Source: Methanomicrobia archaeon
GTDB lineage: Archaea; Methanobacteriota_B; Thermococci; Methanofastidiosales; NM3
NCBI GenBank assembly: GCA_030603445.1
Contig: JAUVXU010000003.1
Coordinates: 67,739-131,738, forward strand
Direction of reading: 5' to 3'
DNA: 64,000 nucleotides
Under the pieces are notes generated by a model. The model worked only from the letters and a program-made list of their open reading frames with translations, made no database searches and had not been told where the DNA came from. Positions 1 to 64,000 of the stretch are shown piece after piece. A program made the translations under genes and the position numbers. Within the stretch, counting starts at the first letter, position 1. Every line of letters starts with the position of its first letter.

Positions 1-1
1 A

Positions 2-520
2 ACCCACTGGGTAAGAGAGTCCTTTGATGCAGTATTTAATACCCCCGAGCTTGAAGTGCTTTATGATGTAGCACATAACATCGCAAAATATGAAAAACAT
101 GACAATAAGACTTACATGATTCATCGCAAAGGCGCTACGCGTGCACTTTGGAAAAGAAGAAAAGAGCTCCCACATGATTACTGGAAAACCGGGCAGCCCG
201 TTATTCTCCCTGGAAGCATGGGCACTTCATCCTACGTTTTATGTGGAGCAAAAGGCTCCTCGCAATCATTTGCATCAACAGCCCACGGTGCTGGAAGGGT
301 TCTCTCGCGCTCCAAGGCAATTAAAACGTACACAGGACAAGATATCCAGGGGGAACTGGCAAGAAAAAACATAATAGTGCGTGCGGAGAGCATGAGAACT
401 ATTGCTGAGGAAGCTCCAGCAGTGTATAAGGACATAGACCGCGTTGCAGCCATATCCCACAACGCAGGTATTGCTACAAGGGTCGTGCGCCTCAAACCCA
501 TAGGTGTGGTCAAAGGATAA
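2..520 (+). CDS. rtcB: RNA-splicing ligase RtcB, C-terminal part (5' truncated by window edge)
   Basis: RtcB joins 2',3'-cyclic phosphate and 5'-OH RNA ends during archaeal tRNA splicing and RNA repair, using GTP and Mn2+. The reading frame is open from the first bases, where it reads THWVRESFDAVF, a conserved RtcB stretch, so the gene starts outside the window. Further family hallmarks are RKGATRA, PGSMGTSSYVL and STAHGAGRVLSR, the last holding the active-site histidine of the GTP-histidine intermediate (H in AHGAGR). The end PIGVVKG is the canonical RtcB C-terminus, so the 3' end is intact. Identification is by recalled family motifs. Confidence 0.96.
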   Translation, partial: THWVRESFDAVFNTPELEVLYDVAHNIAKYEKHDNKTYMIHRKGATRALWKRRKELPHDYWKTGQPVILPGSMGTSSYVLCGAKGSSQSFASTAHGAGRVLSRSKAIKTYTGQDIQGELARKNIIVRAESMRTIAEEAPAVYKDIDRVAAISHNAGIATRVVRLKPIGVVKG

Positions 521-559
521 AGGATTACAGATACGTAAAATATTTGTATGAATAACCCA

Positions 560-569
560 TTATATAATT
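560..569 (+). promoter_or_regulatory. TATA box of the BlaI-like gene
   Basis: TTATATAATT lies about 30 nt upstream of the GTG start. A GGTGA ribosome site (586-590) follows 4 nt before the start codon, so the transcript would have only a very short leader. Inferred from spacing alone. Confidence 0.5.
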
Positions 570-594
570 AGTAAACATAAGTTTTGGTGATATT

Positions 595-963
595 GTGTTT
601 GAATGGCATGAGTACAGGCCTTTTGAAAAAGGATATATAAAAGTATTAGGCCCGCTGGAAACGGAGATAATGGAAATAGTTTGGAACCACAAGGTAGGGA
701 CTGCACGCGAAGTATATGACGTACTAAAGGATGAGAAGAAAAGTATAAGGCGTTCCACCATATCTATAATAATGAACAGGCTGTGCGAACGAGGCCTTAT
801 TAATAAGAGAATAGAGAAAGGAAGAGGCGGGCTCAAATACGTCTACAGCGTGAAGATATCTAAAAAAGAGTTTGAAAAAGAAGTAGTCAGCAAAATAATC
901 GAATCATTAATAGAGACATTTCCGCAGGAAACCGCCACACATATGAATAAACTGCAACAGTAG
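595..963 (+). CDS. BlaI/MecI/CopY-family winged-helix regulator
   Basis: A 122-residue protein with the typical BlaI opening: GPLETEIMEIVW, then a winged-helix core (TAREVYDVL, RSTISIIMNRLCERGLI) and a wing ending in YVYSVKISKKEF. In bacteria this family represses beta-lactamase or copper genes and is cut by a BlaR1-type protease. No such partner is visible here, and archaeal members are poorly characterised. The GTG start follows a GGTGA site. The stop lies 2 nt before rfcS, so the two genes are probably co-transcribed, which puts a DNA-binding protein at the head of the clamp-loader operon. Its target is unknown; autoregulation of the operon is only an inference. Confidence 0.85.
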   Translation: MFEWHEYRPFEKGYIKVLGPLETEIMEIVWNHKVGTAREVYDVLKDEKKSIRRSTISIIMNRLCERGLINKRIEKGRGGLKYVYSVKISKKEFEKEVVSKIIESLIETFPQETATHMNKLQQ

Positions 964-965
964 GG

Positions 966-1928
966 ATGAGCAACATGAACTTTGAAAAACCTTGGACAGA
1001 GAAGTATAGGCCACAGACACTTGACGAGGTAGTAGGAAGGCCTTATATCATTGAGCGCCTGCGCTCATATGTTGAGCGAAAGAATATGCCGCACCTCTTA
1101 TTCGCAGGGCCTTCGGGTGTTGGGAAGACAACATGCGCCCTTGCCCTGGCAAGAGAAATGTATGGGGAGTCATGGCACCAAAACTTCCAGGAAACAAACG
1201 CTTCTGATGAGAGGGGCATAAACGTTGTGAGGGAACGCATAAAGGACTTTGCAAGAACGATGGCGCTAGGCGGTAACTTCAAGATAATATTTCTTGACGA
1301 ATCGGATGCGCTTACATCTGATGCCCAAAACGCACTGCGAAGGACTATGGAAATATACACCTCTACTTGCAGATTCATACTATCATGCAACTATTCCTCA
1401 AAAATAATTGCACCAATACAATCACGCTGCGCCGTCTTTAGATTCGGCCCTCTTGCAGAAGACGCTATCGAGGAGAAACTAAGAAGGATAGAAGAAAGTG
1501 AAGGCATTACAATTACCCAAGACGGCATTGAAGCAATAAAGTATATTGCCGAAGGAGATATGCGAAAAGCAGAGAACATATTGCAGGCTGCGGCATTTCT
1601 TGGAAAGGAAATAAACCATGAGCTTGTATACCAGGTATCATCTCGCGCCCGCCCTGAAGAGATAGAGGATATGATACAAGCCGCAATAACTGGGAACTTC
1701 ATGGCAGCCAGAAAACTTTTGGATAGTTTACTAATTGATAAGGGGCTCTCCGGAGAGGACATTATCACACAAACACACAAACAAATCATCTCACTAGACA
1801 TCCCGGAGGATATAAAAGTAGATTTCATAGACAAGATCGGCGAGCATGAGTTCCGGTTGGTTGAAGGCGCCAACGAGCGCATACAACTTGAGGCGCTCCT
1901 TGCCAGAATATCCAAAACACAAAGGTAA
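966..1928 (+). CDS. rfcS: Replication factor C small subunit (clamp loader)
   Basis: RFC opens the PCNA ring and loads it on primed DNA using ATP; archaeal RFC is typically four small subunits plus one large. The 320-residue length is usual for the small subunit. Visible AAA+ motifs: the RFC box EKYRP (13-17), Walker A GPSGVGKTT (48-56), Walker B LDESD (110-114, a variant of DEAD), sensor 1 LSCN (139-142) and the arginine-finger motif SRC (153-155). No intein interrupts Walker A, unlike in some euryarchaea. It lies 2 nt upstream of rfcL and both are translated in one operon. PCNA is encoded far away in this window at 53 kb. Confidence 0.98.
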   Translation: MSNMNFEKPWTEKYRPQTLDEVVGRPYIIERLRSYVERKNMPHLLFAGPSGVGKTTCALALAREMYGESWHQNFQETNASDERGINVVRERIKDFARTMALGGNFKIIFLDESDALTSDAQNALRRTMEIYTSTCRFILSCNYSSKIIAPIQSRCAVFRFGPLAEDAIEEKLRRIEESEGITITQDGIEAIKYIAEGDMRKAENILQAAAFLGKEINHELVYQVSSRARPEEIEDMIQAAITGNFMAARKLLDSLLIDKGLSGEDIITQTHKQIISLDIPEDIKVDFIDKIGEHEFRLVEGANERIQLEALLARISKTQR

Positions 1929-1930
1929 GA

Positions 1931-3271
1931 ATGATGTTTAACGAAGAGTATCGTCCTAGATCCTTTAAAGAAATACATGGACAAAACAAACCACTAAAAG
2001 ACATCATAGCATGGCTTAACACATGGCCAAACGACAAGAAGGCACTGTTAATACACGGCCCTTCTGGTGTAGGAAAGACTGTTGCAATATATGTTATCAA
2101 AAATGAGATGGACCTAGACTTAATAGAGCTCAACACGTCTGATACCCGTAATGCAGAGACCATATCAAGAATAGTTGGGAATGCTGCAAGCTCAAAAGCA
2201 CTCTTCTCAACAAAGAAGGCCATCCTAATTGATGAGGCAGACAACATAAAAGGGCGCTCGGATATTGGGGGGATCCGTGCCCTTGCAAAAGTTATTCAAG
2301 AAACGGAAAATCCCATCATACTCCTTGCTAACGACCCGTATAAGCTGCCTATATCGATAAAAGACCTTTGCAATATCATACGTTTCAACTCACTAAGAAG
2401 CGCAAGCATAAGAAACAGGCTTAAAGAGATAGTTACAGCAGCGAACATAAAGATAAGTGAAGATGTCTTAAAGGAGCTAGCATCTAAATCTGCAGGGGAT
2501 ATGAGGGCAGCGATAAACGATCTAGAATCGCTTGGCCGCACCATCTACCAAGAAGACGTTGAGCAGCTGTTTGACAGGGATGTTAAGAACAGCATATTCG
2601 AAGGGCTTACAGCTATCTTCAAAAGCAAAGGCACATCATGCCGGAAAGTATTCTATGATATTGACATGCCTCCTGAAGAGATACTTTACTGGATAGATGA
2701 GAATATGCCAAGAATTTATGATCCCCGGGACGTGGCATGCGCATACTACTATCTCTCCCGTGCCGATGTCTTCCTTGGCAGGGTGAACAAAAGACAATAT
2801 TATCGCCTATGGGCTTACGCTTCTGACCTAATGACAGGTGGCGTATCTGTATGCCACAAATACAACGTTAACTTCGCACGCTACGAGTCCCCGGGTTACT
2901 TCAAATCACTAGGAAGAACGAAAGCTAAACGAAAGCTAACGAAGTCTGCCCTTTTCAAGATAGGTGCAAAGACACACTCATCCACATATGACGCCAAAGC
3001 GTTCCTGCCAATGCTAAACTACGCATGTATAAAACCTGAGAGCGGTGTAAATGTTGCCCGCTACTTCGGATTTGACCCTGATGAGTTGGAACTTGTCTGC
3101 CCAAAAACAGCAAAAGACATCTTATCTTTAATAAAAAAAGAGGAAGCAAAGATAAAGCAGCTTGAACAAAAGGCCAGGAAGAAAAAGGAAAAAGACGAGG
3201 AAAAAAAGAAACCACAGATAAAAAAATCCTCTTCAGTAAAATCCCAGCAAACATCTTTATTTCAATTCTAA
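1931..3271 (+). CDS. rfcL: Replication factor C large subunit
   Basis: Large clamp-loader subunit, 446 residues. It has the RFC box EEYRPRSF, Walker A GPSGVGKT (43-50) and Walker B LIDEADNI (DEAD at 101-104), and it lacks the SRC arginine finger, as large subunits do. After the collar domain there is a highly charged Lys/Glu linker of about 50 residues, and the protein ends in QTSLFQF, a clear PIP box for binding PCNA. The start codon follows the rfcS stop by 2 nt. Its TAA stop overlaps, tail to tail, the TAG stop of the opposite-strand flavoprotein gene. Confidence 0.97.
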   Translation: MMFNEEYRPRSFKEIHGQNKPLKDIIAWLNTWPNDKKALLIHGPSGVGKTVAIYVIKNEMDLDLIELNTSDTRNAETISRIVGNAASSKALFSTKKAILIDEADNIKGRSDIGGIRALAKVIQETENPIILLANDPYKLPISIKDLCNIIRFNSLRSASIRNRLKEIVTAANIKISEDVLKELASKSAGDMRAAINDLESLGRTIYQEDVEQLFDRDVKNSIFEGLTAIFKSKGTSCRKVFYDIDMPPEEILYWIDENMPRIYDPRDVACAYYYLSRADVFLGRVNKRQYYRLWAYASDLMTGGVSVCHKYNVNFARYESPGYFKSLGRTKAKRKLTKSALFKIGAKTHSSTYDAKAFLPMLNYACIKPESGVNVARYFGFDPDELELVCPKTAKDILSLIKKEEAKIKQLEQKARKKKEKDEEKKKPQIKKSSSVKSQQTSLFQF

Positions 3272-4332
3272 TGCAAAAACAGCTTTAAATTTCTCATAAT
3301 TACAGACAATGTTTTAGGATTTAACAAAAATGTTTTGATGGCAGTGGAATGCTTCTCGAAGTCTGCTTCTGCCTCTATATATTTCTTCTTTTCCATTAAT
3401 ACGGAAAAAAGAAGACTCAAATCGTTCTTGGAAATGTGTTCGTATAGCCTGCGGGCGGCAAGCCCTAAGCGAATTTCTCGGCCAAATTCCTTGTTCCAAT
3501 ATTTTTGGTAACGTTCTGGTGCGCCCTCGCCAACAGCCTTTGCAAGCAGTTCTGCACCACGCAACCCATAATAAAGTCCGCCTCCTGTCGTGGGTTTTGT
3601 CTGTGCCGCAGCATCCCCCAAGAGAAAAGCGCCATCCTTGACAAGCTCCGCTCTTCCAACAGGTATCGGCGCCTGTATAAAATCTATGACCTCGCCCTTG
3701 ATGCCAAACTTCTCTCTCATGGCATCTACGCCTTTCATGCTTCCGATAGCACCAACGCGCACGATACCATTTCCTTCTGGTATTGCCCATGAGAAAAAAG
3801 GTCGATTTATATCAACAATTACCATATGTTCATCCTCAAGCTCTGTCCTTATCCTCTGCTGGCATCCCGAGAAGTAACGTATGCTGCTTTTCATTTCCAA
3901 TGATTTTCTCACTATTGAAACTGGGCCATCGGCACCTATGATGGCATCGGCACAAATCGATGAGCCGGGCGTTTTAATATGAAACTTTCCAGAGGGATCC
4001 TTGGCCACCGACACGACCCGTTGATCATACTCGATAGAGATATCAATTGCAAAAGACCTGTCAAATCCGTACCTGTCAAGAACAAAAGCCACGTTTTTTC
4101 GCTTAAGGAAAAACCCAGTGTCATTTAGAAAAATATGCGCACCGTCGATATTATTAATGACATGGCGAGATCCAAATTTATCCACAAGCTTCTTTCCCAC
4201 AAGCCCGGCGCAATGTATCGGGGCACCCACCCTGTCGTGCTCCTCAAGGATTGTGACCTCATGGCCTTGCTTCAAAAGCAACTGTGAAACATGCAACCCG
4301 CAAGGCCCGGCACCGACAGTTACAAACTTCAT
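3268..4332 (-). CDS. FAD-dependent oxidoreductase, geranylgeranyl reductase family
   Basis: A 354-residue flavoprotein. The N-terminal dinucleotide-binding motif is GAGPCGLHVSQLLLKQG followed by EEHDRVG. A second FAD motif, LLGDAAAQTKPTTGGGLYYGLRGAELLA, is characteristic of the geranylgeranyl reductase (GGR) family, which in archaea saturates the isoprenoid chains of ether lipids. The start MKFVTV is chosen because the FAD motif follows directly and a TATA box (TTTATATA on this strand, about 4353-4361) sits some 25 nt upstream, which implies a leaderless mRNA. Longer upstream starts would run through this promoter. Exact substrate is not provable from sequence; other flavoprotein hydroxylase-like roles are possible. 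Confidence 0.85.
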   Translation of the reverse strand: MKFVTVGAGPCGLHVSQLLLKQGHEVTILEEHDRVGAPIHCAGLVGKKLVDKFGSRHVINNIDGAHIFLNDTGFFLKRKNVAFVLDRYGFDRSFAIDISIEYDQRVVSVAKDPSGKFHIKTPGSSICADAIIGADGPVSIVRKSLEMKSSIRYFSGCQQRIRTELEDEHMVIVDINRPFFSWAIPEGNGIVRVGAIGSMKGVDAMREKFGIKGEVIDFIQAPIPVGRAELVKDGAFLLGDAAAQTKPTTGGGLYYGLRGAELLAKAVGEGAPERYQKYWNKEFGREIRLGLAARRLYEHISKNDLSLLFSVLMEKKKYIEAEADFEKHSTAIKTFLLNPKTLSVIMRNLKLFLH

Positions 4333-4416
4333 CAAAGGAGAGTTAACAATAGTATATAAATAATCCACTGGTAACTTCAAATCCAAAAACAATATGTAAA
4401 ACAAAAAGAGAAAAAA

Positions 4417-4980
4417 CTACACTTCATCATATCTAAAACAGGAAGTCAGATGATCATTTACCATCCCGATTGCCTGCATAAAAGAGTAGCATATTATTGG
4501 ACCTACAAACTTGAATCCTCTCTTTTTTAGGTCTATGCCCATATCCTCGGCTTCCTGGATAAATGTAGGGACGTCAGCAAAAGAGGAGTAGTTATGCTTG
4601 ATCTGCTCTCCATTAACAAACCCCCAAATATATGCATCAAAGCTTCCATATTCTTCTTGCACCTCAAGGAATCTTTTGGCATTTGTAATTGCGGCACGTA
4701 TCTTGAGCTTATTACGTATGATGCCTGAATTGCCAACAAGCCTTTCAAAATCCTTTTCTGTATATGTGGCCACTTTCACGGGATCGAAGTTGTCAAATGC
4801 CTTGAGGTAGCTTTCGCGCTTGTTAAGCACTATCTCCCAGCTCAATCCAGCCTGGACGCCCTCAAGAATAAGAAACTCAAAAAGTGTCCTGTCATCGTGG
4901 ACCTGAACACCCCATTCCTTATCATGATACGCCTGATATAATGGATTTTTCGTTCCCCAACATCGTATTTTTTCTTTCAT
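4417..4980 (-). CDS. tag: DNA-3-methyladenine glycosylase I
   Basis: Tag excises N3-methyladenine from alkylated DNA to start base-excision repair. The 187-residue protein opens with IRCWGTKNPLYQAYHDKEWG and continues with LFEFLILEGVQAGLSW, both strongly family-specific. The zinc-snap ligands known in the family appear intact: Cys in RCWG, His in AYHDKEWG, and the C-terminal His/Cys pair in NDHLTSCF. The helix-hairpin-helix region reads RLVGNSGIIRNKLKI. ATG at MKEK is preferred over a TTG six bases upstream. The gene is monocistronic, convergent with nothing close, and faces a long spacer upstream. Confidence 0.95.
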   Translation of the reverse strand: MKEKIRCWGTKNPLYQAYHDKEWGVQVHDDRTLFEFLILEGVQAGLSWEIVLNKRESYLKAFDNFDPVKVATYTEKDFERLVGNSGIIRNKLKIRAAITNAKRFLEVQEEYGSFDAYIWGFVNGEQIKHNYSSFADVPTFIQEAEDMGIDLKKRGFKFVGPIICYSFMQAIGMVNDHLTSCFRYDEV

Positions 4981-5326
4981 ATGCAAGAGATGTGTTTTAT
5001 GAATTCATAAGTGTTCCTAATTATCGTTGAAAAGAAACAATTGTGTAGACTTCTTCCCTTTTCTTTATTATTTAATAATAAGTTATATCATGCATTTATT
5101 ACTTACAAAACCAAGGCCTTTTTGTAATAATTAACTAAATAGCAAGTCCGATGGACTCAGGGGGCTAAATTTACCGAAAAGTATAATAAGCACCAAAATC
5201 TTTTTTTGAAAGTGATATCCATGGACATGAGTAGCGATACTGGCGAATGTTTTTTGCTGCAAAAACGATGATAACCTTATACCAACACCTAATTCTGATT
5301 CTATGATAAATAATGTGGTGGGTTAA
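4981..5326. other. Intergenic spacer, no gene seen
   Basis: AT-rich spacer between the divergent tag and leuS genes. It holds a T-tract (about 5211-5217) and weak TATA-like stretches. I see no convincing small ORF and no tRNA. The GGTGGG just before the leuS ATG is that gene's ribosome site. Confidence 0.5.
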
Positions 5327-8152
5327 ATGACATTAGAATCCTTAGAATTCAACAAACTTGAAAAGAAATGGCAAGCAAGATGGGCTAAAGATAATATTTT
5401 TGAATCAGACCCAGATAGCAGGGAAAAATTCTTTCTAAACATACCTTACCCCTACATGAATGGCTTTTTACATATGGGGCGCCTATTCACATATCTTAGG
5501 GGAGAAGTTCTTGCACGATACAAGCGCATGAATAACTATAACGTGCTTTTCCCGTTTGCGTTCCATTGTACTGGGAGCCCAATAGTAAACGCCGCTAAGC
5601 GCATAGCTGAGGGAGAAGAGAAACAGGTAGATATCCTAAAGAAAATGGGCATAGAGGATGACCAGATACCTAAATTCTCCAGTCCCAAATATTGGACAGA
5701 ATTCTTTCCTTCAAAAACAAAGGAACACCTGCAAGCCATGGGGCTTTCAATTGACTGGCGACGCTCATTTATTACCACCTCCCAAAACCCCCACTATGAC
5801 AATTTCATCCAGTGGCAGTTCAGGACCCTTAAAAAGAAAGGTTATATCGTCAAAGGTGCTCACCCTGTAATTTGGTGTAGCAAATGCCAAAATCCAGTAA
5901 GCGACCACAGCAGACTAGAAGGGGAAGGAGAAACTCCGCAAGAGTTCACTCTACTAAAGTTCAAGTATGGCGACGAATACATTATTGCAGCAACTCTTCG
6001 CCCGGAGACCGTGTTTGGCCAGACAAATCTATGGGTCGACCCTGAAGAAGAATATGTGCGTGCAAAGGTCGATGAAGAGATATGGATAATCTCCATGCCA
6101 GCCGCACAAAAGCTTGCAGACCAGGAAAAGGAAGTTGAGATATTAGGAACTGTAAAAGGGAGCGAGATAATAGGCAAGAACGCTATTGCCCCTGTAATAG
6201 AGAAGTCAATCCCAATACTGCCATCAGCGTTTTGCAATCCATGCAAGGGGACTGGCATAGTTACGAGCGTGCCATCAGATGCCCCGGATGATTGGATGGG
6301 ATTAGTGGACCTTAAAAATGATCCTGAAATGCTTGCAAAGTATAACATAGATAAAAAAGAAATAGAGAAAATAGAGCCTGTATCTATCTTAATCTCAAAA
6401 GGATGGGGTCCGTTCCCTGCAAAAGAGATCTGCGAGAAGATGTGTATAAAAAATCAGCATGACCGTGAAAAACTCACCATGGCAAAGAAGGAAATATACA
6501 AGTCTGGATTTTATACAGGTATCATGAACAAATCCTGCGGGAAATATGCTGGAATGAGTGTTGAGGAAGCAAAGGAAAAAGTAAAGCAGATGATGCTTAA
6601 AACAGGCGATGCAAGCGTTATGCATGAACCATCAGGCGATGTTATATGCAGATGCCTAGTCAATTGCACTGTAAAAATAGTGCGCGACCAATACTTCATA
6701 GCCTACGGCGATCCAGAATGGAAGAAGCTTACGCACAAGGCATTCTCAAACATAAAATTCTATCCTGAGCTTATTCACAAGCAGTTCGACTACGTGGTGG
6801 ATTGGCTTAACAATTGGGCTTGTACAAGAAAACTTGGGATTGGCACTAAATTACCCTGGGACGAGAAATGGATGATAGAATCACTATCGGATTCTACCAT
6901 ATACATGGCATACTACACCATCGCCCATAAAATAAGTGAGATAGATCCCGAAAAGATTTATGATGGATTCTTTGACTATGTCTTCTTAGACAACGGACCA
7001 ACTTCACTTGAAGTGGCAGAGGAGATTGGAAAGGATGTACAGTTCGTAGAGTCGCTAAAGACCGAGTTCAACTATTGGTATCCTTTTGATCTTAGAACAT
7101 CTGGAAAAGACCTTATACAAAACCACCTCACATTCTGCATATTCAATCATACAGCCATCTTTCCTGAGAAACACTGGCCCCGGGGCATAGGCGTCAACGG
7201 TTGGCTCTTAGTTGACAATGAGAAGATGAGCACTTCAAAAGGAAATGTCTACTTATCAAAAGAACTAGGCGAGAAATACGGGGCAGATGTTGTGCGCATT
7301 GGCCTAATGTACAGCGGGGAGGGTATTGATGATCCAAACTGGGAAACAAGCTTCGTAGAAGGTGTTGGAGACAAACTCACAGCATGGTACAACTTTGCCA
7401 CACAACACTACAACAAGGGGCGCGAGGATGTTCAGTATATAGACAAATGGTTTGAGTCCATCGTACTAAACCTCATGGCAGAAGTAAGTGTATCGATTGA
7501 AGAGATGATGTATAGGACTGCCATCCAAAAGGGTTACTTTGACATGCAACGTGCTCTCAAGTGGTACTTACGCAGGACAGAAGTTCCAAACAAGGAGCTT
7601 ATCAGCAGGTTCATAGAAGTGCAGACAAAACTCCTAGTGCCATTTTGCCCGCATGTGGCAGAGGAGATATGGGAAGCTATAGGCAATCATGAGTTCATAT
7701 CAACTGCTGCATGGCCAACTCCATGGGCAGAACCAGACGAGAATATGATTGCAGCAGAAGATTATATCAAGGATGTAATAGATGACATAAAAGAGATAAT
7801 AAAGGTCGCAAAAATAGAGAATCCAAACACAGTATATATCTACACCACCCCCTCATGGAAATGGGACGTCGTTAAAATAGCTACAGATGTGCAGGATATG
7901 AAACAAGCAATGGGGCAGGTCATGCAAGATGAAAAGATGAGAAAGCATGGCAAAAAGGTTTCTAAGTTCTTAACGACCATCATCAAGAACAGGATGTTTA
8001 TGGATTATATAGATGAAAAAAGCATACTAACACAAGCAAGATTATTCGTATCAAAAGAGATTGGGGCGAAAATAGAGATAGACACAGACTATGATCCTGA
8101 AAACAAAAAAGATATTGCAATGCCTAGAAGAGTGGCAATCTATATAGAGTGA
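5327..8152 (+). CDS. leuS: Leucyl-tRNA synthetase, archaeal type
   Basis: Charges tRNA-Leu with leucine. At 941 residues it has the usual archaeal/eukaryotic length. Class I signatures: the HIGH-type motif HMGR at 49-52 within YPYMNGFLHMGR, and KMSTS at 633-637 followed by KGN. The CP1 editing domain is present (TLRPETVFGQTNLWV, the threonine-rich editing signature) and the Cys-rich CSKCQNPV insertion precedes it. The archaeal order, with the C-terminal anticodon-binding domain and a KIEIDTDYDPENKK-like tail, is intact. ATG is preceded by GGTGGG. A hairpin overlaps the stop codon (see the terminator entry). Confidence 0.98.
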   Translation: MTLESLEFNKLEKKWQARWAKDNIFESDPDSREKFFLNIPYPYMNGFLHMGRLFTYLRGEVLARYKRMNNYNVLFPFAFHCTGSPIVNAAKRIAEGEEKQVDILKKMGIEDDQIPKFSSPKYWTEFFPSKTKEHLQAMGLSIDWRRSFITTSQNPHYDNFIQWQFRTLKKKGYIVKGAHPVIWCSKCQNPVSDHSRLEGEGETPQEFTLLKFKYGDEYIIAATLRPETVFGQTNLWVDPEEEYVRAKVDEEIWIISMPAAQKLADQEKEVEILGTVKGSEIIGKNAIAPVIEKSIPILPSAFCNPCKGTGIVTSVPSDAPDDWMGLVDLKNDPEMLAKYNIDKKEIEKIEPVSILISKGWGPFPAKEICEKMCIKNQHDREKLTMAKKEIYKSGFYTGIMNKSCGKYAGMSVEEAKEKVKQMMLKTGDASVMHEPSGDVICRCLVNCTVKIVRDQYFIAYGDPEWKKLTHKAFSNIKFYPELIHKQFDYVVDWLNNWACTRKLGIGTKLPWDEKWMIESLSDSTIYMAYYTIAHKISEIDPEKIYDGFFDYVFLDNGPTSLEVAEEIGKDVQFVESLKTEFNYWYPFDLRTSGKDLIQNHLTFCIFNHTAIFPEKHWPRGIGVNGWLLVDNEKMSTSKGNVYLSKELGEKYGADVVRIGLMYSGEGIDDPNWETSFVEGVGDKLTAWYNFATQHYNKGREDVQYIDKWFESIVLNLMAEVSVSIEEMMYRTAIQKGYFDMQRALKWYLRRTEVPNKELISRFIEVQTKLLVPFCPHVAEEIWEAIGNHEFISTAAWPTPWAEPDENMIAAEDYIKDVIDDIKEIIKVAKIENPNTVYIYTTPSWKWDVVKIATDVQDMKQAMGQVMQDEKMRKHGKKVSKFLTTIIKNRMFMDYIDEKSILTQARLFVSKEIGAKIEIDTDYDPENKKDIAMPRRVAIYIE

Positions 8153-8176
8153 TCCACTCTATTTAACCTCTTTTTT
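8144..8176 (+). terminator. Hairpin over the leuS stop codon followed by a T-tract
   Basis: ATAGAGTG and CACTCTAT form perfect 8-bp arms around a 3-nt loop; the leuS TGA lies inside. About 10 nt later comes CTCTTTTTT. An almost identical hairpin covers the stop codon of rps8e at 25 kb. A terminator role is inferred. Confidence 0.55.
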
Positions 8177-8250
8177 CACCAGGCAACGTGAGAGATCATT
8201 CTTTTTTTAAAATAACGATGTGAATTGTTGTTCCACAACTTTCCAAAATA

Positions 8251-8260
8251 TTTATAATAA
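8251..8260 (+). promoter_or_regulatory. TATA box of the trxB-like gene
   Basis: TTTATAATAA, centred about 27 nt upstream of the ATG at 8283, with no ribosome site between. This fits a leaderless transcript and decides the start codon against a longer upstream reading. Confidence 0.6.
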
Positions 8261-8282
8261 TCTTCATATTTTACATTTTAGT

Positions 8283-9191
8283 ATGTATGATGTTGTCATA
8301 GTCGGAGGGGGCCCCGGGGGCCTCACAGCAGCACTTTACTGTATCAGGTCAAACTTGAATACACTTCTCATTGAAAAAGAGTTTATTGGAGGGAATGTGT
8401 CCTACGCAGGTTTAATTGAAAATTATCCTGGTTTCCCCGAAGGAATAAAAGGGTTCGAACTAGGACAAAAAATGGAAAACCAAGTAAAAAATACAGATGT
8501 TGAGATAAAATATGGTGTAGTCAAAAAAATTGACTTTAAAAACATGAAAATAATTCTTGAAGATGAGGATATCAAGACCTCATCTATCATCCTGTCCCCT
8601 GGGCTTACCCACAAGAAACTTGATGTTCCAGGCGAGGAGAAGTTTATTGGCAAAGGCGTAGTCTACTGCACTACATGCGATGGCCCGCTTTACAATGGGA
8701 AAAAGACGGTCGTTGCCGGACGGGGAATTCCAGGAATAACGGCCGCCTTGTATCTCGACGAGATTGCAAAAAGCGTCATACTAGTTACTCCCACCAAGGA
8801 ATTAAAGGCAAAAGAAGCGATATATCTTGACAAAATAAATGCAAGCAATGTTAAGGTCATCACAAATACCACGATAAAAGAATTACAAGGGCAAAAAATG
8901 CTTGAGAAGGTAGTTATAAAGCACAAGGACAGCGGCGAGGAAAAAGTCCTTGATGCAGATGGGATCTTCGTTAACATAGGAAAAATACCAAACACAAAAT
9001 TCCTTCATGAGGGTGGTATTGCTCTTGACAAAAAAGGATTTATCGTAATAGATGCTACCCAGAAGACTTCAATTGATGGGGTCTATGCCATAGGCGATGT
9101 GACAACAGACCCATATAAACAGATATCTACTGCAGTCGGTGACGGTTGCAAGGCTGCACTTAATATTGCAAAAATACTAAAAGACAGGTGA
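8283..9191 (+). CDS. trxB: Thioredoxin reductase-like flavoprotein
   Basis: Low-Mr thioredoxin reductase fold, 302 residues. FAD site: VIVGGGPGGLTAALYC at the N-terminus. The redox-active disulfide is C129-T-T-C132 in YCTTCDGP, and the FAD C-terminal motif is VYAIGDVTTDPYKQISTAVGDG. The pyridine-nucleotide domain is unusual. The glycine motif reads VVAGRGIPGITAALYL, and the HRRxxxR element that binds the NADPH 2'-phosphate is replaced by VTPTKELKA. The reductant may therefore be NADH or a deazaflavin, as in the known methanogen F420-dependent relatives (inference). The next gene, a thioredoxin-like lipoprotein, starts 4 nt after the stop. Confidence 0.9.
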   Translation: MYDVVIVGGGPGGLTAALYCIRSNLNTLLIEKEFIGGNVSYAGLIENYPGFPEGIKGFELGQKMENQVKNTDVEIKYGVVKKIDFKNMKIILEDEDIKTSSIILSPGLTHKKLDVPGEEKFIGKGVVYCTTCDGPLYNGKKTVVAGRGIPGITAALYLDEIAKSVILVTPTKELKAKEAIYLDKINASNVKVITNTTIKELQGQKMLEKVVIKHKDSGEEKVLDADGIFVNIGKIPNTKFLHEGGIALDKKGFIVIDATQKTSIDGVYAIGDVTTDPYKQISTAVGDGCKAALNIAKILKDR

Positions 9192-9195
9192 ATAC

Positions 9196-9789
9196 ATGAA
9201 CAAACGCATAATTCTTACATTTTTTTTATTAGCAGGCTTGCTCTTATCAGGGTGCATTTCAGGAGGGAGTGAAGAACCCTCACCAACAGCCGCCCCAACT
9301 ACCACCATAGCTCCGACAACGCTGCCGCCGACAACAGCGCCTACGGTAACGGTAACTCCACCGATAATATATGGTAATGTAACATGGCAATACTATGATG
9401 ATGCAGTTGCACAATCTGTTGATGAAAACAAGCATGTTTACGTATACATGTGGCGCCAAAGCTGCCCCTATTGTGATATGATGAAAGATCGCACCTTCAA
9501 AGATCCGGATGTTGTTGCGTATCTTGAGGAGAACTTTGCCGTAGTTGCTGTGAACGTCTGGTCAAATGACCCGATATCTTCAAAAAATCCAGGATTGTCA
9601 GGTGCTTATTTAGGGAGTGCTTTTGAAATTCCTGGCGCGCCATCATCAGGTTTCATAGACCCAGATGGCATCCTAATAGGTCCAATTCCAGGATACAAGG
9701 ATTCTGAAGAGTTCTTATTAATATTAGAATACGTTGCAACGGATTCCTATAAAAGTATGACCTACCAACAGTTCATAGACTCCAAGTAA
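9196..9789 (+). CDS. Thioredoxin-fold lipoprotein
   Basis: A 197-residue exported protein. The signal peptide MNKRIILTFFLLAGLLLSGC ends in a lipobox (LSGC), so the mature protein is probably lipid-anchored outside the membrane. A Thr/Pro/Ala-rich linker of about 35 residues follows, then a thioredoxin-like domain (WQYYDDAVAQSVDENKHVYVYM) with a CPYC active site and a cis-Pro region near IPGAPSSGFIDPDG. The pattern resembles the thioredoxin_7/DUF255-like SoxW group. It is co-transcribed with the trxB-like gene, yet the two products lie on opposite membrane faces, so electrons would need a membrane carrier. Function as a disulfide or thiol reductant for surface proteins is inferred. Confidence 0.85.
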   Translation: MNKRIILTFFLLAGLLLSGCISGGSEEPSPTAAPTTTIAPTTLPPTTAPTVTVTPPIIYGNVTWQYYDDAVAQSVDENKHVYVYMWRQSCPYCDMMKDRTFKDPDVVAYLEENFAVVAVNVWSNDPISSKNPGLSGAYLGSAFEIPGAPSSGFIDPDGILIGPIPGYKDSEEFLLILEYVATDSYKSMTYQQFIDSK

Positions 9790-9953
9790 CCTCATGCATA
9801 TCATGAAATCCATGATTTTGTATTGTGAATACTTTAACAATAAAAATATAAAAAAGAGCTATTCCCACATATTTCCACAAAGATACTTTTAAATGAAAAT
9901 TAATATAAAAGAGTAAAAAGCTTTTATAATATAGAATCGGACTGTGAAAGTAT

Positions 9954-11993
9954 ATGGCAAATAGATGTGGAATATGCGGCAAAGGGATTAATCCTTCAGA
10001 AATAGCATCGTGCATGCACTGCAACACACCCTACCATTTTGGCTGTATAAAGGAACATCTTTTTACTAACAAGAGCTGCCCCCGCTGTGGCAGGACATCA
10101 TCATTGATGCACTATCGAAGAGGTAATAAAGGAAAGCCAGCACCGCAACCATCCAAAGAACCAACTGCCAAGATGCCATCACAAACACCTTCTCCAAAAT
10201 CATCTTTTGTATATGGGGGGACGATAAAGAAAAAAGCGCCACAGCCACATGCGCCTTCTCCTAAAAAAGAAAAATCACCTAAACAAAAAGGCATCAGTGG
10301 TCTATTCATAAGCTTCATCATTGTGCTGCTTCTATTGGCATCCACCTACTACGTAACTACGACGTATGTTGGGTATGCGCCTGTTCTCTCGGCCGACGAG
10401 CTCAGCAAAACGGTGATTCCCGGACAGGCTGTGGAATTCCCAATATCATTTGAGAACAGTGGTAATATTATCTCACATTACAATGTATATATTGACGACA
10501 AAAACAGCGCATTGCCTGATGAATTGGAACCTGTCCTTATGGATGATACCCCTGAATATGGAAAATCACTTTCCACTGTTGTTGAACCTGGTTCTTCCTT
10601 TCACTTTCGTTTGCGTGTCACTAGCGCCAGTGGTGTCTTGTCCGAAGTACAGGGAACCGTAATGGTAGTTGTAGAGTCACGTGATGGAAAATATAGTGAC
10701 AAAAAAATATTTACTATCACATCCCAAACCATATACAGCTATGAAGTCATCCAAAGTGATACCCAAAAATACGTATCTGCAGGTGGGACTGCCACATTCT
10801 CTGCAACCCTTGTGAACAAGGGAAATACTGTGGATACGTATTTTATCCGTCTTGAGAACACAACATCTGGATGGCAGTCGTCTCTACTTTATGATAAGGT
10901 AACAATAGAACCCAACATGTCTGCCCAGGTCCTCCTAACCCTCAAGTCGCCTGACGCAGCACCTGGTAATGAAAAAGGAGAGACTATTTTAAAAATTATG
11001 TCCCAAAATAACTCTAGTGACGTTAAGACTGTGAAATACAGCCTTATAGTGAATCCAACTTATGGATTTGATCTTCTTGTTGGTGATCACTCCAAAGTTG
11101 TGCTCCCTGGATCTACAACATCTTATACATTCAAAATACGCAACCAGGGTAACTCTTCTGACACGTATGATCTTCAGGCAGTGCCTGTCATGCCCTATGG
11201 GTGGAGCGTGGAACTCTCAAAGACCTCAGTTACAATAAGACAAGGCGAAGAGATGACAATAGGAGTGAGTATAAAGGTTCCAGAAAGCGCAGCGCCCAAT
11301 CAAAGTGGTATTGTTAATGTAAACATCGTATCTGCAGGCAATCAGGAAACAAAGAACCAAAATTTTGAAGTAACAACGGCAGAAGGACAAAACAAGATTG
11401 TGCTTGTGGAACTCTTTACGTCTGTGAACTGCACGTTTTGCCCCTATGCAGAAAATGCAGTAGAACAGCTTCTTTTTGATTATCCGGACAATTATATAGC
11501 CTTGGAATATCATCTCAATGACAGCTTAAACATAACTTTCTCGTCATCGCGTGCTGGACTTTATTCCATCCCAGGGACACCTACTTCGATGTTTGATGGT
11601 ACGCGCAAGGAAGCAGGTGGTTCACCCCTAACTTACAATAAGTATGTGACAAAGACCCAGGATCTTATCCAAGAAGAACTGCAGCTTCGTATAGACCTAT
11701 CACTCTCAGAGTCATCTGTGCCAGGCCACACGAATGTCAACGCCGTAATCAAGTCCACAGGCCTGCCAGCAGGCAAAGACTTAGATGTCTTCTTTGTCAC
11801 GTATAGCAACGGCGTGTCTAGTGGTTCCAAGACATTCAATCACGTCGTAGTTGATGGAGCAAAGCGGACATTGACATCTTTTGATAATATCGAGAACATC
11901 ACGCTTGCATTTGAGATCCCAGAAGATGGAGGTATTGTAGTCTTCGTTCAAGATAGATCTACAAAGAAGGTATATCAGGTCGCCACTATATGA
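9954..11993 (+). CDS. Membrane protein: cytosolic RING/PHD-like zinc finger, Ig-like repeats, C-terminal thioredoxin domain
   Basis: A 679-residue composite. Residues 5-45 carry a cross-brace zinc finger with Cys/His at 5, 8, 20, 23, 28 (His), 31, 42 and 45, a C4HC3-like spacing. A Pro/Lys/Ser-rich linker (55-113) precedes one transmembrane helix (about 114-134). The basic linker predicts that the zinc finger is cytosolic. The outside part has about three beta-sandwich repeats of the COG1470/NPCBM-associated type (ENSGNIISHYNVYI, VNKGNTVDTYFIRL, RNQGNSSDTYDLQA). It ends in a thioredoxin-like domain with C493-T-F-C496 (ELFTSVNCTFCPYAENAV) and an IPGTPTSMFDG cis-Pro loop. TATA at 9922-9931 supports the start. 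Function unknown; a disulfide-handling surface receptor is speculative. Confidence 0.85.
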   Translation: MANRCGICGKGINPSEIASCMHCNTPYHFGCIKEHLFTNKSCPRCGRTSSLMHYRRGNKGKPAPQPSKEPTAKMPSQTPSPKSSFVYGGTIKKKAPQPHAPSPKKEKSPKQKGISGLFISFIIVLLLLASTYYVTTTYVGYAPVLSADELSKTVIPGQAVEFPISFENSGNIISHYNVYIDDKNSALPDELEPVLMDDTPEYGKSLSTVVEPGSSFHFRLRVTSASGVLSEVQGTVMVVVESRDGKYSDKKIFTITSQTIYSYEVIQSDTQKYVSAGGTATFSATLVNKGNTVDTYFIRLENTTSGWQSSLLYDKVTIEPNMSAQVLLTLKSPDAAPGNEKGETILKIMSQNNSSDVKTVKYSLIVNPTYGFDLLVGDHSKVVLPGSTTSYTFKIRNQGNSSDTYDLQAVPVMPYGWSVELSKTSVTIRQGEEMTIGVSIKVPESAAPNQSGIVNVNIVSAGNQETKNQNFEVTTAEGQNKIVLVELFTSVNCTFCPYAENAVEQLLFDYPDNYIALEYHLNDSLNITFSSSRAGLYSIPGTPTSMFDGTRKEAGGSPLTYNKYVTKTQDLIQEELQLRIDLSLSESSVPGHTNVNAVIKSTGLPAGKDLDVFFVTYSNGVSSGSKTFNHVVVDGAKRTLTSFDNIENITLAFEIPEDGGIVVFVQDRSTKKVYQVATI

Positions 11994-12071
11994 TATCCGC
12001 CCCAATCAGGGAAAAACTATATATAATACATAACTATATACTTTAAATACATAAGTATATAAGTGGGAACT

Positions 12072-12482
12072 ATGGAGAGCCCTACGGATATAATGGCATT
12101 GCTAGAAGATATGAAAAAAGATCTTGAGCAGATAAAAAAAAACACGAGTGATAACAGTATTGTTGAGACCGTATCACTTGAAAACCTTAAACCTATTGGT
12201 GTGGATGTGACACTATGTGCAGACCTATTCAAGGCCCTGTCAAATGAGGAGCGCCTCAAACTGCTTACTGCCCTTGGGAGGGAGGACCACTACTTTGCCC
12301 AGCTAATTGCGCTATCCAACCTTGATAATAGCCCTTTAAGATTTCATCTTACAATATTAAAAGAAGTAAATCTAATCTCCCAGGAACGCTTCAGAGGCAA
12401 GTATGCAATAACGGATCTGGGAAGACAAGCCCTTTCCATATCATCATATTTTTTCCGCTTGATGCGTGAACAGGAAGTGTAA
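12072..12482 (+). CDS. ArsR-like winged-helix regulator with N-terminal coiled coil
   Basis: A 136-residue protein. A short coiled coil (ALLEDMKKDLEQIKKN) is followed by a winged helix (LFKALSNEERLKLLTALG, then SPLRFHLTILKEVNLI and a wing around RGKYAITDLGRQAL). The YFAQL segment before the recognition helix is common in archaeal regulators of this group. The start at ATG 12072 is preferred because the TATA box CTTTAAATAC (12041-12050) is about 26 nt upstream; a GTG three codons earlier is possible. It lies 2 nt upstream of a membrane-protein gene, which is the most likely regulated partner. No metal-binding Cys motif is evident, so the signal sensed is unknown. Confidence 0.82.
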   Translation: MESPTDIMALLEDMKKDLEQIKKNTSDNSIVETVSLENLKPIGVDVTLCADLFKALSNEERLKLLTALGREDHYFAQLIALSNLDNSPLRFHLTILKEVNLISQERFRGKYAITDLGRQALSISSYFFRLMREQEV

Positions 12483-12484
12483 AA

Positions 12485-14086
12485 ATGAAAGATAATATAA
12501 CAAAGAGGATTATAGATAAAATTGCGCTTGTATTTTTCGTATTATGGCTTGTTAGTCTAGCTACAAATGTGTTAGGCCGCTATGAATATAAGGAAACATT
12601 TCTATTTGCTGCTTTTTCCTTTTGGGTTTTAGGATCGTTTGTTGATGGGCTTACTAAGAGGCGCTATGCTAAAAGGAGGATATCTGTATCCTTAAGAAAA
12701 GGTGGAACCACTCTTTTTGGCATCTGGGTCCTACTATTAATATTTGAAGTTCTTGGGTGGCTGGGTGCCTGGTGGGAAGGATATAGCATTTATGCATTGT
12801 GGCTTTCGCTCCTTTGCTTTTCTAGCTCAGTGATAATAAACTCTATTGCCAAGAAAAGAGGATACTGGCAGATTAGATCCATTTTTTACACGACAGGCAT
12901 GATAATAGTCATCGTGTGGGCAGCGCTTAAGTATACTGGCAGCTATGTCGACTCGCAAGATGCCATACTTATTGGAGGCATTGCTCTTCTGGCAATTGGT
13001 TTTGTGATAGGTGCCTCAAAAAAAGAGGACGATTTTGAATTTTTTGTAGATGTAAAGAAAGAAATATCAGAAAAAATGAGGGAAGTGCCGGATTTAACGG
13101 AGACCGCAGAAAACGTGATGGCACTTGATGAATCTGTCAAAATAGGACAAGATCCCTCTGTAACTATCAAAAAGGGTGCGTTAAGTGTAGATATATACGA
13201 AGATGAGAGGCGCATAGGAACAGTTTACTTTGGGGAGGGGTCCTACAAAGTAGCAACAGAGATTTACACTTTTGAGGAGCCGTTTATGGGTTACTGCTAC
13301 TCGCATGGTGCAAAATGGGAAAAATACGCCCCAAAAAAACAAGCTGTAAAAGCTGAACAAAAACATTTTGATGCCATTGGTCTGACCAAAGAGGATATTA
13401 AGGAATTAGCTATAATACTTTCCACTAATGATTCGTCGGCACATGAAAGAATAGATGACGTGAAAGCACGATTAAAGTCTAGAAACACCGAGATAACCTT
13501 GCCATTTATGAAAATCATAGAAAGCAAGGAGGGGGAATATGTGAAGATAGGCCCTCTTGAAGTCGTGGACCTTCATGACAAAGGCAGCCGTATACGCTTC
13601 AAAGGAAAGGAGTTTGTAGAAAGAAATGGATATGAGAAAGACAAAGACATGCCAAGTGATCTCGTGTTTAAAATATTCACCACAGATGGCACGACCACAA
13701 TTGTCACAAACAATGGGAATACGCACCTTTCAACAGAAGAAGGCACTATTACTGTTGAAAATGACCTGCTTGAGTTCAACATCAAGAGTATAAAATATAT
13801 TAAGATGCCATCTATGCAAAGGCTTGAAGCGCCTAATCTGGATATAATAGTGAGAAAAGAAAAGAAAGTATCAGTAAAAATAGATGATTTCAAGCTAAAG
13901 GTGCAGGATGATGCTATTTCCATGGATCACAAAGGACGCCACATACACACTAGCAACGTAGAACAGGCTGATACCCTAAAGGAAATTGTAGCTGCACATG
14001 TCCCATATATCATAAAGGACGTCCTAAACGAATCATCTATAGCTCAAAATCAGTTGATGATGCAGCTCATTGAAGAACTGGATTAG
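12485..14086 (+). CDS. Polytopic membrane protein with large cytosolic beta-rich domain (unknown function)
   Basis: A 533-residue protein I do not recognise. The first 180 residues contain about six hydrophobic segments (for example IALVFFVLWLVSLATNVL, GTTLFGIWVLLLIFEVLGW and AILIGGIALLAIGFVIGA). A soluble region of roughly 350 residues follows, predicted cytosolic, with repeated short strands (TIKKGALSVDIYEDERRIGTV; TTTIVTNNGNTHLSTEEGTITV), which suggests a beta-helix or sandwich. It lacks a signal peptide. It is translated right after the winged-helix gene, so the pair resembles archaeal regulator/effector couples linked to envelope state. The C-terminus reads LMMQLIEELD. The 3' side has a pyrimidine-rich tract typical of an archaeal terminator. 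Confidence 0.7.
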   Translation: MKDNITKRIIDKIALVFFVLWLVSLATNVLGRYEYKETFLFAAFSFWVLGSFVDGLTKRRYAKRRISVSLRKGGTTLFGIWVLLLIFEVLGWLGAWWEGYSIYALWLSLLCFSSSVIINSIAKKRGYWQIRSIFYTTGMIIVIVWAALKYTGSYVDSQDAILIGGIALLAIGFVIGASKKEDDFEFFVDVKKEISEKMREVPDLTETAENVMALDESVKIGQDPSVTIKKGALSVDIYEDERRIGTVYFGEGSYKVATEIYTFEEPFMGYCYSHGAKWEKYAPKKQAVKAEQKHFDAIGLTKEDIKELAIILSTNDSSAHERIDDVKARLKSRNTEITLPFMKIIESKEGEYVKIGPLEVVDLHDKGSRIRFKGKEFVERNGYEKDKDMPSDLVFKIFTTDGTTTIVTNNGNTHLSTEEGTITVENDLLEFNIKSIKYIKMPSMQRLEAPNLDIIVRKEKKVSVKIDDFKLKVQDDAISMDHKGRHIHTSNVEQADTLKEIVAAHVPYIIKDVLNESSIAQNQLMMQLIEELD

Positions 14087-14154
14087 TAAATAAAATCCAT
14101 TCTCTCTTTTTATTTTAGTAAACCTTTATAAGTTAAATTATAATATTTCATCCT

Positions 14155-15105
14155 ATGTATGCCGGGAAAATACCTCCTGCACTGCTCAAGAAAATAGTTC
14201 TCTCCTCACTTGGGGCACCTCCAAAGGACGTTGTTGTTGGCCCATCTGTTGGAGAAGACGCCGCGGTATTGAAACTAGGGGACATATACCAAGTTGTTGC
14301 ATGCGACCCTGTTACTGGGGCGAACAAGAACATTGGTTACCATGCAGTCCACGTCAATGCAAACGATGTGGCAGTGACAGGGGCAGACCCTAAATACTTC
14401 ATGCCGGCAATTCTCCTGCATAAAGACTCGACCGAGGATGACCTTAAAGAAATTACCAGACAAATAGATGTTGCATGCAAAGAAGTCGGGGCAAGTGTGA
14501 TAGGGGGCCATACTGAGATAACCCCAGGCATAGACCATACCATCATAGTAGGCACTATGTTTGGCTACACAAAGCGTTACATAACAACGTCTGGTGCATC
14601 TCCGGGTGATGCCATAATTCTTACCAAGGGCGCTGCCATCGAAGGCACCTCTATTCTTGCTAACGAGTATGAGGAAACTTTAAACAGGAACATTGGAAAA
14701 GAGGTTACCTCGATTGCAAAAACCTATTCATCCAAACTTTCAATTGTTCCGGAGGCAAGGATGATAAGAGAATACGTCACATCCATGCACGACCCTACCG
14801 AAGGAGGGATAGCAGGCGCGCTTAATGAGCTTTCTGCAGCATCAGGATGTGGGTTTTCTGTCCCTCGTGAAGCTGTTCTTGTGTCACCAGAAACGGCCGC
14901 CATCTGCTCATTTTATTCTTGTGACCCATTAACGCTCATAAGCTCTGGTGCCCTTATTGCAACAGTTAGGGAACCTGATGTAAAAAAAGTATTATCCCTA
15001 CTAAATGATGCAGGGATAGATGCTTCCAAAATAGGGTCTATAAAATCATCAGGACGCACCCTTGCAATGCCAGAACACGATGCACTCTGGGACATCTTAA
15101 TGTGA
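14155..15105 (+). CDS. AIR synthase-related (PurM/HypE-like) ATP-binding protein
   Basis: A 316-residue PurM-superfamily protein with the N-terminal glycine/acid motif VGPSVGEDAAVLKLGD, then HVNANDVAVTGADPKYFMPAILL (metal/ATP loop) and VIGGHTEITPGIDHTIIVGTMFG. The C-terminal half carries MHDPTEGGIAGALNELSAASGCGF. Overall it resembles HypE, which dehydrates carbamoyl groups for the NiFe-hydrogenase cyanide ligand, but the HypE C-terminal Cys tail is absent and no hyp genes are near. It therefore belongs to the archaeal AIR-synthase-related group of unknown substrate. TATA CTTTATAAGT (14124-14133) supports a leaderless ATG. Its stop is 6 bp from the convergent fttA stop. Confidence 0.85.
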   Translation: MYAGKIPPALLKKIVLSSLGAPPKDVVVGPSVGEDAAVLKLGDIYQVVACDPVTGANKNIGYHAVHVNANDVAVTGADPKYFMPAILLHKDSTEDDLKEITRQIDVACKEVGASVIGGHTEITPGIDHTIIVGTMFGYTKRYITTSGASPGDAIILTKGAAIEGTSILANEYEETLNRNIGKEVTSIAKTYSSKLSIVPEARMIREYVTSMHDPTEGGIAGALNELSAASGCGFSVPREAVLVSPETAAICSFYSCDPLTLISSGALIATVREPDVKKVLSLLNDAGIDASKIGSIKSSGRTLAMPEHDALWDILM

Positions 15106-15111
15106 CTGGCA

Positions 15112-17037
15112 TCAATAAACCCTGAAAGTTTCCATATTCAATGGCGAACGGGTCTCTATCCTGAAATTCTTATATACGGCAGATGCAAGATCGATGCACT
15201 TGCTGCTCTCACCATGGTTGGTGAATACTCTTTCTGTCCCGTTGTTAACTTTTCTCACAAATTTAAGCAATTGGTTTCTATCCGAGTGCCCGGAGAATCC
15301 TTCTATAGTGTGGATCCCCATTTTAACGTTGATAACTTCGGTCCTTCCGTTGCCATTTCTTATTGGGATCTCATCCCATCCTTTCTGTACACGTGAACCC
15401 ATAGAACCCTCTGCCTGATAGCTAACGAAAATTATCGCATTGCGTGGATCTGGTGCAAAGTTCTTAAAGTATTCAACAGAAGAGCCGCCTATAAGCATGC
15501 CGGATGTCGCCAATATAATTGCTGGATCCCCTTCCATTATTTCTCTTCTTCTAGTGGAGTTTGCAACGCCGTCAAAAACCTTGGATAAAAATGGGTTATG
15601 TTCTTGATGGAATATCTGGTCTCGTACCGCCTTTGAAAGGTACTCGGGGTATGCCGTGTGAATAGCAGTTGCTTCCCATATCATCCCATCAAGATATATC
15701 GGAACACTAGGAATTATGCCTTTTCGGGCTGCCTCTTCAAGAGCTAGCATAAGCTCCTGCGCACGCCCAACCGCCAAAACAGGTATGAGCACTTTTCCCT
15801 TGCGCTCGATAGTTCTCTTAATAATTCTCAACAAGTCACTTTCTGCATCTTCCCTGCTGGGTTGGATATTTTTGCTTCCACCATACGTGCTCTCCATTAT
15901 AAGGGTCTCGAGTCGTGGAAACCTAATGTTCGCAGGTTCTAATAATCGGGATCTGGAGAATTTGAAATCCCCTGAATAGGCAATATTATGCAATCCATTT
16001 CCTACATGCAGGTGAACTATAGAAGAACCAAGTATATGGCCTGCATTATGCAGTGTAAGGCGTACGTCTGGTGCAATATCACGCACTTCCTTGTAATCGA
16101 GTGGGATGGTATGCAGGATTTCCTCCTTGATCTCCTTTATGTCATAAGGGCATGGTTTTCCCTCGCGTTTTGCTATCTCTACAAAATCTTTTTGTAGAAG
16201 CATCATAAGATCGCGTGTTGCAGGTGTGCAGTATACTGGACCATCGTACAGCGATTTGTATAAATATGGGACAAAACCCGAATGATCAAGATGTGCGTGT
16301 GTAACGATGATTGCGTCAAGCTCGTTGGCCGAGAGGATATATTTAAACTCTGGACAGCTCAAGTATGGATAGGCCTTAGATGGATCATCCGACGCCACAT
16401 TTACCCCGCAATCCATGAGAATATTACTTTCATCAGTCTGTAAAAGAACACAGGAGCGCCCGACCTCCCTAAATCCCCCAAGTGCGGTGATACGAATCCA
16501 TTTCGAACGCACATTTTCGCTACGATAGATTTTATGTCCCACAGCGCGCATTATCCTTTTGCGTTCACTATGCTCCCTGTGTAATGTCGCACGTATGCCT
16601 TGAACTGTTGTTGACGTCATGGGGGGAGTTCGCACGATGCGTGGTGCCCAACGAACATTTTTCGTTATTTCCCTAAGCGTGCTCCCTGATTTTCCTATTG
16701 CAAGCCCGGGTTTTTTTGATTCTATGATTACTTCAGATATGCCTGGATCAAAATTTATATTCGTTATCTCGGCCTCGTCAGGAATTATCTGCTTGATTTT
16801 CTTAACTGCTTCTTCCTCGGAAGTAATAATGGATACATCAGGTCGTATTACAACGCGCTTACGAAGTTTCTTTGCAAGATCTTTTATCAAGTCTGCATCG
16901 CTTACTAACATAGAAGGATTTCGTGTGTAAATGACAACTTCAGGCCCTTCAAAATCTATATTTGTGATGGTAGCACCAGGCGGGATAGACTTATGTACTA
17001 TTTGTTCTATGTTCTTCAGTATTTCTTCTGACGACAA
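15112..17037 (-). CDS. fttA: KH-domain beta-CASP ribonuclease FttA/aCPSF1 (transcription termination factor)
   Basis: The 641-residue archaeal homologue of CPSF73, which cleaves nascent RNA and drives transcription termination. Two N-terminal KH-type segments (roughly 1-140, with VIESKKPGLAIGKSGSTLRE) precede a metallo-beta-lactamase domain with H247-A-H-L-D-H252 followed by SG, then the beta-CASP insert and late motifs VSYQAEGSMGSRVQKGW and IEGFSGHSDRNQLL. The gene uses a TTG start, set by AAGGTGA 6 nt upstream; no in-frame ATG fits the KH domain. A hyphenated palindrome lies about 37 bp upstream. Because many gene pairs here converge with overlapping ends, this nuclease probably matters for 3'-end formation throughout the window (inference). 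Confidence 0.97.
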   Translation of the reverse strand: MSSEEILKNIEQIVHKSIPPGATITNIDFEGPEVVIYTRNPSMLVSDADLIKDLAKKLRKRVVIRPDVSIITSEEEAVKKIKQIIPDEAEITNINFDPGISEVIIESKKPGLAIGKSGSTLREITKNVRWAPRIVRTPPMTSTTVQGIRATLHREHSERKRIMRAVGHKIYRSENVRSKWIRITALGGFREVGRSCVLLQTDESNILMDCGVNVASDDPSKAYPYLSCPEFKYILSANELDAIIVTHAHLDHSGFVPYLYKSLYDGPVYCTPATRDLMMLLQKDFVEIAKREGKPCPYDIKEIKEEILHTIPLDYKEVRDIAPDVRLTLHNAGHILGSSIVHLHVGNGLHNIAYSGDFKFSRSRLLEPANIRFPRLETLIMESTYGGSKNIQPSREDAESDLLRIIKRTIERKGKVLIPVLAVGRAQELMLALEEAARKGIIPSVPIYLDGMIWEATAIHTAYPEYLSKAVRDQIFHQEHNPFLSKVFDGVANSTRRREIMEGDPAIILATSGMLIGGSSVEYFKNFAPDPRNAIIFVSYQAEGSMGSRVQKGWDEIPIRNGNGRTEVINVKMGIHTIEGFSGHSDRNQLLKFVRKVNNGTERVFTNHGESSKCIDLASAVYKNFRIETRSPLNMETFRVY

Positions 17038-17408
17038 AACATCACCTTAGTAATAATTTACATATTCTAAATATTACAGTTCACTGTAACTACATATGCT
17101 ACTATCATAAATTAGCAACCTATTGAATTTACAAGCTGGTTTATTTCTCTAATGAAAAAATAAGCTAATGTGACTTTCAAGAAAATTGAAAGCTAAATTG
17201 TAATATTAGATTTATAAATAATCTATATTATCTCACATAGTTTATTTTATTCATAGAAGACTAACCTTAAAGGCTTTAAAAATCAGCTAAATATCCTTTT
17301 TCAGAGAGTGTATATAAATTTTTCGGTTTGTCTAAATTATCTTTTCAATACATGAGAACCTCATTTTTTCTCTTGTATAAAGATACCCCTGAGGGTGCTA
17401 TGATAGAT
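17038..17408. other. AT-rich spacer upstream of fttA
   Basis: It contains the fttA promoter region on the minus strand, the palindrome at 17074-17089 and several TATA-like stretches near 17308-17316. No convincing small gene is seen. Confidence 0.5.
17074..17089. promoter_or_regulatory. Hyphenated palindrome (candidate operator) upstream of fttA
   Basis: TTACAGT-TC-ACTGTAA: two perfect 7-bp arms around 2 nt, about 37-52 bp before the TTG start and next to TATA-like sequence on the minus strand. Operator function is an inference from symmetry and position. Confidence 0.45.
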
Positions 17409-19034
17409 TTATCTAAATGCATCTTTAAATTTTGTTGCTTGTGCCATTTTAATCTGGGCTGATGTTGTTTTATGCCCTCCTTCTACAAATAATGATATCA
17501 GGGCCCGGACAGCTTCTTTGTTGTCCCCTCTATTAAGGGAAGTAGTCAAAAGCGTTGAGGATGAAATACACATTAACGCATTATCACTAGACAAGGCCAC
17601 AAGAATGGGGCATGACCCCTCCTCATGTAAAATTTCTCCATCCACACTTAGTGTCTGTGCAGTGGGTGAAGCGCGTAGAAATGCCATTCCATCGGAAACT
17701 TCAAGTGCACATCCGTATGCAAAATGAATCTCTGTGACAGTTTCGGGAAAGACGCAAGGCCCAAATACCGTGATTAGAGGATAGTAGTGTTTTCCTGTGT
17801 TATGTTCGTAATCAACTACCTCGCTGTTAGTGAATCTGATGCCATGCTGTTCTGATATGGGGTTGATAAAGTCTGGAAATAGATATTTGTAGTATTGCCC
17901 AGAAAGCAGCAACTTTCCGCCATTTTGCATAAAACATTCAAGCGTTGTTACCTCTGCATCAGAGAATGCGCGTTGTGGATTTGGTATGATTACCAAACAC
18001 GCATCGGAAATGACATCTTTTGTTATCTCCCCGCTACTGCATACTGTTACTGAAAAAGACATTTCTTCGAGAAGGTCAAGCAGCTGCACTGCTTTAACAT
18101 GATCATAATACTGTAACATGTTGTCACAAAAAACTACTTTGGGCTTTTGTGTTCCCACATCATTTTTTGAATTGTTCGTAAGATGTTCACAAATCACGAC
18201 TTGTTCTTGTGAAAGGGCTATGAAATGCTTCGCACGCAAAAAATCACCAGATTGCACCCTATACAACGCACGTTGGTACGCATCTAAAGCCAACGCCATA
18301 TGCGTGGCATAAGAATTTATCACATTAGCGTTCGTATTGTGTGGAAAACTGTACAAGGCCACATCCTGTATAGATTGTTCCAACTGCCCCATCATCATGG
18401 CAGCTTGGAAGGAGAAAACCTTCATGATGGCATAAAAAGGAACAGCTGCAAGCGTCTCTGAAATATTTTGATAACAGCTGTTTTGTGCGCCTGGCGTCCC
18501 ACAATCCCCATCACCATATGTAACAGTGCTTTCGTGCCAATGACAACCTCTTGAATTATCCTTTGTAGGATTGATAAGTTCAATAGAGCACCCATTAGGT
18601 ATCTCAAAAGAATGTATCCCCGAGTACTCCACAACATCTACTAAAATCCCCTCATTGTTATAAATAAACAGAGCATCACCGTTGTTTGAAAGATACATCC
18701 CGCTATAAACGTAATCTATCTCAACACCGCCATTCAAACTATTGTCCCCATTCCTTCCAAACACAAAATAATCGTTTGCAGGAACTATAGCCCCGTTAAT
18801 AGTGAACGAGTCGTTGTTTCCATCATTGATGGTCCATCCATCAAGAGACACAGGTGATGCAGAGGAATTGTAAATCTCAAACCATTCCCCCCTAGTATCA
18901 GAGACTGCAGATGGATTTATCATTATTTCATTTATTACTATGATATCTTGAGCCTCTGACGCAATTGGTGGTGTATGCATTCCAAAAAGGCTTAGAATAA
19001 AGGCACAAAGAAGGAACATTTTAAACTTTTTCAT
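17409..19034 (-). CDS. Secreted lamin-tail-domain protein with a C-terminal GATase-like/DUF4350-like domain
   Basis: 541 residues. A Sec signal peptide (MKKFKMFLLCAFILSLFG...IASEAQ) is followed by a lamin-tail domain (IVINEIMINPSAVSDTRGEWFEIYNSSASPVSLDGW, residues ~30-140), a fold common in extracellular archaeal and bacterial proteins. A helical stretch (NANVINSYATHMALALDAYQRAL) comes next. The last ~230 residues look like a flavodoxin/GATase-like fold (VVFCDNMLQYYDHVKAVQLLDLLEEM; CLVIIPNPQRAFSDAEVTTLECFMQNGGKLLLSG), as in DUF4350 proteins. The start is MKKFKM, about 35 nt after the TATA box TTGTATAAATC on this strand. Divergent from the phospholipase-like gene. Role unknown; a surface-adhesion or envelope part is only plausible. 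Confidence 0.75.
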   Translation of the reverse strand: MKKFKMFLLCAFILSLFGMHTPPIASEAQDIIVINEIMINPSAVSDTRGEWFEIYNSSASPVSLDGWTINDGNNDSFTINGAIVPANDYFVFGRNGDNSLNGGVEIDYVYSGMYLSNNGDALFIYNNEGILVDVVEYSGIHSFEIPNGCSIELINPTKDNSRGCHWHESTVTYGDGDCGTPGAQNSCYQNISETLAAVPFYAIMKVFSFQAAMMMGQLEQSIQDVALYSFPHNTNANVINSYATHMALALDAYQRALYRVQSGDFLRAKHFIALSQEQVVICEHLTNNSKNDVGTQKPKVVFCDNMLQYYDHVKAVQLLDLLEEMSFSVTVCSSGEITKDVISDACLVIIPNPQRAFSDAEVTTLECFMQNGGKLLLSGQYYKYLFPDFINPISEQHGIRFTNSEVVDYEHNTGKHYYPLITVFGPCVFPETVTEIHFAYGCALEVSDGMAFLRASPTAQTLSVDGEILHEEGSCPILVALSSDNALMCISSSTLLTTSLNRGDNKEAVRALISLFVEGGHKTTSAQIKMAQATKFKDAFR

Positions 19035-19166
19035 GTTATTACCGCATCTAGCTGGATTTACCATGATTTATACAATATCTAAAAGAAATAATCTAATTTT
19101 GTAAGAGCAATTGTTATAATGCACCAATACGGCAATGTTAATATATGTAATACCCCTATTGTGGTT

Positions 19167-19943
19167 ATGAAAATTACGCCAACAGGGATTCTTATTTTGT
19201 TGCTTTTGTTATCCTTACCTACTGCTGCAGCGTGGGGGGGAGAGACGCATAAGGTCGTGACAGGCGCATCTATACATCTGTTATGTGGGGAAGAATACGA
19301 ATTTTACTCCCAATACGCAAGTGAGATAGTGCGCTTTTCCACATTGCCTGATGAATGGAGAAATGCCAACGATCCCAGAGGCGATATAATTTACCATCTT
19401 TCATATGCCACAGGTTATGGAAAAGCGCCAGAAGCCGTTGAAGAATGGTATGCCAAACTAGTGAACCATCTTAGGGAAGAAAAGTACCATGCCGCGGCAA
19501 TGGATGCAGGTGTAGTGAGCCATTATCTTGGAGATTCCTTATGTGCACTTCATACGGACAGCTATGTGGATGTGCATGGGCCTATAGAGAGATACGTAAA
19601 TGATACAATATCACAATACACAGTGCAGCCCTACTCTCCAAAATACATAGAGGACATCAAAACATATGTAGTAGAGGCCTCACTTAATGTGCATGATTAC
19701 TACGCCCCCATGGTAGAGATAGGAGAAAATGAAACCTGGGTAGAATTGCAAATAGTAGTAGATCCCCAACTCCAGATGTATGCACAAATATATGCCGATT
19801 TGCTTCACTCCGCTTACATTGATGCTCTTGAAGATCCAGATGCAAAAGACCAAACGGCACGAGAAGATAACACCCAACTTATATATGCACTAATTGTTTC
19901 AGGGATTTTAATTATGGTGACAATATACTTAAAGAAACGTTAG
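19167..19943 (+). CDS. Membrane-anchored zinc-dependent phospholipase C / S1-P1 nuclease-like protein
   Basis: 258 residues. The signal peptide MKITPTGILILLLLLSLPTAAA leaves a mature N-terminal Trp (W-GGETHK). In the zinc phospholipase C / S1-P1 nuclease superfamily the terminal Trp and a nearby His bind zinc, so this start and cleavage site make chemical sense. Further ligands are probable in DIIYHLSYATGYG and VVSHYLGDSLCALHTDSY, the last similar to the family HxxxD...H pattern. A C-terminal helix (LIYALIVSGILIMVTIYLKKR) anchors it with the catalytic domain outside. TATA at 19138-19147 implies a leaderless ATG. Substrate (lipid or nucleic acid) cannot be told from sequence. Confidence 0.78.
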   Translation: MKITPTGILILLLLLSLPTAAAWGGETHKVVTGASIHLLCGEEYEFYSQYASEIVRFSTLPDEWRNANDPRGDIIYHLSYATGYGKAPEAVEEWYAKLVNHLREEKYHAAAMDAGVVSHYLGDSLCALHTDSYVDVHGPIERYVNDTISQYTVQPYSPKYIEDIKTYVVEASLNVHDYYAPMVEIGENETWVELQIVVDPQLQMYAQIYADLLHSAYIDALEDPDAKDQTAREDNTQLIYALIVSGILIMVTIYLKKR

Positions 19944-20289
19944 GATGAGAGTGGATCCTATTTAGAAGTATAACAAAAGATTCTATTTCTGCTTCCACAG
20001 AGGATTTACGCGAATCGATAGTCTTTCCATACAACCCTTCTGCAAGTATATCTATCATCTCTTCAGTAGAAAAAAGTACATTCCACGCTTTGGCGATTAT
20101 TGATTCTACAAAATCACCCTTCTGGTGTTTATCGGTGCGTGGCGGCGACTTAATATTGGAGGTGTTCAAAGCCTGCATAAGTACATGATTTGACACCTTT
20201 ACCCCATCGTAGGAAGCGGTGGCCTTTAGCTTTGCTGCAGAAAAAAGAAAGTTTACCAAAACGTCTCCAAACTTTGAAATATCTGACAT
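19912..20289 (-). CDS. Archaeal ribonuclease III-like family protein
   Basis: A 125-residue protein of the short archaeal RNase III-like family. The family pattern is visible: FGDVLVNFLFSAAKL, GVKVSNHVLMQALNTSNI, RTDKHQKGDFVESIIAKAWNVLF. The last has the acidic GDxxE motif that supplies metal ligands in RNase III. No double-stranded RNA-binding domain is present. The gene heads downstream of rpo11-csl4 on the same strand (the rpo11 stop is 6 nt upstream of this start), so it probably belongs to that RNA-processing operon. Its 3' end overlaps the opposite-strand phospholipase-like gene by 32 bp. Nuclease activity is inferred. Confidence 0.75.
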   Translation of the reverse strand: MSDISKFGDVLVNFLFSAAKLKATASYDGVKVSNHVLMQALNTSNIKSPPRTDKHQKGDFVESIIAKAWNVLFSTEEMIDILAEGLYGKTIDSRKSSVEAEIESFVILLNRIHSHPNVSLSILSP

Positions 20290-20295
20290 ATGTGT

Positions 20296-20565
20296 TCAAA
20301 TCGTCTTTTTTATAGATTCGATCCCTTCAAGCAATATTTTATTGGCATCTGCTATTGCTTGTCGGGGTGTTTTTGTCCCATCGGTCTTGATTTTCACTCT
20401 TGGTTTCTCATGATCAAGTAGTGGGTGTGCTACATTATAGGCGGCAAATATAACATGCTCATCCTTTTGTAGATAGCTACGCAACAAGTTGGCATAAGTA
20501 TGGTTCTCGCCAATGAGCAATAACTCCATCTCTTTCTCATCTTCACTAATTATGTCAATTTTCAT
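20296..20565 (-). CDS. rpo11: DNA-directed RNA polymerase subunit Rpo11 (RpoL)
   Basis: 89 residues, the archaeal counterpart of Rpb11, which pairs with Rpo3 to nucleate polymerase assembly. Typical sequence: a GENHTYANLLRSYL helix after the first strands, AAYNVAHPLL, and VKIKTDGTKTPRQAIADA before the C-terminal helix. The start MKIDII is chosen over a start three codons earlier because the family begins with this strand. It lies 12 nt downstream of csl4 and upstream of the RNase III-like gene, a conserved archaeal arrangement linking transcription and RNA decay. Confidence 0.95.
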   Translation of the reverse strand: MKIDIISEDEKEMELLLIGENHTYANLLRSYLQKDEHVIFAAYNVAHPLLDHEKPRVKIKTDGTKTPRQAIADANKILLEGIESIKKTI

Positions 20566-20577
20566 AAAAAGCACTTC

Positions 20578-21162
20578 TTAAAGATTCCCTTTTCCATAAT
20601 CCTGTGACATGTTGCGTGACTCTATGCTGCCGCATTTGGGGCATTCTACCTTGCCATCCTTCTTTTTCATGGATGTCCTGCACTTGGTGCACAAAGCCAA
20701 TATAACACCCATATCGTCCCCAATTGTTGAGAGCTCGACAGGAGATTTTCTTCCGTCACGTACGCGAGCACGGACCAAATCCCCAATTCTAAACTCGTTT
20801 TGCAAGTTTGTTACATAATGCTTACTGGCCTGAGAGATGTATATCCTGCCCTTCGGGGACATTGTAAGAGACCTGTCCTCATGGCCGCACTTGGCAATTA
20901 GGTCTACAAGCGCCATCTGGGACCTTAGGTCAACTATCTCACAAATTACCGGATCACCTTCTACAAGCACAGGGGGAACGTTGCTCTTGGCCTCGACAGA
21001 AGCCTTTCTCTTGTTCATGTCTAAATCCACAACTCCTGCCACATTAGAATAAATTATGCCTTCATCCTCGTATGTGCCTTCTCCTGGCATGAACACTTCA
21101 CCCACGCCCAAAACATCTCCTGGAATAACAAAATCTCCTGATTTTAATCCTTCATCTTTCAT
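20578..21162 (-). CDS. csl4: Exosome cap subunit Csl4
   Basis: 194 residues. The archaeal exosome cap protein binds RNA and recruits DnaG. N-terminal beta domain: GDFVIPGDVLGVGEVFMPGEGTYEDEG. The S1 RNA-binding domain spans about residues 65-145 (GRIYISQASKHYVTNLQNEFRIGDLVRARV). The C-terminal zinc ribbon has CTKC and CPKC pairs. All three known domains are present and the length is normal. It lies in a dph2-csl4-rpo11-RNase III-like run on one strand with short spacers, as in many euryarchaea. Confidence 0.96.
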   Translation of the reverse strand: MKDEGLKSGDFVIPGDVLGVGEVFMPGEGTYEDEGIIYSNVAGVVDLDMNKRKASVEAKSNVPPVLVEGDPVICEIVDLRSQMALVDLIAKCGHEDRSLTMSPKGRIYISQASKHYVTNLQNEFRIGDLVRARVRDGRKSPVELSTIGDDMGVILALCTKCRTSMKKKDGKVECPKCGSIESRNMSQDYGKGNL

Positions 21163-21204
21163 CGTGTCATCTCCATTTCTTACAATAGTACTAATATCAT
21201 TCTT

Positions 21205-22188
21205 TTAAAGTTTATGTATCTCATCAAATAAATAATCTCCATTATTAAACATAAGTTCCGCTTCTGCCACTGTCAGAACGGGTTTATCAAATGTATCCTT
21301 ATCATCTATAGCAATCCTCGGGCATGCCGCAACAACATATGCATCAAAATCGAAATCACAAATAAGTGCACTAGTTACTTCTCTCACAAAGATAAGTTGG
21401 CATTTCTTGCCATTTTCCTTTAAAAGCTTTTTTATTGCAAGTGCCTCATTTAGCCTGTATTGTCCTCTTTTTGTAGAGACGATTACTCCAAACGAATGTT
21501 TTTCTTTTGCATTTTCTATAGCTGCATAGCGGCTCAATATTATCTTTCTCTTGATATCATCAATATTCTCACACTGCATGGAATATGGATCGCAGCAAAA
21601 TACTTTCTTTCTTGTTGCCAAGGACACGCCCATGGAATGAAAGAAACCTGTCCCAAGGAATATGTAGAAGTCTGCATTGGCAACGTGTGCTGTTTCAAAT
21701 GAACAGCCAAGGATCTGCCCAGGATAACTTACACGCAACATAGGGCTTCCAATGTTAACGTGCATCTCTTTTGATTCTAAATATCCCCTAACATCATCTA
21801 GCTTGTGGATATGCTGCACAGTGGTAAGAAGGCCAACAACTTTTCCGCTTTCTTTAAACATTTCAAAATGTTCCCTAACAACAGGGATAAGATCAACATC
21901 GTCACGCACGCACCAATAAATCACAGGCAATGCAGAATCTTTTAACATTGGTGAATGCCCAAAATGCACAAGCAAATCAGCGCCCGCGTTATGCATTTCC
22001 TCATCTGCAATATCACATGCCCCATAACTTGGGTCGCCCGAAAAGATCACATCATGCCCCCTGCTCTCAAAGAAATTTGCTATTTTTTGAGCCTTTCTTC
22101 GAAGCCCTGCTGGAAGCTGTATGCCTATAACGCGAGGATTGTAATTGCATACTTGCTTGTATAGTTCTTCTAATCCAAGTTGTAACAT
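21205..22188 (-). CDS. dph2: Diphthamide synthase Dph2 (2-(3-amino-3-carboxypropyl)histidine synthase)
   Basis: 327 residues. The archaeal homodimer Dph2 uses a [4Fe-4S] cluster and SAM to modify the diphthamide histidine of elongation factor 2. The three cluster cysteines typical of the family are visible, one per repeat domain: SYGACDIADEE, QILGCSFETA and VVAACPRIAIDD. The N-terminus reads LQLPAGLRRKAQ as IQLPAGLRRKAQ, which is canonical. The start is the ATG of MLQLGL; a GTG two codons upstream is possible. It lies just upstream of csl4 on the same strand. Confidence 0.96.
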   Translation of the reverse strand: MLQLGLEELYKQVCNYNPRVIGIQLPAGLRRKAQKIANFFESRGHDVIFSGDPSYGACDIADEEMHNAGADLLVHFGHSPMLKDSALPVIYWCVRDDVDLIPVVREHFEMFKESGKVVGLLTTVQHIHKLDDVRGYLESKEMHVNIGSPMLRVSYPGQILGCSFETAHVANADFYIFLGTGFFHSMGVSLATRKKVFCCDPYSMQCENIDDIKRKIILSRYAAIENAKEKHSFGVIVSTKRGQYRLNEALAIKKLLKENGKKCQLIFVREVTSALICDFDFDAYVVAACPRIAIDDKDTFDKPVLTVAEAELMFNNGDYLFDEIHKL

Positions 22189-22282
22189 GCACACATCACT
22201 TATCCTAAGGTCAGAAGCGCCCTATATAAAATTAAGTCTTATAATATTAAGAAAATAAGGAAAAAATAAAGGAAAATAAAAA

Positions 22283-23668
22283 TTAGTATGAAAGCTTGCG
22301 CTTTACGAACTCCCCCCAATCTGTAGTTCCTGTAAATTCTCCATTCTGGGCGATAATGGCCCCTTTGGAAATGGTAACTACTGGTTTTCCAGTAACGGCA
22401 AATCCCTCGTAGGGTGTGTAGTCGATATTCATATGAAGTTTATCTATGCTCATCGTCCACTTTGCATTCGGGTCGTATATGACCATATCCGCATCCTTTC
22501 CAACGGCGATGCTGCCTTTGTTTTGCATTCCAAAAATGCGCGCTGGGTTTGTTGAAAGTACTCTGACCAAGTCATTTACTGTTATACGCTTCTTTGCAAC
22601 GCCTTCTGAATACAGCATCATAAGCGATGTCTCTATTCCTGGCGCCCCATTCGGTATTTTCTTATAGTCGCTCTCCCCGCCTAGCATTCGTTTCTCGTGC
22701 CCAAAGTTGAAAGGGCAATGATCTGTGGATACTATCTGAACATAGTTGTACTTAAGGCCAGACCAGAGTGCCTGTTGGTCCTCTTTTGTACGTAATGGAG
22801 GGGACATGACATATTTTGCCCCGTTCCAGTCCGGTTCCTTGTAATTATTGGATGAGAGCAGCAGGTACTGGGGGCATGTTTCGCACATTATGTTGTTACC
22901 TTGAGACCTAGTCTGCTTGATGGCATCGAGTCCGAGTTTTGTAGAAAGATGCACAAAGTAAATACGCGATCCCATAAGATTGGTAAGTGTTATCAGGCGC
23001 TGGACTGCCTCAAGCTCAGCTTCCGGTGGACGCGAGAGGGCATGGTGCAGGGGATCTAGCTTTCCTTCCTTATCGAACTTCTTGTTCATAAACTGTATAA
23101 CATCGTTGTTCTCGGCATGGACCTGGACTAATCCTTTATGATCCCGAGTCACCTCTAAAAGTTGGAGCATTGTCTCGTCTTGTACTTCCCAGGCCCCATA
23201 CGTAGTAAATACCTTGAATGAAGGAATGCCTTCTTTTATGAGGGATGGAATCTCGGCTATTGTGGCATCTCCCCATTGTGTTATCCCTGGATGCAATGAG
23301 AAGTCTATCGCAACGCCTTGGTCATATGCCATTTTCTTCTTGCGCTCTATTGCCTCGCGCAATGTCTCCCCTTCAGCCTGTATATCAAAATCAATAATAG
23401 AAGTTATACCTCCACAAGCTGCAGCTATAGTGCCGGACTTGTAATCGTCAGTAGAGAACGCGCCCATAAATGGCATATGCAAGTGCGTATGTACATCTAT
23501 CATTCCTGGAAACACATACTTTCCCTTAGCGTTGATTATCTTGTCTGCAGGGTCGTCTATAGACTTTGCAATCTTCACTATCTTTTTATCTTTTACACCT
23601 ATATCGGCAGTATATGTATCCGATTCTGTGACAATTTTTCCATTTTTCACAATCAAATCCATTTTCAT
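22283..23668 (-). CDS. Dihydropyrimidinase / hydantoinase family amidohydrolase
   Basis: 461 residues of the cyclic amidohydrolase superfamily. Metal ligands are in place: H60 and H62 in DVHTHLH, the carboxylated lysine in PSFKVFTTYG (~152), His in VHAENND and VHLSTK, and the catalytic Asp in VSTDHCPFNFGHEKR. The FNFGHEKR and PNGAPGIETS segments point to the dihydropyrimidinase/D-hydantoinase branch rather than dihydroorotase. It would open dihydropyrimidine or hydantoin rings. No other pyrimidine-catabolism gene is adjacent, so the physiological substrate is open. ATG follows GGGAGG by about 5 nt, a strong site compared with most genes here. Confidence 0.9.
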   Translation of the reverse strand: MKMDLIVKNGKIVTESDTYTADIGVKDKKIVKIAKSIDDPADKIINAKGKYVFPGMIDVHTHLHMPFMGAFSTDDYKSGTIAAACGGITSIIDFDIQAEGETLREAIERKKKMAYDQGVAIDFSLHPGITQWGDATIAEIPSLIKEGIPSFKVFTTYGAWEVQDETMLQLLEVTRDHKGLVQVHAENNDVIQFMNKKFDKEGKLDPLHHALSRPPEAELEAVQRLITLTNLMGSRIYFVHLSTKLGLDAIKQTRSQGNNIMCETCPQYLLLSSNNYKEPDWNGAKYVMSPPLRTKEDQQALWSGLKYNYVQIVSTDHCPFNFGHEKRMLGGESDYKKIPNGAPGIETSLMMLYSEGVAKKRITVNDLVRVLSTNPARIFGMQNKGSIAVGKDADMVIYDPNAKWTMSIDKLHMNIDYTPYEGFAVTGKPVVTISKGAIIAQNGEFTGTTDWGEFVKRKLSY

Positions 23669-23943
23669 AAATACCTCCCACCTGAAAAAAAGATTTCATA
23701 AAATATAAGATGTTACAAACATATAAATATTTCTTAAATGAACTGCCTCTAAAAAATAGATAATAAATTTCTGCACCATTGTGCATCCATTGTATAACTC
23801 TTCAAACATTGCTTACCCCCATATCATGCTGTTTAGCACACACAATAATCCATTATTAATAGCGTTCTTATTTTGACATAACATAACACGAGAAAAAGGA
23901 GATATCAGAAATAAATAAAAGCATTCTATGCACACACATTGTT

Positions 23944-24261
23944 ATGAAAGAGCTATCTATGCAAAAATACGATGCCATTAATAACTTGGGTTTTTATCTT
24001 GACAATGAAAACATGGATGAGGCCATGAAGTTCATGCTAACGACCAATCAAGAAGTAAACTTAAGAACAGGAGATAATTACACCATTAAGCGCGTGGCGG
24101 GGGAGGACGGTTCTATATTCTTTGAAGGAAGTGAGGTTGGAAAGCTAGCAAGCATCTACACAACTGCCCCCGACATTATTATTATAAAAATAGCCACCAA
24201 GATTAAAGGCAAGGACAATACCAAGATAATCACGTGGAAGCTTACAAGAGATGCCAAGTAA
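23944..24261 (+). CDS. Hypothetical protein, 105 aa
   Basis: I do not recognise this protein. It has no signal peptide or membrane segment. The sequence alternates helix-like (MQKYDAINNLGFYLDNENMDEAMKFML) and strand-like stretches (SIFFEGSEVGKLASIY, DIIIIKIATKIKG), which suggests a small alpha/beta domain. A TATA-like AAATAAATAAAAG lies about 30 nt upstream of the ATG, so it is probably transcribed alone and leaderless. It faces the 3' end of the opposite-strand acdB. Codon use is like its neighbours. Confidence 0.6.
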   Translation: MKELSMQKYDAINNLGFYLDNENMDEAMKFMLTTNQEVNLRTGDNYTIKRVAGEDGSIFFEGSEVGKLASIYTTAPDIIIIKIATKIKGKDNTKIITWKLTRDAK

Positions 24262-24281
24262 CATATGACTCAAAAATTAAA

Positions 24282-24962
24282 CTACAATATTATTCGTGCG
24301 TCAACAATAGATATACCCTTCTCGTAGACGAATATGGGGTTTAGGTCAAGTTCTTTTATCTCAGGGATGTCATCGCAAAGATGTGATACTTTAAGTATCA
24401 TATCCACAAGCGCCCCTACATCTTTTGGTTTCTCTCCCCTTATACCGCGAAGGATTGGGTACGCTTTTATCTCCCTTATCATATCTTCTGCATCCTTTTT
24501 TTCCAGTGGTGTCACGCGAAATGATACGTCCTTGAACACTTCCACAAAAATTCCACCTAACCCAAACATTATGACCGGTCCGAACTGTGGATCTTTTGTC
24601 ATCCCAACTATGACCTCAACGCCTTGTTTAGCCATGGGCGACACTAAAGCGCCTATAAGTTTAGCATCCTCTTTATAATTGCGTGCATTTTTCATAAGCT
24701 TGTAAAAAGCGGACCTGGCCTCTGCAGAATTTTTTATGTTAAGGAGCACTCCTCCTGCATCGCTCTTGTGCAGGATATCTGGAGACAATATCTTCATCAC
24801 CACAGGATATCCGAGTTCCTTTGCATAACTAGCGGCCTCATCATCCGTCTTCGCCACCCTATACAGCGGAACGTCAATACCATATAACCTTAATACCTCT
24901 TTTGCTTCTGATTCCAGAAGCGAACGGCCATCATCTGCGGCTTTTTGTATAATAGAAAGCAT
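24282..24962 (-). CDS. acdB: ADP-forming acyl-CoA synthetase, beta subunit (ATP-grasp)
   Basis: 226 residues, the usual size of the separate beta subunit. In peptide-fermenting archaea this enzyme converts acyl-CoA, ADP and phosphate to acid, CoA and ATP. ATP-grasp features: GYPVVMKILSPDILHKSDAGGV (which includes the phosphorylated-histidine-proximal SPDILHKSD motif), VIVGMTKDPQFGPVIMFGLGG, and ELDLNPIFVYEKGISIVDARI at the end. No alpha subunit (CoA-ligase) gene lies in the window, so it must pair with a product encoded elsewhere or be part of a split locus. It has its own promoter region on the minus strand. Confidence 0.92.
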   Translation of the reverse strand: MLSIIQKAADDGRSLLESEAKEVLRLYGIDVPLYRVAKTDDEAASYAKELGYPVVMKILSPDILHKSDAGGVLLNIKNSAEARSAFYKLMKNARNYKEDAKLIGALVSPMAKQGVEVIVGMTKDPQFGPVIMFGLGGIFVEVFKDVSFRVTPLEKKDAEDMIREIKAYPILRGIRGEKPKDVGALVDMILKVSHLCDDIPEIKELDLNPIFVYEKGISIVDARIIL

Positions 24963-25042
24963 ACATTCCCCCCTTAATCCTAAAAAGAATATGCAAGAGG
25001 ATAATATAAATTATTGCCCATTATTAGAATAAAAGAATATTA

Positions 25043-25066
25043 ATAGAGTGAAAAAAATCACTCTAT
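25043..25066 (-). terminator. Hairpin over the rps8e stop codon
   Basis: ATAGAGTGA and TCACTCTAT form perfect 9-bp arms with a 6-nt homopolymer loop (T6 in the transcript). The rps8e TGA is the last codon of the first arm. It is the same stem as at the leuS end. Terminator or 3'-end stability function is inferred. Confidence 0.5.
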
Positions 25067-25432
25067 AAGAACAGCGTTTAGAACGCCATCCTGGCTAGGG
25101 CGGGATGTAATACGTACCTTTCCGACGTCTGTATCTACAACAGCCCCTTTAGTAAGAACATTTCGTCGCACATAGTGAATATTAGCTGGATTTTCCACTA
25201 CATTGATTATTTTTGCACGTTTTGTTCCTTGTTGAGTATTTACATTGACAAACTCGGAAGATTTAAGTTTTATCTTCATGTGTCCGCCACATGTCCTCAT
25301 TACTTTCTTCTTATAATCTCCAATTTTTGGCTCGATGAACTCACTGCCCATCTCCCTCTTTCTCTTTCCTTTAGCACGCCTCAGTAGTCCGCCAGTGCTC
25401 TTTCGTTTTGATATTCCTTGCCAAAAACCCAT
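25058..25432 (-). CDS. rps8e: Ribosomal protein S8e
   Basis: 124 residues, normal for archaeal S8e. The start MGFWQGISKRKSTGG is diagnostic (family pattern WQGxSxRKxTGG), followed by RAKGKRKREMGSEF and the closing SRPSQDGVLNAVLIE. A longer in-frame extension upstream has no ribosomal similarity and was discarded; GGTG lies a few nt before the chosen ATG. The 5' side is divergent from the RsmC-like methyltransferase gene. Confidence 0.96.
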   Translation of the reverse strand: MGFWQGISKRKSTGGLLRRAKGKRKREMGSEFIEPKIGDYKKKVMRTCGGHMKIKLKSSEFVNVNTQQGTKRAKIINVVENPANIHYVRRNVLTKGAVVDTDVGKVRITSRPSQDGVLNAVLIE

Positions 25433-25518
25433 AAATAACACCTGAATAATATACGTAAATGATACTTGATTAGGTGAATGTCCCAACGTTTAAAAAGCTT
25501 TCTATAGAAGTTGGATTA

Positions 25519-26112
25519 ATGGAACATTACTTCTCACGCCGCCAGAACGTAGAACACGACATTGTTGAAGTGATTATCACTTTTGATATGCACAGGTTCA
25601 CATTCAAGACAGATTCAGGTGTTTTCTCAAAAGGAAAACTTGACAAAGGCACGCACCTCCTGCTAACTGCCATTCCAAAGATGGGGTCCGGGAAGATTTT
25701 GGATATAGGTTGTGGTTGGGGTGCAATTGGGATCATTTTAGGAAAATCCAATCCAGATGCTTTTGTTCATTTATCAGATGTCAATAAACGTGCCCTATCA
25801 CTTGCTAAACAAAATGCAAAACAAAACGAGGTAAAAATAACCCTCCATAATAGCGACATATTTGACTTCATAGAAGACACCTTTGACCTTATAGCTACGA
25901 ATCCCCCTATTCGTGCAGGAAAAAAAGTAGTGTATAGCATCGTAGAACAAAGTTTTGCACACCTCAACAAAAACGGTTCGTTCTATGCTGTTGTGCGAAC
26001 CAAGCAAGGCGCAAAGAGCTTTGGAAAAGAAGTAGAAAGCGTCTTTGGGAATGTAGAGATAGTTGCACGAAGCGGTGGCTACAAAGTATTCAAGGCGGTG
26101 AAAGTGTGTTAG
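25519..26112 (+). CDS. RsmC-like class I SAM-dependent methyltransferase
   Basis: 197 residues. The archaeal group begins MEHYFS, as here. An N-terminal beta hairpin (FTFKTDSGVFSKGKLDKGTHLLL) is followed by SAM motif I (ILDIGCGWGAIGI), an acidic ribose-binding LSDVNKRAL, and the catalytic NPPIRAG in motif IV, typical of RsmC-type N2-guanine rRNA methyltransferases. A TATA box GTTTAAAAAG (25488-25497) about 26 nt upstream selects this ATG. The downstream trm5 GTG start overlaps the stop by 7 nt, so both RNA methyltransferases are translationally coupled. Target nucleotide unproven. Confidence 0.88.
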   Translation: MEHYFSRRQNVEHDIVEVIITFDMHRFTFKTDSGVFSKGKLDKGTHLLLTAIPKMGSGKILDIGCGWGAIGIILGKSNPDAFVHLSDVNKRALSLAKQNAKQNEVKITLHNSDIFDFIEDTFDLIATNPPIRAGKKVVYSIVEQSFAHLNKNGSFYAVVRTKQGAKSFGKEVESVFGNVEIVARSGGYKVFKAVKVC

Positions 26113-27122
26113 GGATAAGGGTCCTAAAATCCCAAGGAGAAGAAACACGGAAAATGTTGATGGATAAAGGATTATTAAAAACAGGATGCAAGATATTTAC
26201 CGATGATAAATACATATATTTTCCAACTGATGCCAATGTGAAGGGAAAAGAGTGTTTAGATCTAGATTTCGAGCAGTTCGATAGGAACGAGAGTTATATA
26301 GAAAAGCTTGCATCAGTTCTCCCAGAAGACCTCATAAAGGAGGTACATACCTTTGATTCCATAGGGGATATAGCAATTTTGGAGTTACAAGACAAACTAA
26401 TCCCCTATGCTACAAAAATTGGCGAGGTGTTCTTGTCTACACACACCCATTTCAAGACCGCCCTATGCAAGGCCGGATCCTTGGAAGGCGATTTTAGGAC
26501 ACGCCAATACTCCCACCTCGCAGGCGAACATCGAACGAGCACGATACATAAGGAGTACGGCTTGCGCTTCGAACTTGACCTTAAGAAGGTTTTCTTTTCA
26601 CCCAGATTGGCAACAGAACGCATACGCATCGCTAGGTTGGTACAAGAGAACGAGAATGTAATAGACATGTTTTGTGGCATAGGGCCTTTCTCTATATCCA
26701 TAGCAAAGTACTCCAATCCAAAATGCATCTATGCCATTGACCTAAATCCTGATGCAATATACTATCTCAAAAGAAACATTGAATTAAATAAAGTGTCAGG
26801 CATTGTTCCGATATGCGGCGATGCAAAAAAAGAAGTGCTTGATATACCTTCCGCTGATAGAATCGTGATGAATTTACCAAAATTTTCCCATAAATTCCTT
26901 GACAGTGCAATTGGAGCTATGAAAGAAGGAATAATACATTATTATACGATAGTGTCGGAGGGAGAAGAAGATAAGTGCGAAGCGTTTATAAAACAGCAAG
27001 CAAGATTGAAGGGAAAAGAAGCATCCATCCTTCAAAAGATAAATGTAAAACCATATGCTCCTCACTCTTATATGGCTGCATATGATATCAAGATAACTTT
27101 TCTCGTTCCTCGATCTTTTTGA
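26106..27122 (+). CDS. trm5: tRNA (guanine37-N1)-methyltransferase Trm5
   Basis: 338 residues. Trm5 makes m1G37 next to the anticodon, preventing +1 frameshifts. The N-terminal D1 domain (about 1-70) is present, followed by FDSIGDIAIL, then the D2/D3 core: LKKVFFSPRLATERIRIA, SAM motif VIDMFCGIGPFSI, IDLNPDAIYYLKRNIELN and the catalytic NLPKFSH. The Arg-rich FFSPRLATER stretch is diagnostic. It starts with GTG inside the end of the upstream gene. Its 3' end overlaps the convergent rps17e gene by 35 bp, so the last dozen codons of each are encoded on opposite strands of the same DNA. Confidence 0.95.
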   Translation: MLGIRVLKSQGEETRKMLMDKGLLKTGCKIFTDDKYIYFPTDANVKGKECLDLDFEQFDRNESYIEKLASVLPEDLIKEVHTFDSIGDIAILELQDKLIPYATKIGEVFLSTHTHFKTALCKAGSLEGDFRTRQYSHLAGEHRTSTIHKEYGLRFELDLKKVFFSPRLATERIRIARLVQENENVIDMFCGIGPFSISIAKYSNPKCIYAIDLNPDAIYYLKRNIELNKVSGIVPICGDAKKEVLDIPSADRIVMNLPKFSHKFLDSAIGAMKEGIIHYYTIVSEGEEDKCEAFIKQQARLKGKEASILQKINVKPYAPHSYMAAYDIKITFLVPRSF

Positions 27123-27291
27123 GTGTTGTCACGTATCCAACTATTCTATTTCGCACTTTTGTACTAGGGACTTCGATCACATCTTCCAAGAATCCCTTGT
27201 TATGCTCATAATCGATTGATAGCTCAGTAGTATACTTACGCATTACCTCAACAGCGGCTCGCTTTATAAATCGTGGTCTGATTCTTCCCAA
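27088..27291 (-). CDS. rps17e: Ribosomal protein S17e
   Basis: 67 residues, the normal archaeal size. It starts MGRIRPRFIKRAAVEVM and continues DYEHNKGFLEDVIEVPSTKVRNRIVGYVT, which matches the family throughout. The 3' end overlaps trm5 on the other strand. It appears monocistronic with an AT-rich promoter region upstream. Confidence 0.97.
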   Translation of the reverse strand: MGRIRPRFIKRAAVEVMRKYTTELSIDYEHNKGFLEDVIEVPSTKVRNRIVGYVTTLKKIEEREKLS

Positions 27292-27487
27292 TTTTACACC
27301 TCATCAATATAATTTATATCGAAGGTATAAGGATATCATTTAAAAATTTATTGGAACAATAACGCTCTTTCTTGGCTGTGAAACATCCAAACGCATATAA
27401 AGGCACATGCCGAAAATATTTTTAAGGTAATTCAGGAAAACCTATTATTTATAACATAAAAATATACAAAATTCTGAGGGGGTGACC

Positions 27488-28423
27488 ATGGTGCTCAAGA
27501 TATATGCTACTATTAAAGAAAAACTCCATCCTATTGAGAACTTCGAGAGAGGATGCTGGATAAGTTTAATATCACCCACTGAAGAAGAGATAATGAAAGT
27601 TATACAAGAATACAACATTCCCATTGATTTTATAAAGGACCCTCTTGACATCAACGAGAGATCACGAACGGAGAGCGAAGGTTCAACGACCCTTATAGTT
27701 TTACGTACACCAAAATATAACGAAGAGGAAATAAAAATTCCATTCATTACATCAACACTTGGCATAATAATATGCGAGGAAGCGATTATCACAGTTACTA
27801 TGGGGCAAAACGACGTATTAGATAAAATTGAGGCCGGAAGGATAAAAAATATCCAGCCTTCTAAGAAAAGCCGATTTGTCTTACAACTTTTCTACCATAC
27901 ATCACTGACCTACCTTGATTATCTAAAAAGGATAAACGCCCGCTCTACAACAATAGAAAATGAGTTGCACCAGTCCATGAAAAATGAGGAGCTCATACGT
28001 TTGCTTAACCTTGAAAAAAGCCTTGTTTACTTTGCAACATCCCTAAAATCCAATGAACTTATGATGGAGCGCCTGCAGCGTACCGTCTTTAGAAATCTCT
28101 ACCCTGAGGATGAGGATATACTCGAAGACGCCGTCATCGAAAACCGGCAAGCAATAGAGATGGCAAATATATATACAAACATCCTGTCAGGGACAATGGA
28201 TGCATTCGCATCGGTAATCTCAAACAATTTAAACATGGTAATGAAATTCCTGACATCTGTTACAATTATTCTGATGCTGCCAACCTTAGTGGCAAGCATC
28301 TATGGTATGAACGTTGCCCTTCCGTTGCAAAGCTCAGGCAACGCATTTGTATACACCGTCCTAGTTTCAGTTTTCTTCTCCCTTATGGGTGTGTTTTTCC
28401 TATTCAGAAAAGGATGGTTCTAA
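27488..28423 (+). CDS. corA: CorA-type divalent metal transporter
   Basis: 311 residues. A large N-terminal cytosolic alpha/beta funnel and long stalk helix (ARSTTIENELHQSMKNEELIRLLNLEKSLVYFATSLKSNE) precede two C-terminal transmembrane helices (SVTIILMLPTLVASIYGMN and the last ~20 residues). The signature YGMN lies at the end of TM1, giving CorA-class Mg2+ (or Co2+/Ni2+) selectivity. ATG at 27488 is chosen because GGGGGTGA precedes it at short spacing; a GTG two codons earlier is less likely. No metal riboswitch is expected in archaea and none was seen. Confidence 0.94.
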   Translation: MVLKIYATIKEKLHPIENFERGCWISLISPTEEEIMKVIQEYNIPIDFIKDPLDINERSRTESEGSTTLIVLRTPKYNEEEIKIPFITSTLGIIICEEAIITVTMGQNDVLDKIEAGRIKNIQPSKKSRFVLQLFYHTSLTYLDYLKRINARSTTIENELHQSMKNEELIRLLNLEKSLVYFATSLKSNELMMERLQRTVFRNLYPEDEDILEDAVIENRQAIEMANIYTNILSGTMDAFASVISNNLNMVMKFLTSVTIILMLPTLVASIYGMNVALPLQSSGNAFVYTVLVSVFFSLMGVFFLFRKGWF

Positions 28424-28502
28424 TATATAAGGCATATTGATACTTTCCTACTCTGAACGGGAAAAATTTAAAAGATAATAGTATGAAGGTCGTGGGATAA
28501 AA

Positions 28503-29783
28503 ATGAAAGATTATTACGTCAAGGACTTGAAAGAGAAGGTTGGAGAAGAGATAGATCTCAAAGGGTGGGTCTATAGAAAGAGACGCCACGGGAAGCTCGT
28601 CTTTGTCGTGGTCCGAGACTCCACAGGAACCGTGCAAACGTCAATAAAGAAACAGAACGTGCCTGTAGAGAGCTTTGAGGCTGCAAAAGTGGTGGATATA
28701 GAAGCATCCATCCATGTAAAAGGAATAGTCAAGGAGGACGCGCGCGCCCCAGATGGAATCGAGGTGGAGTGTACAGAATTCCTAATTATATCTCCGTCCC
28801 CGGATTTCCCAATACAAGAAGACACCAGTTCTGAAGCGCTGCTAGACATACGCCACCTTACCTTGCGCACAACTAAGGCCCGTAACATAATGCAAGTTAA
28901 AAATGGGGTCATACAAGCTGCCCGAGATTACTTTGAAGAGAAAGGATTTAACGAGGTATTCCCTCCAATCATGGTTGGTGTGGCAGGAGAAGGTGGAGGT
29001 ACCTTGTTCTCATTTGATTACTTCGGGCAAAAAGCCTTCCTCTCCCAGACAGCTCAGTTGCATCTAGAGGCATCCATATTTATGTTTGAGAACGTGTACT
29101 CTCTAACACCCTCTTTTAGGGCAGAAAAGTCGCGCACGCGCCGGCATCTTACTGAATTCGGCCATATAGAAGCTGAGATGGCATGGTGCGACGAAGAATG
29201 CAACGAGAAGATAGAAGAAGAGCTTGTAGTGTATATCTGCAACAAAATAGGCGAAAAATACTCTGATGAGCTGCGCTACTTCAAACAAGATCCAGCATAT
29301 TATCACGATATGGAACCCAAATTCGAGCGTATAACATATGATGAGGCCATTTCAATAATACAGGGAAAAGGATTGAACATAGAATTTGGAAGTGATCTTG
29401 GTTATGATGAGGAAAAAGTCCTTACAGAGGATTTTGAATATCCTTTCTTCGTAAAAAACTTCCCAAAAGACATAAAGTCATTCTATATGAAACAAAAAGG
29501 AGATAGAGCCATATGCGCCGATCTTGAGGCACCAGGCGGATACGGTGAGATTATAGGTGGAAGCCAAAGAGAAGACAATTTAGACATGATTATAGAACGA
29601 TTGCAAAAGGAAGGAGAAGATATCAAAAACTACGAGTGGTATCTTGACCTCAGAAGATACGGCAGCGTGCCCCACTCAGGGTTCGGGCTTGGTATAGAAC
29701 GTCTTGTCAGGTGGATGCTAAAATTAGAACATATCAGGGATGCTTGCCTATTCCCAAGGACACCAGCACGCATCTATCCTTAG
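28503..29783 (+). CDS. asnS: Asparaginyl-tRNA synthetase, archaeal type
   Basis: 426 residues, class IIb synthetase. The OB-fold anticodon domain reads GWVYRKRRHGKLVFVVVRDSTG. Catalytic core: EVFPPIMVGVAGEGGGTLFSF, SLTPSFRAEKSRTRRHLTEF (motif 2), and PHSGFGLGIERLVRW (motif 3). The combination AGEGGGTLF, EKSRTRRHLTEFGHIEAEMAW and EIIGGSQREDNLDMI is that of AsnRS, whereas archaeal AspRS has TEGGTELF and GAQREHR-like versions. Asparagine tRNA is therefore charged directly, and no Asp-tRNA amidotransferase route is needed for Asn (inference). The stop overlaps the UPF0179 stop on the other strand by 4 bp. Confidence 0.93.
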   Translation: MKDYYVKDLKEKVGEEIDLKGWVYRKRRHGKLVFVVVRDSTGTVQTSIKKQNVPVESFEAAKVVDIEASIHVKGIVKEDARAPDGIEVECTEFLIISPSPDFPIQEDTSSEALLDIRHLTLRTTKARNIMQVKNGVIQAARDYFEEKGFNEVFPPIMVGVAGEGGGTLFSFDYFGQKAFLSQTAQLHLEASIFMFENVYSLTPSFRAEKSRTRRHLTEFGHIEAEMAWCDEECNEKIEEELVVYICNKIGEKYSDELRYFKQDPAYYHDMEPKFERITYDEAISIIQGKGLNIEFGSDLGYDEEKVLTEDFEYPFFVKNFPKDIKSFYMKQKGDRAICADLEAPGGYGEIIGGSQREDNLDMIIERLQKEGEDIKNYEWYLDLRRYGSVPHSGFGLGIERLVRWMLKLEHIRDACLFPRTPARIYP

Positions 29784-30202
29784 ATGCGTTGCACTTCTAC
29801 AATTTTTTTCGATCCCTCTGGGCAGTCAACAGATTTTATTATTTTAATTATCTTAACTTTCTCCCTATCAGAAATACCTATAGGGATACATTGATCGCGA
29901 TGCGGGCATCTAATTAATCCACATGGTTCTTCATACTCTATTGTCATTCCCTCTATTGCGCTACGCGACTTGACTGCAAGCTGAATAGATGGTTCCACTA
30001 TTTCCACAAGGATCAAATAGGCCTCATCCTTAGGGCAAAAGTGTTTCTGGTTCTTAACATCGACTATCTCATACACCCTCCCTTTCTCAAGCATTGTGGA
30101 ACATGTAAAGCGCAGCTTGCATGTGTTGCATTCCTCACCTGCGCCCTCAAAAATGAACTTCATGCCTATTTTAGCCATGCTATCCCCTATAAGTGTCAGC
30201 AT
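29780..30202 (-). CDS. UPF0179 family protein
   Basis: 140 residues of a family found only in archaea and without a known function. It has a conserved set of cysteines (ECNTCKLRFTC, HFCPKDE, EPCGLIRCPHRDQC, VDCPEG), so it very probably binds zinc or an iron-sulfur cluster. The N-terminus MLTLIG...AKIGMKFIFEGAGEEC is typical. Its first codons overlap the end of egsA by 7 nt, indicating co-translation with the ether-lipid enzyme; whether the roles are related is unknown. Convergent overlap with asnS at the 3' end. Confidence 0.9.
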   Translation of the reverse strand: MLTLIGDSMAKIGMKFIFEGAGEECNTCKLRFTCSTMLEKGRVYEIVDVKNQKHFCPKDEAYLILVEIVEPSIQLAVKSRSAIEGMTIEYEEPCGLIRCPHRDQCIPIGISDREKVKIIKIIKSVDCPEGSKKIVEVQRI

Positions 30203-31224
30203 GTCTCAAGCACCCCTGTGTTCTTTGCAAGTGCCCATGCCGCTTCGTCAGTAAGGCCTCCTGACCCAAGAATTGTATACCTGTCACGTATGTTATGCGC
30301 CATTGTTAATGCCTTGATAATATAAGTATCCTCAATTTGAAGGTCCTTTGCAGTAGATGGTGCCCTTACTGTGTGAAGCGCTCTTTGAATAGCACGCCAC
30401 GACCCCCCATGAAGAAACATCATCATTATCGATCCCACACCACACTGCTCCCCGTGCAGGGCAGGTTTCGGGGCTATAGCATCTAATGCATGGGAAAAAA
30501 GATGCTCAGCCCCTGACGCGGGGCGGGATGAGCCAGCTATGCTCATAGCAATTCCAGACGATATAAGGCCTTTTACCACCTTACGTACACTCCTCTCACT
30601 GCCTTCCTTGATGATAGATGCGTTTTTTATCATTATTTTTGCTGATAACAAAGAAAGATTTGCGGCATATTCAGAGAAATATTCACCCTTAAGGCGAAAT
30701 GCAAGCTCCCAGTCCTTTACTGCCGTGTAATTAGAGATAAGGTCAGCACAGCCTGCTGCAAGGAAACGATATGGCGCACTGACTATTACACTTGTATCTG
30801 CAATTATTGCAACAGGCGGTAGTGCCTGAACAGATGTTTTCTGATCCTTAGCCTGAATAGATGCACGAGATGATGCAATCCCATCATGAGACGCTGCGGT
30901 CGGGACCGAAATAAATGGAAGGGATTTATAGCGCGAAGATAGCTTTGCAATATCTATGACCGTCCCGCCACCCACACCAACTACCACATCTATATCATTG
31001 GGCAACTCCTGTTCTACTCGCATGACCTCCTCTTGGCTTGCGGGGCCTGTAAAAATGACAGGGCATCCCAAGTTCTCTGCTACAGACTGCGCGGCAATAT
31101 CATAAGTCACCTTGTCGCACAACACAACAGGTTTACAATAATCAAGATCATTTAGGATGGAAGGTATTTCCTTTAGCACATGGCTCCCCAAAACTACTTT
31201 TCGGGGCATTTCCATAATATGCAT
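30196..31224 (-). CDS. egsA: Glycerol-1-phosphate dehydrogenase [NAD(P)+]
   Basis: 342 residues. It makes sn-glycerol 1-phosphate from dihydroxyacetone phosphate, the stereochemical founder of archaeal ether lipids. N-terminal PRKVVLGSHVL, nucleotide motif VVVGVGGGTVIDIAKL, FISVPTAASHDGIASSRAS (substrate/metal loop with Asp) and the metal ligands in SGAEHLFSHALD and ALHGEQCGVG are present. The start at MHIMEMPRKV is favoured because TGTTTATTTAAC (minus strand, 31239-31250) sits about 21 nt upstream; the ATG four codons further up would be too close to that TATA box. It leads an operon with UPF0179. Confidence 0.95.
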   Translation of the reverse strand: MHIMEMPRKVVLGSHVLKEIPSILNDLDYCKPVVLCDKVTYDIAAQSVAENLGCPVIFTGPASQEEVMRVEQELPNDIDVVVGVGGGTVIDIAKLSSRYKSLPFISVPTAASHDGIASSRASIQAKDQKTSVQALPPVAIIADTSVIVSAPYRFLAAGCADLISNYTAVKDWELAFRLKGEYFSEYAANLSLLSAKIMIKNASIIKEGSERSVRKVVKGLISSGIAMSIAGSSRPASGAEHLFSHALDAIAPKPALHGEQCGVGSIMMMFLHGGSWRAIQRALHTVRAPSTAKDLQIEDTYIIKALTMAHNIRDRYTILGSGGLTDEAAWALAKNTGVLETC

Positions 31225-31424
31225 GTGCGATGTCATATGTTAAATAAACAAAGTAGCACTTAATAATCTTTTTGTAAAAGGGCTCTTATCAAAAATAGTG
31301 GTTTGTTGGTTCATTGTTTTTTTAAAAAAGGAGATAAAAAATGCACGCAATAAGATAAGGTGTCTAGTGAAAACACACTGTCATCTCCAAATGGTTTATA
31401 TATCCTATAATTAGTGTTAATGGC

Positions 31425-32255
31425 ATGGCAAATCCGCTAGATGCTATAGTGAACTTTATAATAAAATATTTCATCGACCCAATACGCCATCACACTGGGT
31501 ACAACGTGATAAACACATTGACATACGCAATAATACTTGTTATCGGAGTATACTACGTACTAAAACTACTCGAAAAACTTGATATAAAAGTGAACAAAAA
31601 ATTCACACAAGCACTTATCCCATTCATGATATTTGGTGGAACATGCCGAGCACTAGTGGATGCTTCGGTCTATCCAGATACCTTCCTGCTTATAACTCCG
31701 GGCATTTACTTCACGATCACGATTATAACTATGACATCCCTTCTTTTGGCACGCACTCTCTCCTCCAGAAGAGATTGGGAATTTGAACGGATTCTGCAAT
31801 ATATCGGGATATCACTAGCAACAATCAACATGGCACTTGTAATATTAAACATAGAACGTGCCATTGCCATTGTCTACATCCTCGGATTCTTTGCCCTTTT
31901 TTACGTGCCAATAATAATGGCATCTGCTAAGTTCCCCACTTCATTCCTCAAGGGAAATGAATACATTGTAGGGGCCCATATATTTGATGCATCAACAACA
32001 TTTTGCGGCATCTACTTCTATGGATATGTAGAACAGCATGTCCTGACTGGATTCTTTATTGATATATTTGGGCCATTTGTCATGTTTCCGTTGAAAATTG
32101 TGTTCATAACACTAAGTTTATATTTATTGGAATGGATAGTACCAGAAAGTGATGTAGAAACACTAAACATTAAAAATATCCTGAAAATGGTCATTATTGT
32201 ACTTGGGCTTGGTCCGGGGATCAGGAACATGTCTACAATCCTTATGGGGGCATAA
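31425..32255 (+). CDS. DUF63 family membrane protein
   Basis: 276 residues with about seven transmembrane segments. The archaea-restricted DUF63 family is recognised by INTLTYAIILVIGVYYVLKLLEKL, FGGTCRALVDASVYPDTFLLITPGIYFTI, and the internal GAHIFDASTTFCGIYFYGYVEQHV stretch with conserved His, Asp and Glu. Function unknown; the buried polar residues hint at an enzyme or transporter. TATA GTTTATATAT (31394-31403) lies about 26 nt upstream, so the mRNA is probably leaderless. Divergent from egsA, and it leads a surface-protein gene 5 nt downstream. Confidence 0.9.
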   Translation: MANPLDAIVNFIIKYFIDPIRHHTGYNVINTLTYAIILVIGVYYVLKLLEKLDIKVNKKFTQALIPFMIFGGTCRALVDASVYPDTFLLITPGIYFTITIITMTSLLLARTLSSRRDWEFERILQYIGISLATINMALVILNIERAIAIVYILGFFALFYVPIIMASAKFPTSFLKGNEYIVGAHIFDASTTFCGIYFYGYVEQHVLTGFFIDIFGPFVMFPLKIVFITLSLYLLEWIVPESDVETLNIKNILKMVIIVLGLGPGIRNMSTILMGA

Positions 32256-32260
32256 AGGGA

Positions 32261-33514
32261 ATGAAAAGGAAATATATTTTGCTGTTGTTTATCAGTATGC
32301 TCATTACTAGTTTAGCCCCTATAACAAGCGCACAGGAGCCTACCGTGGTGTTAGACACCGTCTTACCAGAAAGAGGTGGACCTTTGGAAGAGCTGACGAT
32401 TACATTTACTATTATCAATACCAGCGATGAGGCTATGTGGAGCCCCCAGATACGCATTGATTTATCAAATGACGTTGATAACTACTTTACCCTAATAGAT
32501 GATGCATTAGATGTCGATATAGGAGATAGGGAATACTTGGCGCTAAACGATACTGTGACAGTAGACTACCTCATCATGGCAAACGCGAACTGCCCAGCTA
32601 AAAATCATGTTCTCCCCCTTATCCTGCGCTACAGGAGCGGCTCCTGTGAAGGCGGATGTCAACAGGAGGAATTCAAGACAAACATAGCTTTGCAGATCTA
32701 TCGCAATGACCCCATGGTAGCGATATCAGTTATTCCTGCAGAGGATGTGTTTCCGGGGGACCCCATAAAAATCACGATGCAACTTAATAACTATGGTACT
32801 GGGCCTGCCATAAATATTTCCATAAGCACCTCAAGCGAGCCCGAACTATTAGCCCCTGCCGAAACGATAGTATATTCTAACAAAGACCCACCTGAACTTG
32901 GGGTTACTGAAAGTGTGGCCGCCGTTGCAATAATAGACACCGCAGGGGTGCAGCCAGGATATTACAATGTAACCATAGACGTTATGTATGAGGACAAATA
33001 CGGTGATGTAAAGCACCGCACAACAAGCACGGAAGTAAGGGTTAAAGGCACAGCGGTCCAGGAAGCCATCATCCAAGCAGAACAGCTAAAGACATTAGGC
33101 ATTAATGCATATCAGATTAAAGATTACACTACAGCTATTTCCTATCTTGAAAGGGCAATAGACTTATTTTATCGTGTCGAGAAAAACGATGAGGCCACCA
33201 TATGTGAAAACTACATACAAATTTCAACGACCTACTTACAGGCACAAAACTACAATATAAAAGGCGACTCTTTTTTTGATGAAGGGGACTATGAGAATGC
33301 GAAGAAATTTTATGAATTGGCCTCCAACCTCTACGAACAACTTGGAAATTCCAATAAGTTTCTAGAATTAAAGAACAAGATAAATGCATGCAATGATGAA
33401 ATATACAAATACGACATCATGAACAATGCGTTCTACCTTGCAGTCATCATCTGCATATTATACGGAATTGTCACAAAAAGAAAAAAGATAGTAATGAGAC
33501 TAAAAAGTGATTGA
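32261..33514 (+). CDS. Exported protein with CARDB-like domains, TPR region and C-terminal membrane anchor
   Basis: 417 residues. Signal peptide [25 protein letters not shown]; two Ig-like/CARDB-type beta domains ([39 protein letters not shown]); a Cys-containing loop ([10 protein letters not shown]); a TPR-like helical region with two or more repeats ([55 protein letters not shown]); and a last hydrophobic segment ([15 protein letters not shown]) with a basic tail. TPRs on the outer face suggest protein-protein contacts at the cell surface. It is cotranscribed with DUF63. The 3' end overlaps the UPF0173 gene by 15 bp. Confidence 0.75.
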
Positions 33515-34168
33515 TTCCCCCGGCATTAACACAATTACATCAGCAAGGTCCCCAACAGCATTTTTGAACTCATAAGGATCCTGTTCTATTGCAGGGTATG
33601 TGCCATAGTGCATCGGTATTACGAATTTTGGCATTATAAGTTCCACCGCCTTAACTGCTTCACGAATATCCATAGTATATCTAGAGCCTATGGGCAGAAG
33701 CGCCACATCAGGCGCATAAAGCTCCCCTATAAGCTTCATAGAGTAGAACACGCCTGTATCGCCAGCATGATAAACACGATGGTCACCGAAGTCTACCACA
33801 AATCCTGCCGGATTTGCAGAACCTCCCGCGAAGTCTGATGAGTGGGTGGCGTTAGTCATTGTGATTTTTATCCCCTCGACATCCACGGTCCCCCCTATGT
33901 TCATCGGTTCCGTTTTCCCAACGCCTTGGGACTTTGCATAGTTTGCAATCTCAAACATTGCTACAAATACCGCATCATTTGCCTTGGCTATAGAAATGGA
34001 ATCTCCAAGGTGGTCACCGTGGCCGTGCGTTACAAGCACGATGTCTATATCTTTAACATCTTCAGGCTTTGTGCTCGCCTTTGGATTTCCAGTAAGAAAA
34101 GGGTCTATTAACACATTTTTCTTTGATGTTATCTTAAATGCTGCATGACCTAAAAACTCTATTTTCAA
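33500..34168 (-). CDS. UPF0173 metal-dependent hydrolase (metallo-beta-lactamase fold)
   Basis: 222 residues. Metal motif [11 protein letters not shown], then ATHSSDF, a third ligand in YHAGDTGVF and the final [16 protein letters not shown], all typical of UPF0173/UlaG-like hydrolases. Substrate unknown; relatives act on lactones or phosphodiesters. I place the start at TTG ([10 protein letters not shown] follows, as in homologues) because GGGTGA lies 6 nt upstream; a GTG three codons earlier overlaps this site. It is divergent from polB with only about 49 bp between start codons, sharing the palindromic region. Confidence 0.88.
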
Positions 34169-34181
34169 ATAAATCACCCGC

Positions 34182-34199
34182 TATATCTTTAAAGATATA
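34182..34199. promoter_or_regulatory. Perfect 18-bp palindrome in the polB divergent promoter
   Basis: TATATCTTTAAAGATATA is a perfect inverted repeat without spacer. Its centre is about 28 nt from the polB ATG and about 22 nt from the opposite TTG, so the core TTTAAA could serve as a TATA element for polB and perhaps both ways. A second TATA-like CTTAAATAAA lies at 34201-34210. Binding by a dimeric regulator is inferred. Confidence 0.55.
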
Positions 34200-34217
34200 C
34201 CTTAAATAAATTATCTA

Positions 34218-36554
34218 ATGATAATCTATGATTGCGATTATATTGCTATGGGGGAAAAAACCGTAGTTAGGCTGTATATAAGGGAAGGGGATTCTACCAA
34301 GATTATCTATGATGACTCGCATGAACCCTACATATATGCCGAGGCGCTTGACCCAGATGCATCTGCAAAAATAACTGATCTTATCAAGGTATCGAACGAA
34401 AAAGTAGTACAGGTAGTTCGCGTTGAGGATGTCAAGAGAGTCTACCAGAACAAAGAGCGTGATTTCCTAAAGATATTTTTCCGATATCCTTTCGACGTGC
34501 CAGAACTAAGAGATGAAATCTCCAAATACGCAAAGATATTTGAATATGATATACCTTATGTCCGCCGCTATCTGCTTGACAAGAGCATTCCTATCCTAAC
34601 ACCTGTGGATGTGCATACCGAGGAGCGTGACAAAAAAGAATACTTTATCGATGCAGTAAAAACGACAGCAGAAGAACCTCAACTAAGGGTTATGAGCTTA
34701 GATATAGAGACATACTGCGTTAACAAAGGCATGCCTGATGCAAAAAAGGACCCCATCATAATGATATCTGTTGCCATTGGTACTGATTCCAAAGTATTTT
34801 GCTGGAAAAAGAGTGACAATGCTGAAGTGTTCAAAGACGAGAAATCTATGATGGAGGGATTCCTTGCATATCTGGATGAATTCTCCCCACAGGTAATTGT
34901 AACTTACAATGGTGACAACTTCGACTTTCCCTATATCAAGAAGCGAGGCAGTATGCACGGGATATCACACCCATTTATAACACATATGAAGATACAGGGA
35001 AGGGGACAGCATAATAGAACAGAGGTTCCAGGAATGGTACATATTGACCTGTTCCCCATCGTGAGAAAGAACATCAATTTGTCCAGATACAAATTAGAAA
35101 ATGTATACAAGGAGTACCTTGGAAAAGATAAGAGTGACATAGAAGGTTCAAAGATATGGCAATATTGGGATGATCCCTCCCTTCTTGATGAACTGGTGCT
35201 CTACTCAAAAGAAGATGCCGTTGCAACATACGAAATAGGCGAACAGATGCTTCCTCTTGCATACGAACTAACAAAGATAGTTAACCAACGTCCATTTGAC
35301 GTTTCACGTGCCTCATCATCATCGCTTGTAGAGTGGCTGCTCATAAGACAATGCCATGAGAATGGGGAGCTTATCCCAAATCCACCCTCATCAGAAGCCC
35401 TCAAATCACGATACAGACAAACATATGAAGGTGCGTATGTCGTAGAACCTATACGTGGCATCCATGACAACATATTCTACTTTGATTTTCGTTCACTATA
35501 TCCATCAATAATAATAAGCCACAACATCGACCCCAATACTATTGATTGTGACTGTTGCGTTGATAACATATCCCCCACAGGGCATTGTTTTTGTAAGAAA
35601 CGGGAAGGGTTCATTCCCTCAATATTAGAGGACCTCCTTAAGTGGCGCATGAGAATAAAAGAAAAGATGAAAGGAAAGACGGGACTAGCTTATAAATCCC
35701 TTTACGGCCAGCAGTGGGCGCTTAAGATACTTGCAAACTCATTTTACGGTTATCTGGGATATCCAAGGTCAAGGTGGTATTCCAAGGAATCAGCAGAATC
35801 AATAACAGCATGGGGGCGCAAGTACATCAACAGTGTCATCGATGCTGCAAAGGAACGCGGATTTGACGTGGTGTATGGGGACACGGACTCGTTGTTTGTG
35901 CGTACTCCAGTAAAAGATGAGGATAAAGCAAGATTATTCTTAGATGAGATCAACACATCGCTTCCAGGAAGCATGGAACTTGAACTGGAGGGATTTTACA
36001 AGCGCGGTGTCTTTGTCACTAAGAAAAAGTACGCACTAATAGATGAGGATAATAAGATTATCACAAAAGGGCTAGAAGTTGTCCGCAGAGACTGGACAGG
36101 CATAGCTAAAAAGACGCAAGAAGCTGTTATCTCCAAAATATTAAAGGAAGGAGACATCAAGGGAGCAATTGATCTGGTACAAAATGTCACAAGGGACATC
36201 AAGGAAAACAAAGTCCCTGTAGAGGATTTAGTGATAAATACACAAATCACAATGCCATTATCCCAATACAAAGCCATAGGGCCCCATGTAAAGATAGCCA
36301 AAGAGCTAAAGGAGAAAGGAGAGGACGTGCGTGTCGGGACCATAGTATCGTATCTTGTTTTAAAGGGGAGCGGCCTTATCAGGGATAAGGTAATTCCAGT
36401 AAGCGAATACAAAGGGGGGGCATTAGACACAAACTACTATATCAAGAATCAAGTGCTTCCTGCAGTTAAGCGCATCTTAGAACCTCTTGGGTACAAAGAA
36501 GATGATATGGAATATAACAAAAGCAAGCAAGCAAGCCTAGAGAAATGGTTTTAA
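34218..36554 (+). CDS. polB: DNA polymerase family B
   Basis: 778 residues, the standard archaeal replicative/repair PolB size, without inteins. Exonuclease motif I LDIETY (~160), motif II YNGDNFDFPYIKKR and motif III YSKEDAVATYE. Polymerase motifs: FDFRSLYPSIIISHNI (A), KILANSFYGYLGY (B), VYGDTDSLFV (C). The protein ends in QASLEKWF, a PIP box for PCNA. Residues near the N-terminus correspond to the uracil-sensing domain, but I cannot confirm the pocket. TATA inside the palindrome upstream suits a leaderless start. The preQ0 operon begins 30 nt downstream. Confidence 0.98.
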   Translation: MIIYDCDYIAMGEKTVVRLYIREGDSTKIIYDDSHEPYIYAEALDPDASAKITDLIKVSNEKVVQVVRVEDVKRVYQNKERDFLKIFFRYPFDVPELRDEISKYAKIFEYDIPYVRRYLLDKSIPILTPVDVHTEERDKKEYFIDAVKTTAEEPQLRVMSLDIETYCVNKGMPDAKKDPIIMISVAIGTDSKVFCWKKSDNAEVFKDEKSMMEGFLAYLDEFSPQVIVTYNGDNFDFPYIKKRGSMHGISHPFITHMKIQGRGQHNRTEVPGMVHIDLFPIVRKNINLSRYKLENVYKEYLGKDKSDIEGSKIWQYWDDPSLLDELVLYSKEDAVATYEIGEQMLPLAYELTKIVNQRPFDVSRASSSSLVEWLLIRQCHENGELIPNPPSSEALKSRYRQTYEGAYVVEPIRGIHDNIFYFDFRSLYPSIIISHNIDPNTIDCDCCVDNISPTGHCFCKKREGFIPSILEDLLKWRMRIKEKMKGKTGLAYKSLYGQQWALKILANSFYGYLGYPRSRWYSKESAESITAWGRKYINSVIDAAKERGFDVVYGDTDSLFVRTPVKDEDKARLFLDEINTSLPGSMELELEGFYKRGVFVTKKKYALIDEDNKIITKGLEVVRRDWTGIAKKTQEAVISKILKEGDIKGAIDLVQNVTRDIKENKVPVEDLVINTQITMPLSQYKAIGPHVKIAKELKEKGEDVRVGTIVSYLVLKGSGLIRDKVIPVSEYKGGALDTNYYIKNQVLPAVKRILEPLGYKEDDMEYNKSKQASLEKWF

Positions 36555-36584
36555 ATTTAGGGTAATGGGTCAGAGGAGATTAAA

Positions 36585-36929
36585 ATGATTAACAAACATA
36601 TATATTGGAGAGGTGAACTCTCAGCAGCGCATAGCCTGAAGCTTCCATATGAATCAAAATGCGCCGCACTTCATGGCCACAACTATCTTGTAGAGGTGTG
36701 GGCTTATGGAGAGGTAAACGAGAGCGGAATTATTATAGATTTTACTGATATAAAAAAGACAATAAAAAGATATGATCACATCAATCTAAACGATATGCTA
36801 GAGCAACCGACCGCAGAAAATCTCGCAACAAAGCTAATTGAAGATATCAAACGCCCAACGCTTACCAAGCTTCGAATACGCATATGGGAAGATAGGGACA
36901 GCTACGCGGAAGTCGAGTGGAAATCATGA
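36585..36929 (+). CDS. queD: 6-carboxytetrahydropterin synthase
   Basis: 114 residues. It converts dihydroneopterin triphosphate to 6-carboxytetrahydropterin in preQ0 synthesis. Zinc histidines lie in LSAAHSLK and LHGHNYLVEV, the catalytic Cys in KCAALHGH, and the later active-site segment is YDHINLNDMLEQPTAENLA. Start ATG follows an AGGAG-like GAGGAGA stretch. It heads the compact operon queD-queE-queC-folE; its TGA overlaps the queE ATG (ATGA). Confidence 0.95.
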   Translation: MINKHIYWRGELSAAHSLKLPYESKCAALHGHNYLVEVWAYGEVNESGIIIDFTDIKKTIKRYDHINLNDMLEQPTAENLATKLIEDIKRPTLTKLRIRIWEDRDSYAEVEWKS

Positions 36930-37531
36930 ATGTAAGTGAGATATTTGAAAGCATACAGGGCGAAGGGGCCCTCATGGGAAAACCTATGCTGTTCATACGC
37001 CTATCTGGATGTAATTTATCATGTACATGGTGCGATACCCCATACGCACAAGAAAAAGGCAGTGACATGACTGCTGAAGAAGTAGCTGGCACCATCAGAA
37101 AAAGCAAATTGAGCCATGTCTGTTGGACTGGAGGAGAGCCACTGCTGCAAAAGAGCTCTATAGAAAAAGTTGTGCAAAACACCAAGGACAAAACGCATTG
37201 CCTAGAAACAAATGGTACAATAGAAATCCCAGATGATGTGTTTGATGTTATCACTGTGTCGCCAAAGGACCTTTCAAAGGCACCAATTATTGGGGCAGAT
37301 GTATACAAGTTCGTTGTTGGTGACCCCCTGCCTGAAAGCATTTCCGAGGTAGTATCGTATGTGCAGGAACACAACATTCCTGCAGAGAAGGTCTATTTGC
37401 AGCCGCTCTGCTCCACTTCAAAAGAGGCACGATATATGTCTGCAATAATATGGAAAGCTTGCGTGAAACACAGTTTTGCGCTTTCTCCCCGCTTGCATAC
37501 TATGATTTTTGATAACAGGAGGGGGGTTTAG
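36926..37531 (+). CDS. queE: 7-carboxy-7-deazaguanine synthase (radical SAM)
   Basis: 201 residues. It rearranges 6-carboxytetrahydropterin to 7-carboxy-7-deazaguanine. The cluster motif CNLSCTWCDTPYA (Cx3Cx2C) is the standard radical-SAM motif. FESIQGEGALMGKPMLFIRLSGCNL is the family's N-terminus, and VCWTGGEPLLQ gives the GGEP SAM motif. The ATG overlapping the queD stop is chosen over a GTG three codons upstream. It overlaps queC by one base. Confidence 0.95.
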   Translation: MNVSEIFESIQGEGALMGKPMLFIRLSGCNLSCTWCDTPYAQEKGSDMTAEEVAGTIRKSKLSHVCWTGGEPLLQKSSIEKVVQNTKDKTHCLETNGTIEIPDDVFDVITVSPKDLSKAPIIGADVYKFVVGDPLPESISEVVSYVQEHNIPAEKVYLQPLCSTSKEARYMSAIIWKACVKHSFALSPRLHTMIFDNRRGV

Positions 37532-38181
37532 TGGATGATGACTGCATAATTATACTAAGCGGCGGGCTTGACAGCACGGTGCTTGCCTACCATGTGCTTG
37601 ATAAAGGGCTTCGCCCCCTGCTTTTAACATTTGATTATGGGCAAAAACATACAAAAGAGATTGCCATGGCAAAACAAACTGCAGAGGTGTTAAATCTTAG
37701 GCACCTTGTGATAAGACTGCCCCTAAATGAGATCTTTAAGTACAGCTCCCTGTTAAAGGGTGGTTCTGACATTCCCGAAGGGCGCTACACTAAAGAGTCG
37801 CAAAGAAGCACAGTGGTCCCAAACAGGAACATGATACTCCTTGCAGTCGCTGCCGGTGTTGCGGAGGATAGGGGAATTTCAAAATTATACTACGGTGCGC
37901 ACAGCAACGATCGCGCCATATATCCTGACTGCAGGCCGGAATTCATAGATGCAGTAAGCGAAGCTACAAAAAAGGGGACGTACAACAACGTAGAGATAAT
38001 AGCTCCTTTCAAAGAGTGTACGAAAGCAGAGGTAGTAAAGGAGGGTGTGCGATTAGATGTACCCTTCAAGAACACATGGAGTTGCTACAAAGGAGAGAAA
38101 ACCCCCTGTGGGAAGTGCGGTACATGTGTTGAGAGAAAAGAGGCATTCAAGCTCGCAGGAGCTAAGGATCCAGGTGATTAA
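37531..38181 (+). CDS. queC: 7-cyano-7-deazaguanine (preQ0) synthase
   Basis: 216 residues. It forms the nitrile preQ0 with ATP and ammonia. The PP-loop is ILSGGLDSTVLAY. Later: LTFDYGQKHTKEI, TVVPNRNMILLAVAAGVAE, GAHSNDRAIYPDCRPEF, and a zinc site WSCYKGEKTPCGKCGTCVERKEAF with four cysteines. GTG start, sharing one base with the queE stop (TAGTG). In archaea preQ0 is inserted at tRNA position 15 and turned into archaeosine; the insertion enzyme (arcTGT) is not in the window. Confidence 0.96.
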   Translation: MDDDCIIILSGGLDSTVLAYHVLDKGLRPLLLTFDYGQKHTKEIAMAKQTAEVLNLRHLVIRLPLNEIFKYSSLLKGGSDIPEGRYTKESQRSTVVPNRNMILLAVAAGVAEDRGISKLYYGAHSNDRAIYPDCRPEFIDAVSEATKKGTYNNVEIIAPFKECTKAEVVKEGVRLDVPFKNTWSCYKGEKTPCGKCGTCVERKEAFKLAGAKDPGD

Positions 38182-38183
38182 GA

Positions 38184-38717
38184 ATGGAAGATAGCATTAG
38201 AGAAGTAATGAGCAAAATGAGGGAAAAATACGGATTTTTCAATGATGAGGAAATAGAGAACACCCCAAAGAGAATAGAGAAATTCTTTGAAGAGTGGGCA
38301 AGAAATAGGGAGTACAAGTTCACCGTATTTGAAAATGAGGAAGGATACGACCAGATGGTCATACTAAAAGTGCCCAACTTTTACTCCATGTGTTCCCATC
38401 ATCTGTTGCCTTTCTTTGGTGAAGTGGCAATAGGTTATATCCCTGGCAAGAAGATATGCGGCATATCAAAACTTGCAAGGCTTGTGAAAAAATATGCATC
38501 ACAGCCGCAACTGCAGGAAAACATGACCCAGCAGATACTCAATGGATTGAAAAGAGACCTTGACACAGAAGACGTAATGATCGTAGTGAAGGCCAGGCAT
38601 CTTTGCATGGAGATAAGAGGAGTAAAAGCACAAAAACCCCTTATGATCACCTCGGCCATATCTGGCGTCTTTAAAAATCAAGAACCACGCGAGGAGTTTA
38701 TGCGCCTCATAGAATAG
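38184..38717 (+). CDS. folE: GTP cyclohydrolase I, FolE type
   Basis: 177 residues. First step of the pathway: GTP to 7,8-dihydroneopterin triphosphate. Zinc/catalytic residues are in MCSHHLLPFFGE and ARHLCMEIRG, and the family core GYIPGKKICGISKLARLVKKYASQPQLQE is intact. This is the FolE1 form common in bacteria; many archaea use MptA or other cyclohydrolases instead. The N-terminal region is short. The start is 2 nt after the queC stop, completing a four-gene preQ0 operon in one transcription unit. Confidence 0.95.
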   Translation: MEDSIREVMSKMREKYGFFNDEEIENTPKRIEKFFEEWARNREYKFTVFENEEGYDQMVILKVPNFYSMCSHHLLPFFGEVAIGYIPGKKICGISKLARLVKKYASQPQLQENMTQQILNGLKRDLDTEDVMIVVKARHLCMEIRGVKAQKPLMITSAISGVFKNQEPREEFMRLIE

Positions 38718-38746
38718 ATGGGATAGCCCTAAAACTATCTACAGAA

Positions 38747-39409
38747 TCATCCTGTCAAGTACGCCCTCTTTGCAAATATGTTGTAAAGTGCTGCTTGTGG
38801 AATGTTGCCAGTGACTTTATCCTTGACAATAAGTGTCGTCACAAGCCCATCAGAAGATTTAGTAAAAAGCATGTCATGTCCTATACAAAGGCCTATTAAG
38901 ACGTTTATCTCCGTCCCTAACTTGTTTAGTATCTCAGCTTGCGTTATTGGGTTGCATGAAGCTTCAAATGTATCAGGGCCGCGTATCTTAACATCTTTTG
39001 GTATCCCTACCTCTGATTTGTCTATTCCGCCGCATTTGCAAAGCACGGCATCAACTTCAAGACCGAAAGAATCGAATATAGATCCTATTGCAGCAGCCTC
39101 GTTGCTTACCGACTTGCAAAAGGCAAGGCCTATATGCGTCTTCCCTGTCTCTTTTGCATATTCTACTATTTCACGTATCCTAGGATAACATGGTGCATTC
39201 TTGTCATTGATCTTGCAAAATCCCTCTTTCTCGACCCTAGCTGCAGGCACGTTTAGGTTTTTGACATCCTCAGAAAGGCTCACATCCCTGGCCTTCTCAA
39301 AAGTTGAGGGAAATAATATCATAGGGCAGTCTTGCGGAGCTTTATCTTTATCCCAGCTTCCGGCAAAGCAGAAGTAGCCTGGACATTTGTCACATCTAAC
39401 TGTACTCAT
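38747..39409 (-). CDS. DUF1847 family metal-binding protein
   Basis: 220 residues. The N-terminal cysteine cluster (VRCDKCPGYFCFAG...DCPM), ENCAPCYP-like NAPCYPRIREIVEYAK, and further Cys in VLCKCGGID, ASCNPITQAEIL and LIGLCIGHDMLF match DUF1847, a family in anaerobic bacteria and archaea with no proven function. The many cysteines suggest Fe-S or zinc binding. Convergent to folE with about 30 bp between. An inverted repeat surrounds its predicted TATA box. Confidence 0.88.
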   Translation of the reverse strand: MSTVRCDKCPGYFCFAGSWDKDKAPQDCPMILFPSTFEKARDVSLSEDVKNLNVPAARVEKEGFCKINDKNAPCYPRIREIVEYAKETGKTHIGLAFCKSVSNEAAAIGSIFDSFGLEVDAVLCKCGGIDKSEVGIPKDVKIRGPDTFEASCNPITQAEILNKLGTEINVLIGLCIGHDMLFTKSSDGLVTTLIVKDKVTGNIPQAALYNIFAKRAYLTG

Positions 39410-39761
39410 AGTTTCACTTCCACATCAAAAAATGAATCAGGTATAATAAATATACCGGTGTAGATTATTCCTCTTCTGGCGAAAGAGTGCTTGTAACTGT
39501 CATCTCTTTTGAGTATGTTGGATAATCAGATTCATGATATTTTAGCTATTACAGGAGGTCTTCTCGCTGTAATTTAAGATAAATTGTCTAGATAAATGAA
39601 ACTATTTTTGTGAAAAATTTTTTTATATTTTCTAACTTTCAACGTATGCCATTATTAAACTGTAGAAAAAGTAAAGTTTGATTCTAGCTAGATGTTTGTG
39701 TTAAAAAAAAATTAAAAAAGAAAAAATATTAGATATAATTAGTACTTCTTATAAGATACAA
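39410..39761. other. Intergenic spacer with short repeats
   Basis: It contains the DUF1847 promoter, A/T-rich runs and no gene I can support. A short open frame on the minus strand (about 26 codons ending near 39466) has no start or ribosome site to back it. Confidence 0.45.
39440..39456. promoter_or_regulatory. Inverted repeat around the DUF1847 TATA box
   Basis: GGTATA-ATAAA-TATACC, 6-bp arms with a 5-nt spacer, about 31-47 nt upstream of the DUF1847 start. The TATA-like core lies inside, so a bound dimer would block TBP. Regulatory role inferred. Confidence 0.45.
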
Positions 39762-39774
39762 TTAGTACTTCTTA
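39737..39774. repeat. Short direct repeat at the 3' end of the CxxC microprotein gene
   Basis: AATTAGTACTTCTTA occurs at 39737-39751 and 39760-39774. The right copy includes the stop codon and last codons of the microprotein gene; the left copy looks like a duplication of that end. Confidence 0.7.
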
Positions 39775-39923
39775 TGTTTCTGGTAACAGTCCCGACAATA
39801 TACAGGTCTGCCTTCCGCTGGTACGAAAGGTACTTCGCACTCTTCGCCACAATCTGCGCAGGTTGCCTTGTGCATTTCGCGTGGCCCAAAACTTCGTCTA
39901 TTGCTTCGATCATTGAATCCCAT
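39762..39923 (-). CDS. CxxC-x17-CxxC zinc-ribbon microprotein (53 aa)
   Basis: A small gene easily missed by length cut-offs. It encodes MGFNDRSNRRSFGPREMHKA followed by a zinc ribbon: CADCGEEC, EVPFVPAEGRPVYCRDCY, QKHKKY. The spacing matches the small CxxC-x17-CxxC family abundant in archaea and some bacteria, with its hallmark EVPFxPxxGRPVYC. Function is not established; RNA or nucleotide-associated roles have been guessed from the basic N-terminus. GAGGTGA lies 9 nt before the ATG. A TATA-like GATTTAAAAAGC (minus strand, about 40050-40061) would give an unusually long leader of roughly 100 nt. Confidence 0.9.
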   Translation of the reverse strand: MGFNDRSNRRSFGPREMHKATCADCGEECEVPFVPAEGRPVYCRDCYQKHKKY

Positions 39924-40339
39924 GGATAATTCACCTCACTTCAAGTTTTCCCATATCAAATCTCACGGAAATACTCAAGAATTACAACAATCTAAAGCAA
40001 TTCTCCCTGTATTATCTATGGGTATGACCAGATTTATTAGGTTAATGCTTTTTAAATCTTTCGGCCAAAGACAAGTTCAAGATATTTGAAATAAACAGTT
40101 TATAGCCTTCTTACTGATAAATAAAGGGGTATTTATCAATGAAAATATAATTTTCAGTTTTATAATCTGACTTTAACACTTGTTTGAACTACTTCAATTC
40201 TTTTTTATGATTTTACTCTTTATTAGCCATTCTTTATCATAAAAGTATCTTCGTTACTGAACACTGTTCCTTACCTTAAGTTCGTTTTCCTTTTAAAGGG
40301 ATGAATCTACCTATATGTATAACTTATGAGCTGAACCTT
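39924..40339. other. Divergent spacer between the microprotein and DUF1102 genes
   Basis: It holds the likely long leader and promoter of the microprotein gene (minus strand) and, at 40285-40320, TATA-like sequences (CCTTTTAAAGG; TATATGTATAAC) for the plus-strand gene. No gene is seen. Confidence 0.5.
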
Positions 40340-40813
40340 ATGAGAAAGATACTACTCGCATTCCTCATACTCCCCCTCATACTGGGAATTACGGCAACAG
40401 GTGCCTTTACATCCGTATCGGCGGACAGGGTTGCGAATATAACAGTAGCAGACGATACAAATGCACTTCTAGCATTAACACCTTACAATGGGCCCAATGG
40501 AGCATATTTTGTTGACACTAACAATGATGGTGCGTATGAATTAAGGGTAGGCAATGCCGCCACTGGACTTAACGTAGACTCCACCATTATTATAGAGAAC
40601 ATATTTGCCATAACAAACAATGGCACGCAAACTGTCACTGTAACTTTAACGGACATAGGTGCATATAACGACCGAACAGACTTTGGGATAGTGGAAAATG
40701 GAGTAAGTCTAGGCGTAGGCCAGAGTGTTGTAGTATCACTACGCATCAATACAAATGGACTTAAAGAAGGAACGGAGCTGCTAGACTCCATCCTCATAAA
40801 AGCAGAAAAATAA
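40340..40813 (+). CDS. DUF1102 / SipW-type secreted beta-sandwich protein
   Basis: 157 residues. The signal peptide MRKILLAFLILPLILGITAT is followed by GAFTSVSADRVANITVADDTNALLAL, the characteristic archaeal DUF1102 start that resembles camelysin/TasA substrates of the SipW signal peptidase. The rest alternates beta strands (STIIIENIFAITNNGTQTVTVTL; GVGQSVVVSLRINTNG), giving a surface or fibre-forming sandwich. The start at MRKI is chosen to fit the signal peptide; an ATG 13 codons upstream would add a non-signal segment. No SipW-like peptidase gene is adjacent. The receiver gene follows after 13 nt. Confidence 0.82.
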   Translation: MRKILLAFLILPLILGITATGAFTSVSADRVANITVADDTNALLALTPYNGPNGAYFVDTNNDGAYELRVGNAATGLNVDSTIIIENIFAITNNGTQTVTVTLTDIGAYNDRTDFGIVENGVSLGVGQSVVVSLRINTNGLKEGTELLDSILIKAEK

Positions 40814-40826
40814 TGAGGAATAAGAC

Positions 40827-41237
40827 ATGATTTCATGCGGAATTGTATCCGTGGAAGATAACAAGACCGATGCACTAGTTATTAAACGTACTTTAAAGCA
40901 ATTAACTCATGAAAACGTTACTATCCTAAAAGATGGAAAAGAGGCACTTAATTTTTTCAATGACAGCACAAAAACACCGTGCCTAATAATGCTTGATATC
41001 AATCTGCCACTATACAACGGATTAGAACTCTTGGAAAAAATCCGCAATATAGAACACCTGCGCTATACCCCAATTATTATCTTCTCCTCATCGCACCTGG
41101 ATGAAGAAATAAAAGAAGCGTACAAACTCGGTGCAAACTGCTATGTTGCAAAACCAAGTTCTCATGAAAAACTCGAAGACTCTATCAAAGAGATATATAA
41201 GTTCTGGTTTAATATAGCAAAAATCACGAACAACTAA
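40827..41237 (+). CDS. Single-domain response regulator (CheY-like receiver)
   Basis: 136 residues. Acidic pocket E10/D11 (SVEDN), phospho-acceptor D57 (MLDINLP), Ser pocket (IIFSSSH, 87-89) and K109 (AKPS) are all present, so it should be phosphorylatable. The length and C-terminal helix resemble Rcp1-type stand-alone receivers. There is no output domain and no histidine kinase in the window. It may be cotranscribed with the DUF1102 secreted protein upstream. Confidence 0.92.
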   Translation: MISCGIVSVEDNKTDALVIKRTLKQLTHENVTILKDGKEALNFFNDSTKTPCLIMLDINLPLYNGLELLEKIRNIEHLRYTPIIIFSSSHLDEEIKEAYKLGANCYVAKPSSHEKLEDSIKEIYKFWFNIAKITNN

Positions 41238-41342
41238 CGATTGTTACTAAAAATACACCAATTATTTCCCCTTATTATTATAATGCACCAAAAACCAAAC
41301 AATTAATAAGAATGAATATACTAAATAAATAAGGGTGTACAA

Positions 41343-41546
41343 GTGGAGGAAAATGAATTAGATGCCAAGGAGAAGAAAATGTTTCTCCTAACTCCTGATG
41401 GAGCATTGAAAAATGTGACTTCTCAAGCCAAGATTACACGTTCACTCCTTAATTCGCCTTCCATCGACAAGGAAGAATTTCTAAATGTTCTTGAAAATTT
41501 GATTAAGGAACTTGAGGAAGAACTATCTAAAAATCCTCAGAAATAG
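41343..41546 (+). CDS. Hypothetical charged protein, 67 aa
   Basis: Not recognised. GTG start with weak upstream GGGTG. A short strand-like opening (KKMFLLTPDGALKNVTSQAKI) is followed by a charged amphipathic helix (KEEFLNVLENLIKELEEELSK), which suggests a small dimeric or partner-binding protein. It lies just outside the left end of the integrated element. Codon use is like the host genes. Confidence 0.5.
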   Translation: MEENELDAKEKKMFLLTPDGALKNVTSQAKITRSLLNSPSIDKEEFLNVLENLIKELEEELSKNPQK

Positions 41547-41681
41547 GCAGGCACGCACATTATAAAACACAGATCCACAACCCCAAGTGGAGTGAACATT
41601 TCTCTTGTGTCGAATTAGATTTTTTTTATGATATAATGGATAATTAATGGGGAAGATAGGAAATACAGCTTTTGCCTAAAT

Positions 41682-41749
41682 AAAAGAAAGTAATGGCGCC
41701 GAGGTAGGGATTTGAACCCTAGCTCCCCGGAGGGGAACTGGCTCTCAAG
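41682..41749. repeat. Left attachment site (att): displaced 3' part of tRNA-Ser
   Basis: 68 bp identical to 44975-45042. It contains the last 56 nt of tRNA-Ser(UGA), from the anticodon loop through CCA (minus strand), plus 12 bp downstream. The identity stops abruptly at the anticodon arm and the 5' half of the tRNA is missing, so this is a tRNA fragment left by integration and not a gene. Confidence 0.92.
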
Positions 41750-42179
41750 ACCCTCCTAGGGGTATTCTTCCTCGCCCATGCCATTCCACTGATTCGGTTT
41801 TGTACTCCTTACTAACGGAGAACTAATATTTAATATTTTACGAAATTGGCCTTTCGCCATTGCACAATGTATCCGTGGACACTTGTATAAATAACCCTTT
41901 GCACACATATCTAAACAAACATTGGTCCTTCCAATGTTCTTCCTCCTACAGGGCCCCGGGCCCACCTTTTCAGAGGGTGACTATGACAAAGGAAAAGATA
42001 CTGTCCGCGTGCTGGCTGCTCGTCATGTCGCAAGAATAGTGATGATTATTTTTCATATAATTGATTAATTATATGATTTAATTCAAAATAATTCCAATAG
42101 TATGAATATTAATCAAAAATATAGTAATATCAGGCGGTATGTTTATATCTAGGTATTGCGATATTGTTCCAGTGATACC
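41750..42179. other. Left end of the element, no gene seen
   Basis: Mixed composition. It includes two GGGCCC blocks separated by one base (41951-41963) and an 18-codon frame after GGGTGA (41983-42039) that looks like a gene relic. Frames on the minus strand here lack start signals and family resemblance. A TATA box GTTTATAT (about 42139-42146) serves the next gene. Confidence 0.5.
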
Positions 42180-43403
42180 ATGAAAAGGAAATACATCTGC
42201 ATACCAGTGATGGTATTGATGATATGTGCACTCTTCCCGGGGATGATGATCTCCGGGGACTGTGAAAGCTGCAGTACTGAAGATGTCACGCCGTATACCT
42301 CCCAGTATCTGCGTGAATCAAGTCTCGAAACCGACGAAATGCTTGATACACTGTTTCAGAATATTTCTAAGAAAACAGAATTACTCACTGAGATGCTCAA
42401 AAACGTACCATCCAAAGAAGATGAAGAGCTTTCCTCACTAATAGACGATTTCTACACAGATTACATATACTATCTTCATTACAATTACCAGAAAGCGACT
42501 CTAGAAACAGTAAGTGCAATGACAAGTGAGAGTAACAATTACTTGCTTATAAATGAGATAGACAAGCAGATAGAACGCTCCGAACTGGAGATGGCATTTC
42601 TGCAATACGAAAATTTGACACGTGAAGTTGATGCGCAGTATGATATTCTGAGATTATACTATGCCCCTACAGAGGACACACAGGTCGAGTATGGAGTAGT
42701 GTTTGATAACATTCTTTTCCTTTACAAAGAACTAACGAACCTTAATACACGTTATGCCAGACTCATGACGGAGTATAATATTTCACTACAAGCAGAAAAA
42801 CAAGAAATACTTATGAGATCTCTGGTAATATGCGACACTCCTGGAACTGGCGATAGCTTGCAAAGTTACCAACAATATTACATGGCAAGTTTTGCTTGGG
42901 TAAAAGCGTGGGTTGGTGTGTATAGCAGCCAGGTCCCAAACACAGATTATTTCATAGGGGAATTTTGTACTGGCACTAAAAACACGCTGGACGGGTACCT
43001 TGCTATCGCAAATGATGAGTATGATCCATGGAATGTTGGGTCCATTCAGGTAAAATACTTCTTCATAGCCAATCAGAGCACACACCAGCATAATGCTATT
43101 TACGAGGGGAATAGGTCGAACTATAACCTTAATGGCAACTATTCTATTGGGGGGAGGCAGGTGTCTTTTACAAATGGCACAGGATGGACATATGGCGTTT
43201 CATATGACGGCTCCAGCACGCCATCAAATGGGAACTATCGCTTCTACGTAAACGCGGATTGGTTTATTACGTACCAGGCCTGCTGCATACCGTCTTGGCC
43301 CCCCGATAATACAATATATCCCCAATGGTGCAATAAACACTGCGGCGGCTGCTTTGCATGCGATGATGGCGCGGACCAGAACTTTATTATTGATGAACCC
43401 TAA
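42180..43403 (+). CDS. Element cargo: secreted coiled-coil protein with Cys-rich C-terminus
   Basis: 407 residues, no family recognised. Signal peptide MKRKYICIPVMVLMICALFPGMMISGD; a long helical, probably coiled-coil region (about residues 40-225; TDEMLDTLFQNISKKTELLTEML, NEIDKQIERSELEMAFLQYENL); a beta-rich part with many Tyr/Asn (GNRSNYNLNGNYSIGGRQVSF); and a C-terminal Cys cluster (ACCIPSW, WCNKHCGGCFACDDG) likely forming disulfides or binding metal. The start is set by the signal peptide. The TAA stop overlaps the next start (TAATG), so both cargo genes are translationally coupled. An extracellular, perhaps cell-surface role is inferred. Confidence 0.75.
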   Translation: MKRKYICIPVMVLMICALFPGMMISGDCESCSTEDVTPYTSQYLRESSLETDEMLDTLFQNISKKTELLTEMLKNVPSKEDEELSSLIDDFYTDYIYYLHYNYQKATLETVSAMTSESNNYLLINEIDKQIERSELEMAFLQYENLTREVDAQYDILRLYYAPTEDTQVEYGVVFDNILFLYKELTNLNTRYARLMTEYNISLQAEKQEILMRSLVICDTPGTGDSLQSYQQYYMASFAWVKAWVGVYSSQVPNTDYFIGEFCTGTKNTLDGYLAIANDEYDPWNVGSIQVKYFFIANQSTHQHNAIYEGNRSNYNLNGNYSIGGRQVSFTNGTGWTYGVSYDGSSTPSNGNYRFYVNADWFITYQACCIPSWPPDNTIYPQWCNKHCGGCFACDDGADQNFIIDEP

Positions 43404-44128
43404 TGGCATATGGCTGTGATATAATAAAGAATAATCCTTGGCACACCATTCTGACACTGTCCCTCCTTTACTGCATAATGTGCAGTGGTTGCATAACAGA
43501 CAAGGGCAACGAAGAAACAATACCTCCGACAACGACAGTAGCGCCGACCACGGTACACACCCTGCCAATATACGCGTCCTTCCTGCAGGAGAAGATGGCG
43601 GAGTCGGAGGCCGCTTACGAGGCAGCATCGGCGGAATGGCAAAGAACCCTCGAGGCGTTCCTAGCCCTGGCGGGGTCGCCGGATTCGGGGCAGGACGATC
43701 TATATCAAGCGTACACAGACTACGATGCGGCGTTACGGGAATACGAGCGCGTGCTGCAGGAATACTGCCGCAGGTCGATACTGACCGAGTACACCATCAT
43801 CATCGAGGGAGACCTGCTGGCGCTGAAGAAGGAGACGATCCCTTTCAGTAGCCCGACCGGGATGACCTACACCTACGGGGTGCTGAACATGGGAGCTGAA
43901 GAATATATGGTCCACACAAGCGATATGGAGTTTCTTATCATGAGTGGCATTGGGGGGCAGGAATCTCGCCAGGAGCTCCTTGAGGCTATCGAAAGGATGG
44001 AGGAGTTCCTTCCAGAATACCACGACATGATCATAGGGTACGTTTACGGCAAACTGAACAAGGTTTTGGTCTGTCAATCGGTCTACTCGGACATCCTGGA
44101 ATACGGTTGCGACATCGGCTACATCTAA
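43403..44128 (+). CDS. Element cargo: lipoprotein with coiled-coil domain
   Basis: 241 residues, no family recognised. The signal region ends in a lipobox (IMCSGC), then a Thr/Pro linker (TIPPTTTVAPTTVHTLP), a helical coiled-coil part (LQEKMAESEAAYEAASAEWQRTLEAFLAL; QAYTDYDAALREYERVLQEYCRR) and a C-terminal alpha/beta domain (TYGVLNMGAEEYMVHTSDMEFLIM). Composition shifts to high G+C within the gene at about the linker, unlike its upstream partner. It overlaps the partner gene by one base. Probably anchors or caps the secreted partner at the membrane surface (speculative). Confidence 0.72.
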   Translation: MAYGCDIIKNNPWHTILTLSLLYCIMCSGCITDKGNEETIPPTTTVAPTTVHTLPIYASFLQEKMAESEAAYEAASAEWQRTLEAFLALAGSPDSGQDDLYQAYTDYDAALREYERVLQEYCRRSILTEYTIIIEGDLLALKKETIPFSSPTGMTYTYGVLNMGAEEYMVHTSDMEFLIMSGIGGQESRQELLEAIERMEEFLPEYHDMIIGYVYGKLNKVLVCQSVYSDILEYGCDIGYI

Positions 44129-44153
44129 TCCCGCAAGAAGCAAGACCCCCAGC

Positions 44154-44180
44154 CCTTTTCTTTTTCTTCCCTTTTTTTTA
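44154..44180 (+). terminator. Pyrimidine tract after the cargo operon
   Basis: Runs of T (CTTTTCTTTTTCTTCCC then eight T) follow the lipoprotein stop by about 25 nt. Archaeal terminators are often such T-tracts, so this probably ends the cargo transcript. Confidence 0.55.
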
Positions 44181-44183
44181 CCA

Positions 44184-44931
44184 TCAACATCTGCAGAACT
44201 GTCTAGCCTGTCCCTTGCACGAAGCCATCTTCGGCCTCTTCATGTGGGCCTTCCTGGCGTACTTCTTGACTAGCGCCCCCATGCTGTTGGGGGACATCTT
44301 GTTGCCCCTGCTCGAGGTGAAGAAATAGTCGTGCTCCGCATCGGGGCGGCGGCGGAGCCACTGGGCTAAGGCATCGGCGGCGTCCTTGTGGAGGATGCAG
44401 TCCGCCTCGGTATGGGGGTCTTGCTGCCGTGCACGGTGAGGACGCGCTCCTCCAGATTGAGATCTTATACCCTGATGTTTGTGACCTCCGTCCGGCGAAG
44501 CCCGCCGTACAGCATGAGGCACAGCATGAGGCACAGCATGGCGTAGTCCCGTATCGAGTCGCACGCGTACAGGAGCCTCGTCGCCTCTATCTCCGTGAGA
44601 TACGTCACGCCGAGGTATCGGTCGGCGGCTTGATGTCCGGGGGATCGATGTCAGCGTATCCGCAGTAGTGCTTCACTGTCTTGCAGTAGTTGCGCAGCCT
44701 TGATGCCGACCTATCATTGTCGAGGAGATGGGAATATACGGCGAGGAGATCCTCAGCGGAAGGGAAGGGCGTCCCAGCTCGCCTGGCTATGAACAGGTAA
44801 TCCTTCCTCAACCATTCGCAGTATGTCTTGGAAAGCCCTTTTGCCCTCAGGTGGGAATAAAATTTATCGGAGAACGTAATAAGGTCTGATTTCATGGGTA
44901 CTAGCCTCCCGAGCCAGTGTTCATATTTCAT
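44184..44931 (-). pseudogene. Tyrosine recombinase (integrase), multiply disrupted
   Basis: The N-terminal SAM-like core-binding domain is intact (FSDKFYSHLRAKGLSKTYCEWLRKDY; ASRLRNYCKTVKHYCGYADI). A frameshift near 44620-44628 moves to a frame encoding YLTEIEATRLLYACDSIRDYAML and GGLRRTEV, which contains the first catalytic Arg. That frame meets a TAA at 44465-44467. A second frameshift lies in the C-run near 44414-44418, and LHKDAADALAQWLRRRPD plus YFFTSSRGNKM continue in a third frame. The His-x-x-Arg and catalytic Tyr regions are missing. A 12-bp tandem duplication lies at 44511-44534. The gene must be inactive. Confidence 0.88.
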
Positions 44932-44974
44932 TAGGATATTATTACGGAAAACTAAAATAATGCCATATTTTCAC

Positions 44975-45042
44975 AAAAGAAAGTAATGGCGCCGAGGTAG
45001 GGATTTGAACCCTAGCTCCCCGGAGGGGAACTGGCTCTCAAG
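44975..45042. repeat. Right attachment site (att) inside intact tRNA-Ser
   Basis: Second copy of the 68-bp repeat. It overlaps the 3' part of the functional tRNA and 12 bp beyond its CCA, which includes the T-rich tRNA terminator (minus strand). Integration therefore left the tRNA gene and its 3' signal whole. Confidence 0.92.
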
Positions 45043-45076
45043 GCCAGCGCGTTTGTCCGAGCTCTGCCACCTCGGC
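44987..45076 (-). tRNA. tRNA-Ser (anticodon UGA)
   Basis: 90 nt, including an encoded CCA. The acceptor stem GCCGAGG pairs with CCTCGGC, discriminator G. The anticodon stem CTGGC/GCCAG encloses loop CTTGAGA, so the anticodon is TGA. A long variable arm (CCCC-TCC-GGGG type) marks a class II tRNA, and the T-arm is TAGGG-TTCAAAT-CCCTA. It is the integration target of the adjacent element; the element side supplies its present 3' part. Confidence 0.95.
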
Positions 45077-45103
45077 ATGAGGCATTCTCATTTAATACAA
45101 TCC

Positions 45104-45113
45104 CTTATAAAAA
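45104..45113 (-). promoter_or_regulatory. TATA box of tRNA-Ser
   Basis: TTTTTTATAAG on the minus strand, centred about 31 nt before the mature 5' end and located immediately beyond the aldolase stop. Confidence 0.55.
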
Positions 45114-45115
45114 AC

Positions 45116-45691
45116 TTACCATGTAACAGAGGCATCTGGTTTCTTGCCTGCAAGCCATAGCATATATTCTGTTTTGCAGGCCGATTCCAAAACAGAAGTG
45201 TAGGAAAGGGCATCCTCTAATAGCTTAGCATGAACAAAAGATCCATGGCCTTTGAGTATTATCCCCTTATAATCACGTAATGCCTCAGATACCTTCTCAG
45301 CAGATTCATCACTTCCCACACCCAACTTAGCGCTCACAACAGGTATCTTATGAAAGAAGTAAGAACCTTCAACATTACGTGGAACTATCTCGCTGCATAA
45401 CATTGACATTGCAACAGCATATGGCGGATGCGCATGCACTATTGCAAGGGCCGGCGTCTTCTTGTAGATAGCCCGATGCACCTTTAGCTCAGTACTTGCC
45501 AGCAGCACCCCGCTATCATCCTCATGCACGCCTGTTTCTATAATGTCTTCTGATCGAAGATCACCAACAATTGAGCCACGCCTAGTGATAAAAATACGAT
45601 CCCCAGATCTGATAGAAAGATTGCCTGAGTGGGAACCTACAATGCCCAACCCGAAAAGAATCTTTCCTATACGCCTGAATTCCTCATACAT
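45116..45691 (-). CDS. Class II aldolase family protein (fuculose-phosphate aldolase-like)
   Basis: 191 residues. Zinc site HAHPPYA plus the distal His in LKGHGSFVHA; the catalytic acid in STELKVHRAIY. The N-terminus SHSGNLSIRSGDRIFITRRGS matches the FucA/AraD group. Archaeal relatives act as L-fuculose-1-phosphate or other 2-hydroxy-phosphate aldolases, so a retro-aldol reaction on a phosphosugar is expected, with unknown substrate. It overlaps the preceding aldehyde:ferredoxin oxidoreductase gene by 8 bp, and aldehydes made by the aldolase could feed that oxidoreductase (inference). Confidence 0.88.
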   Translation of the reverse strand: MYEEFRRIGKILFGLGIVGSHSGNLSIRSGDRIFITRRGSIVGDLRSEDIIETGVHEDDSGVLLASTELKVHRAIYKKTPALAIVHAHPPYAVAMSMLCSEIVPRNVEGSYFFHKIPVVSAKLGVGSDESAEKVSEALRDYKGIILKGHGSFVHAKLLEDALSYTSVLESACKTEYMLWLAGKKPDASVTW

Positions 45692-47457
45692 TTTCCAACC
45701 CCAGTTCCTTCAATTTATATTTTAATGGCCGCCCCTTCTCATCCCAACCGCGTGACTTGTAATAGTCTTGAAGCATCTCATCAAGCCTGCATACCTGCCC
45801 CTTTGCCGGGCCAGAGGATATTGGTTCAGATGTGAGACGCGATGGGAGTGTGTCATCCTCATGGGTGAAACCAGCCTTGTTATTGAACAATCGCTCCAAA
45901 TTCCATATACGTTCCCCAACTTTTATGAAATCGTTCTCTGAATATTCAACACCCGTAACACTAGAAAGCATGCGCGAATAGTATTCCTCTGAAAGGGAAA
46001 ATGAAGTAAAACGGCACAATGCAAGGCTATCAACAGCTGCATTTATGTTTTCTAATACTACCTCAAGTGATACCTTTTCCTTGGTAAGTGCCCTATCAAG
46101 CAATTTTGGTATTCCCAAAATCTCTGATGCAAGGATATATGAGCGCAGATGGCATGCCCCCCTATTAGATACGGGCGTATGCAAGCCCCATTCCTTGTGC
46201 CCCTCGCGGATCGTAGGCCGGCATCTCAAGACCTTTTACCTGCATAGCTAGCTCCGGCCTGCCAGCAGCCTCTGCAAGCCTCTTAGACCCATTTGCCAGC
46301 GAATCACCAAATCCGTCACGATAAGCTATTTTTCTTATAATATCGTGCATGCCTTTTTCCCCAAATCGGATGCCCTCTGAAAGGCATCCTTTCTCACATA
46401 GTTCCATAGAGCATGCAATTGTAGAGCCACATGTGATGGTATCAAGCCCAAGATCGTTGCATAGCTTGTTAGACATTGCTATGTGGTTCAGATCAAATAT
46501 CCCGCAGTCTGGGCCAAGTGCCCATAACGACTCATATTCTGGACCTCGTGATATCACGCCGTTGGCATTTGTCGTGCGGTCGCACTGTATACTGCATGCA
46601 AGGCATGCCTTACGCTTCTTAAGTATTGTATTTGTTATAGTCTCTCCAGAAATCATATCTGCCTTATCTGTTTGTGAGTATTGGTAATTGTAATTTGGAA
46701 AAATACCCATGGTATTGATTATATTGACAAGTATCGCAGTGCCAAACACTTTGAGGCCAATAGAAGTTATAGGATTTGCCTCAAGCAGTTTTCGTGACTG
46801 ATCACATACGAACTTGAGCTGCTCCTTATCTGCAACCGTTGTACGTCTTTTACCTTTAACCACTATTGCCTTAATGTTTTTTGTACCCATTACAGCTCCA
46901 AGGCCCCCTCTTCCGAAGACGCGAAAATCGTCTGTGGATATCGTAGAAAACAGTACTTTGTTCTCCCCGGCAGGACCTATGGTCAATATGCCTACACCTT
47001 TGCCATACTTGGTCTTGAGTTTGGTAGCAGTAGTAGGGATATCACATCCCCAAAGCATTTTAGCACTATCAAACGTAACACCATTTTCATCAATGACAAG
47101 CACGCTTGGACTTTGGCAAGAACCAATCAGGCATACAGCATCTATACCGCATGCTTTAGCCTTTCCGGCAAAGAACCCGCCACAATTTGCATCAAAAATA
47201 GTATTAGTGAGGGGGGATTTTGAAACTGCAGAGAATCGGCCAGATGTAGGAGCAATTGTTCCTGTAAGTGGCCCGAAAGAAAAGATTAGAGGGCATTTTG
47301 GGCTAAATGGATTAATAGATTGTGAAGCTCGTTCATAGAACAAACGCACCCCAAGGCCACGACCCCCAATGTAATCATAAAGAAAAGGTGTATCTATGTA
47401 AGTAGCAGCCTTATCTGACAAAGAAATGTCAAGAAGCCTGCCTGTCCAGCCATGCAT
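45684..47457 (-). pseudogene. Tungsten aldehyde:ferredoxin oxidoreductase family, single frameshift
   Basis: Two frames together give a complete AOR-family protein of about 590 residues. First part: MHGWTGRLLDISL, tungstopterin region NCGGFFAGKAKACGIDAVCL, GPAGENKVLFSTISTDD, FGRGGLGAVMGTKNIKAI, and the Fe-S motif CLACSIQC. It runs to GAQGMGLAYA and hits a stop at once; the second frame resumes with SNRGACHLRSYI and goes on to SLALCRFTSF (fourth cluster Cys) and the C-terminus. Removing one base from the GGG run at 46173-46175 (plus strand) restores GLAYAVSNRGACHL. Everything else is intact, so this is either a very recent mutation or a sequence error. GGGTGA before the ATG sets the start. Confidence 0.88.
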
Positions 47458-47473
47458 AGACTCACCCATTACA

Positions 47474-47725
47474 TTATTCTATTTTTTCAAGTTCGCTCAA
47501 AACTTCCCAAATTACAGTCCTTGTATGCATCGGCATGTTCGGATCGTTTGATATTTCGTCAAGAAGCTCAATAGCCGAATATGCCTTTACTTTGTCTTCA
47601 ACATCTTTTTGGCGCAACTGCTCTACTGCATTTGATGCTGCTCTTCTAATATTTCTAGGTACCATTGTATCAGATACCACATAATTTTGTAAATAATCAA
47701 TTAGATTCTGTATTTTATCGCTCAT
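47474..47725 (-). CDS. UPF0147 family protein
   Basis: 83 residues, an archaeal helical-repeat protein of unknown function. VPRNIRRAASNAVEQL and LLDEISNDPNMPMHTRTVIWEVLSELE are diagnostic. ATG follows GAGGTGA by 5 nt, and an upstream extension was rejected. It precedes the AOR-family gene by 16 nt on the same strand and probably shares its transcript. Confidence 0.92.
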   Translation of the reverse strand: MSDKIQNLIDYLQNYVVSDTMVPRNIRRAASNAVEQLRQKDVEDKVKAYSAIELLDEISNDPNMPMHTRTVIWEVLSELEKIE

Positions 47726-47860
47726 GTTCTCACCTCTTTCCAGAGATTTCTCTCTTCCCTTCAAATATGTTAGCAACTATTGCATATATGGTCTAGAGAA
47801 AGGTTATTATACGTGATACAATACACTTATATATAAATTCTTTGCATGGAAATTGATAAT

Positions 47861-48085
47861 ATGTACGTGAAAGTATATGACATTATAAAGGCAGAAAATA
47901 GGCCTATGACCAAAGAAGAGATCGCACAAAAATCAAATATGTCTATTCCCAAGGTAACAATTAATCTTCTGCGCCTAAAGGAAGAAGGAAAGATAGAGGG
48001 CAAAGGGCACGAAGGCACAATCCTGTGGAATCTCAAAGAAGAGAACGAGATCGATAAGAAGTTTAAGAAGCTCGCTCGAGATTAG
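47861..48085 (+). CDS. Small winged-helix DNA-binding protein, 74 aa
   Basis: A minimal winged helix: YDIIKAENRPMTKEEIAQKSNMSIPKVTINLLRLKEEGKIEGKG followed by a short wing and a charged tail. No ligand domain. The start MYVKVYD is preferred over an ATG five codons upstream because the TATA box TTATATATA (about 47829-47837) is about 28 nt before it and only about 13 nt before the other. It converges on the larger winged-helix gene with a 4-bp overlap. Confidence 0.75.
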   Translation: MYVKVYDIIKAENRPMTKEEIAQKSNMSIPKVTINLLRLKEEGKIEGKGHEGTILWNLKEENEIDKKFKKLARD

Positions 48086-48564
48086 AGTGAAGAAAGTTCT
48101 TTTTGGTAACGTATAAGATCGTTCACGTACTGAATCTTAAGGTCAAGATAGTCTTTTTCAGAGATGTCCTCTCCATCCTTTAGTTTTTCTATCTCTTCAA
48201 GTGATTCGTTTACCTTATCAATTTGCATTGACAATATTTTTATTTTCTCCCTCTTGTAATCCTCAGGAGATCTGCGCTGTGCTACCTTTTTGTAAAAATC
48301 AGTGTATAATAATTCTACTTTATCAATAAACTCCTTTGAGTCATCGCTAAGAAAAAATATTACCTTTGCCCTGCCTTTTTCCACATAGGTTTCTTTTTCT
48401 ACAAGTGCGACATCAATAAGGAGCTTCAAATGCCGCTCTAATCCGCCTCTTGTAAGACCGGTGATTTTTTCCATATCCTGCGGTCTTTTATTTCCTTCCT
48501 TTAGTGCATCCAATATCATCATGCGATACTCATTAGACATTGCAGACAAGGCCTCAATTAACAT
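48082..48564 (-). CDS. ArsR-like winged-helix regulator with C-terminal coiled coil/SHOCT-like motif
   Basis: 160 residues. Winged helix at 1-75 (LSAMSNEYRMMILDALKEG, PQDMEKITGLTRGGLERHLKLLIDVALV). The C-terminal half is helical and ends with LKDGEDISEKDYLDLKIQYVNDL, a pattern like SHOCT oligomerisation motifs. The same kind of motif begins the SHOCT/DUF4097 protein encoded 0.5 kb away in the opposite direction (EGDIGEETYREMKK), suggesting that the two interact or share ancestry. The gene is divergent from that one across an AT-rich 0.5-kb spacer. Confidence 0.75.
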   Translation of the reverse strand: MLIEALSAMSNEYRMMILDALKEGNKRPQDMEKITGLTRGGLERHLKLLIDVALVEKETYVEKGRAKVIFFLSDDSKEFIDKVELLYTDFYKKVAQRRSPEDYKREKIKILSMQIDKVNESLEEIEKLKDGEDISEKDYLDLKIQYVNDLIRYQKELSSL

Positions 48565-49050
48565 GAAATCCGTTTCTCTTTTTTGTATATATATTTTTCT
48601 GTTTTGATAAAACTTTATAATTTATTAACAAATAAGAAAATATTGCTATTTTTTCTTTTTTTAGTAAAATTAATCAAAAAAATCTAAAAAAAACTTAAAT
48701 AGAATGATATTATAGTATATCACAAGTAAGTAATCACATGGTGCTGGGAAGAATGGATGCACAAAAAACTAAAAATTTTTCTTTTGATGTTTTCTCTTTT
48801 TTGAGAAAAAGAAAAAAAGAAAATATTAAAGAAGAATCTATAACCAACAAAAGGAATGTTAAAAAAGTATCGAGCAGAGATGAATGGACTTATTGTGACA
48901 GAAATACATTCAACATCTTATTATAGGTGGTAATATCTGAATATAAAAGTTAATTATAAAAACCATAACTAAAATAACAATAATACGCGCCATATGATAA
49001 CATTAATATGTATAAAAGAAAGTTAGAAGGTATATGGAGCTGGTGTAGTC
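48565..49050. other. AT-rich divergent spacer
   Basis: Very AT-rich, with long A and T runs (48640-48700) and several TATA-like elements (TTAAATAG 48694-48701, TATAGTATATC 48711-48721, GTATAAAAG 49008-49016). One possible small gene is listed separately; otherwise nothing is seen. Confidence 0.5.
48738..48926 (+). CDS. Possible small basic protein, 62 aa
   Basis: Lys/Arg/Asn-rich, low-complexity frame (FSFLRKRKKENIKEESITNKRN) with no family resemblance. In its favour, ATATTATAGTATAT lies about 25 nt upstream of the ATG. Against it, the AT-rich composition makes chance frames likely. Kept as a tentative gene. Confidence 0.3.
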   Translation: MVLGRMDAQKTKNFSFDVFSFLRKRKKENIKEESITNKRNVKKVSSRDEWTYCDRNTFNILL

Positions 49051-50241
49051 TTGGCAGTGAAAGATAAATTAGAACTGGAACGTCTCCTCTCTATGATGGA
49101 TGATTTAGAACGGATGTATCAAGAGGGTGATATAGGTGAAGAAACGTACAGGGAGATGAAAAAAAACTACCAACATAGAATAACTCGTTTACAAAATAGG
49201 ATAATGGACCTAGAAAGCGACATAAAAGAAGTAATCTCCACAACAATCGATAGCATACCAGACAACGTCACAGAAAATGTAAATGACATCCTGAAAAACA
49301 CCATGCGCACGCTAAAAGAACAGCTCAAGACAAAAGGCGTTACCCCTACAAAAAATAAATTCAAACGGGAAGAAACGATAAAAATCCCTACAAAAGCGTC
49401 AGAAAGACTTACAGTAAGATGTGATGTCGAGTATGGGGGCGTATTCATCAAAGAGGGATCTGACGCAAATACCATTATCAAAGTTCTAAACATGATAAGA
49501 AGTGATAATGAGGAAAAAGCGAATGAAAAGTTGGACAAGATTGAGATAAATTGTACAGATTATATACGCAATCAATCGCATATAATAGAAATAAAGCCTG
49601 AAGGGCCACGAAATGCCAATACCCAGCTATTTATAGAACTGCCCCCATCCTCCACTCAAACTCTTGACATAAGTGTTGAAAAAGGCAATATATTGTTAAA
49701 AAATCTCACTTTTGATAATTGCAAACTAGAAATAGAAAATGGCAACATTGATTTGAAAAATTGTGATTGTGCCTCTGCTGCCATAGATATAGAAAATGGT
49801 GCTATTACTTTGGACGAAATAAATATACAAAACAACGCCAAAATAACAAACGAGAACGGCAACATAAAAATTATCGAAACTCGTGGAGCCCGCCTCAAGG
49901 CCTTAACAGAAAAAGGGAATATTACTGCCTACTGTTCTTTTGAAAAATCCACATTATCCACAGAGCTTGGCCGTATCAAGTTCAAACCAATAGACATCAT
50001 AAAGCAAGAATACGATATAACATCGGAACTGGGATCTATAAAAATATTAGTAGATGATAAGATGCCGCTTTATATCAAGACAGATATTTGTCAAGGAACT
50101 ATAAAAAACATAACACGCCTTTCTAAAAAACTAGTCGAAGATGCGGCAATATTCGAGTCTGAAAACTATAAGACATCCGACACACCAATTACCATGCGCG
50201 TATCAACGTGCTTAGGGTCCATAAAGATAATCAATAAATAG
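49051..50241 (+). CDS. SHOCT/coiled-coil protein with DUF4097-like beta-helix
   Basis: 396 residues. N-terminal helical part: ERLLSMMDDLERMYQEGDIGEETYREMKKNY (SHOCT-like) and a coiled coil to about residue 65. A linker follows, then a repetitive right-handed beta-helix of DUF4097 type from about 115 on, with rungs such as VEKGNILLKNL, IENGNIDLKNC, IENGAITLDEI, NENGNIKIIET, TEKGNITAYC and TELGRIKFK. No signal peptide, so it is cytosolic. In other prokaryotes DUF4097 proteins sit beside regulators and sense envelope stress (only partly known). The TTG start is supported by GGTG 5 nt upstream; GTG two codons on is an alternative. Confidence 0.78.
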   Translation: MAVKDKLELERLLSMMDDLERMYQEGDIGEETYREMKKNYQHRITRLQNRIMDLESDIKEVISTTIDSIPDNVTENVNDILKNTMRTLKEQLKTKGVTPTKNKFKREETIKIPTKASERLTVRCDVEYGGVFIKEGSDANTIIKVLNMIRSDNEEKANEKLDKIEINCTDYIRNQSHIIEIKPEGPRNANTQLFIELPPSSTQTLDISVEKGNILLKNLTFDNCKLEIENGNIDLKNCDCASAAIDIENGAITLDEINIQNNAKITNENGNIKIIETRGARLKALTEKGNITAYCSFEKSTLSTELGRIKFKPIDIIKQEYDITSELGSIKILVDDKMPLYIKTDICQGTIKNITRLSKKLVEDAAIFESENYKTSDTPITMRVSTCLGSIKIINK

Positions 50242-50287
50242 ACTAGATTAACATAACTTTTTTAAGTATGTATATTATATTACTAAT

Positions 50288-50704
50288 ATGCAAAGAGTAA
50301 CACGTTTTGGGGTTTCCATACCAACCTCGCTTATACAGCAATTTGACAACATAATAGAAAAGGAAAAATACAAGAATCGCTCTAAGGCAATTTCAGAGCT
50401 CATACGTGCCAAGGTAAGCGAAACAGAGTTTATGAAAGGATCGCATAGCCTCATAGGCACTATTACCTATCTGTATGATCCAACAATATATTCTGTTCTT
50501 AACAAGATCCAAGATGCTTTGTATGAATCCAAAGCAAATGTGATATCAAACACCATATGCTCTACAAAGAACGATAAGATATTGGGTGTTTTGACATGTT
50601 CAGGAGATTGGTTTGATATAAAGGACACCTATCGGCGCATCAACACAACAAAAGGCGTTGTCTACTGCAACACTTCGTTTGCGAATCCGGCAATAATAGA
50701 ATAA
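50288..50704 (+). CDS. NikR-like ribbon-helix-helix regulator lacking nickel ligands
   Basis: 138 residues. N-terminal ribbon-helix-helix (VTRFGVSIPTSLIQQFDNIIEKEKYKNRSKAISELIRAKV) and a C-terminal ACT-like tetramerisation domain in the NikR arrangement (IGTITYLYDPTIYSVLNKIQ...ILGVLTCSGDWFDIKDTYRRINTTKGVVYC). NikR binds nickel with three His and one Cys (HxH...C core preceded by another His). Here the corresponding stretch reads NVISNTICSTKNDKILGV, with no His at all. It must sense something else or act constitutively. TATA-like CTTTTTTAAG about 26 nt upstream suits a leaderless ATG. Confidence 0.85.
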   Translation: MQRVTRFGVSIPTSLIQQFDNIIEKEKYKNRSKAISELIRAKVSETEFMKGSHSLIGTITYLYDPTIYSVLNKIQDALYESKANVISNTICSTKNDKILGVLTCSGDWFDIKDTYRRINTTKGVVYCNTSFANPAIIE

Positions 50705-50717
50705 TATCAAAAAGGTC

Positions 50718-51374
50718 CTATTTCCTTACGCCGGCTGTAAGGACGCCAATAGACTCTATCTCGGCCACAAGGCGATCTCCAACATGAATTTCCCCAACGC
50801 CCTCAGGAGTTCCAGTGGCGATTATATCTCCCTTTTCCAACGTCGTTATTTTGGATATCGCAGATATGGTCTCCTCAACAGAAAATATCATGTTCTTTGT
50901 ATTTGAAGATTGGCGGACCTCGCCATTGATGGTAAGTTTTATATCCAAGTCATTTGGATTTTTTATGTTTTCCCTTGGGACAATGTCAAGCTTGATTGGT
51001 GCAAATGTATCAAAACCCTTAGCTATCGACCATGGCCTGCCTTCTTTGATATACTTGTCCTGAAGATCCCTGGCTGTAATATCAAGCAGTATTGTATAAC
51101 CAAGCACATAATCTAGCGCCTCCTCCTTAGAGATGTTAGTGCCTTCCTTTCCTATGACAACAGCTAGTTCCACCTCATGGTGGATGCTCTTGGACATATC
51201 CGGAAGAATGATGTCCTCATTATCGCCTATTATGGATTGAGGGGGTTTCAAGAACCATAATGGCATCTCTGGTATGGCATGTTTTAGTTCAACGCCATGC
51301 GCATGGTAATTTACTATTAGACATACTAATTTTGATGGGCATATATTTTCTCCATTAAATTTTAGTGCCCTCAT
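50718..51374 (-). CDS. Fumarylacetoacetate hydrolase (FAH) family protein
   Basis: 218 residues. FAH core: the PSKLVCLIVNYHAH opening, FLKPPQSIIG, the metal triad in HHEVELAVVIG (E, E) with Asp in GYTILLDITARDLQ, and GEVRQSSNTKNMIFSVEETISAIS and GDIIATGTPEGVG. Members hydrolyse acylpyruvates or decarboxylate oxaloacetate; substrate here is unknown. The start MRALKF matches the family; CAGGAG upstream lies across the end of the lsm gene. It is 7 nt downstream of lsm, on the same transcript. Confidence 0.9.
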   Translation of the reverse strand: MRALKFNGENICPSKLVCLIVNYHAHGVELKHAIPEMPLWFLKPPQSIIGDNEDIILPDMSKSIHHEVELAVVIGKEGTNISKEEALDYVLGYTILLDITARDLQDKYIKEGRPWSIAKGFDTFAPIKLDIVPRENIKNPNDLDIKLTINGEVRQSSNTKNMIFSVEETISAISKITTLEKGDIIATGTPEGVGEIHVGDRLVAEIESIGVLTAGVRK

Positions 51375-51381
51375 TATGCCA

Positions 51382-51621
51382 CTACTCCTGCCATAGTATC
51401 TCGTCTTCACTGCTAATGCTAAGAATGTTATTTCGTCGAATTATAACGCGCCCAAGGCTCTTTTCCCCATCCTCTAAAACCACAATTGTATTGTCCAATG
51501 CTATGTTTAAGTCCTTGTCGTATCCAAGCATGGTCCCTGTCAAAAGTCTGCCATCCCTAAGGTATACATTAACTACCTTGTCTAAATTTTTATGAATAAG
51601 ATCAAAAGGTTTTTCACTCAT
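51382..51621 (-). CDS. Sm-like archaeal protein (Lsm)
   Basis: 79 residues. Sm1 motif: KVVNVYLRDGRLLTGTMLGYDKDLNIALDNTIVV; Sm2 motif: LGRVIIRRNNILSIS. It should form a heptameric ring binding U-rich RNA. The start MSEKPFDL fits the family and a GGGGG stretch precedes it. It leads a two-gene transcript with the FAH-family gene. Confidence 0.94.
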   Translation of the reverse strand: MSEKPFDLIHKNLDKVVNVYLRDGRLLTGTMLGYDKDLNIALDNTIVVLEDGEKSLGRVIIRRNNILSISSEDEILWQE

Positions 51622-51714
51622 GTAAATTTCCCCCATTGAAAAAGATAGATTATGCTTTAAAAATCTTGTGTTATCGGTTGATAAAAAGACAAATTATCTA
51701 TTACACGAATACTA

Positions 51715-51775
51715 AAGTTACCGATAAGTTACAATGTTAAGTTACAAAAATATTTGTATATCATAGGAAAGTTAT
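51715..51775. promoter_or_regulatory. Repeated AAGTTAC elements upstream of the riboflavin kinase/regulator gene
   Basis: AAGTTAC at 51715-51721, 51726-51732 and 51739-51745 (11 and 13 bp apart) and AAGTTAT at 51769-51775, all in one orientation. They lie 70-130 bp before the start of a gene whose product has a winged helix. Helical-turn spacing suggests cooperative binding; the binder is not known. Confidence 0.45.
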
Positions 51776-51842
51776 ATTATATCAAGCCAAAAAATATATA
51801 TTCGATAATAATGAGTAGTTGATAAAGATTTAAGGTGATAAA

Positions 51843-52511
51843 TTGGAACTAGAAATAATCGCCAGTCTTATACCTCTTGCGAAAAGAGGTGCATTAGACG
51901 ATAAGATATACCTAAATTCTAATGAATTTGCAAAAGACTTGAAAACATCGCAGCAGACCGCAAACAGGCGCCTCCAGATACTTGAGAAAATGGAGTACAT
52001 AACACGCACTGGAAGCTCACGCCGCCAGCAGGTACAACTTACTGATATAGGCAAGATGAAGGTAAAGGAGCTATTTTTTGACCTATACAACATTTTCAGT
52101 GAACAGGAACACGAGGTAACAATACGAGGCAGGTTAATCTCAGGTATGGGGGAAGGGAAATATTATATCTCCAGATCAGGGTATAGAAATCAATTTATCA
52201 ATAAGATGGGATTTTCACCGTACCCCGGCACATTTAATATCATACTTGATGACAAGAACCTTGCACGATTCCAGGCAGGGATAAGCAAACTGCTTTTCAT
52301 AACACTTGAAGAATTCAAAACAGAGGACAGAACATTTGGAGCCGTAAAAACTTATAAGGCAACTATCAACAATAAGGTTGATGGCGCAATAATAATACCT
52401 TATCGTACCCATCATGACAAAAATATCATAGAAATCGTTGCTCCAAACTTCCTGAGAAAGGAGCTTGGAACAAAGGAAGGAGACCTCATTGATGTGACAA
52501 TGTACGGGTGA
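51843..52511 (+). CDS. rbkR: CTP-dependent riboflavin kinase fused to winged-helix domain (RbkR type)
   Basis: 222 residues. An N-terminal winged helix (about 1-80: FAKDLKTSQQTANRRLQILEKMEYITRTGSSRRQQVQLT) is joined to the archaeal DUF120 riboflavin kinase (VTIRGRLISGMGEGKYYISRSGYRNQFINKMGFSPYPGTFNIIL...IEIVAPNFLRKELGTKEGDLIDV), which makes FMN using CTP. Fused proteins of this type, RbkR, are known to repress flavin genes in archaea as well as to phosphorylate riboflavin. TTG start after AAGGTGA. Repeats upstream may be its operator. The next gene, of unknown function, follows 7 nt later. Confidence 0.93.
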   Translation: MELEIIASLIPLAKRGALDDKIYLNSNEFAKDLKTSQQTANRRLQILEKMEYITRTGSSRRQQVQLTDIGKMKVKELFFDLYNIFSEQEHEVTIRGRLISGMGEGKYYISRSGYRNQFINKMGFSPYPGTFNIILDDKNLARFQAGISKLLFITLEEFKTEDRTFGAVKTYKATINNKVDGAIIIPYRTHHDKNIIEIVAPNFLRKELGTKEGDLIDVTMYG

Positions 52512-52518
52512 GACGAAT

Positions 52519-52962
52519 ATGAAAAAAGCTTATTTTAGCCATCCTTCACTTGTATACCATACTGCAACAGAAGATTATGCAATACGATTAATCAAGCATG
52601 AACTAGAGGTAACTGATATAATAAATCCATTTGATTATAGGAGAAAAAAAAGAAATCTTTTGTCAAAACTTCTAGAGGATTCCGATATTCTCGTTGGAAT
52701 GTCAATCTACGATCAATACCCTTTCATTGTATGGAATGATATGGAGTATGGATTATCTCTTGATAAAGAAATCTATACCCTAACCTTTCCAAAGGAAAAA
52801 ACAAAGCCAATTGTTTTGGAGAAAGGGATTAATAGGTCATTTCCAAAACTTTCTGAAAAAGAGACAGAACTACTTTATCATGGAATTATGAAGCAAGACA
52901 GCAAAGGTTTTTTGGCAAGCCTGTTTTTTGGCAAGCTTATGAAACGAGAAAAAGTATTCTAA
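52519..52962 (+). CDS. Hypothetical protein, possibly nucleoside deoxyribosyltransferase-like fold
   Basis: 147 residues; family not recognised with certainty. AYFSHPSLVYHTATEDYAIRLIKHEL, VTDIINPFDYRRKKRN and LEDSDILVGMSIYDQYPFIVWNDMEYGLSLDKEIYTLTF follow the order of the deoxyribosyltransferase/TIR-like alpha/beta fold (substrate loop, helix, acidic centre), but no catalytic motif is proven. The link to the riboflavin kinase by a short spacer suggests nucleotide or flavin metabolism. Its end overlaps the pcn stop on the opposite strand by 4 bp. Confidence 0.65.
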   Translation: MKKAYFSHPSLVYHTATEDYAIRLIKHELEVTDIINPFDYRRKKRNLLSKLLEDSDILVGMSIYDQYPFIVWNDMEYGLSLDKEIYTLTFPKEKTKPIVLEKGINRSFPKLSEKETELLYHGIMKQDSKGFLASLFFGKLMKREKVF

Positions 52963-53702
52963 TATTCCATGGGGGCAAGGAAGAACACCATATTACCCTC
53001 CTGAAGTATAAACTCAAGCTTAAGAGGGTAGTTCTTATCCCCAATATATATCCTTATATAGTCGGAGATCTGCCCAGCTTTTAGAAATGACATCAAGTAT
53101 GAGATATTATAGCGCGCTGTACATGGTTTTTGTGCATTCATCTCCCTTATAGCTTCATTTTTGCTATTAATAGTCACAGTGGCATTGCCAAGCTCCCCAA
53201 CAGAAGACAATGTTATATTATCCTCGTCTATATCAAATGTTACAAATCCGCCAACAACGGCCAGGTCCTTTATACAGTTCCTAAAGACCTCTGTCTCAAT
53301 CTCGATCATGGCAGGAAAAGCAAGGTCTATTTTTGGTAGGTTGTTGTTAAGCTCTATTAATGACGCATCAAATTTTCGCTCGATTCCTCCATTCAACGTT
53401 ACCTGGAGGGTATTTTCCCTATCACGGGAAACCAAGGTGATTACATCATTGTGTAGGATCCGCTTTGCAATCTTATCAAGAGATGTCATGTCGACCCCAA
53501 ACTCCATAGGGTCATCCACAAAAAAATCCTCAAAAAAGTTATCGCGAAGGAACACCTCTACCTTTGATATGATGGAGGGATCCGCTCCTTCTATACGAAA
53601 ACTGTTACTATCAAAAATAAATGCTGCCTCATCGACTATTTCGGCTATAGACTCAATGATATATTTTAGTGTTCTTGAGTCTGTAACTGATACCTCGATC
53701 AT
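52959..53702 (-). CDS. pcn: PCNA sliding clamp
   Basis: 247 residues, the normal size. Opening FIFDSNSFRIEGADPSIISKVEVFL; first domain VDMTSLDKIAKRI; interdomain loop near LIELNNNLPKID (Pro in PxxD); second domain GGFVTFDIDEDNITLSSVGELGNA; the C-terminal strand ends LAPMEY, matching the usual LAPxxE. The clamp is the partner for the PIP boxes on RfcL and PolB encoded earlier. It lies about 100 bp downstream of smc on the same strand, with its own probable start signal (GGGG before ATG). Confidence 0.96.
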   Translation of the reverse strand: MIEVSVTDSRTLKYIIESIAEIVDEAAFIFDSNSFRIEGADPSIISKVEVFLRDNFFEDFFVDDPMEFGVDMTSLDKIAKRILHNDVITLVSRDRENTLQVTLNGGIERKFDASLIELNNNLPKIDLAFPAMIEIETEVFRNCIKDLAVVGGFVTFDIDEDNITLSSVGELGNATVTINSKNEAIREMNAQKPCTARYNISYLMSFLKAGQISDYIRIYIGDKNYPLKLEFILQEGNMVFFLAPMEY

Positions 53703-53802
53703 GATAGTTTCCCCAAGGAGGTATAATCAATATAGATATTAAAATGTTACGGAAGTAAATGTAAAAGAAGTAAATGAAATAAACACATGATAAAAAATCG
53801 AC

Positions 53803-56800
53803 TTACCCCTCTGCAACGCCATAGCGTTCGGTGTCTACAACACTATTAACCTTCTCAAGTTCCACAGAAACTATTTTTGATATTTTATTCTTTGATATAG
53901 AAGTTCCGAAAAGACGATCAGCTGTTGTCATCATGACGTCACGGTGCGTGATGATAATAAACTGGGATATTGATGATGAAAGTTTAACAAGTTTAGAGAC
54001 GCGCTTAACATTGTCATCATCCAGATGCGCATCTATTTCATCTAATATGTAAAATGGTGCAGGTTTATACCTTTGAATTGCAAAAACGAATGCAATGGCA
54101 GTTAGCGCTTTTTCCCCTCCAGACATGCTCTCGGTTCTATTGAGCTCCTTGCCCTCAGGACGCGCCTCTATAAAGAGTCCTCCAGAGAATGGATCCTCTT
54201 CATCCTCCAATACTAAATTACCTTCTCCATTAGGAGATACTTTTCCAAAAATATCGGCAAAATTCTCTTTAACTAATAAAAATGCCTGCATAAATATATT
54301 TTTCTTTTTCTTTTCAATCTCACCGATGAAATTTAATATAGAGGCCTTCTCCTCCAAAAGTTTGTCTCGCTTGCTTGAGAGAAGCAGGTAGCGCGTCTCT
54401 ACCTCATCGTATTCCTCTATTGCCCGCATATTAATTGGTTCAAGCTGTTCTTTCTCCTTTTCCATGCGAGATATCCTAAAACGCAGTTCCTTAAGGTCCT
54501 CTACAATCTTATCAGACCTAGAGTATTCATTTACCTCTAACTTCAATTGATCAATACTATCTTCAAGAGACGCTTTTTGTACTTCAAGCCCTTTTATGTC
54601 TGCTTCAAGGTGGGAAGAACGTTGCTGGGTTTTCTCTCTTTTGTTTCTCATTGCAAATATTTTTGAACGTAACGAATCGCGCTGACCCCTTATTTCCTTC
54701 ATAGCTGTTAAGATGGACTCTTCCTCTTCTCGTTTTAAATCTAGCTCCCCTTCTATCTCAATCAAAGACTTCTCAAACCCAGATATCTCTTTAGTTAAAC
54801 TATCAATAGTATCGTATAATGAGGCAATTTCATCTTCAAGGGACACATTTTGAGAAGTAAGGGATTCCACCTTGGATTCCAAGGAATATATCCTAGCTAC
54901 CAATGTTTCTCGCTCCTTGCGTTTTTGGGCGATTAATTGACCTAGTTCTTGGGACTTCTCGATGCCTTCTGAGCGATATTCTTCTACCTTCCCATCTATT
55001 ACTTCCTTTTGTGTTAGAGCCTCATTGAGTTCTATATTTAATGATTCCAAGGATGCCTTGTGTTCCTCAATTAGTTTCTCCTGCCCCTTCAAGTCTGCAT
55101 CCGCTCTTTGTATCTGTTCTAGAAGAGTTTCCTCACGGGACCTAAAAGCCGAAAGTTGGCGTGTTAAATCTGATTGTTTCCTAATTGCTGCAGCAATCTC
55201 GGCTGCAAGCCCTGCATCTTCTTTTGATGCCTCTTCAACTGCCTCACGCAACTCTAAGAGCTCGGACCTTATCTTTTCTCTCTTAGACTCAAACTCGTCC
55301 CTCTCATGCACAAGGCGCAAGAGTTCTTCCTCATCTTCCTCGGTCTCAAAAGACTCCAGATAACGGCGGGGTTTCCAGTATCCTCCTGTGATTATTCCAC
55401 TAGCTTCTACAATGTCCCCATCAAGGGTCACCATACGCTGCCTCTGCATGTCTTTTGAAACGTCTATATCCTTGATGATAAGGGTGTTTGAGAAGACAAA
55501 CTCGAAAGCTTTGCGATGCTCTTCTTTGAATGTAACAAGATTTATGGCAAAATCTATGGCTCCATCCTTTTCTAAATTCATACTAAATCGTTCAGGATTA
55601 AATCGTGGTTGGATGTCCTGAAGAGGAATAAATGTCACGCGCCCAAGCTTATTTTGTTTAAGATATCTAATACAGTCTCTTGCCACATCACTATCCTCAA
55701 CGACAATATTCTTCATACGAGAGCCTGCAGCCACTTCCAAGGCAACAGAGTATTCCTTTTTTGTGGTGCCAAGGTCGGAGAACTTTCCTATTATACCAGT
55801 GAATTTTCCATTATCCTTAAGGCGCATTATCTCATCTATGGCAGAAACATTGCGTCCATAAACATCGCGGGCCTCCTTTTTTTTGCCCACCTTAGACTGT
55901 ATCTCTGTAATAGTGCTACGCAAAGTTATGAGCCTACGTTCCACTGCATCGAGATGATTTGATAGTTCTTGTTCCTTTTCACGAATGGATTGTACATTGA
56001 GATCGCTTCTTTTAGCTTCCTTCTCATTGTGTTCGCTCTTGGCTAATACAAGTTCTTCTTCTACTAAATCTATGTCAAGTGACCCAATAGTTTCGTTTAG
56101 TGCTTGCAAGCGTTCCTTGATGGCTATGGAACGCTCAGAGAAGGAGGTTAGCGCATTTTTCAAGTTATACTCCTTCTCTCTTAGTGAGGTGATGCGTTCC
56201 TCAAGAGTATCGGATTCCCCCTTATACTCAAAAAATTTGTTACTAGTCTGCTCCAGACTTTCAATAATAGAGGTATATGATTCTTCCTTTTCCTTTATTA
56301 GATTATCAAGTGTCTCAAGTTCAGCGCGAAGTGAAATAATTAATGTACTTGCTTCCTCAATAGCAGATGTATTGTTTAAACAAGAATCTTTTAATGAATT
56401 TCTCTTCTGCAATGTGTTTTGCAAAGATGATTCCTTCATCTCTTTTCGGGCCCTATATGTATCTCGTGAAGAAGTAATATCTGCAATATTGCGCGATATT
56501 TTCAGATATTCTTGTTCACTCTTTGTTTCTATCTCACTTTCTTTTTGTGAAAAAAGTTCTTCAGAACACTCAATCTCCTGAAAAAGCATTTCTGATTCGT
56601 CGTGCAAAGTCGTTATTTCTTTTGACTTGGCCTCTATTGAGGAAGTGGTCGCCTCATACTCCTTTGTTTGTTCTTCAAGCTCTCCATAAAGAAGATCCCC
56701 CTTGTTCTTGTCTATTTCCTCTTTAAGGTACTTGTATCTAAGCGCATCGTTCTTCTCGTTCTCGAGGCGTTTCAATTGTGAGCTTACCTCATTGATGACA

Positions 56801-57402
56801 AGGTCCATACGAGCGATGTTTTCCTCGGCCTTTGTAAGCTCACGAAGCCCTTTATCCTTTTTATCATCATACTCTTGTATCCCAGATATCTCCTCAATTA
56901 TTGAACGACGTTCAAATGAAGACATCTTTATAAAACGTGTGATATCTCCTTGAGCTATCATATTATATCCATCAGGAGTTAATCCAACTATATTAAGAAG
57001 ATCTACCACATATGTCCGAGTTTCTCTCTTATTGTTTACACGGTATACGCTTTTTCCTGACTTGTCGACACGGCGGGATATCACGACCTCTTCTTTGTCT
57101 ATTGGAAATTCTTTTTCTTTGTTGCAAAAGAATATATTTACATCAGAATATTCTGCAGGGCGCTGTTTATCGGTGCCTGCAAACACCAAATCCGCTGTGG
57201 AACCTGCGCGCATAGATTTGGCAGACATACGCCCAAGTACAAATGATATAGCATCAAATATATTAGATTTTCCAGATCCATTCGGGCCCACAACGCATGT
57301 GAAACCTTTGTGTAGTGGCACCGATACTCGTATATTACCATACGATTTGAAACCTTTCATAGTGACTTTTTTTATATATACTATGATACCACCCACAAAC
57401 AC
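53803..57402 (-). CDS. smc: SMC chromosome segregation ATPase
   Basis: 1199 residues, full length. N-terminal ATPase half: MKGFKSYGNIRVSVPL, Walker A GPNGSGKSNIFDAISFVLG, Q-loop region MIAQGDITRFI. Two long coiled coils flank the hinge (about 520-660: GKFSDLGTTKKEYSVALEVAAGSRMKNIVVED). C-terminal half: signature MSGGEKALTAIAFVFAI, Walker B FYILDEIDAHLDD, and the D-loop following. No scpA or scpB is adjacent, which is usual for several archaeal lineages but worth checking. The start is a GTG (57402 or 57396); none has a clear ribosome site. Confidence 0.96.
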   Translation of the reverse strand: MFVGGIIVYIKKVTMKGFKSYGNIRVSVPLHKGFTCVVGPNGSGKSNIFDAISFVLGRMSAKSMRAGSTADLVFAGTDKQRPAEYSDVNIFFCNKEKEFPIDKEEVVISRRVDKSGKSVYRVNNKRETRTYVVDLLNIVGLTPDGYNMIAQGDITRFIKMSSFERRSIIEEISGIQEYDDKKDKGLRELTKAEENIARMDLVINEVSSQLKRLENEKNDALRYKYLKEEIDKNKGDLLYGELEEQTKEYEATTSSIEAKSKEITTLHDESEMLFQEIECSEELFSQKESEIETKSEQEYLKISRNIADITSSRDTYRARKEMKESSLQNTLQKRNSLKDSCLNNTSAIEEASTLIISLRAELETLDNLIKEKEESYTSIIESLEQTSNKFFEYKGESDTLEERITSLREKEYNLKNALTSFSERSIAIKERLQALNETIGSLDIDLVEEELVLAKSEHNEKEAKRSDLNVQSIREKEQELSNHLDAVERRLITLRSTITEIQSKVGKKKEARDVYGRNVSAIDEIMRLKDNGKFTGIIGKFSDLGTTKKEYSVALEVAAGSRMKNIVVEDSDVARDCIRYLKQNKLGRVTFIPLQDIQPRFNPERFSMNLEKDGAIDFAINLVTFKEEHRKAFEFVFSNTLIIKDIDVSKDMQRQRMVTLDGDIVEASGIITGGYWKPRRYLESFETEEDEEELLRLVHERDEFESKREKIRSELLELREAVEEASKEDAGLAAEIAAAIRKQSDLTRQLSAFRSREETLLEQIQRADADLKGQEKLIEEHKASLESLNIELNEALTQKEVIDGKVEEYRSEGIEKSQELGQLIAQKRKERETLVARIYSLESKVESLTSQNVSLEDEIASLYDTIDSLTKEISGFEKSLIEIEGELDLKREEEESILTAMKEIRGQRDSLRSKIFAMRNKREKTQQRSSHLEADIKGLEVQKASLEDSIDQLKLEVNEYSRSDKIVEDLKELRFRISRMEKEKEQLEPINMRAIEEYDEVETRYLLLSSKRDKLLEEKASILNFIGEIEKKKKNIFMQAFLLVKENFADIFGKVSPNGEGNLVLEDEEDPFSGGLFIEARPEGKELNRTESMSGGEKALTAIAFVFAIQRYKPAPFYILDEIDAHLDDDNVKRVSKLVKLSSSISQFIIITHRDVMMTTADRLFGTSISKNKISKIVSVELEKVNSVVDTERYGVAEG

Positions 57403-57415
57403 GCATCTATAATAT

Positions 57416-57811
57416 TTATTTCTTTACCCATATTTCTGTTTTTCCATTTATCTCAACTATGGCAAACTCTGAACTTTGTTTATTTAGCCTTTCTACCTCT
57501 TCATCGAAATCTGAATAGGCCATATTCTTATATTTTGTAGAATTTAATACCCATTTCCCTTTATACTTGGATTCGTCTATCCACTTTGCAGAGAAGTCAT
57601 AAGACCCTGTAAACACCTCATCTACCCAGAAAGGACCTCCTTTGTCTGGATAAAGGGTTACCCTCGGGGAATGTGTACGCTCTTTGGAGTGATAGCATTC
57701 TATGCACACAACATCTTTTTCAAAATCAATGATATATGAAGGCATTTCAACATCGTTAGATTCAGGTTCAATTTTTTTACCGCAATTTATGCATATGAGA
57801 TCTTCTGCCAT
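57416..57811 (-). CDS. Small zinc-ribbon protein, 131 aa (unknown function)
   Basis: Not recognised. N-terminal zinc site: CINCGKKIE and, about 30 residues later, VVCIECYHSKERTHS. The remainder is an alpha/beta domain with many aromatic residues (GGPFWVDEVFTGSYDFSAKWIDESKYKGKW) and ends IVEINGKTEIWVKK. No membrane segment. It is 13 nt upstream of smc and may be cotranscribed with it. A row of direct repeats lies 65-115 bp upstream. Confidence 0.7.
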   Translation of the reverse strand: MAEDLICINCGKKIEPESNDVEMPSYIIDFEKDVVCIECYHSKERTHSPRVTLYPDKGGPFWVDEVFTGSYDFSAKWIDESKYKGKWVLNSTKYKNMAYSDFDEEVERLNKQSSEFAIVEINGKTEIWVKK

Positions 57812-57868
57812 ACTTTTTCACCATACTATGCTCTAAAAGACGTATTTATTATTCTTTCTGTTGGTGAG

Positions 57869-57982
57869 GCTTTGCACATAAAGTACCCCTCTTAACATAA
57901 AGTATTAGAAAGTGAACATAAACTTACGTTTGCTTTACCACTGCTCTCCTTCCATGGGCTTTTGACAGTTTATGTGCAAAGC
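57869..57982. repeat. Repeats between the zinc-ribbon and membrane-protein genes
   Basis: ACATAAAGTA at 57876-57885 and 57895-57904 and ACATAAACTT at 57916-57925 are direct repeats 19 and 21 bp apart. GCTTTGCACATAAAGT (57869-57884) also recurs inverted with one mismatch at 57967-57982, where it overlaps the last codons of the membrane protein. They precede the zinc-ribbon/smc operon. Confidence 0.6.
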
Positions 57983-59088
57983 TTATCGGTGACTAAAAGA
58001 GCCATGAAAAACATTATGAATATAAGAGGAACAGGAGATATATCTATTGAAACTATCAATATGGATAACGCCAGAGAGTAAAATGGAACTATATTATTGG
58101 ATATCTTTGCTCGCTGGTAAAGCGTGTTCATGGTCGCCCCCACAAAAGCCATTATTGGAAGTTCTAGAATGCCCCCATCCAATATAAGGGGCCCAAGTAT
58201 TGTTGTAGTGATGTTGCCAGACCCCGCCAGCAGTTCGCCAACAATAGGAGACGAAGCCGCATATGTCCACAAGCTGCCATGAAACACACCAAAAGCTCCG
58301 GCAGCCCCACAAGCCTTATCAAGCATATGGGTGGTAAACCCAATCCTATAAAATAGAAGGGATATGGGAGAAAGATGCCAATCTTGCGACAGATGACTTA
58401 CAGTAACATAACCCATAATTGCCCCCAGCAATATTAACGCACCCCCATATATGATAAATGATCTGAATTTGATACGCCTGATAAAGAGGATTTGAATCCC
58501 TAAGGAAAGTAACAGTATAAGGATATAACTACGAAACCCATAAAGGCCCAATACAACAACGCCAAATAAAGCAATAATAACAGTCCTCTTTATGTCTTTT
58601 AAAAAGAGAACAATTATGCCAATGAAAAATAGAGAGTAACCAAATACGAATATAGCAGTTTGTGACTCAAATCGGATATCTGGTGACAAAGACGGAATGA
58701 AGCCAATGAAAAATAGATTTATCAAAAGCAAAAAGATGCCAAATACCGAAAGATGTAGAGGATAACGCATCAATATGTGCCAATAACGATAGATAAAATA
58801 CAGCAAAAGCGCGCACAGAAAAGACAAGACACCTAGCTCACGGTAAGTTACAATAATAACAAGAGGTATAAAAACAATTAAAAGTATATGTTTTGGGACA
58901 TTTATTACAAATCTGCAGCCAGCCAGATATGCAAACATGCCCCCGGCCACATATAAATAGAAAACTAGTGAAAAATCATTGCCGAGGTCGTCCATTACCT
59001 GATTTGTCGCAATTCCAACAAATATAAAAAGCACGTAAAGGAAAACAAAAATGACAGGATGGATAAATCTGTCTGCTTTAAAATCCAT
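57970..59088 (-). CDS. Polytopic membrane protein, oligosaccharide-polymerase-like
   Basis: 372 residues, about ten transmembrane segments (for example FLYVLFIFVGIATNQVM, ILLIVFIPLVIIVTYRELGVLSFLCALLLYFIY, FVFGYSLFFIGIIVLFL, GVVVLGLYGFRSYILILLLSLGIQIL). A loop with charged and Gly residues (SQDWHLSPISLLFYRIGFTTHMLDKACGAAG) and another (SGNITTTILGPLILDGG) fall where O-antigen ligase/polymerase-like proteins carry their large loop. The resemblance is by topology only. The start MDFKAD is selected since TATA-like TTTTATAATG lies about 25 nt upstream. Might act in surface-glycan assembly. Confidence 0.6.
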   Translation of the reverse strand: MDFKADRFIHPVIFVFLYVLFIFVGIATNQVMDDLGNDFSLVFYLYVAGGMFAYLAGCRFVINVPKHILLIVFIPLVIIVTYRELGVLSFLCALLLYFIYRYWHILMRYPLHLSVFGIFLLLINLFFIGFIPSLSPDIRFESQTAIFVFGYSLFFIGIIVLFLKDIKRTVIIALFGVVVLGLYGFRSYILILLLSLGIQILFIRRIKFRSFIIYGGALILLGAIMGYVTVSHLSQDWHLSPISLLFYRIGFTTHMLDKACGAAGAFGVFHGSLWTYAASSPIVGELLAGSGNITTTILGPLILDGGILELPIMAFVGATMNTLYQRAKISNNIVPFYSLALSILIVSIDISPVPLIFIMFFMALLVTDKLCT

Positions 59089-59247
59089 ACTTGAAGTGTA
59101 TAATAAACCCATTATAAAACTTTTCAATTGAAAGACGATAATGATATTATTTTTTAAGAAAACCTTCAAGTTTCACTGTTCTTATAATTACTTCTTCATA
59201 AAACTAGTATGCATTTATCGTATACAAAGAAAAAAAGAGAAGAAAGT

Positions 59248-59475
59248 TCAGATAGTTATTAGCGTGGTAGTTCGCTCTATAGAAGGAATATTTCGCACCG
59301 TTTCAGTCATAAAAGACCTCATATCCTCAGTAGAATCGGACTTTATTTTTAGTATTATGTCATACTCACCATATACTACGAACGCATCCACCACATTTTT
59401 ATTTTTACCTAATATATCTAAAGTTTCTTTTTCTGACCCAGACTTAACTACACACAACACAAATGCAATTGTCAT
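59248..59475 (-). CDS. Stand-alone Lrp/AsnC ligand-binding (RAM) domain protein
   Basis: 75 residues: MTIAFVLCVVKSGSEKETLDIL, VVDAFVVYGEYDIILKIKS, MRSFMTETVRNIPSIERTTTLITI. This is the alpha-beta sandwich of Lrp/AsnC regulators without the DNA-binding half. Such free-standing domains bind amino acids and may modulate full-length Lrp proteins. ATG follows GGGGTG, and TATA-like TTGTATATATTA lies about 25 nt upstream. Monocistronic in the divergent region before the presenilin-like gene. Confidence 0.88.
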   Translation of the reverse strand: MTIAFVLCVVKSGSEKETLDILGKNKNVVDAFVVYGEYDIILKIKSDSTEDMRSFMTETVRNIPSIERTTTLITI

Positions 59476-59676
59476 AGACACCCCACATAATAATATATAC
59501 AAAAAGCAATATATACTTTTTGAAATATGTTGCATTACATTAAATATTCTTTTTATTACAATTGTGAAAACCCTTTTTTTCCATACTTCATCTCTGTGGA
59601 ATGATCATTTCCTATCTAAAAGAAGTTTATACCGCATATCAGGAAATATTATTAACCCGACATCCAACTAAGTGCT

Positions 59677-60453
59677 ATGAAGCTTCACTTGCGTGCAGAG
59701 TTCAAAGTAGTTGCAACACTTATTCTTGTTCAAATCACATCGCTCCTCTTGTCTATACGCATGGTAGGGCATGAAGTTGAAATAATTGAAGGGGGGGCAG
59801 GGGTCTATGATTCTCTGCTTTTTTTCCTACTAATACTCTCTACAACCTTGTTTCTCATGATTGTCATAAAGATGGGTTTCTCAAAATACGTTTATCTCTT
59901 CTCAGAGTATTTTGGATTGTTGTTCATCACGTTCTTTGTTGCAGCTTATGCTTCTGGAAATATGATTGCAGGGGGACTATTTTCAATATTTATTATGGGA
60001 ATTAAGATTTTCCTAAAATCGCCTGATATCACCATGGCAACATCCTTGATAATGGCAATAGGTATTTCCGTCTTAGTTGGAATCACGTTTGGCCCCATGC
60101 CGATCATCGTTTTGCTCGTTCTTCTATCCGTGTATGACTTCATTGCTGTTAGAAAGACCAAACATATGCTAGTTCTTGCAGAAGATGTTGTTGAACAAAA
60201 AGGGCCACAGATACTGACATTTCAAAGCATTGATGAAAAAATAATAATAGGAATGGCAGATATCATTTTTCCTAGCGCCCTCTTTGTTTCAGCGTTTCTC
60301 AACGCAAATATCCAAACGGCGCTCCTTACAAGTATTTTTTCAATAACTGGCATTATATTCATGTTCAAAACGATGAAAAGCGAAGGAATGCCGGCAATAC
60401 CTTTTGTTTCACTAGGTATTATTGGCTATGCCATAGGCATTTTATTTTTATGA
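59677..60453 (+). CDS. Presenilin-like A22 intramembrane aspartyl protease
   Basis: 258 residues, about nine transmembrane helices. Both catalytic aspartates of the family appear: YD in LSVYDFIAVRKTKHM and the GxGD-equivalent GMADIIFPSALFVSA (Gly-Met-Ala-Asp instead of Gly-x-Gly-Asp). The C-terminal PAL-type motif appears as PAIPFVSLG. These archaeal enzymes resemble presenilin/signal peptide peptidase and may degrade signal peptides or membrane proteins. Possible substrates are the many exported proteins encoded here (inference). The usual second Gly of GxGD is replaced by Ala, a mild deviation. Confidence 0.85.
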   Translation: MKLHLRAEFKVVATLILVQITSLLLSIRMVGHEVEIIEGGAGVYDSLLFFLLILSTTLFLMIVIKMGFSKYVYLFSEYFGLLFITFFVAAYASGNMIAGGLFSIFIMGIKIFLKSPDITMATSLIMAIGISVLVGITFGPMPIIVLLVLLSVYDFIAVRKTKHMLVLAEDVVEQKGPQILTFQSIDEKIIIGMADIIFPSALFVSAFLNANIQTALLTSIFSITGIIFMFKTMKSEGMPAIPFVSLGIIGYAIGILFL

Positions 60454-60506
60454 ACTTTTGCCTACCAAAAAGAACAATAGTCTTCTCATATGTGGCCCAA
60501 TAATTT

Positions 60507-61835
60507 CTAAAAAGACACATTATTGGCTTTGACAGACTTTTCAAATACTTCAAGTGCTATCTCGCACTCCTCCTCAGTAACGACAAGTGGCGGACAGAAG
60601 CGAATTGAGTTATTGCCACATGGCAAGAGAGCAATTCCATTTTTAAAGCACATATCAATTATTGATGCAGAAATTTTTGGGGCGCGCTCCTTTTTGTTAT
60701 TCTTTATAAATTCTGCAGCTATCATGAGCCCTTTTCCTCGCACATCTCCCATAATATCATATTTTTCTTGCATCTCCTGCAAACGAGACATTATTAGATC
60801 GCCCATACGGGTTGCATTGTCCATTAATCCTTCTTCAAGTAGCTTGATTGTCATAAAAGCTGCACGACAACTCACTGGGTTTGCTCCAAAAGTGGATGCA
60901 TGGGCACCCTGATGCCAATCCATAATGTCACTTGACGCACAGCAAATGCCAAGCGGCATGCCGGAGGCTACGCCTTTTGCTATGCAGATTATATCTGGCT
61001 CAACACCCCAGTGTTCAATTGCAAACATCTTTCCTGTCCTGCCCATCCCGGATTGGACCTCATCGCACATGAAAAGAATTCCATGTTCTTCGCATAATTT
61101 TTTTATCTCTCTAAAGTAACCATCTGGGGGTATTATGTATCCACCTTCTCCTTGTATGGGTTCACATACAAGTGCAGCTACCTCTGTCGGGGGGACGTAT
61201 CTTTCAAAAACATCCTCTCTTATATATGTTATACAGGCAAAATTGCAAGATTCTTGTTCTAGATTGAATGGGCACCTATAACAATAAGGATATGGTACAT
61301 GTGTTACTCCAGGGACCATCGGCGCAAAACCCCTGCGATACTTGGAATTGCTTCCAGTAAGCGAAAGTGCACCCATCGTCCTTCCATGGAACGCACCAAT
61401 GTATGCTAGCATTCGGGGGCGTTTTGTGTGGTAACGGGCTACTTTGAAGCCTGCCTCAACGGCTTCTGCGCCAGAATTACCAAAAAAAGACTTTTTCATG
61501 CCTTTTCCAGGCGTTATGCGGGATATTTCTTCAGCCATTATCACCTGTTCAGGATAGTAAAAATCAGTACCAGACATATGGATAAGCCTTGAAGCCTGTT
61601 CTTTTATCGCTGTAACAACATCTGGGTGGCAATGCCCTGTTGAGCATACAGCTATTCCTGCCGAAAAATCTAGAAATACATTTCCATCAACATCTGTAAT
61701 AGCAATTCCCTTTCCGCTCTCGGCCACAAGAGGATACGGCCTACCATAAGAAGGAGAAACAAAATCACTATCACGCTTTAACCATTCAAGGGCTTTTGGC
61801 CCAGGAATATTGGTGCATATATTTGGTCTTGCCAT
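60507..61835 (-). CDS. PLP aminotransferase class III (4-aminobutyrate/ornithine type or racemase)
   Basis: 442 residues. FLDFSAGIAVCSTGHCHPDV, NSGAEAVEAGFKVARYHTKRP, GAFHGRTMGALSLTGS, CEPIQGEGGYIIPP, CDEVQSGMGRTGKMFAIEHWGVEPDIICIAKGVASGMPLG (with the PLP lysine in IAKG) and STFGANPVSCRAA are family hallmarks. The long N-terminal part (PGPKALEWLKRDSDFVSPSYGRPYPLV) and a Cys-rich insert (YPYCYRCPFNLEQESCNFAC) resemble the Thermococcales group, some members of which are amino-acid racemases rather than transaminases. ATG follows GGGGTGG. Substrate undecided. Confidence 0.9.
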   Translation of the reverse strand: MARPNICTNIPGPKALEWLKRDSDFVSPSYGRPYPLVAESGKGIAITDVDGNVFLDFSAGIAVCSTGHCHPDVVTAIKEQASRLIHMSGTDFYYPEQVIMAEEISRITPGKGMKKSFFGNSGAEAVEAGFKVARYHTKRPRMLAYIGAFHGRTMGALSLTGSNSKYRRGFAPMVPGVTHVPYPYCYRCPFNLEQESCNFACITYIREDVFERYVPPTEVAALVCEPIQGEGGYIIPPDGYFREIKKLCEEHGILFMCDEVQSGMGRTGKMFAIEHWGVEPDIICIAKGVASGMPLGICCASSDIMDWHQGAHASTFGANPVSCRAAFMTIKLLEEGLMDNATRMGDLIMSRLQEMQEKYDIMGDVRGKGLMIAAEFIKNNKKERAPKISASIIDMCFKNGIALLPCGNNSIRFCPPLVVTEEECEIALEVFEKSVKANNVSF

Positions 61836-61883
61836 TGTTTTTCCACCCCAGTTATTATCCTTTTCTGGTTAAGTATATAAGTA

Positions 61884-62669
61884 CTATTCCATGTCCTCTT
61901 TGGTTACTATTCCTTTGCTCTTGCTAATGTGTTTATGGAGAATCGATTCAGCGATTTCAAGGCCTCCAACATATTCCGGGGAGATAATTCTTTCCGCCCC
62001 GACCTGAAACATTCTATGGGACATATTTTCACTGCTTGCGCGTACGATGATCCTGATTTTTGGATTTATCTCCTTGGCAGCGAGTATAACAACGATGGTT
62101 TCTGAATCATCGCCTAAAACTGTTACCAGGAAATTGGCCTTATCTATTGCCGATTTCCTAAGAATATCACTACTGGTAGCATCTCCATAAATTGCTAGAA
62201 CGTTACTATCACGCAGCTTTTTTACTATCTCCTCATTATTCTCTATGACCACAAAAGGTATATTGTTTCGCAGCAGTTCCTCCCCAACTACAGAGCCGAC
62301 ACGCCCATAACCACACACTATGATGTGGTTGCTTAAATTATTTATTTTTTTATTTATTCCTCTCACCCCCATCTTTTCTAAAATATCTTCTGACACCAAC
62401 ATTTCGGTTATAAAGGATATGGCATAAACAAGAACTCCAACTCCAAATATCGTCAAAAAAGACATGAGCAGTTTCGTTGTATTATTGGTAGGATACCCCC
62501 CAAAATGAGCATGTGTCATTGAGTCTATCACCAATAGATAAGAGTCTAACCATCCAATACCTTCTAATCTCTTGACAAGTAGTATTGACAAAAAGAAAAC
62601 AGACATTATAATAAAAAAAGCTATCTTAAAACTTATTACTGGCTTGTGGGACTTGAAATCAAATTCCAT
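61884..62669 (-). CDS. Channel-like protein: two TM helices plus RCK (TrkA-N) domain
   Basis: 261 residues. TM1 (FKIAFFIIMSVFFLSILLV), a pore-like loop and TM2 (LLMSFLTIFGVGVLVYAISFITEML), then a Rossmann RCK domain with GYGRVGSVVGEELLR, VIENNEEIVKKLR and GDATSSDILRKSAI, followed by a short tail. This is the MthK-like K+ channel layout, but the filter TVGYG is replaced by HAHFGGYPTN (53-62). Conduction of K+ is therefore doubtful; other ions or a purely regulatory role are possible. Monocistronic, divergent from the metallopeptidase gene. Confidence 0.88.
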   Translation of the reverse strand: MEFDFKSHKPVISFKIAFFIIMSVFFLSILLVKRLEGIGWLDSYLLVIDSMTHAHFGGYPTNNTTKLLMSFLTIFGVGVLVYAISFITEMLVSEDILEKMGVRGINKKINNLSNHIIVCGYGRVGSVVGEELLRNNIPFVVIENNEEIVKKLRDSNVLAIYGDATSSDILRKSAIDKANFLVTVLGDDSETIVVILAAKEINPKIRIIVRASSENMSHRMFQVGAERIISPEYVGGLEIAESILHKHISKSKGIVTKEDME

Positions 62670-62760
62670 TATCAGTATTAAATAATTATTTTATTAAAAA
62701 CCTATGTTTTGTATATATAATTGTACCAAAAAACGTTTAAATAATCACGAAAAATCAATA

Positions 62761-64000
62761 ATGATGAAACGATTCATCGTTATAACCCTACTTCTCAGTG
62801 TCCTCCTAAGTGGATGTATCACAAATAACATATCAAACAACCCGCCAGCAATCCTATCTTTTACACCTGAAACATTTGAATTATACCCTGATACGTATAC
62901 TTCCATCACATTTTCTATAAAATCGTATGATCCTGATGGAGACAATATGGTCTATCGATGGTATGTCAACGACGAATATCTAACTGAAGGTGACAAATTA
63001 ACATATACGTTCACTAGAGAAAAAACAGACATAGTTAAAGTTGTTGTTGACGACGGAAAATACACAATTGATAATACGTGGAAAGTTAACACAGCTATTA
63101 ATATGCCATTACTAATTGAGAATGTGGAGAACATCAGATCCCTCAAATTTCTTGAAGACGTGCCTTTTGAATATATATCCCGGGAGAAGCTTCTAGAAAA
63201 ACAAGAGGAAAATTATATCGAACAAAAAGAAGAGATATATATTACAGAAAGAATTCTGTTAGCATTAAACGTATGGGAAAAAGGAGATTTTTATGAAGAA
63301 TTGCTGGGCTTTTACAATGAAGGGATAATAGGATACTATAATTATAATGAAAAGAAAGTTTATCTTATCGAAGAAAGAAACGAAAATCCCATAGTCTGTA
63401 AAATAACAATAGCCCACGAACTAACACATGTTCTCCAAGATCAACATTATAATATAATGTCAATGGAAGCGCGTATGGAAGGGGATGATGGGCTAATTGC
63501 ACTAACATGCCTTCTTGAAGGAGACGCTTCCTATGTTGAAGGCACTTACACGCTCGGCCTCAATACTATAGAGATAGACGCACTCTACGAATATTATGCC
63601 TCATATGAATATTGTGATTTTAACAATATCATTGCAGATATTGCATTTTTTCCATATATCTATGGCACAATATTCATAGAAGAAATTATCTCAAAATATG
63701 GCATAGAATACTTAGAATCCGTATACAAACGCCCTCCATCCTCAACAGAACAAATACTTCATTTGGAAAAATACCTATCTAACGAATCACCTATTCTTGT
63801 AGAAGTGCCATATCAGGGAAAACTCGAATCACTTGAAGAAACAACACTGGGAGAAGGAATGCTCTCCATAATACTTGAAAAGCACATTCCAAAAAACGAG
63901 GCAAAAACTGCAGCAGAAGGATGGGGGGGCGATGCATATGGATATTATGAATCCGATGACGCCTATCTATTTTTGTATGCCACAAAATGGGACGATCAAA
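62761..64000 (+). CDS. Lipoprotein with HExxH zinc-metallopeptidase motif (3' end beyond window)
   Basis: The frame stays open to the window edge (413 codons). Signal peptide MMKRFIVITLLLSVLLSGC with a lipobox; an Ig/PKD-like domain (PAILSFTPETFELYPDTYTSITF, SYDPDGDNMVYRWYVND), a helical linker, and then a domain with HELTHVLQDQHY (zinc-binding HExxH plus the AHELTHxLQDQ extension) and, downstream, LLEGDASYVEGTYT, where the Glu in EGDA could be the third ligand. No stop codon or recognisable end. TATA CGTTTAAATAATC (62734-62746) about 24 nt upstream supports the ATG. The peptidase would face outside the cell; substrate unknown. Confidence 0.85.
   Translation, partial: MMKRFIVITLLLSVLLSGCITNNISNNPPAILSFTPETFELYPDTYTSITFSIKSYDPDGDNMVYRWYVNDEYLTEGDKLTYTFTREKTDIVKVVVDDGKYTIDNTWKVNTAINMPLLIENVENIRSLKFLEDVPFEYISREKLLEKQEENYIEQKEEIYITERILLALNVWEKGDFYEELLGFYNEGIIGYYNYNEKKVYLIEERNENPIVCKITIAHELTHVLQDQHYNIMSMEARMEGDDGLIALTCLLEGDASYVEGTYTLGLNTIEIDALYEYYASYEYCDFNNIIADIAFFPYIYGTIFIEEIISKYGIEYLESVYKRPPSSTEQILHLEKYLSNESPILVEVPYQGKLESLEETTLGEGMLSIILEKHIPKNEAKTAAEGWGGDAYGYYESDDAYLFLYATKWDDQ

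What the first reader, a model, noticed from the sequence alone, without database searches (positions are those of the whole stretch)
41682..45076. Integrated element using a tRNA-Ser(UGA) anticodon-arm attachment site
A perfect 68-bp direct repeat (41682-41749, 44975-45042) flanks about 3.2 kb. The right copy is part of an intact tRNA-Ser; the left copy is a 3' tRNA fragment. Identity ends in the anticodon arm and extends 12 bp past the CCA, so the tRNA keeps its terminator. A tyrosine integrase remnant lies next to the tRNA. The element has no known replication or structural genes, only two exported-protein genes. It may be an undescribed archaeal satellite or cargo island.
Basis: partly seen in the sequence, partly recalled or inferred. 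Interest (0 to 1): 0.8.

Follow-up and report, generated by a model that had tools for sequence, protein, structure and literature searches.

The report
Trapped tRNA-integrated mobile element in archaeon
A 3.3-kb piece of foreign DNA carrying two genes for exported proteins inserted itself into a tRNA gene of an uncultured archaeon and is now stuck there because its integrase gene is broken; a second element of the same build sits in another tRNA gene of the same genome, so this is a small family of an otherwise well-known kind of mobile element.

Summary
A perfect 68-bp repeat (41682-41749 / 44975-45042) brackets 3.3 kb. The right copy belongs to the genome's only tRNA-Ser(UGA); the left is a displaced 3' half starting at the first base of the anticodon loop. 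Between them lie two intact exported-protein ORFs and a tyrosine integrase ruined by two frameshifts, a stop and loss of its last ~63 codons. A relative of another genus (G003) has the same flanking genes and one tRNA-Ser without the insert.

The same genome holds a second element of identical plan at tRNA-Gly(GCC): truncated integrase, ORF1 homologue plus a beta-propeller lipoprotein, exact 43-bp repeat from the anticodon loop to CCA, and empty sites in three relatives. The two share a ~240-bp promoter/signal-peptide block and a ~110-bp terminator-like block found nowhere else in the genome, with cargo in opposite orientation relative to int. Their integrases form a tRNA-linked clade found only in this archaeal family (inferred Methanofastidiosales/Theionarchaea order).

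Best reading: an immobilised, partly deleted cryptic integrated element (type II tyrosine integrase) carrying exported cargo; nothing supports a satellite. New member of a known kind. Function of the cargo remains unknown (ORF2 modelled as a helical lipoprotein).

The parts
41682..41749 (-). attR: displaced 3' half of the host tRNA-Ser(UGA), from anticodon loop to CCA plus 12 bp of T-rich terminator
   Evidence: exact copy of 44975-45042
41753..42039 (.). element arm between attR and the cargo block; no coding match, no integrase C-terminus found in it
42040..42289 (+). block A: AT-rich leader with TATA-like TTTATAT plus signal-peptide codons; 81% identical to G000:C41:10842-11085
   Evidence: only two copies in the genome
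42180..43403 (+). ORF1, exported protein (407 aa from ATG 42180): signal peptide, helical middle, Cys-rich C-terminus (WCNKHCGGCFACD)
   Evidence: family present in other archaea
43403..44128 (+). ORF2, putative lipoprotein (241 aa, lipobox CSGC, Thr-rich linker, helical bundle); its ATG overlaps the ORF1 stop by 1 nt (TAATG)
   Evidence: tandem paralogues in G002 and G003
44156..44267 (+). block B: pyrimidine tract plus ~90 bp conserved, terminator-like; 79% identical to G000:C41:13415-13519; truncated here at the junction with int
44260..44931 (-). broken tyrosine integrase (type II position): two frameshifts, one in-frame stop, 15-bp tandem duplication, last ~63 codons (HxxR and Tyr) missing
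44975..45042 (-). attL copy of the 68-bp repeat, brought in by the element
44987..45076 (-). intact tRNA-Ser(UGA), reconstituted at attL; single copy in the genome
40827..41237 (+). left flank: response regulator; with the small ORF 41343-41546 it marks the host side in G003 and G001
45116..45691 (-). right flank: aldolase-like gene (naming inferred), 84% identical in G003 and beside the single tRNA-Ser there

Best explanation
A small integrative element entered the only tRNA-Ser(UGA) gene by site-specific recombination of a type II (att outside int) tyrosine integrase, with strand exchange in the anticodon loop. The element's copy of the tRNA 3' half plus T-rich terminator rebuilt a working tRNA at attL (right); the host's own 3' half was pushed 3.3 kb to the left (attR). 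[Inferred from anatomy and empty site; crossover point inferred from the identity boundary.] The element carries an operon of two exported proteins as cargo. Its integrase later lost its catalytic C-terminus and reading frame, so it cannot excise itself and is trapped as part of the chromosome. [Integrase damage shown; immobility inferred.] A sister element in tRNA-Gly(GCC) of the same genome has the same plan and fate. What the cargo does for the cell is not known; most likely the products are cell-surface proteins expressed from the shared promoter block A. [Inferred.]
For: 68-bp repeat from anticodon loop to past CCA. Empty site with conserved flanks and a single tRNA-Ser in G003; G001 also has a single tRNA-Ser with no second copy. 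Second element G000:C41: tRNA-Gly(GCC) 10373-10448, int fragment 10559-10855, ORF1 homologue, PQQ propeller lipoprotein, exact 43-bp tRNA 3' half at 13946-13988; empty sites in G001, G002 and G004. Order tRNA -> int in the same orientation in window, C41, G003:C199 (intact int, tRNA-Gly(UCC)) and G004:C65 (broken int, tRNA-Val). These integrases (C41 fragment left out as too short) form one clade, support 1.000, apart from the XerA-like chromosomal ones. Blocks A and B occur once per element and nowhere else in the genome. Element composition: GC 0.473 vs 0.391 +/- 0.041; its tetranucleotide distance is reached by only 6 of 96 background windows.
Against: No circular form, excision or expression can be shown. 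Composition is only mildly aberrant and mixed: ORF1 0.42, ORF2 0.53, int 0.57. Cargo families also occur away from any tRNA or int (G001:C1, G003:C240/C42/C87, G009, G013), so the cargo is not element-specific. The G003 site is not base-for-base empty: it has a ~130-aa ORF between the small ORF and the tRNA. The genome is an assembly of 48 contigs and joins across 68-bp repeats could not be checked with reads.
Confidence: 0.87

Rival explanations
1. Exchangeable cargo block: the unit running from block A through the exported genes to block B moves on its own between tRNA elements and chromosomal places, and its insertion destroyed the integrase genes.
For: A and B are ~80% identical at DNA level between two elements whose integrases belong to different branches (window int vs the G003 int that is 88% identical to C41's: 34% in the N-terminal segment); cargo lies in opposite orientation relative to int in the two elements, and int is cut off next to B in one and near A in the other. 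G003:C240 shows cargo genes ending in B followed by another A.
Against: No recombinase, terminal repeats or target duplication were seen at the block ends; the missing int C-terminus is not found beyond the block, so it was deleted rather than interrupted; B is itself truncated at the int junction, which fits a deletion; only two complete A..B units seen.
Confidence: 0.12
2. Virus-dependent satellite or provirus remnant.
For: Small size, integrase, no replication genes.
Against: No hit of integrase, ORF1 or ORF2 in IMG/VR; no structural or packaging gene; cargo families are chromosomal in relatives.
Confidence: 0.05
3. Segmental duplication of the tRNA 3' half or assembly chimera, with no integration event.
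For: Single assembled contig; repeats can cause misjoins.
Against: Independent second case in another tRNA with boundary again in the anticodon loop, integrase remnant in the expected place in both, empty sites in relatives for both.
Confidence: 0.03

Closest known systems
Cryptic integrated elements (CIE) of Thaumarchaeota (Krupovic et al. 2019, PMC6563490)
   Same: Tyrosine integrase plus miscellaneous genes between att repeats, mostly at the 3' part of tRNA genes; sizes from 2.6 kb; often no recognisable replication gene.
   Different: Different archaeal lineage and integrase clade; here the integrase is dead and the intact genes are exported proteins. Thaumarchaeal att repeats are mostly under 26 bp, here 68 and 43 bp.
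pT26-2 family integrated plasmids with type II integrases in Methanococcales (Badel et al. 2019, PMC6972569)
   Same: Type II integrase near att; att covers the 3' half of tRNA-Ser, most often including the anticodon; tRNA-Ser(UGA) is one of the known targets.
   Different: No pT26-2 core genes recognised; that family was reported absent from Methanofastidiosa and Theionarchaea.
Captured (trapped) archaeal integrated elements, e.g. pST4 in Sulfolobus (She et al., cited in PMC8371274)
   Same: Integrase gene mutation fixes the element in the chromosome.
   Different: Here two elements of one genome have each lost their integrase, with cargo largely intact.
SSV-type (type I, suicidal) integrated elements
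   Same: Anticodon-loop crossover in a tRNA gene.
   Different: att is inside the int gene in SSV type; here att lies ~55 bp outside it.

Membership tests
tRNA-targeted integrative element (genomic island / cryptic integrated element) | intact tRNA at one end, displaced tRNA 3' fragment at the other | tested here: met
tRNA-targeted integrative element (genomic island / cryptic integrated element) | tyrosine integrase gene inside the element | tested here: met
   present but broken:
tRNA-targeted integrative element (genomic island / cryptic integrated element) | empty site in a relative | tested here: met
   G003:C25 with conserved flanks; second element: G001, G002, G004
tRNA-targeted integrative element (genomic island / cryptic integrated element) | excision and circular form | not testable with these tools
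   no reads; integrase lacks HxxR and Tyr, so self-excision is unlikely
Type II (pNOB8-type) integrase element | att site outside the int coding sequence, int not split by integration | tested here: met
   int start 44931, tRNA 3' end 44987; intact 281-aa int beside tRNA in G003:C199
SSV-type (type I, suicidal) element | int split into N and C parts at the two ends by att | tested here: not met
   no int sequence at the attR end
pT26-2 plasmid family | conserved core genes | tested here: inconclusive
   only two intact genes besides int, no Pfam match above cut-off; core genes were not searched one by one, and part of the element may be deleted
viral satellite | virus-related or helper-dependent genes | tested here: not met
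   no relatives in IMG/VR
Tycheposon (cyanobacterial tRNA-linked elements) | membership in the tycheposon recombinase/cargo families | not tested
   resemblance in plan only, recalled from memory; one search found the term in three papers, none read

The most novel reading that the evidence does not exclude
The A..B unit (shared promoter and signal peptide at one end, terminator-like block at the other, varying exported-protein genes between) is a mobile cassette system for archaeal surface proteins that is swapped, in either orientation, between tRNA-targeted elements with different integrases and chromosomal arrays.
Probability: 0.12. Interest if true: 0.65.

Novelty: new member of a known kind. 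Interest (0 to 1): 0.37.

Why it matters
Little is described of mobile elements in this archaeal order; the one survey found (PMC6972569) reports that pT26-2 plasmids are absent there. This gives a small family of tRNA-targeted elements with a lineage-restricted integrase clade, four tRNA sites and one intact integrase (G003:C199) to test. It also shows how exported-protein genes can become fixed in a chromosome: two elements in one genome, each with a dead integrase and working-looking cargo. The shared A and B blocks in opposite orientation raise a testable question of cargo exchange.

Tried and rejected
Viral contigs: no relative of integrase, ORF1 or ORF2. Plasmids and phages: only generic XerC/XerD-like matches under 32% identity among the listed best. 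Phylum-wide search at E <= 1e-32: integrase relatives only in G000 and G003. ORF1 fold too poor to use (mean pLDDT 45.8); ORF2 fold is a helical bundle (74.9) without significant PDB match. G000:C8:40060 integrase scrap has no tRNA or repeat nearby. G001's 5-kb gene cluster next to tRNA-Ser was considered as another element, but no second tRNA copy was found. Block B as a structured RNA: weak, two covarying pairs in four sequences. The missing int C-terminus was sought beyond the cargo block in both elements and not found.

Full report
Setting. The window is G000:C11:67739-131738 of a 1.62-Mb, 48-contig archaeal genome, 96% complete. Neighbour records name the order: G009:C126 has the same length as JACVGW010000046.1 (Theionarchaea SZ_28-30), G013:C93 the same as DAOVEQ010000094.1 (Thermococci archaeon CSMAG_1087), G005:C45 the same as JAGGSA010000044.1. 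From this and the class-level relatives I infer the Methanofastidiosales/Theionarchaea branch; the window's own record was not named.

Observation. The repeat is real and exact: 41682-41749 and 44975-45042, 71 bp with one mismatch. The right copy is part of tRNA-Ser(UGA) 44987-45076 (-), the only tRNA in the window; no third long copy exists in the genome. On the tRNA strand identity begins at the first base of the anticodon loop, continues through the variable arm, T arm and encoded CCA and 12 T-rich bases beyond. That is what strand exchange in the anticodon loop, with the element supplying the new 3' half and terminator, would leave (established model, reviewed in PMC8371274).

Contents. 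Between the repeats: ~290 bp without coding match; ORF1 42180-43403 and ORF2 43403-44128, overlapping by one base (TAATG) and so probably one operon; a conserved terminator-like stretch; and a broken tyrosine integrase on the minus strand, starting 55 bp from the tRNA. Three-frame translation and alignment to the intact 281-aa integrase of G003 show two frameshifts, an in-frame stop, a 15-bp tandem duplication (CLMLCLML) and an end at about codon 218, so HxxR and the tyrosine are gone. ORF1 and ORF2 have no Pfam match above cut-off.

Empty site. G003:C25 (another genus, same family) has the response regulator, a small ORF in the place of 41343-41546, one tRNA-Ser(UGA) and the aldolase-like gene in the same order without the insert or a second tRNA copy. 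It has a ~130-aa ORF at the same side, so the place is variable rather than bare. G001 has a single tRNA-Ser and a 5-kb cluster there, riboflavin-type genes included (naming by eye). G006, of another family, has an unrelated integrase next to its tRNA-Ser(UGA), with no second tRNA copy found before the contig ends. The 3' side of this tRNA is therefore a site of repeated change in the order.

Second element. A search for relatives of ORF1 and of the integrase led to G000:C41 in the same genome. There tRNA-Gly(GCC) 10373-10448 is followed by an integrase fragment (10559-10855, 87-88% identical to the G003 integrase over ~86 aa), an ORF1 homologue (10976-12148), a PQQ beta-propeller lipoprotein (12149-13342) and an exact 43-bp copy of the tRNA-Gly 3' half from the anticodon loop to CCA at 13946-13988. 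G001, G002 and G004 carry this tRNA-Gly with a neighbouring gene of C41 on one or both sides and no insert. Two elements in two different tRNA genes with the boundary in the anticodon loop both times rule out chance and make an assembly artefact unlikely.

Shared blocks. At DNA level the two elements share block A (window 42047-42289 / C41 10842-11085, 81%): AT-rich leader, a TATA-like TTTATAT and the signal-peptide codons; and block B (44156-44259 / 13415-13519, 79%): a pyrimidine tract and ~90 conserved bp. Each occurs twice in the genome, once per element (a further 36-bp partial match to B on C8 is weak). Relative to int the cargo points in opposite directions in the two elements, and int is cut off beside B in one and near A in the other. 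As B is itself shortened at the int junction and the int C-terminus is missing altogether, I read this as deletion after integration rather than insertion of the block; the element was probably larger, which also weakens any argument from missing replication genes.

Integrase clade. The window integrase, G003:C199 (next to tRNA-Gly(UCC), intact) and G004:C65 (next to tRNA-Val(GAC), broken) form one clade with support 1.000, away from the XerA-like integrases in most of the order's genomes; the C41 fragment was too short for the tree but is 88% identical to G003's. All four lie directly after a tRNA in the same orientation. At E <= 1e-32 no other genome of the 115 searched in the phylum has a relative.

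Cargo. ORF2 belongs to a lipoprotein family with tandem paralogues in G002 and G003; its model is a helical bundle without significant PDB match. ORF1 is a signal-peptide protein with a conserved Cys-rich C-terminus found also in G005, G009, G013 and other archaeal MAGs; its model is too poor to use. In C41 and in G009 the ORF1 homologue is next to a beta-propeller-like gene. The cargo thus comes from surface-protein families of this lineage (inferred). Composition fits a mixed origin: ORF1 GC 0.42, ORF2 0.53, int 0.57 against 0.39 for the host; loci of G001-G003 lie at 0.46-0.60.

Verdict. In kind it is a trapped cryptic integrated element with a type II integrase. New are the lineage, the integrase clade and the pair of sister elements with shared cargo ends.

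Noticed in passing
L101 (G000:C41) 10373-13988: Second element of the same plan at tRNA-Gly(GCC), with an exact 43-bp att repeat and empty sites in G001, G002 and G004.
   Followed up: yes
L102 (G003:C199) 2923-3939: Intact 281-aa integrase of the same clade directly after tRNA-Gly(UCC); the contig ends 860 bp later, so its element could not be seen.
   Followed up: partly
L103 (G004:C65) 2129-3020: Broken integrase of the same clade directly after tRNA-Val(GAC); no displaced tRNA copy found.
   Followed up: partly
L131 (G006:C19) 7163-13607: Unrelated 360-aa integrase with zinc ribbon next to tRNA-Ser(UGA), followed by two exported beta-propeller-type genes and an RHS-like gene (naming by eye); contig ends before any attR.
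   Followed up: partly
L165 (G014:C79) 1370-1500: What looks like a tRNA-Ser(GCU) 3' half starting at the anticodon loop, just upstream of an integrase of another clade: probably the att end of another element; read by eye only.
   Followed up: partly
L061 (G003:C240), L059 (G003:C87), L058 (G002:C115): Tandem arrays of ORF2-like lipoproteins and propeller proteins with conserved signal peptides and Thr-rich linkers; several contigs break inside these repeats.
   Followed up: partly
L064 (G001:C1) 5544-7001: Block A followed by what reads as the start and end of an ORF1 fused to a PQQ lipoprotein: an ORF1 gene apparently deleted internally, away from any tRNA.
   Followed up: no
L126 (G000:C8) 8050-8310: Scrap of a tyrosine integrase (HxxR region, in-frame stop) without tRNA or repeat, near the contig end.
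   Followed up: partly
L110 (G000:C2) 7289-7401: tRNA-Ser(CGA) with a 23-nt intron in the anticodon loop; also intron-bearing in G002 and G004.
   Followed up: no
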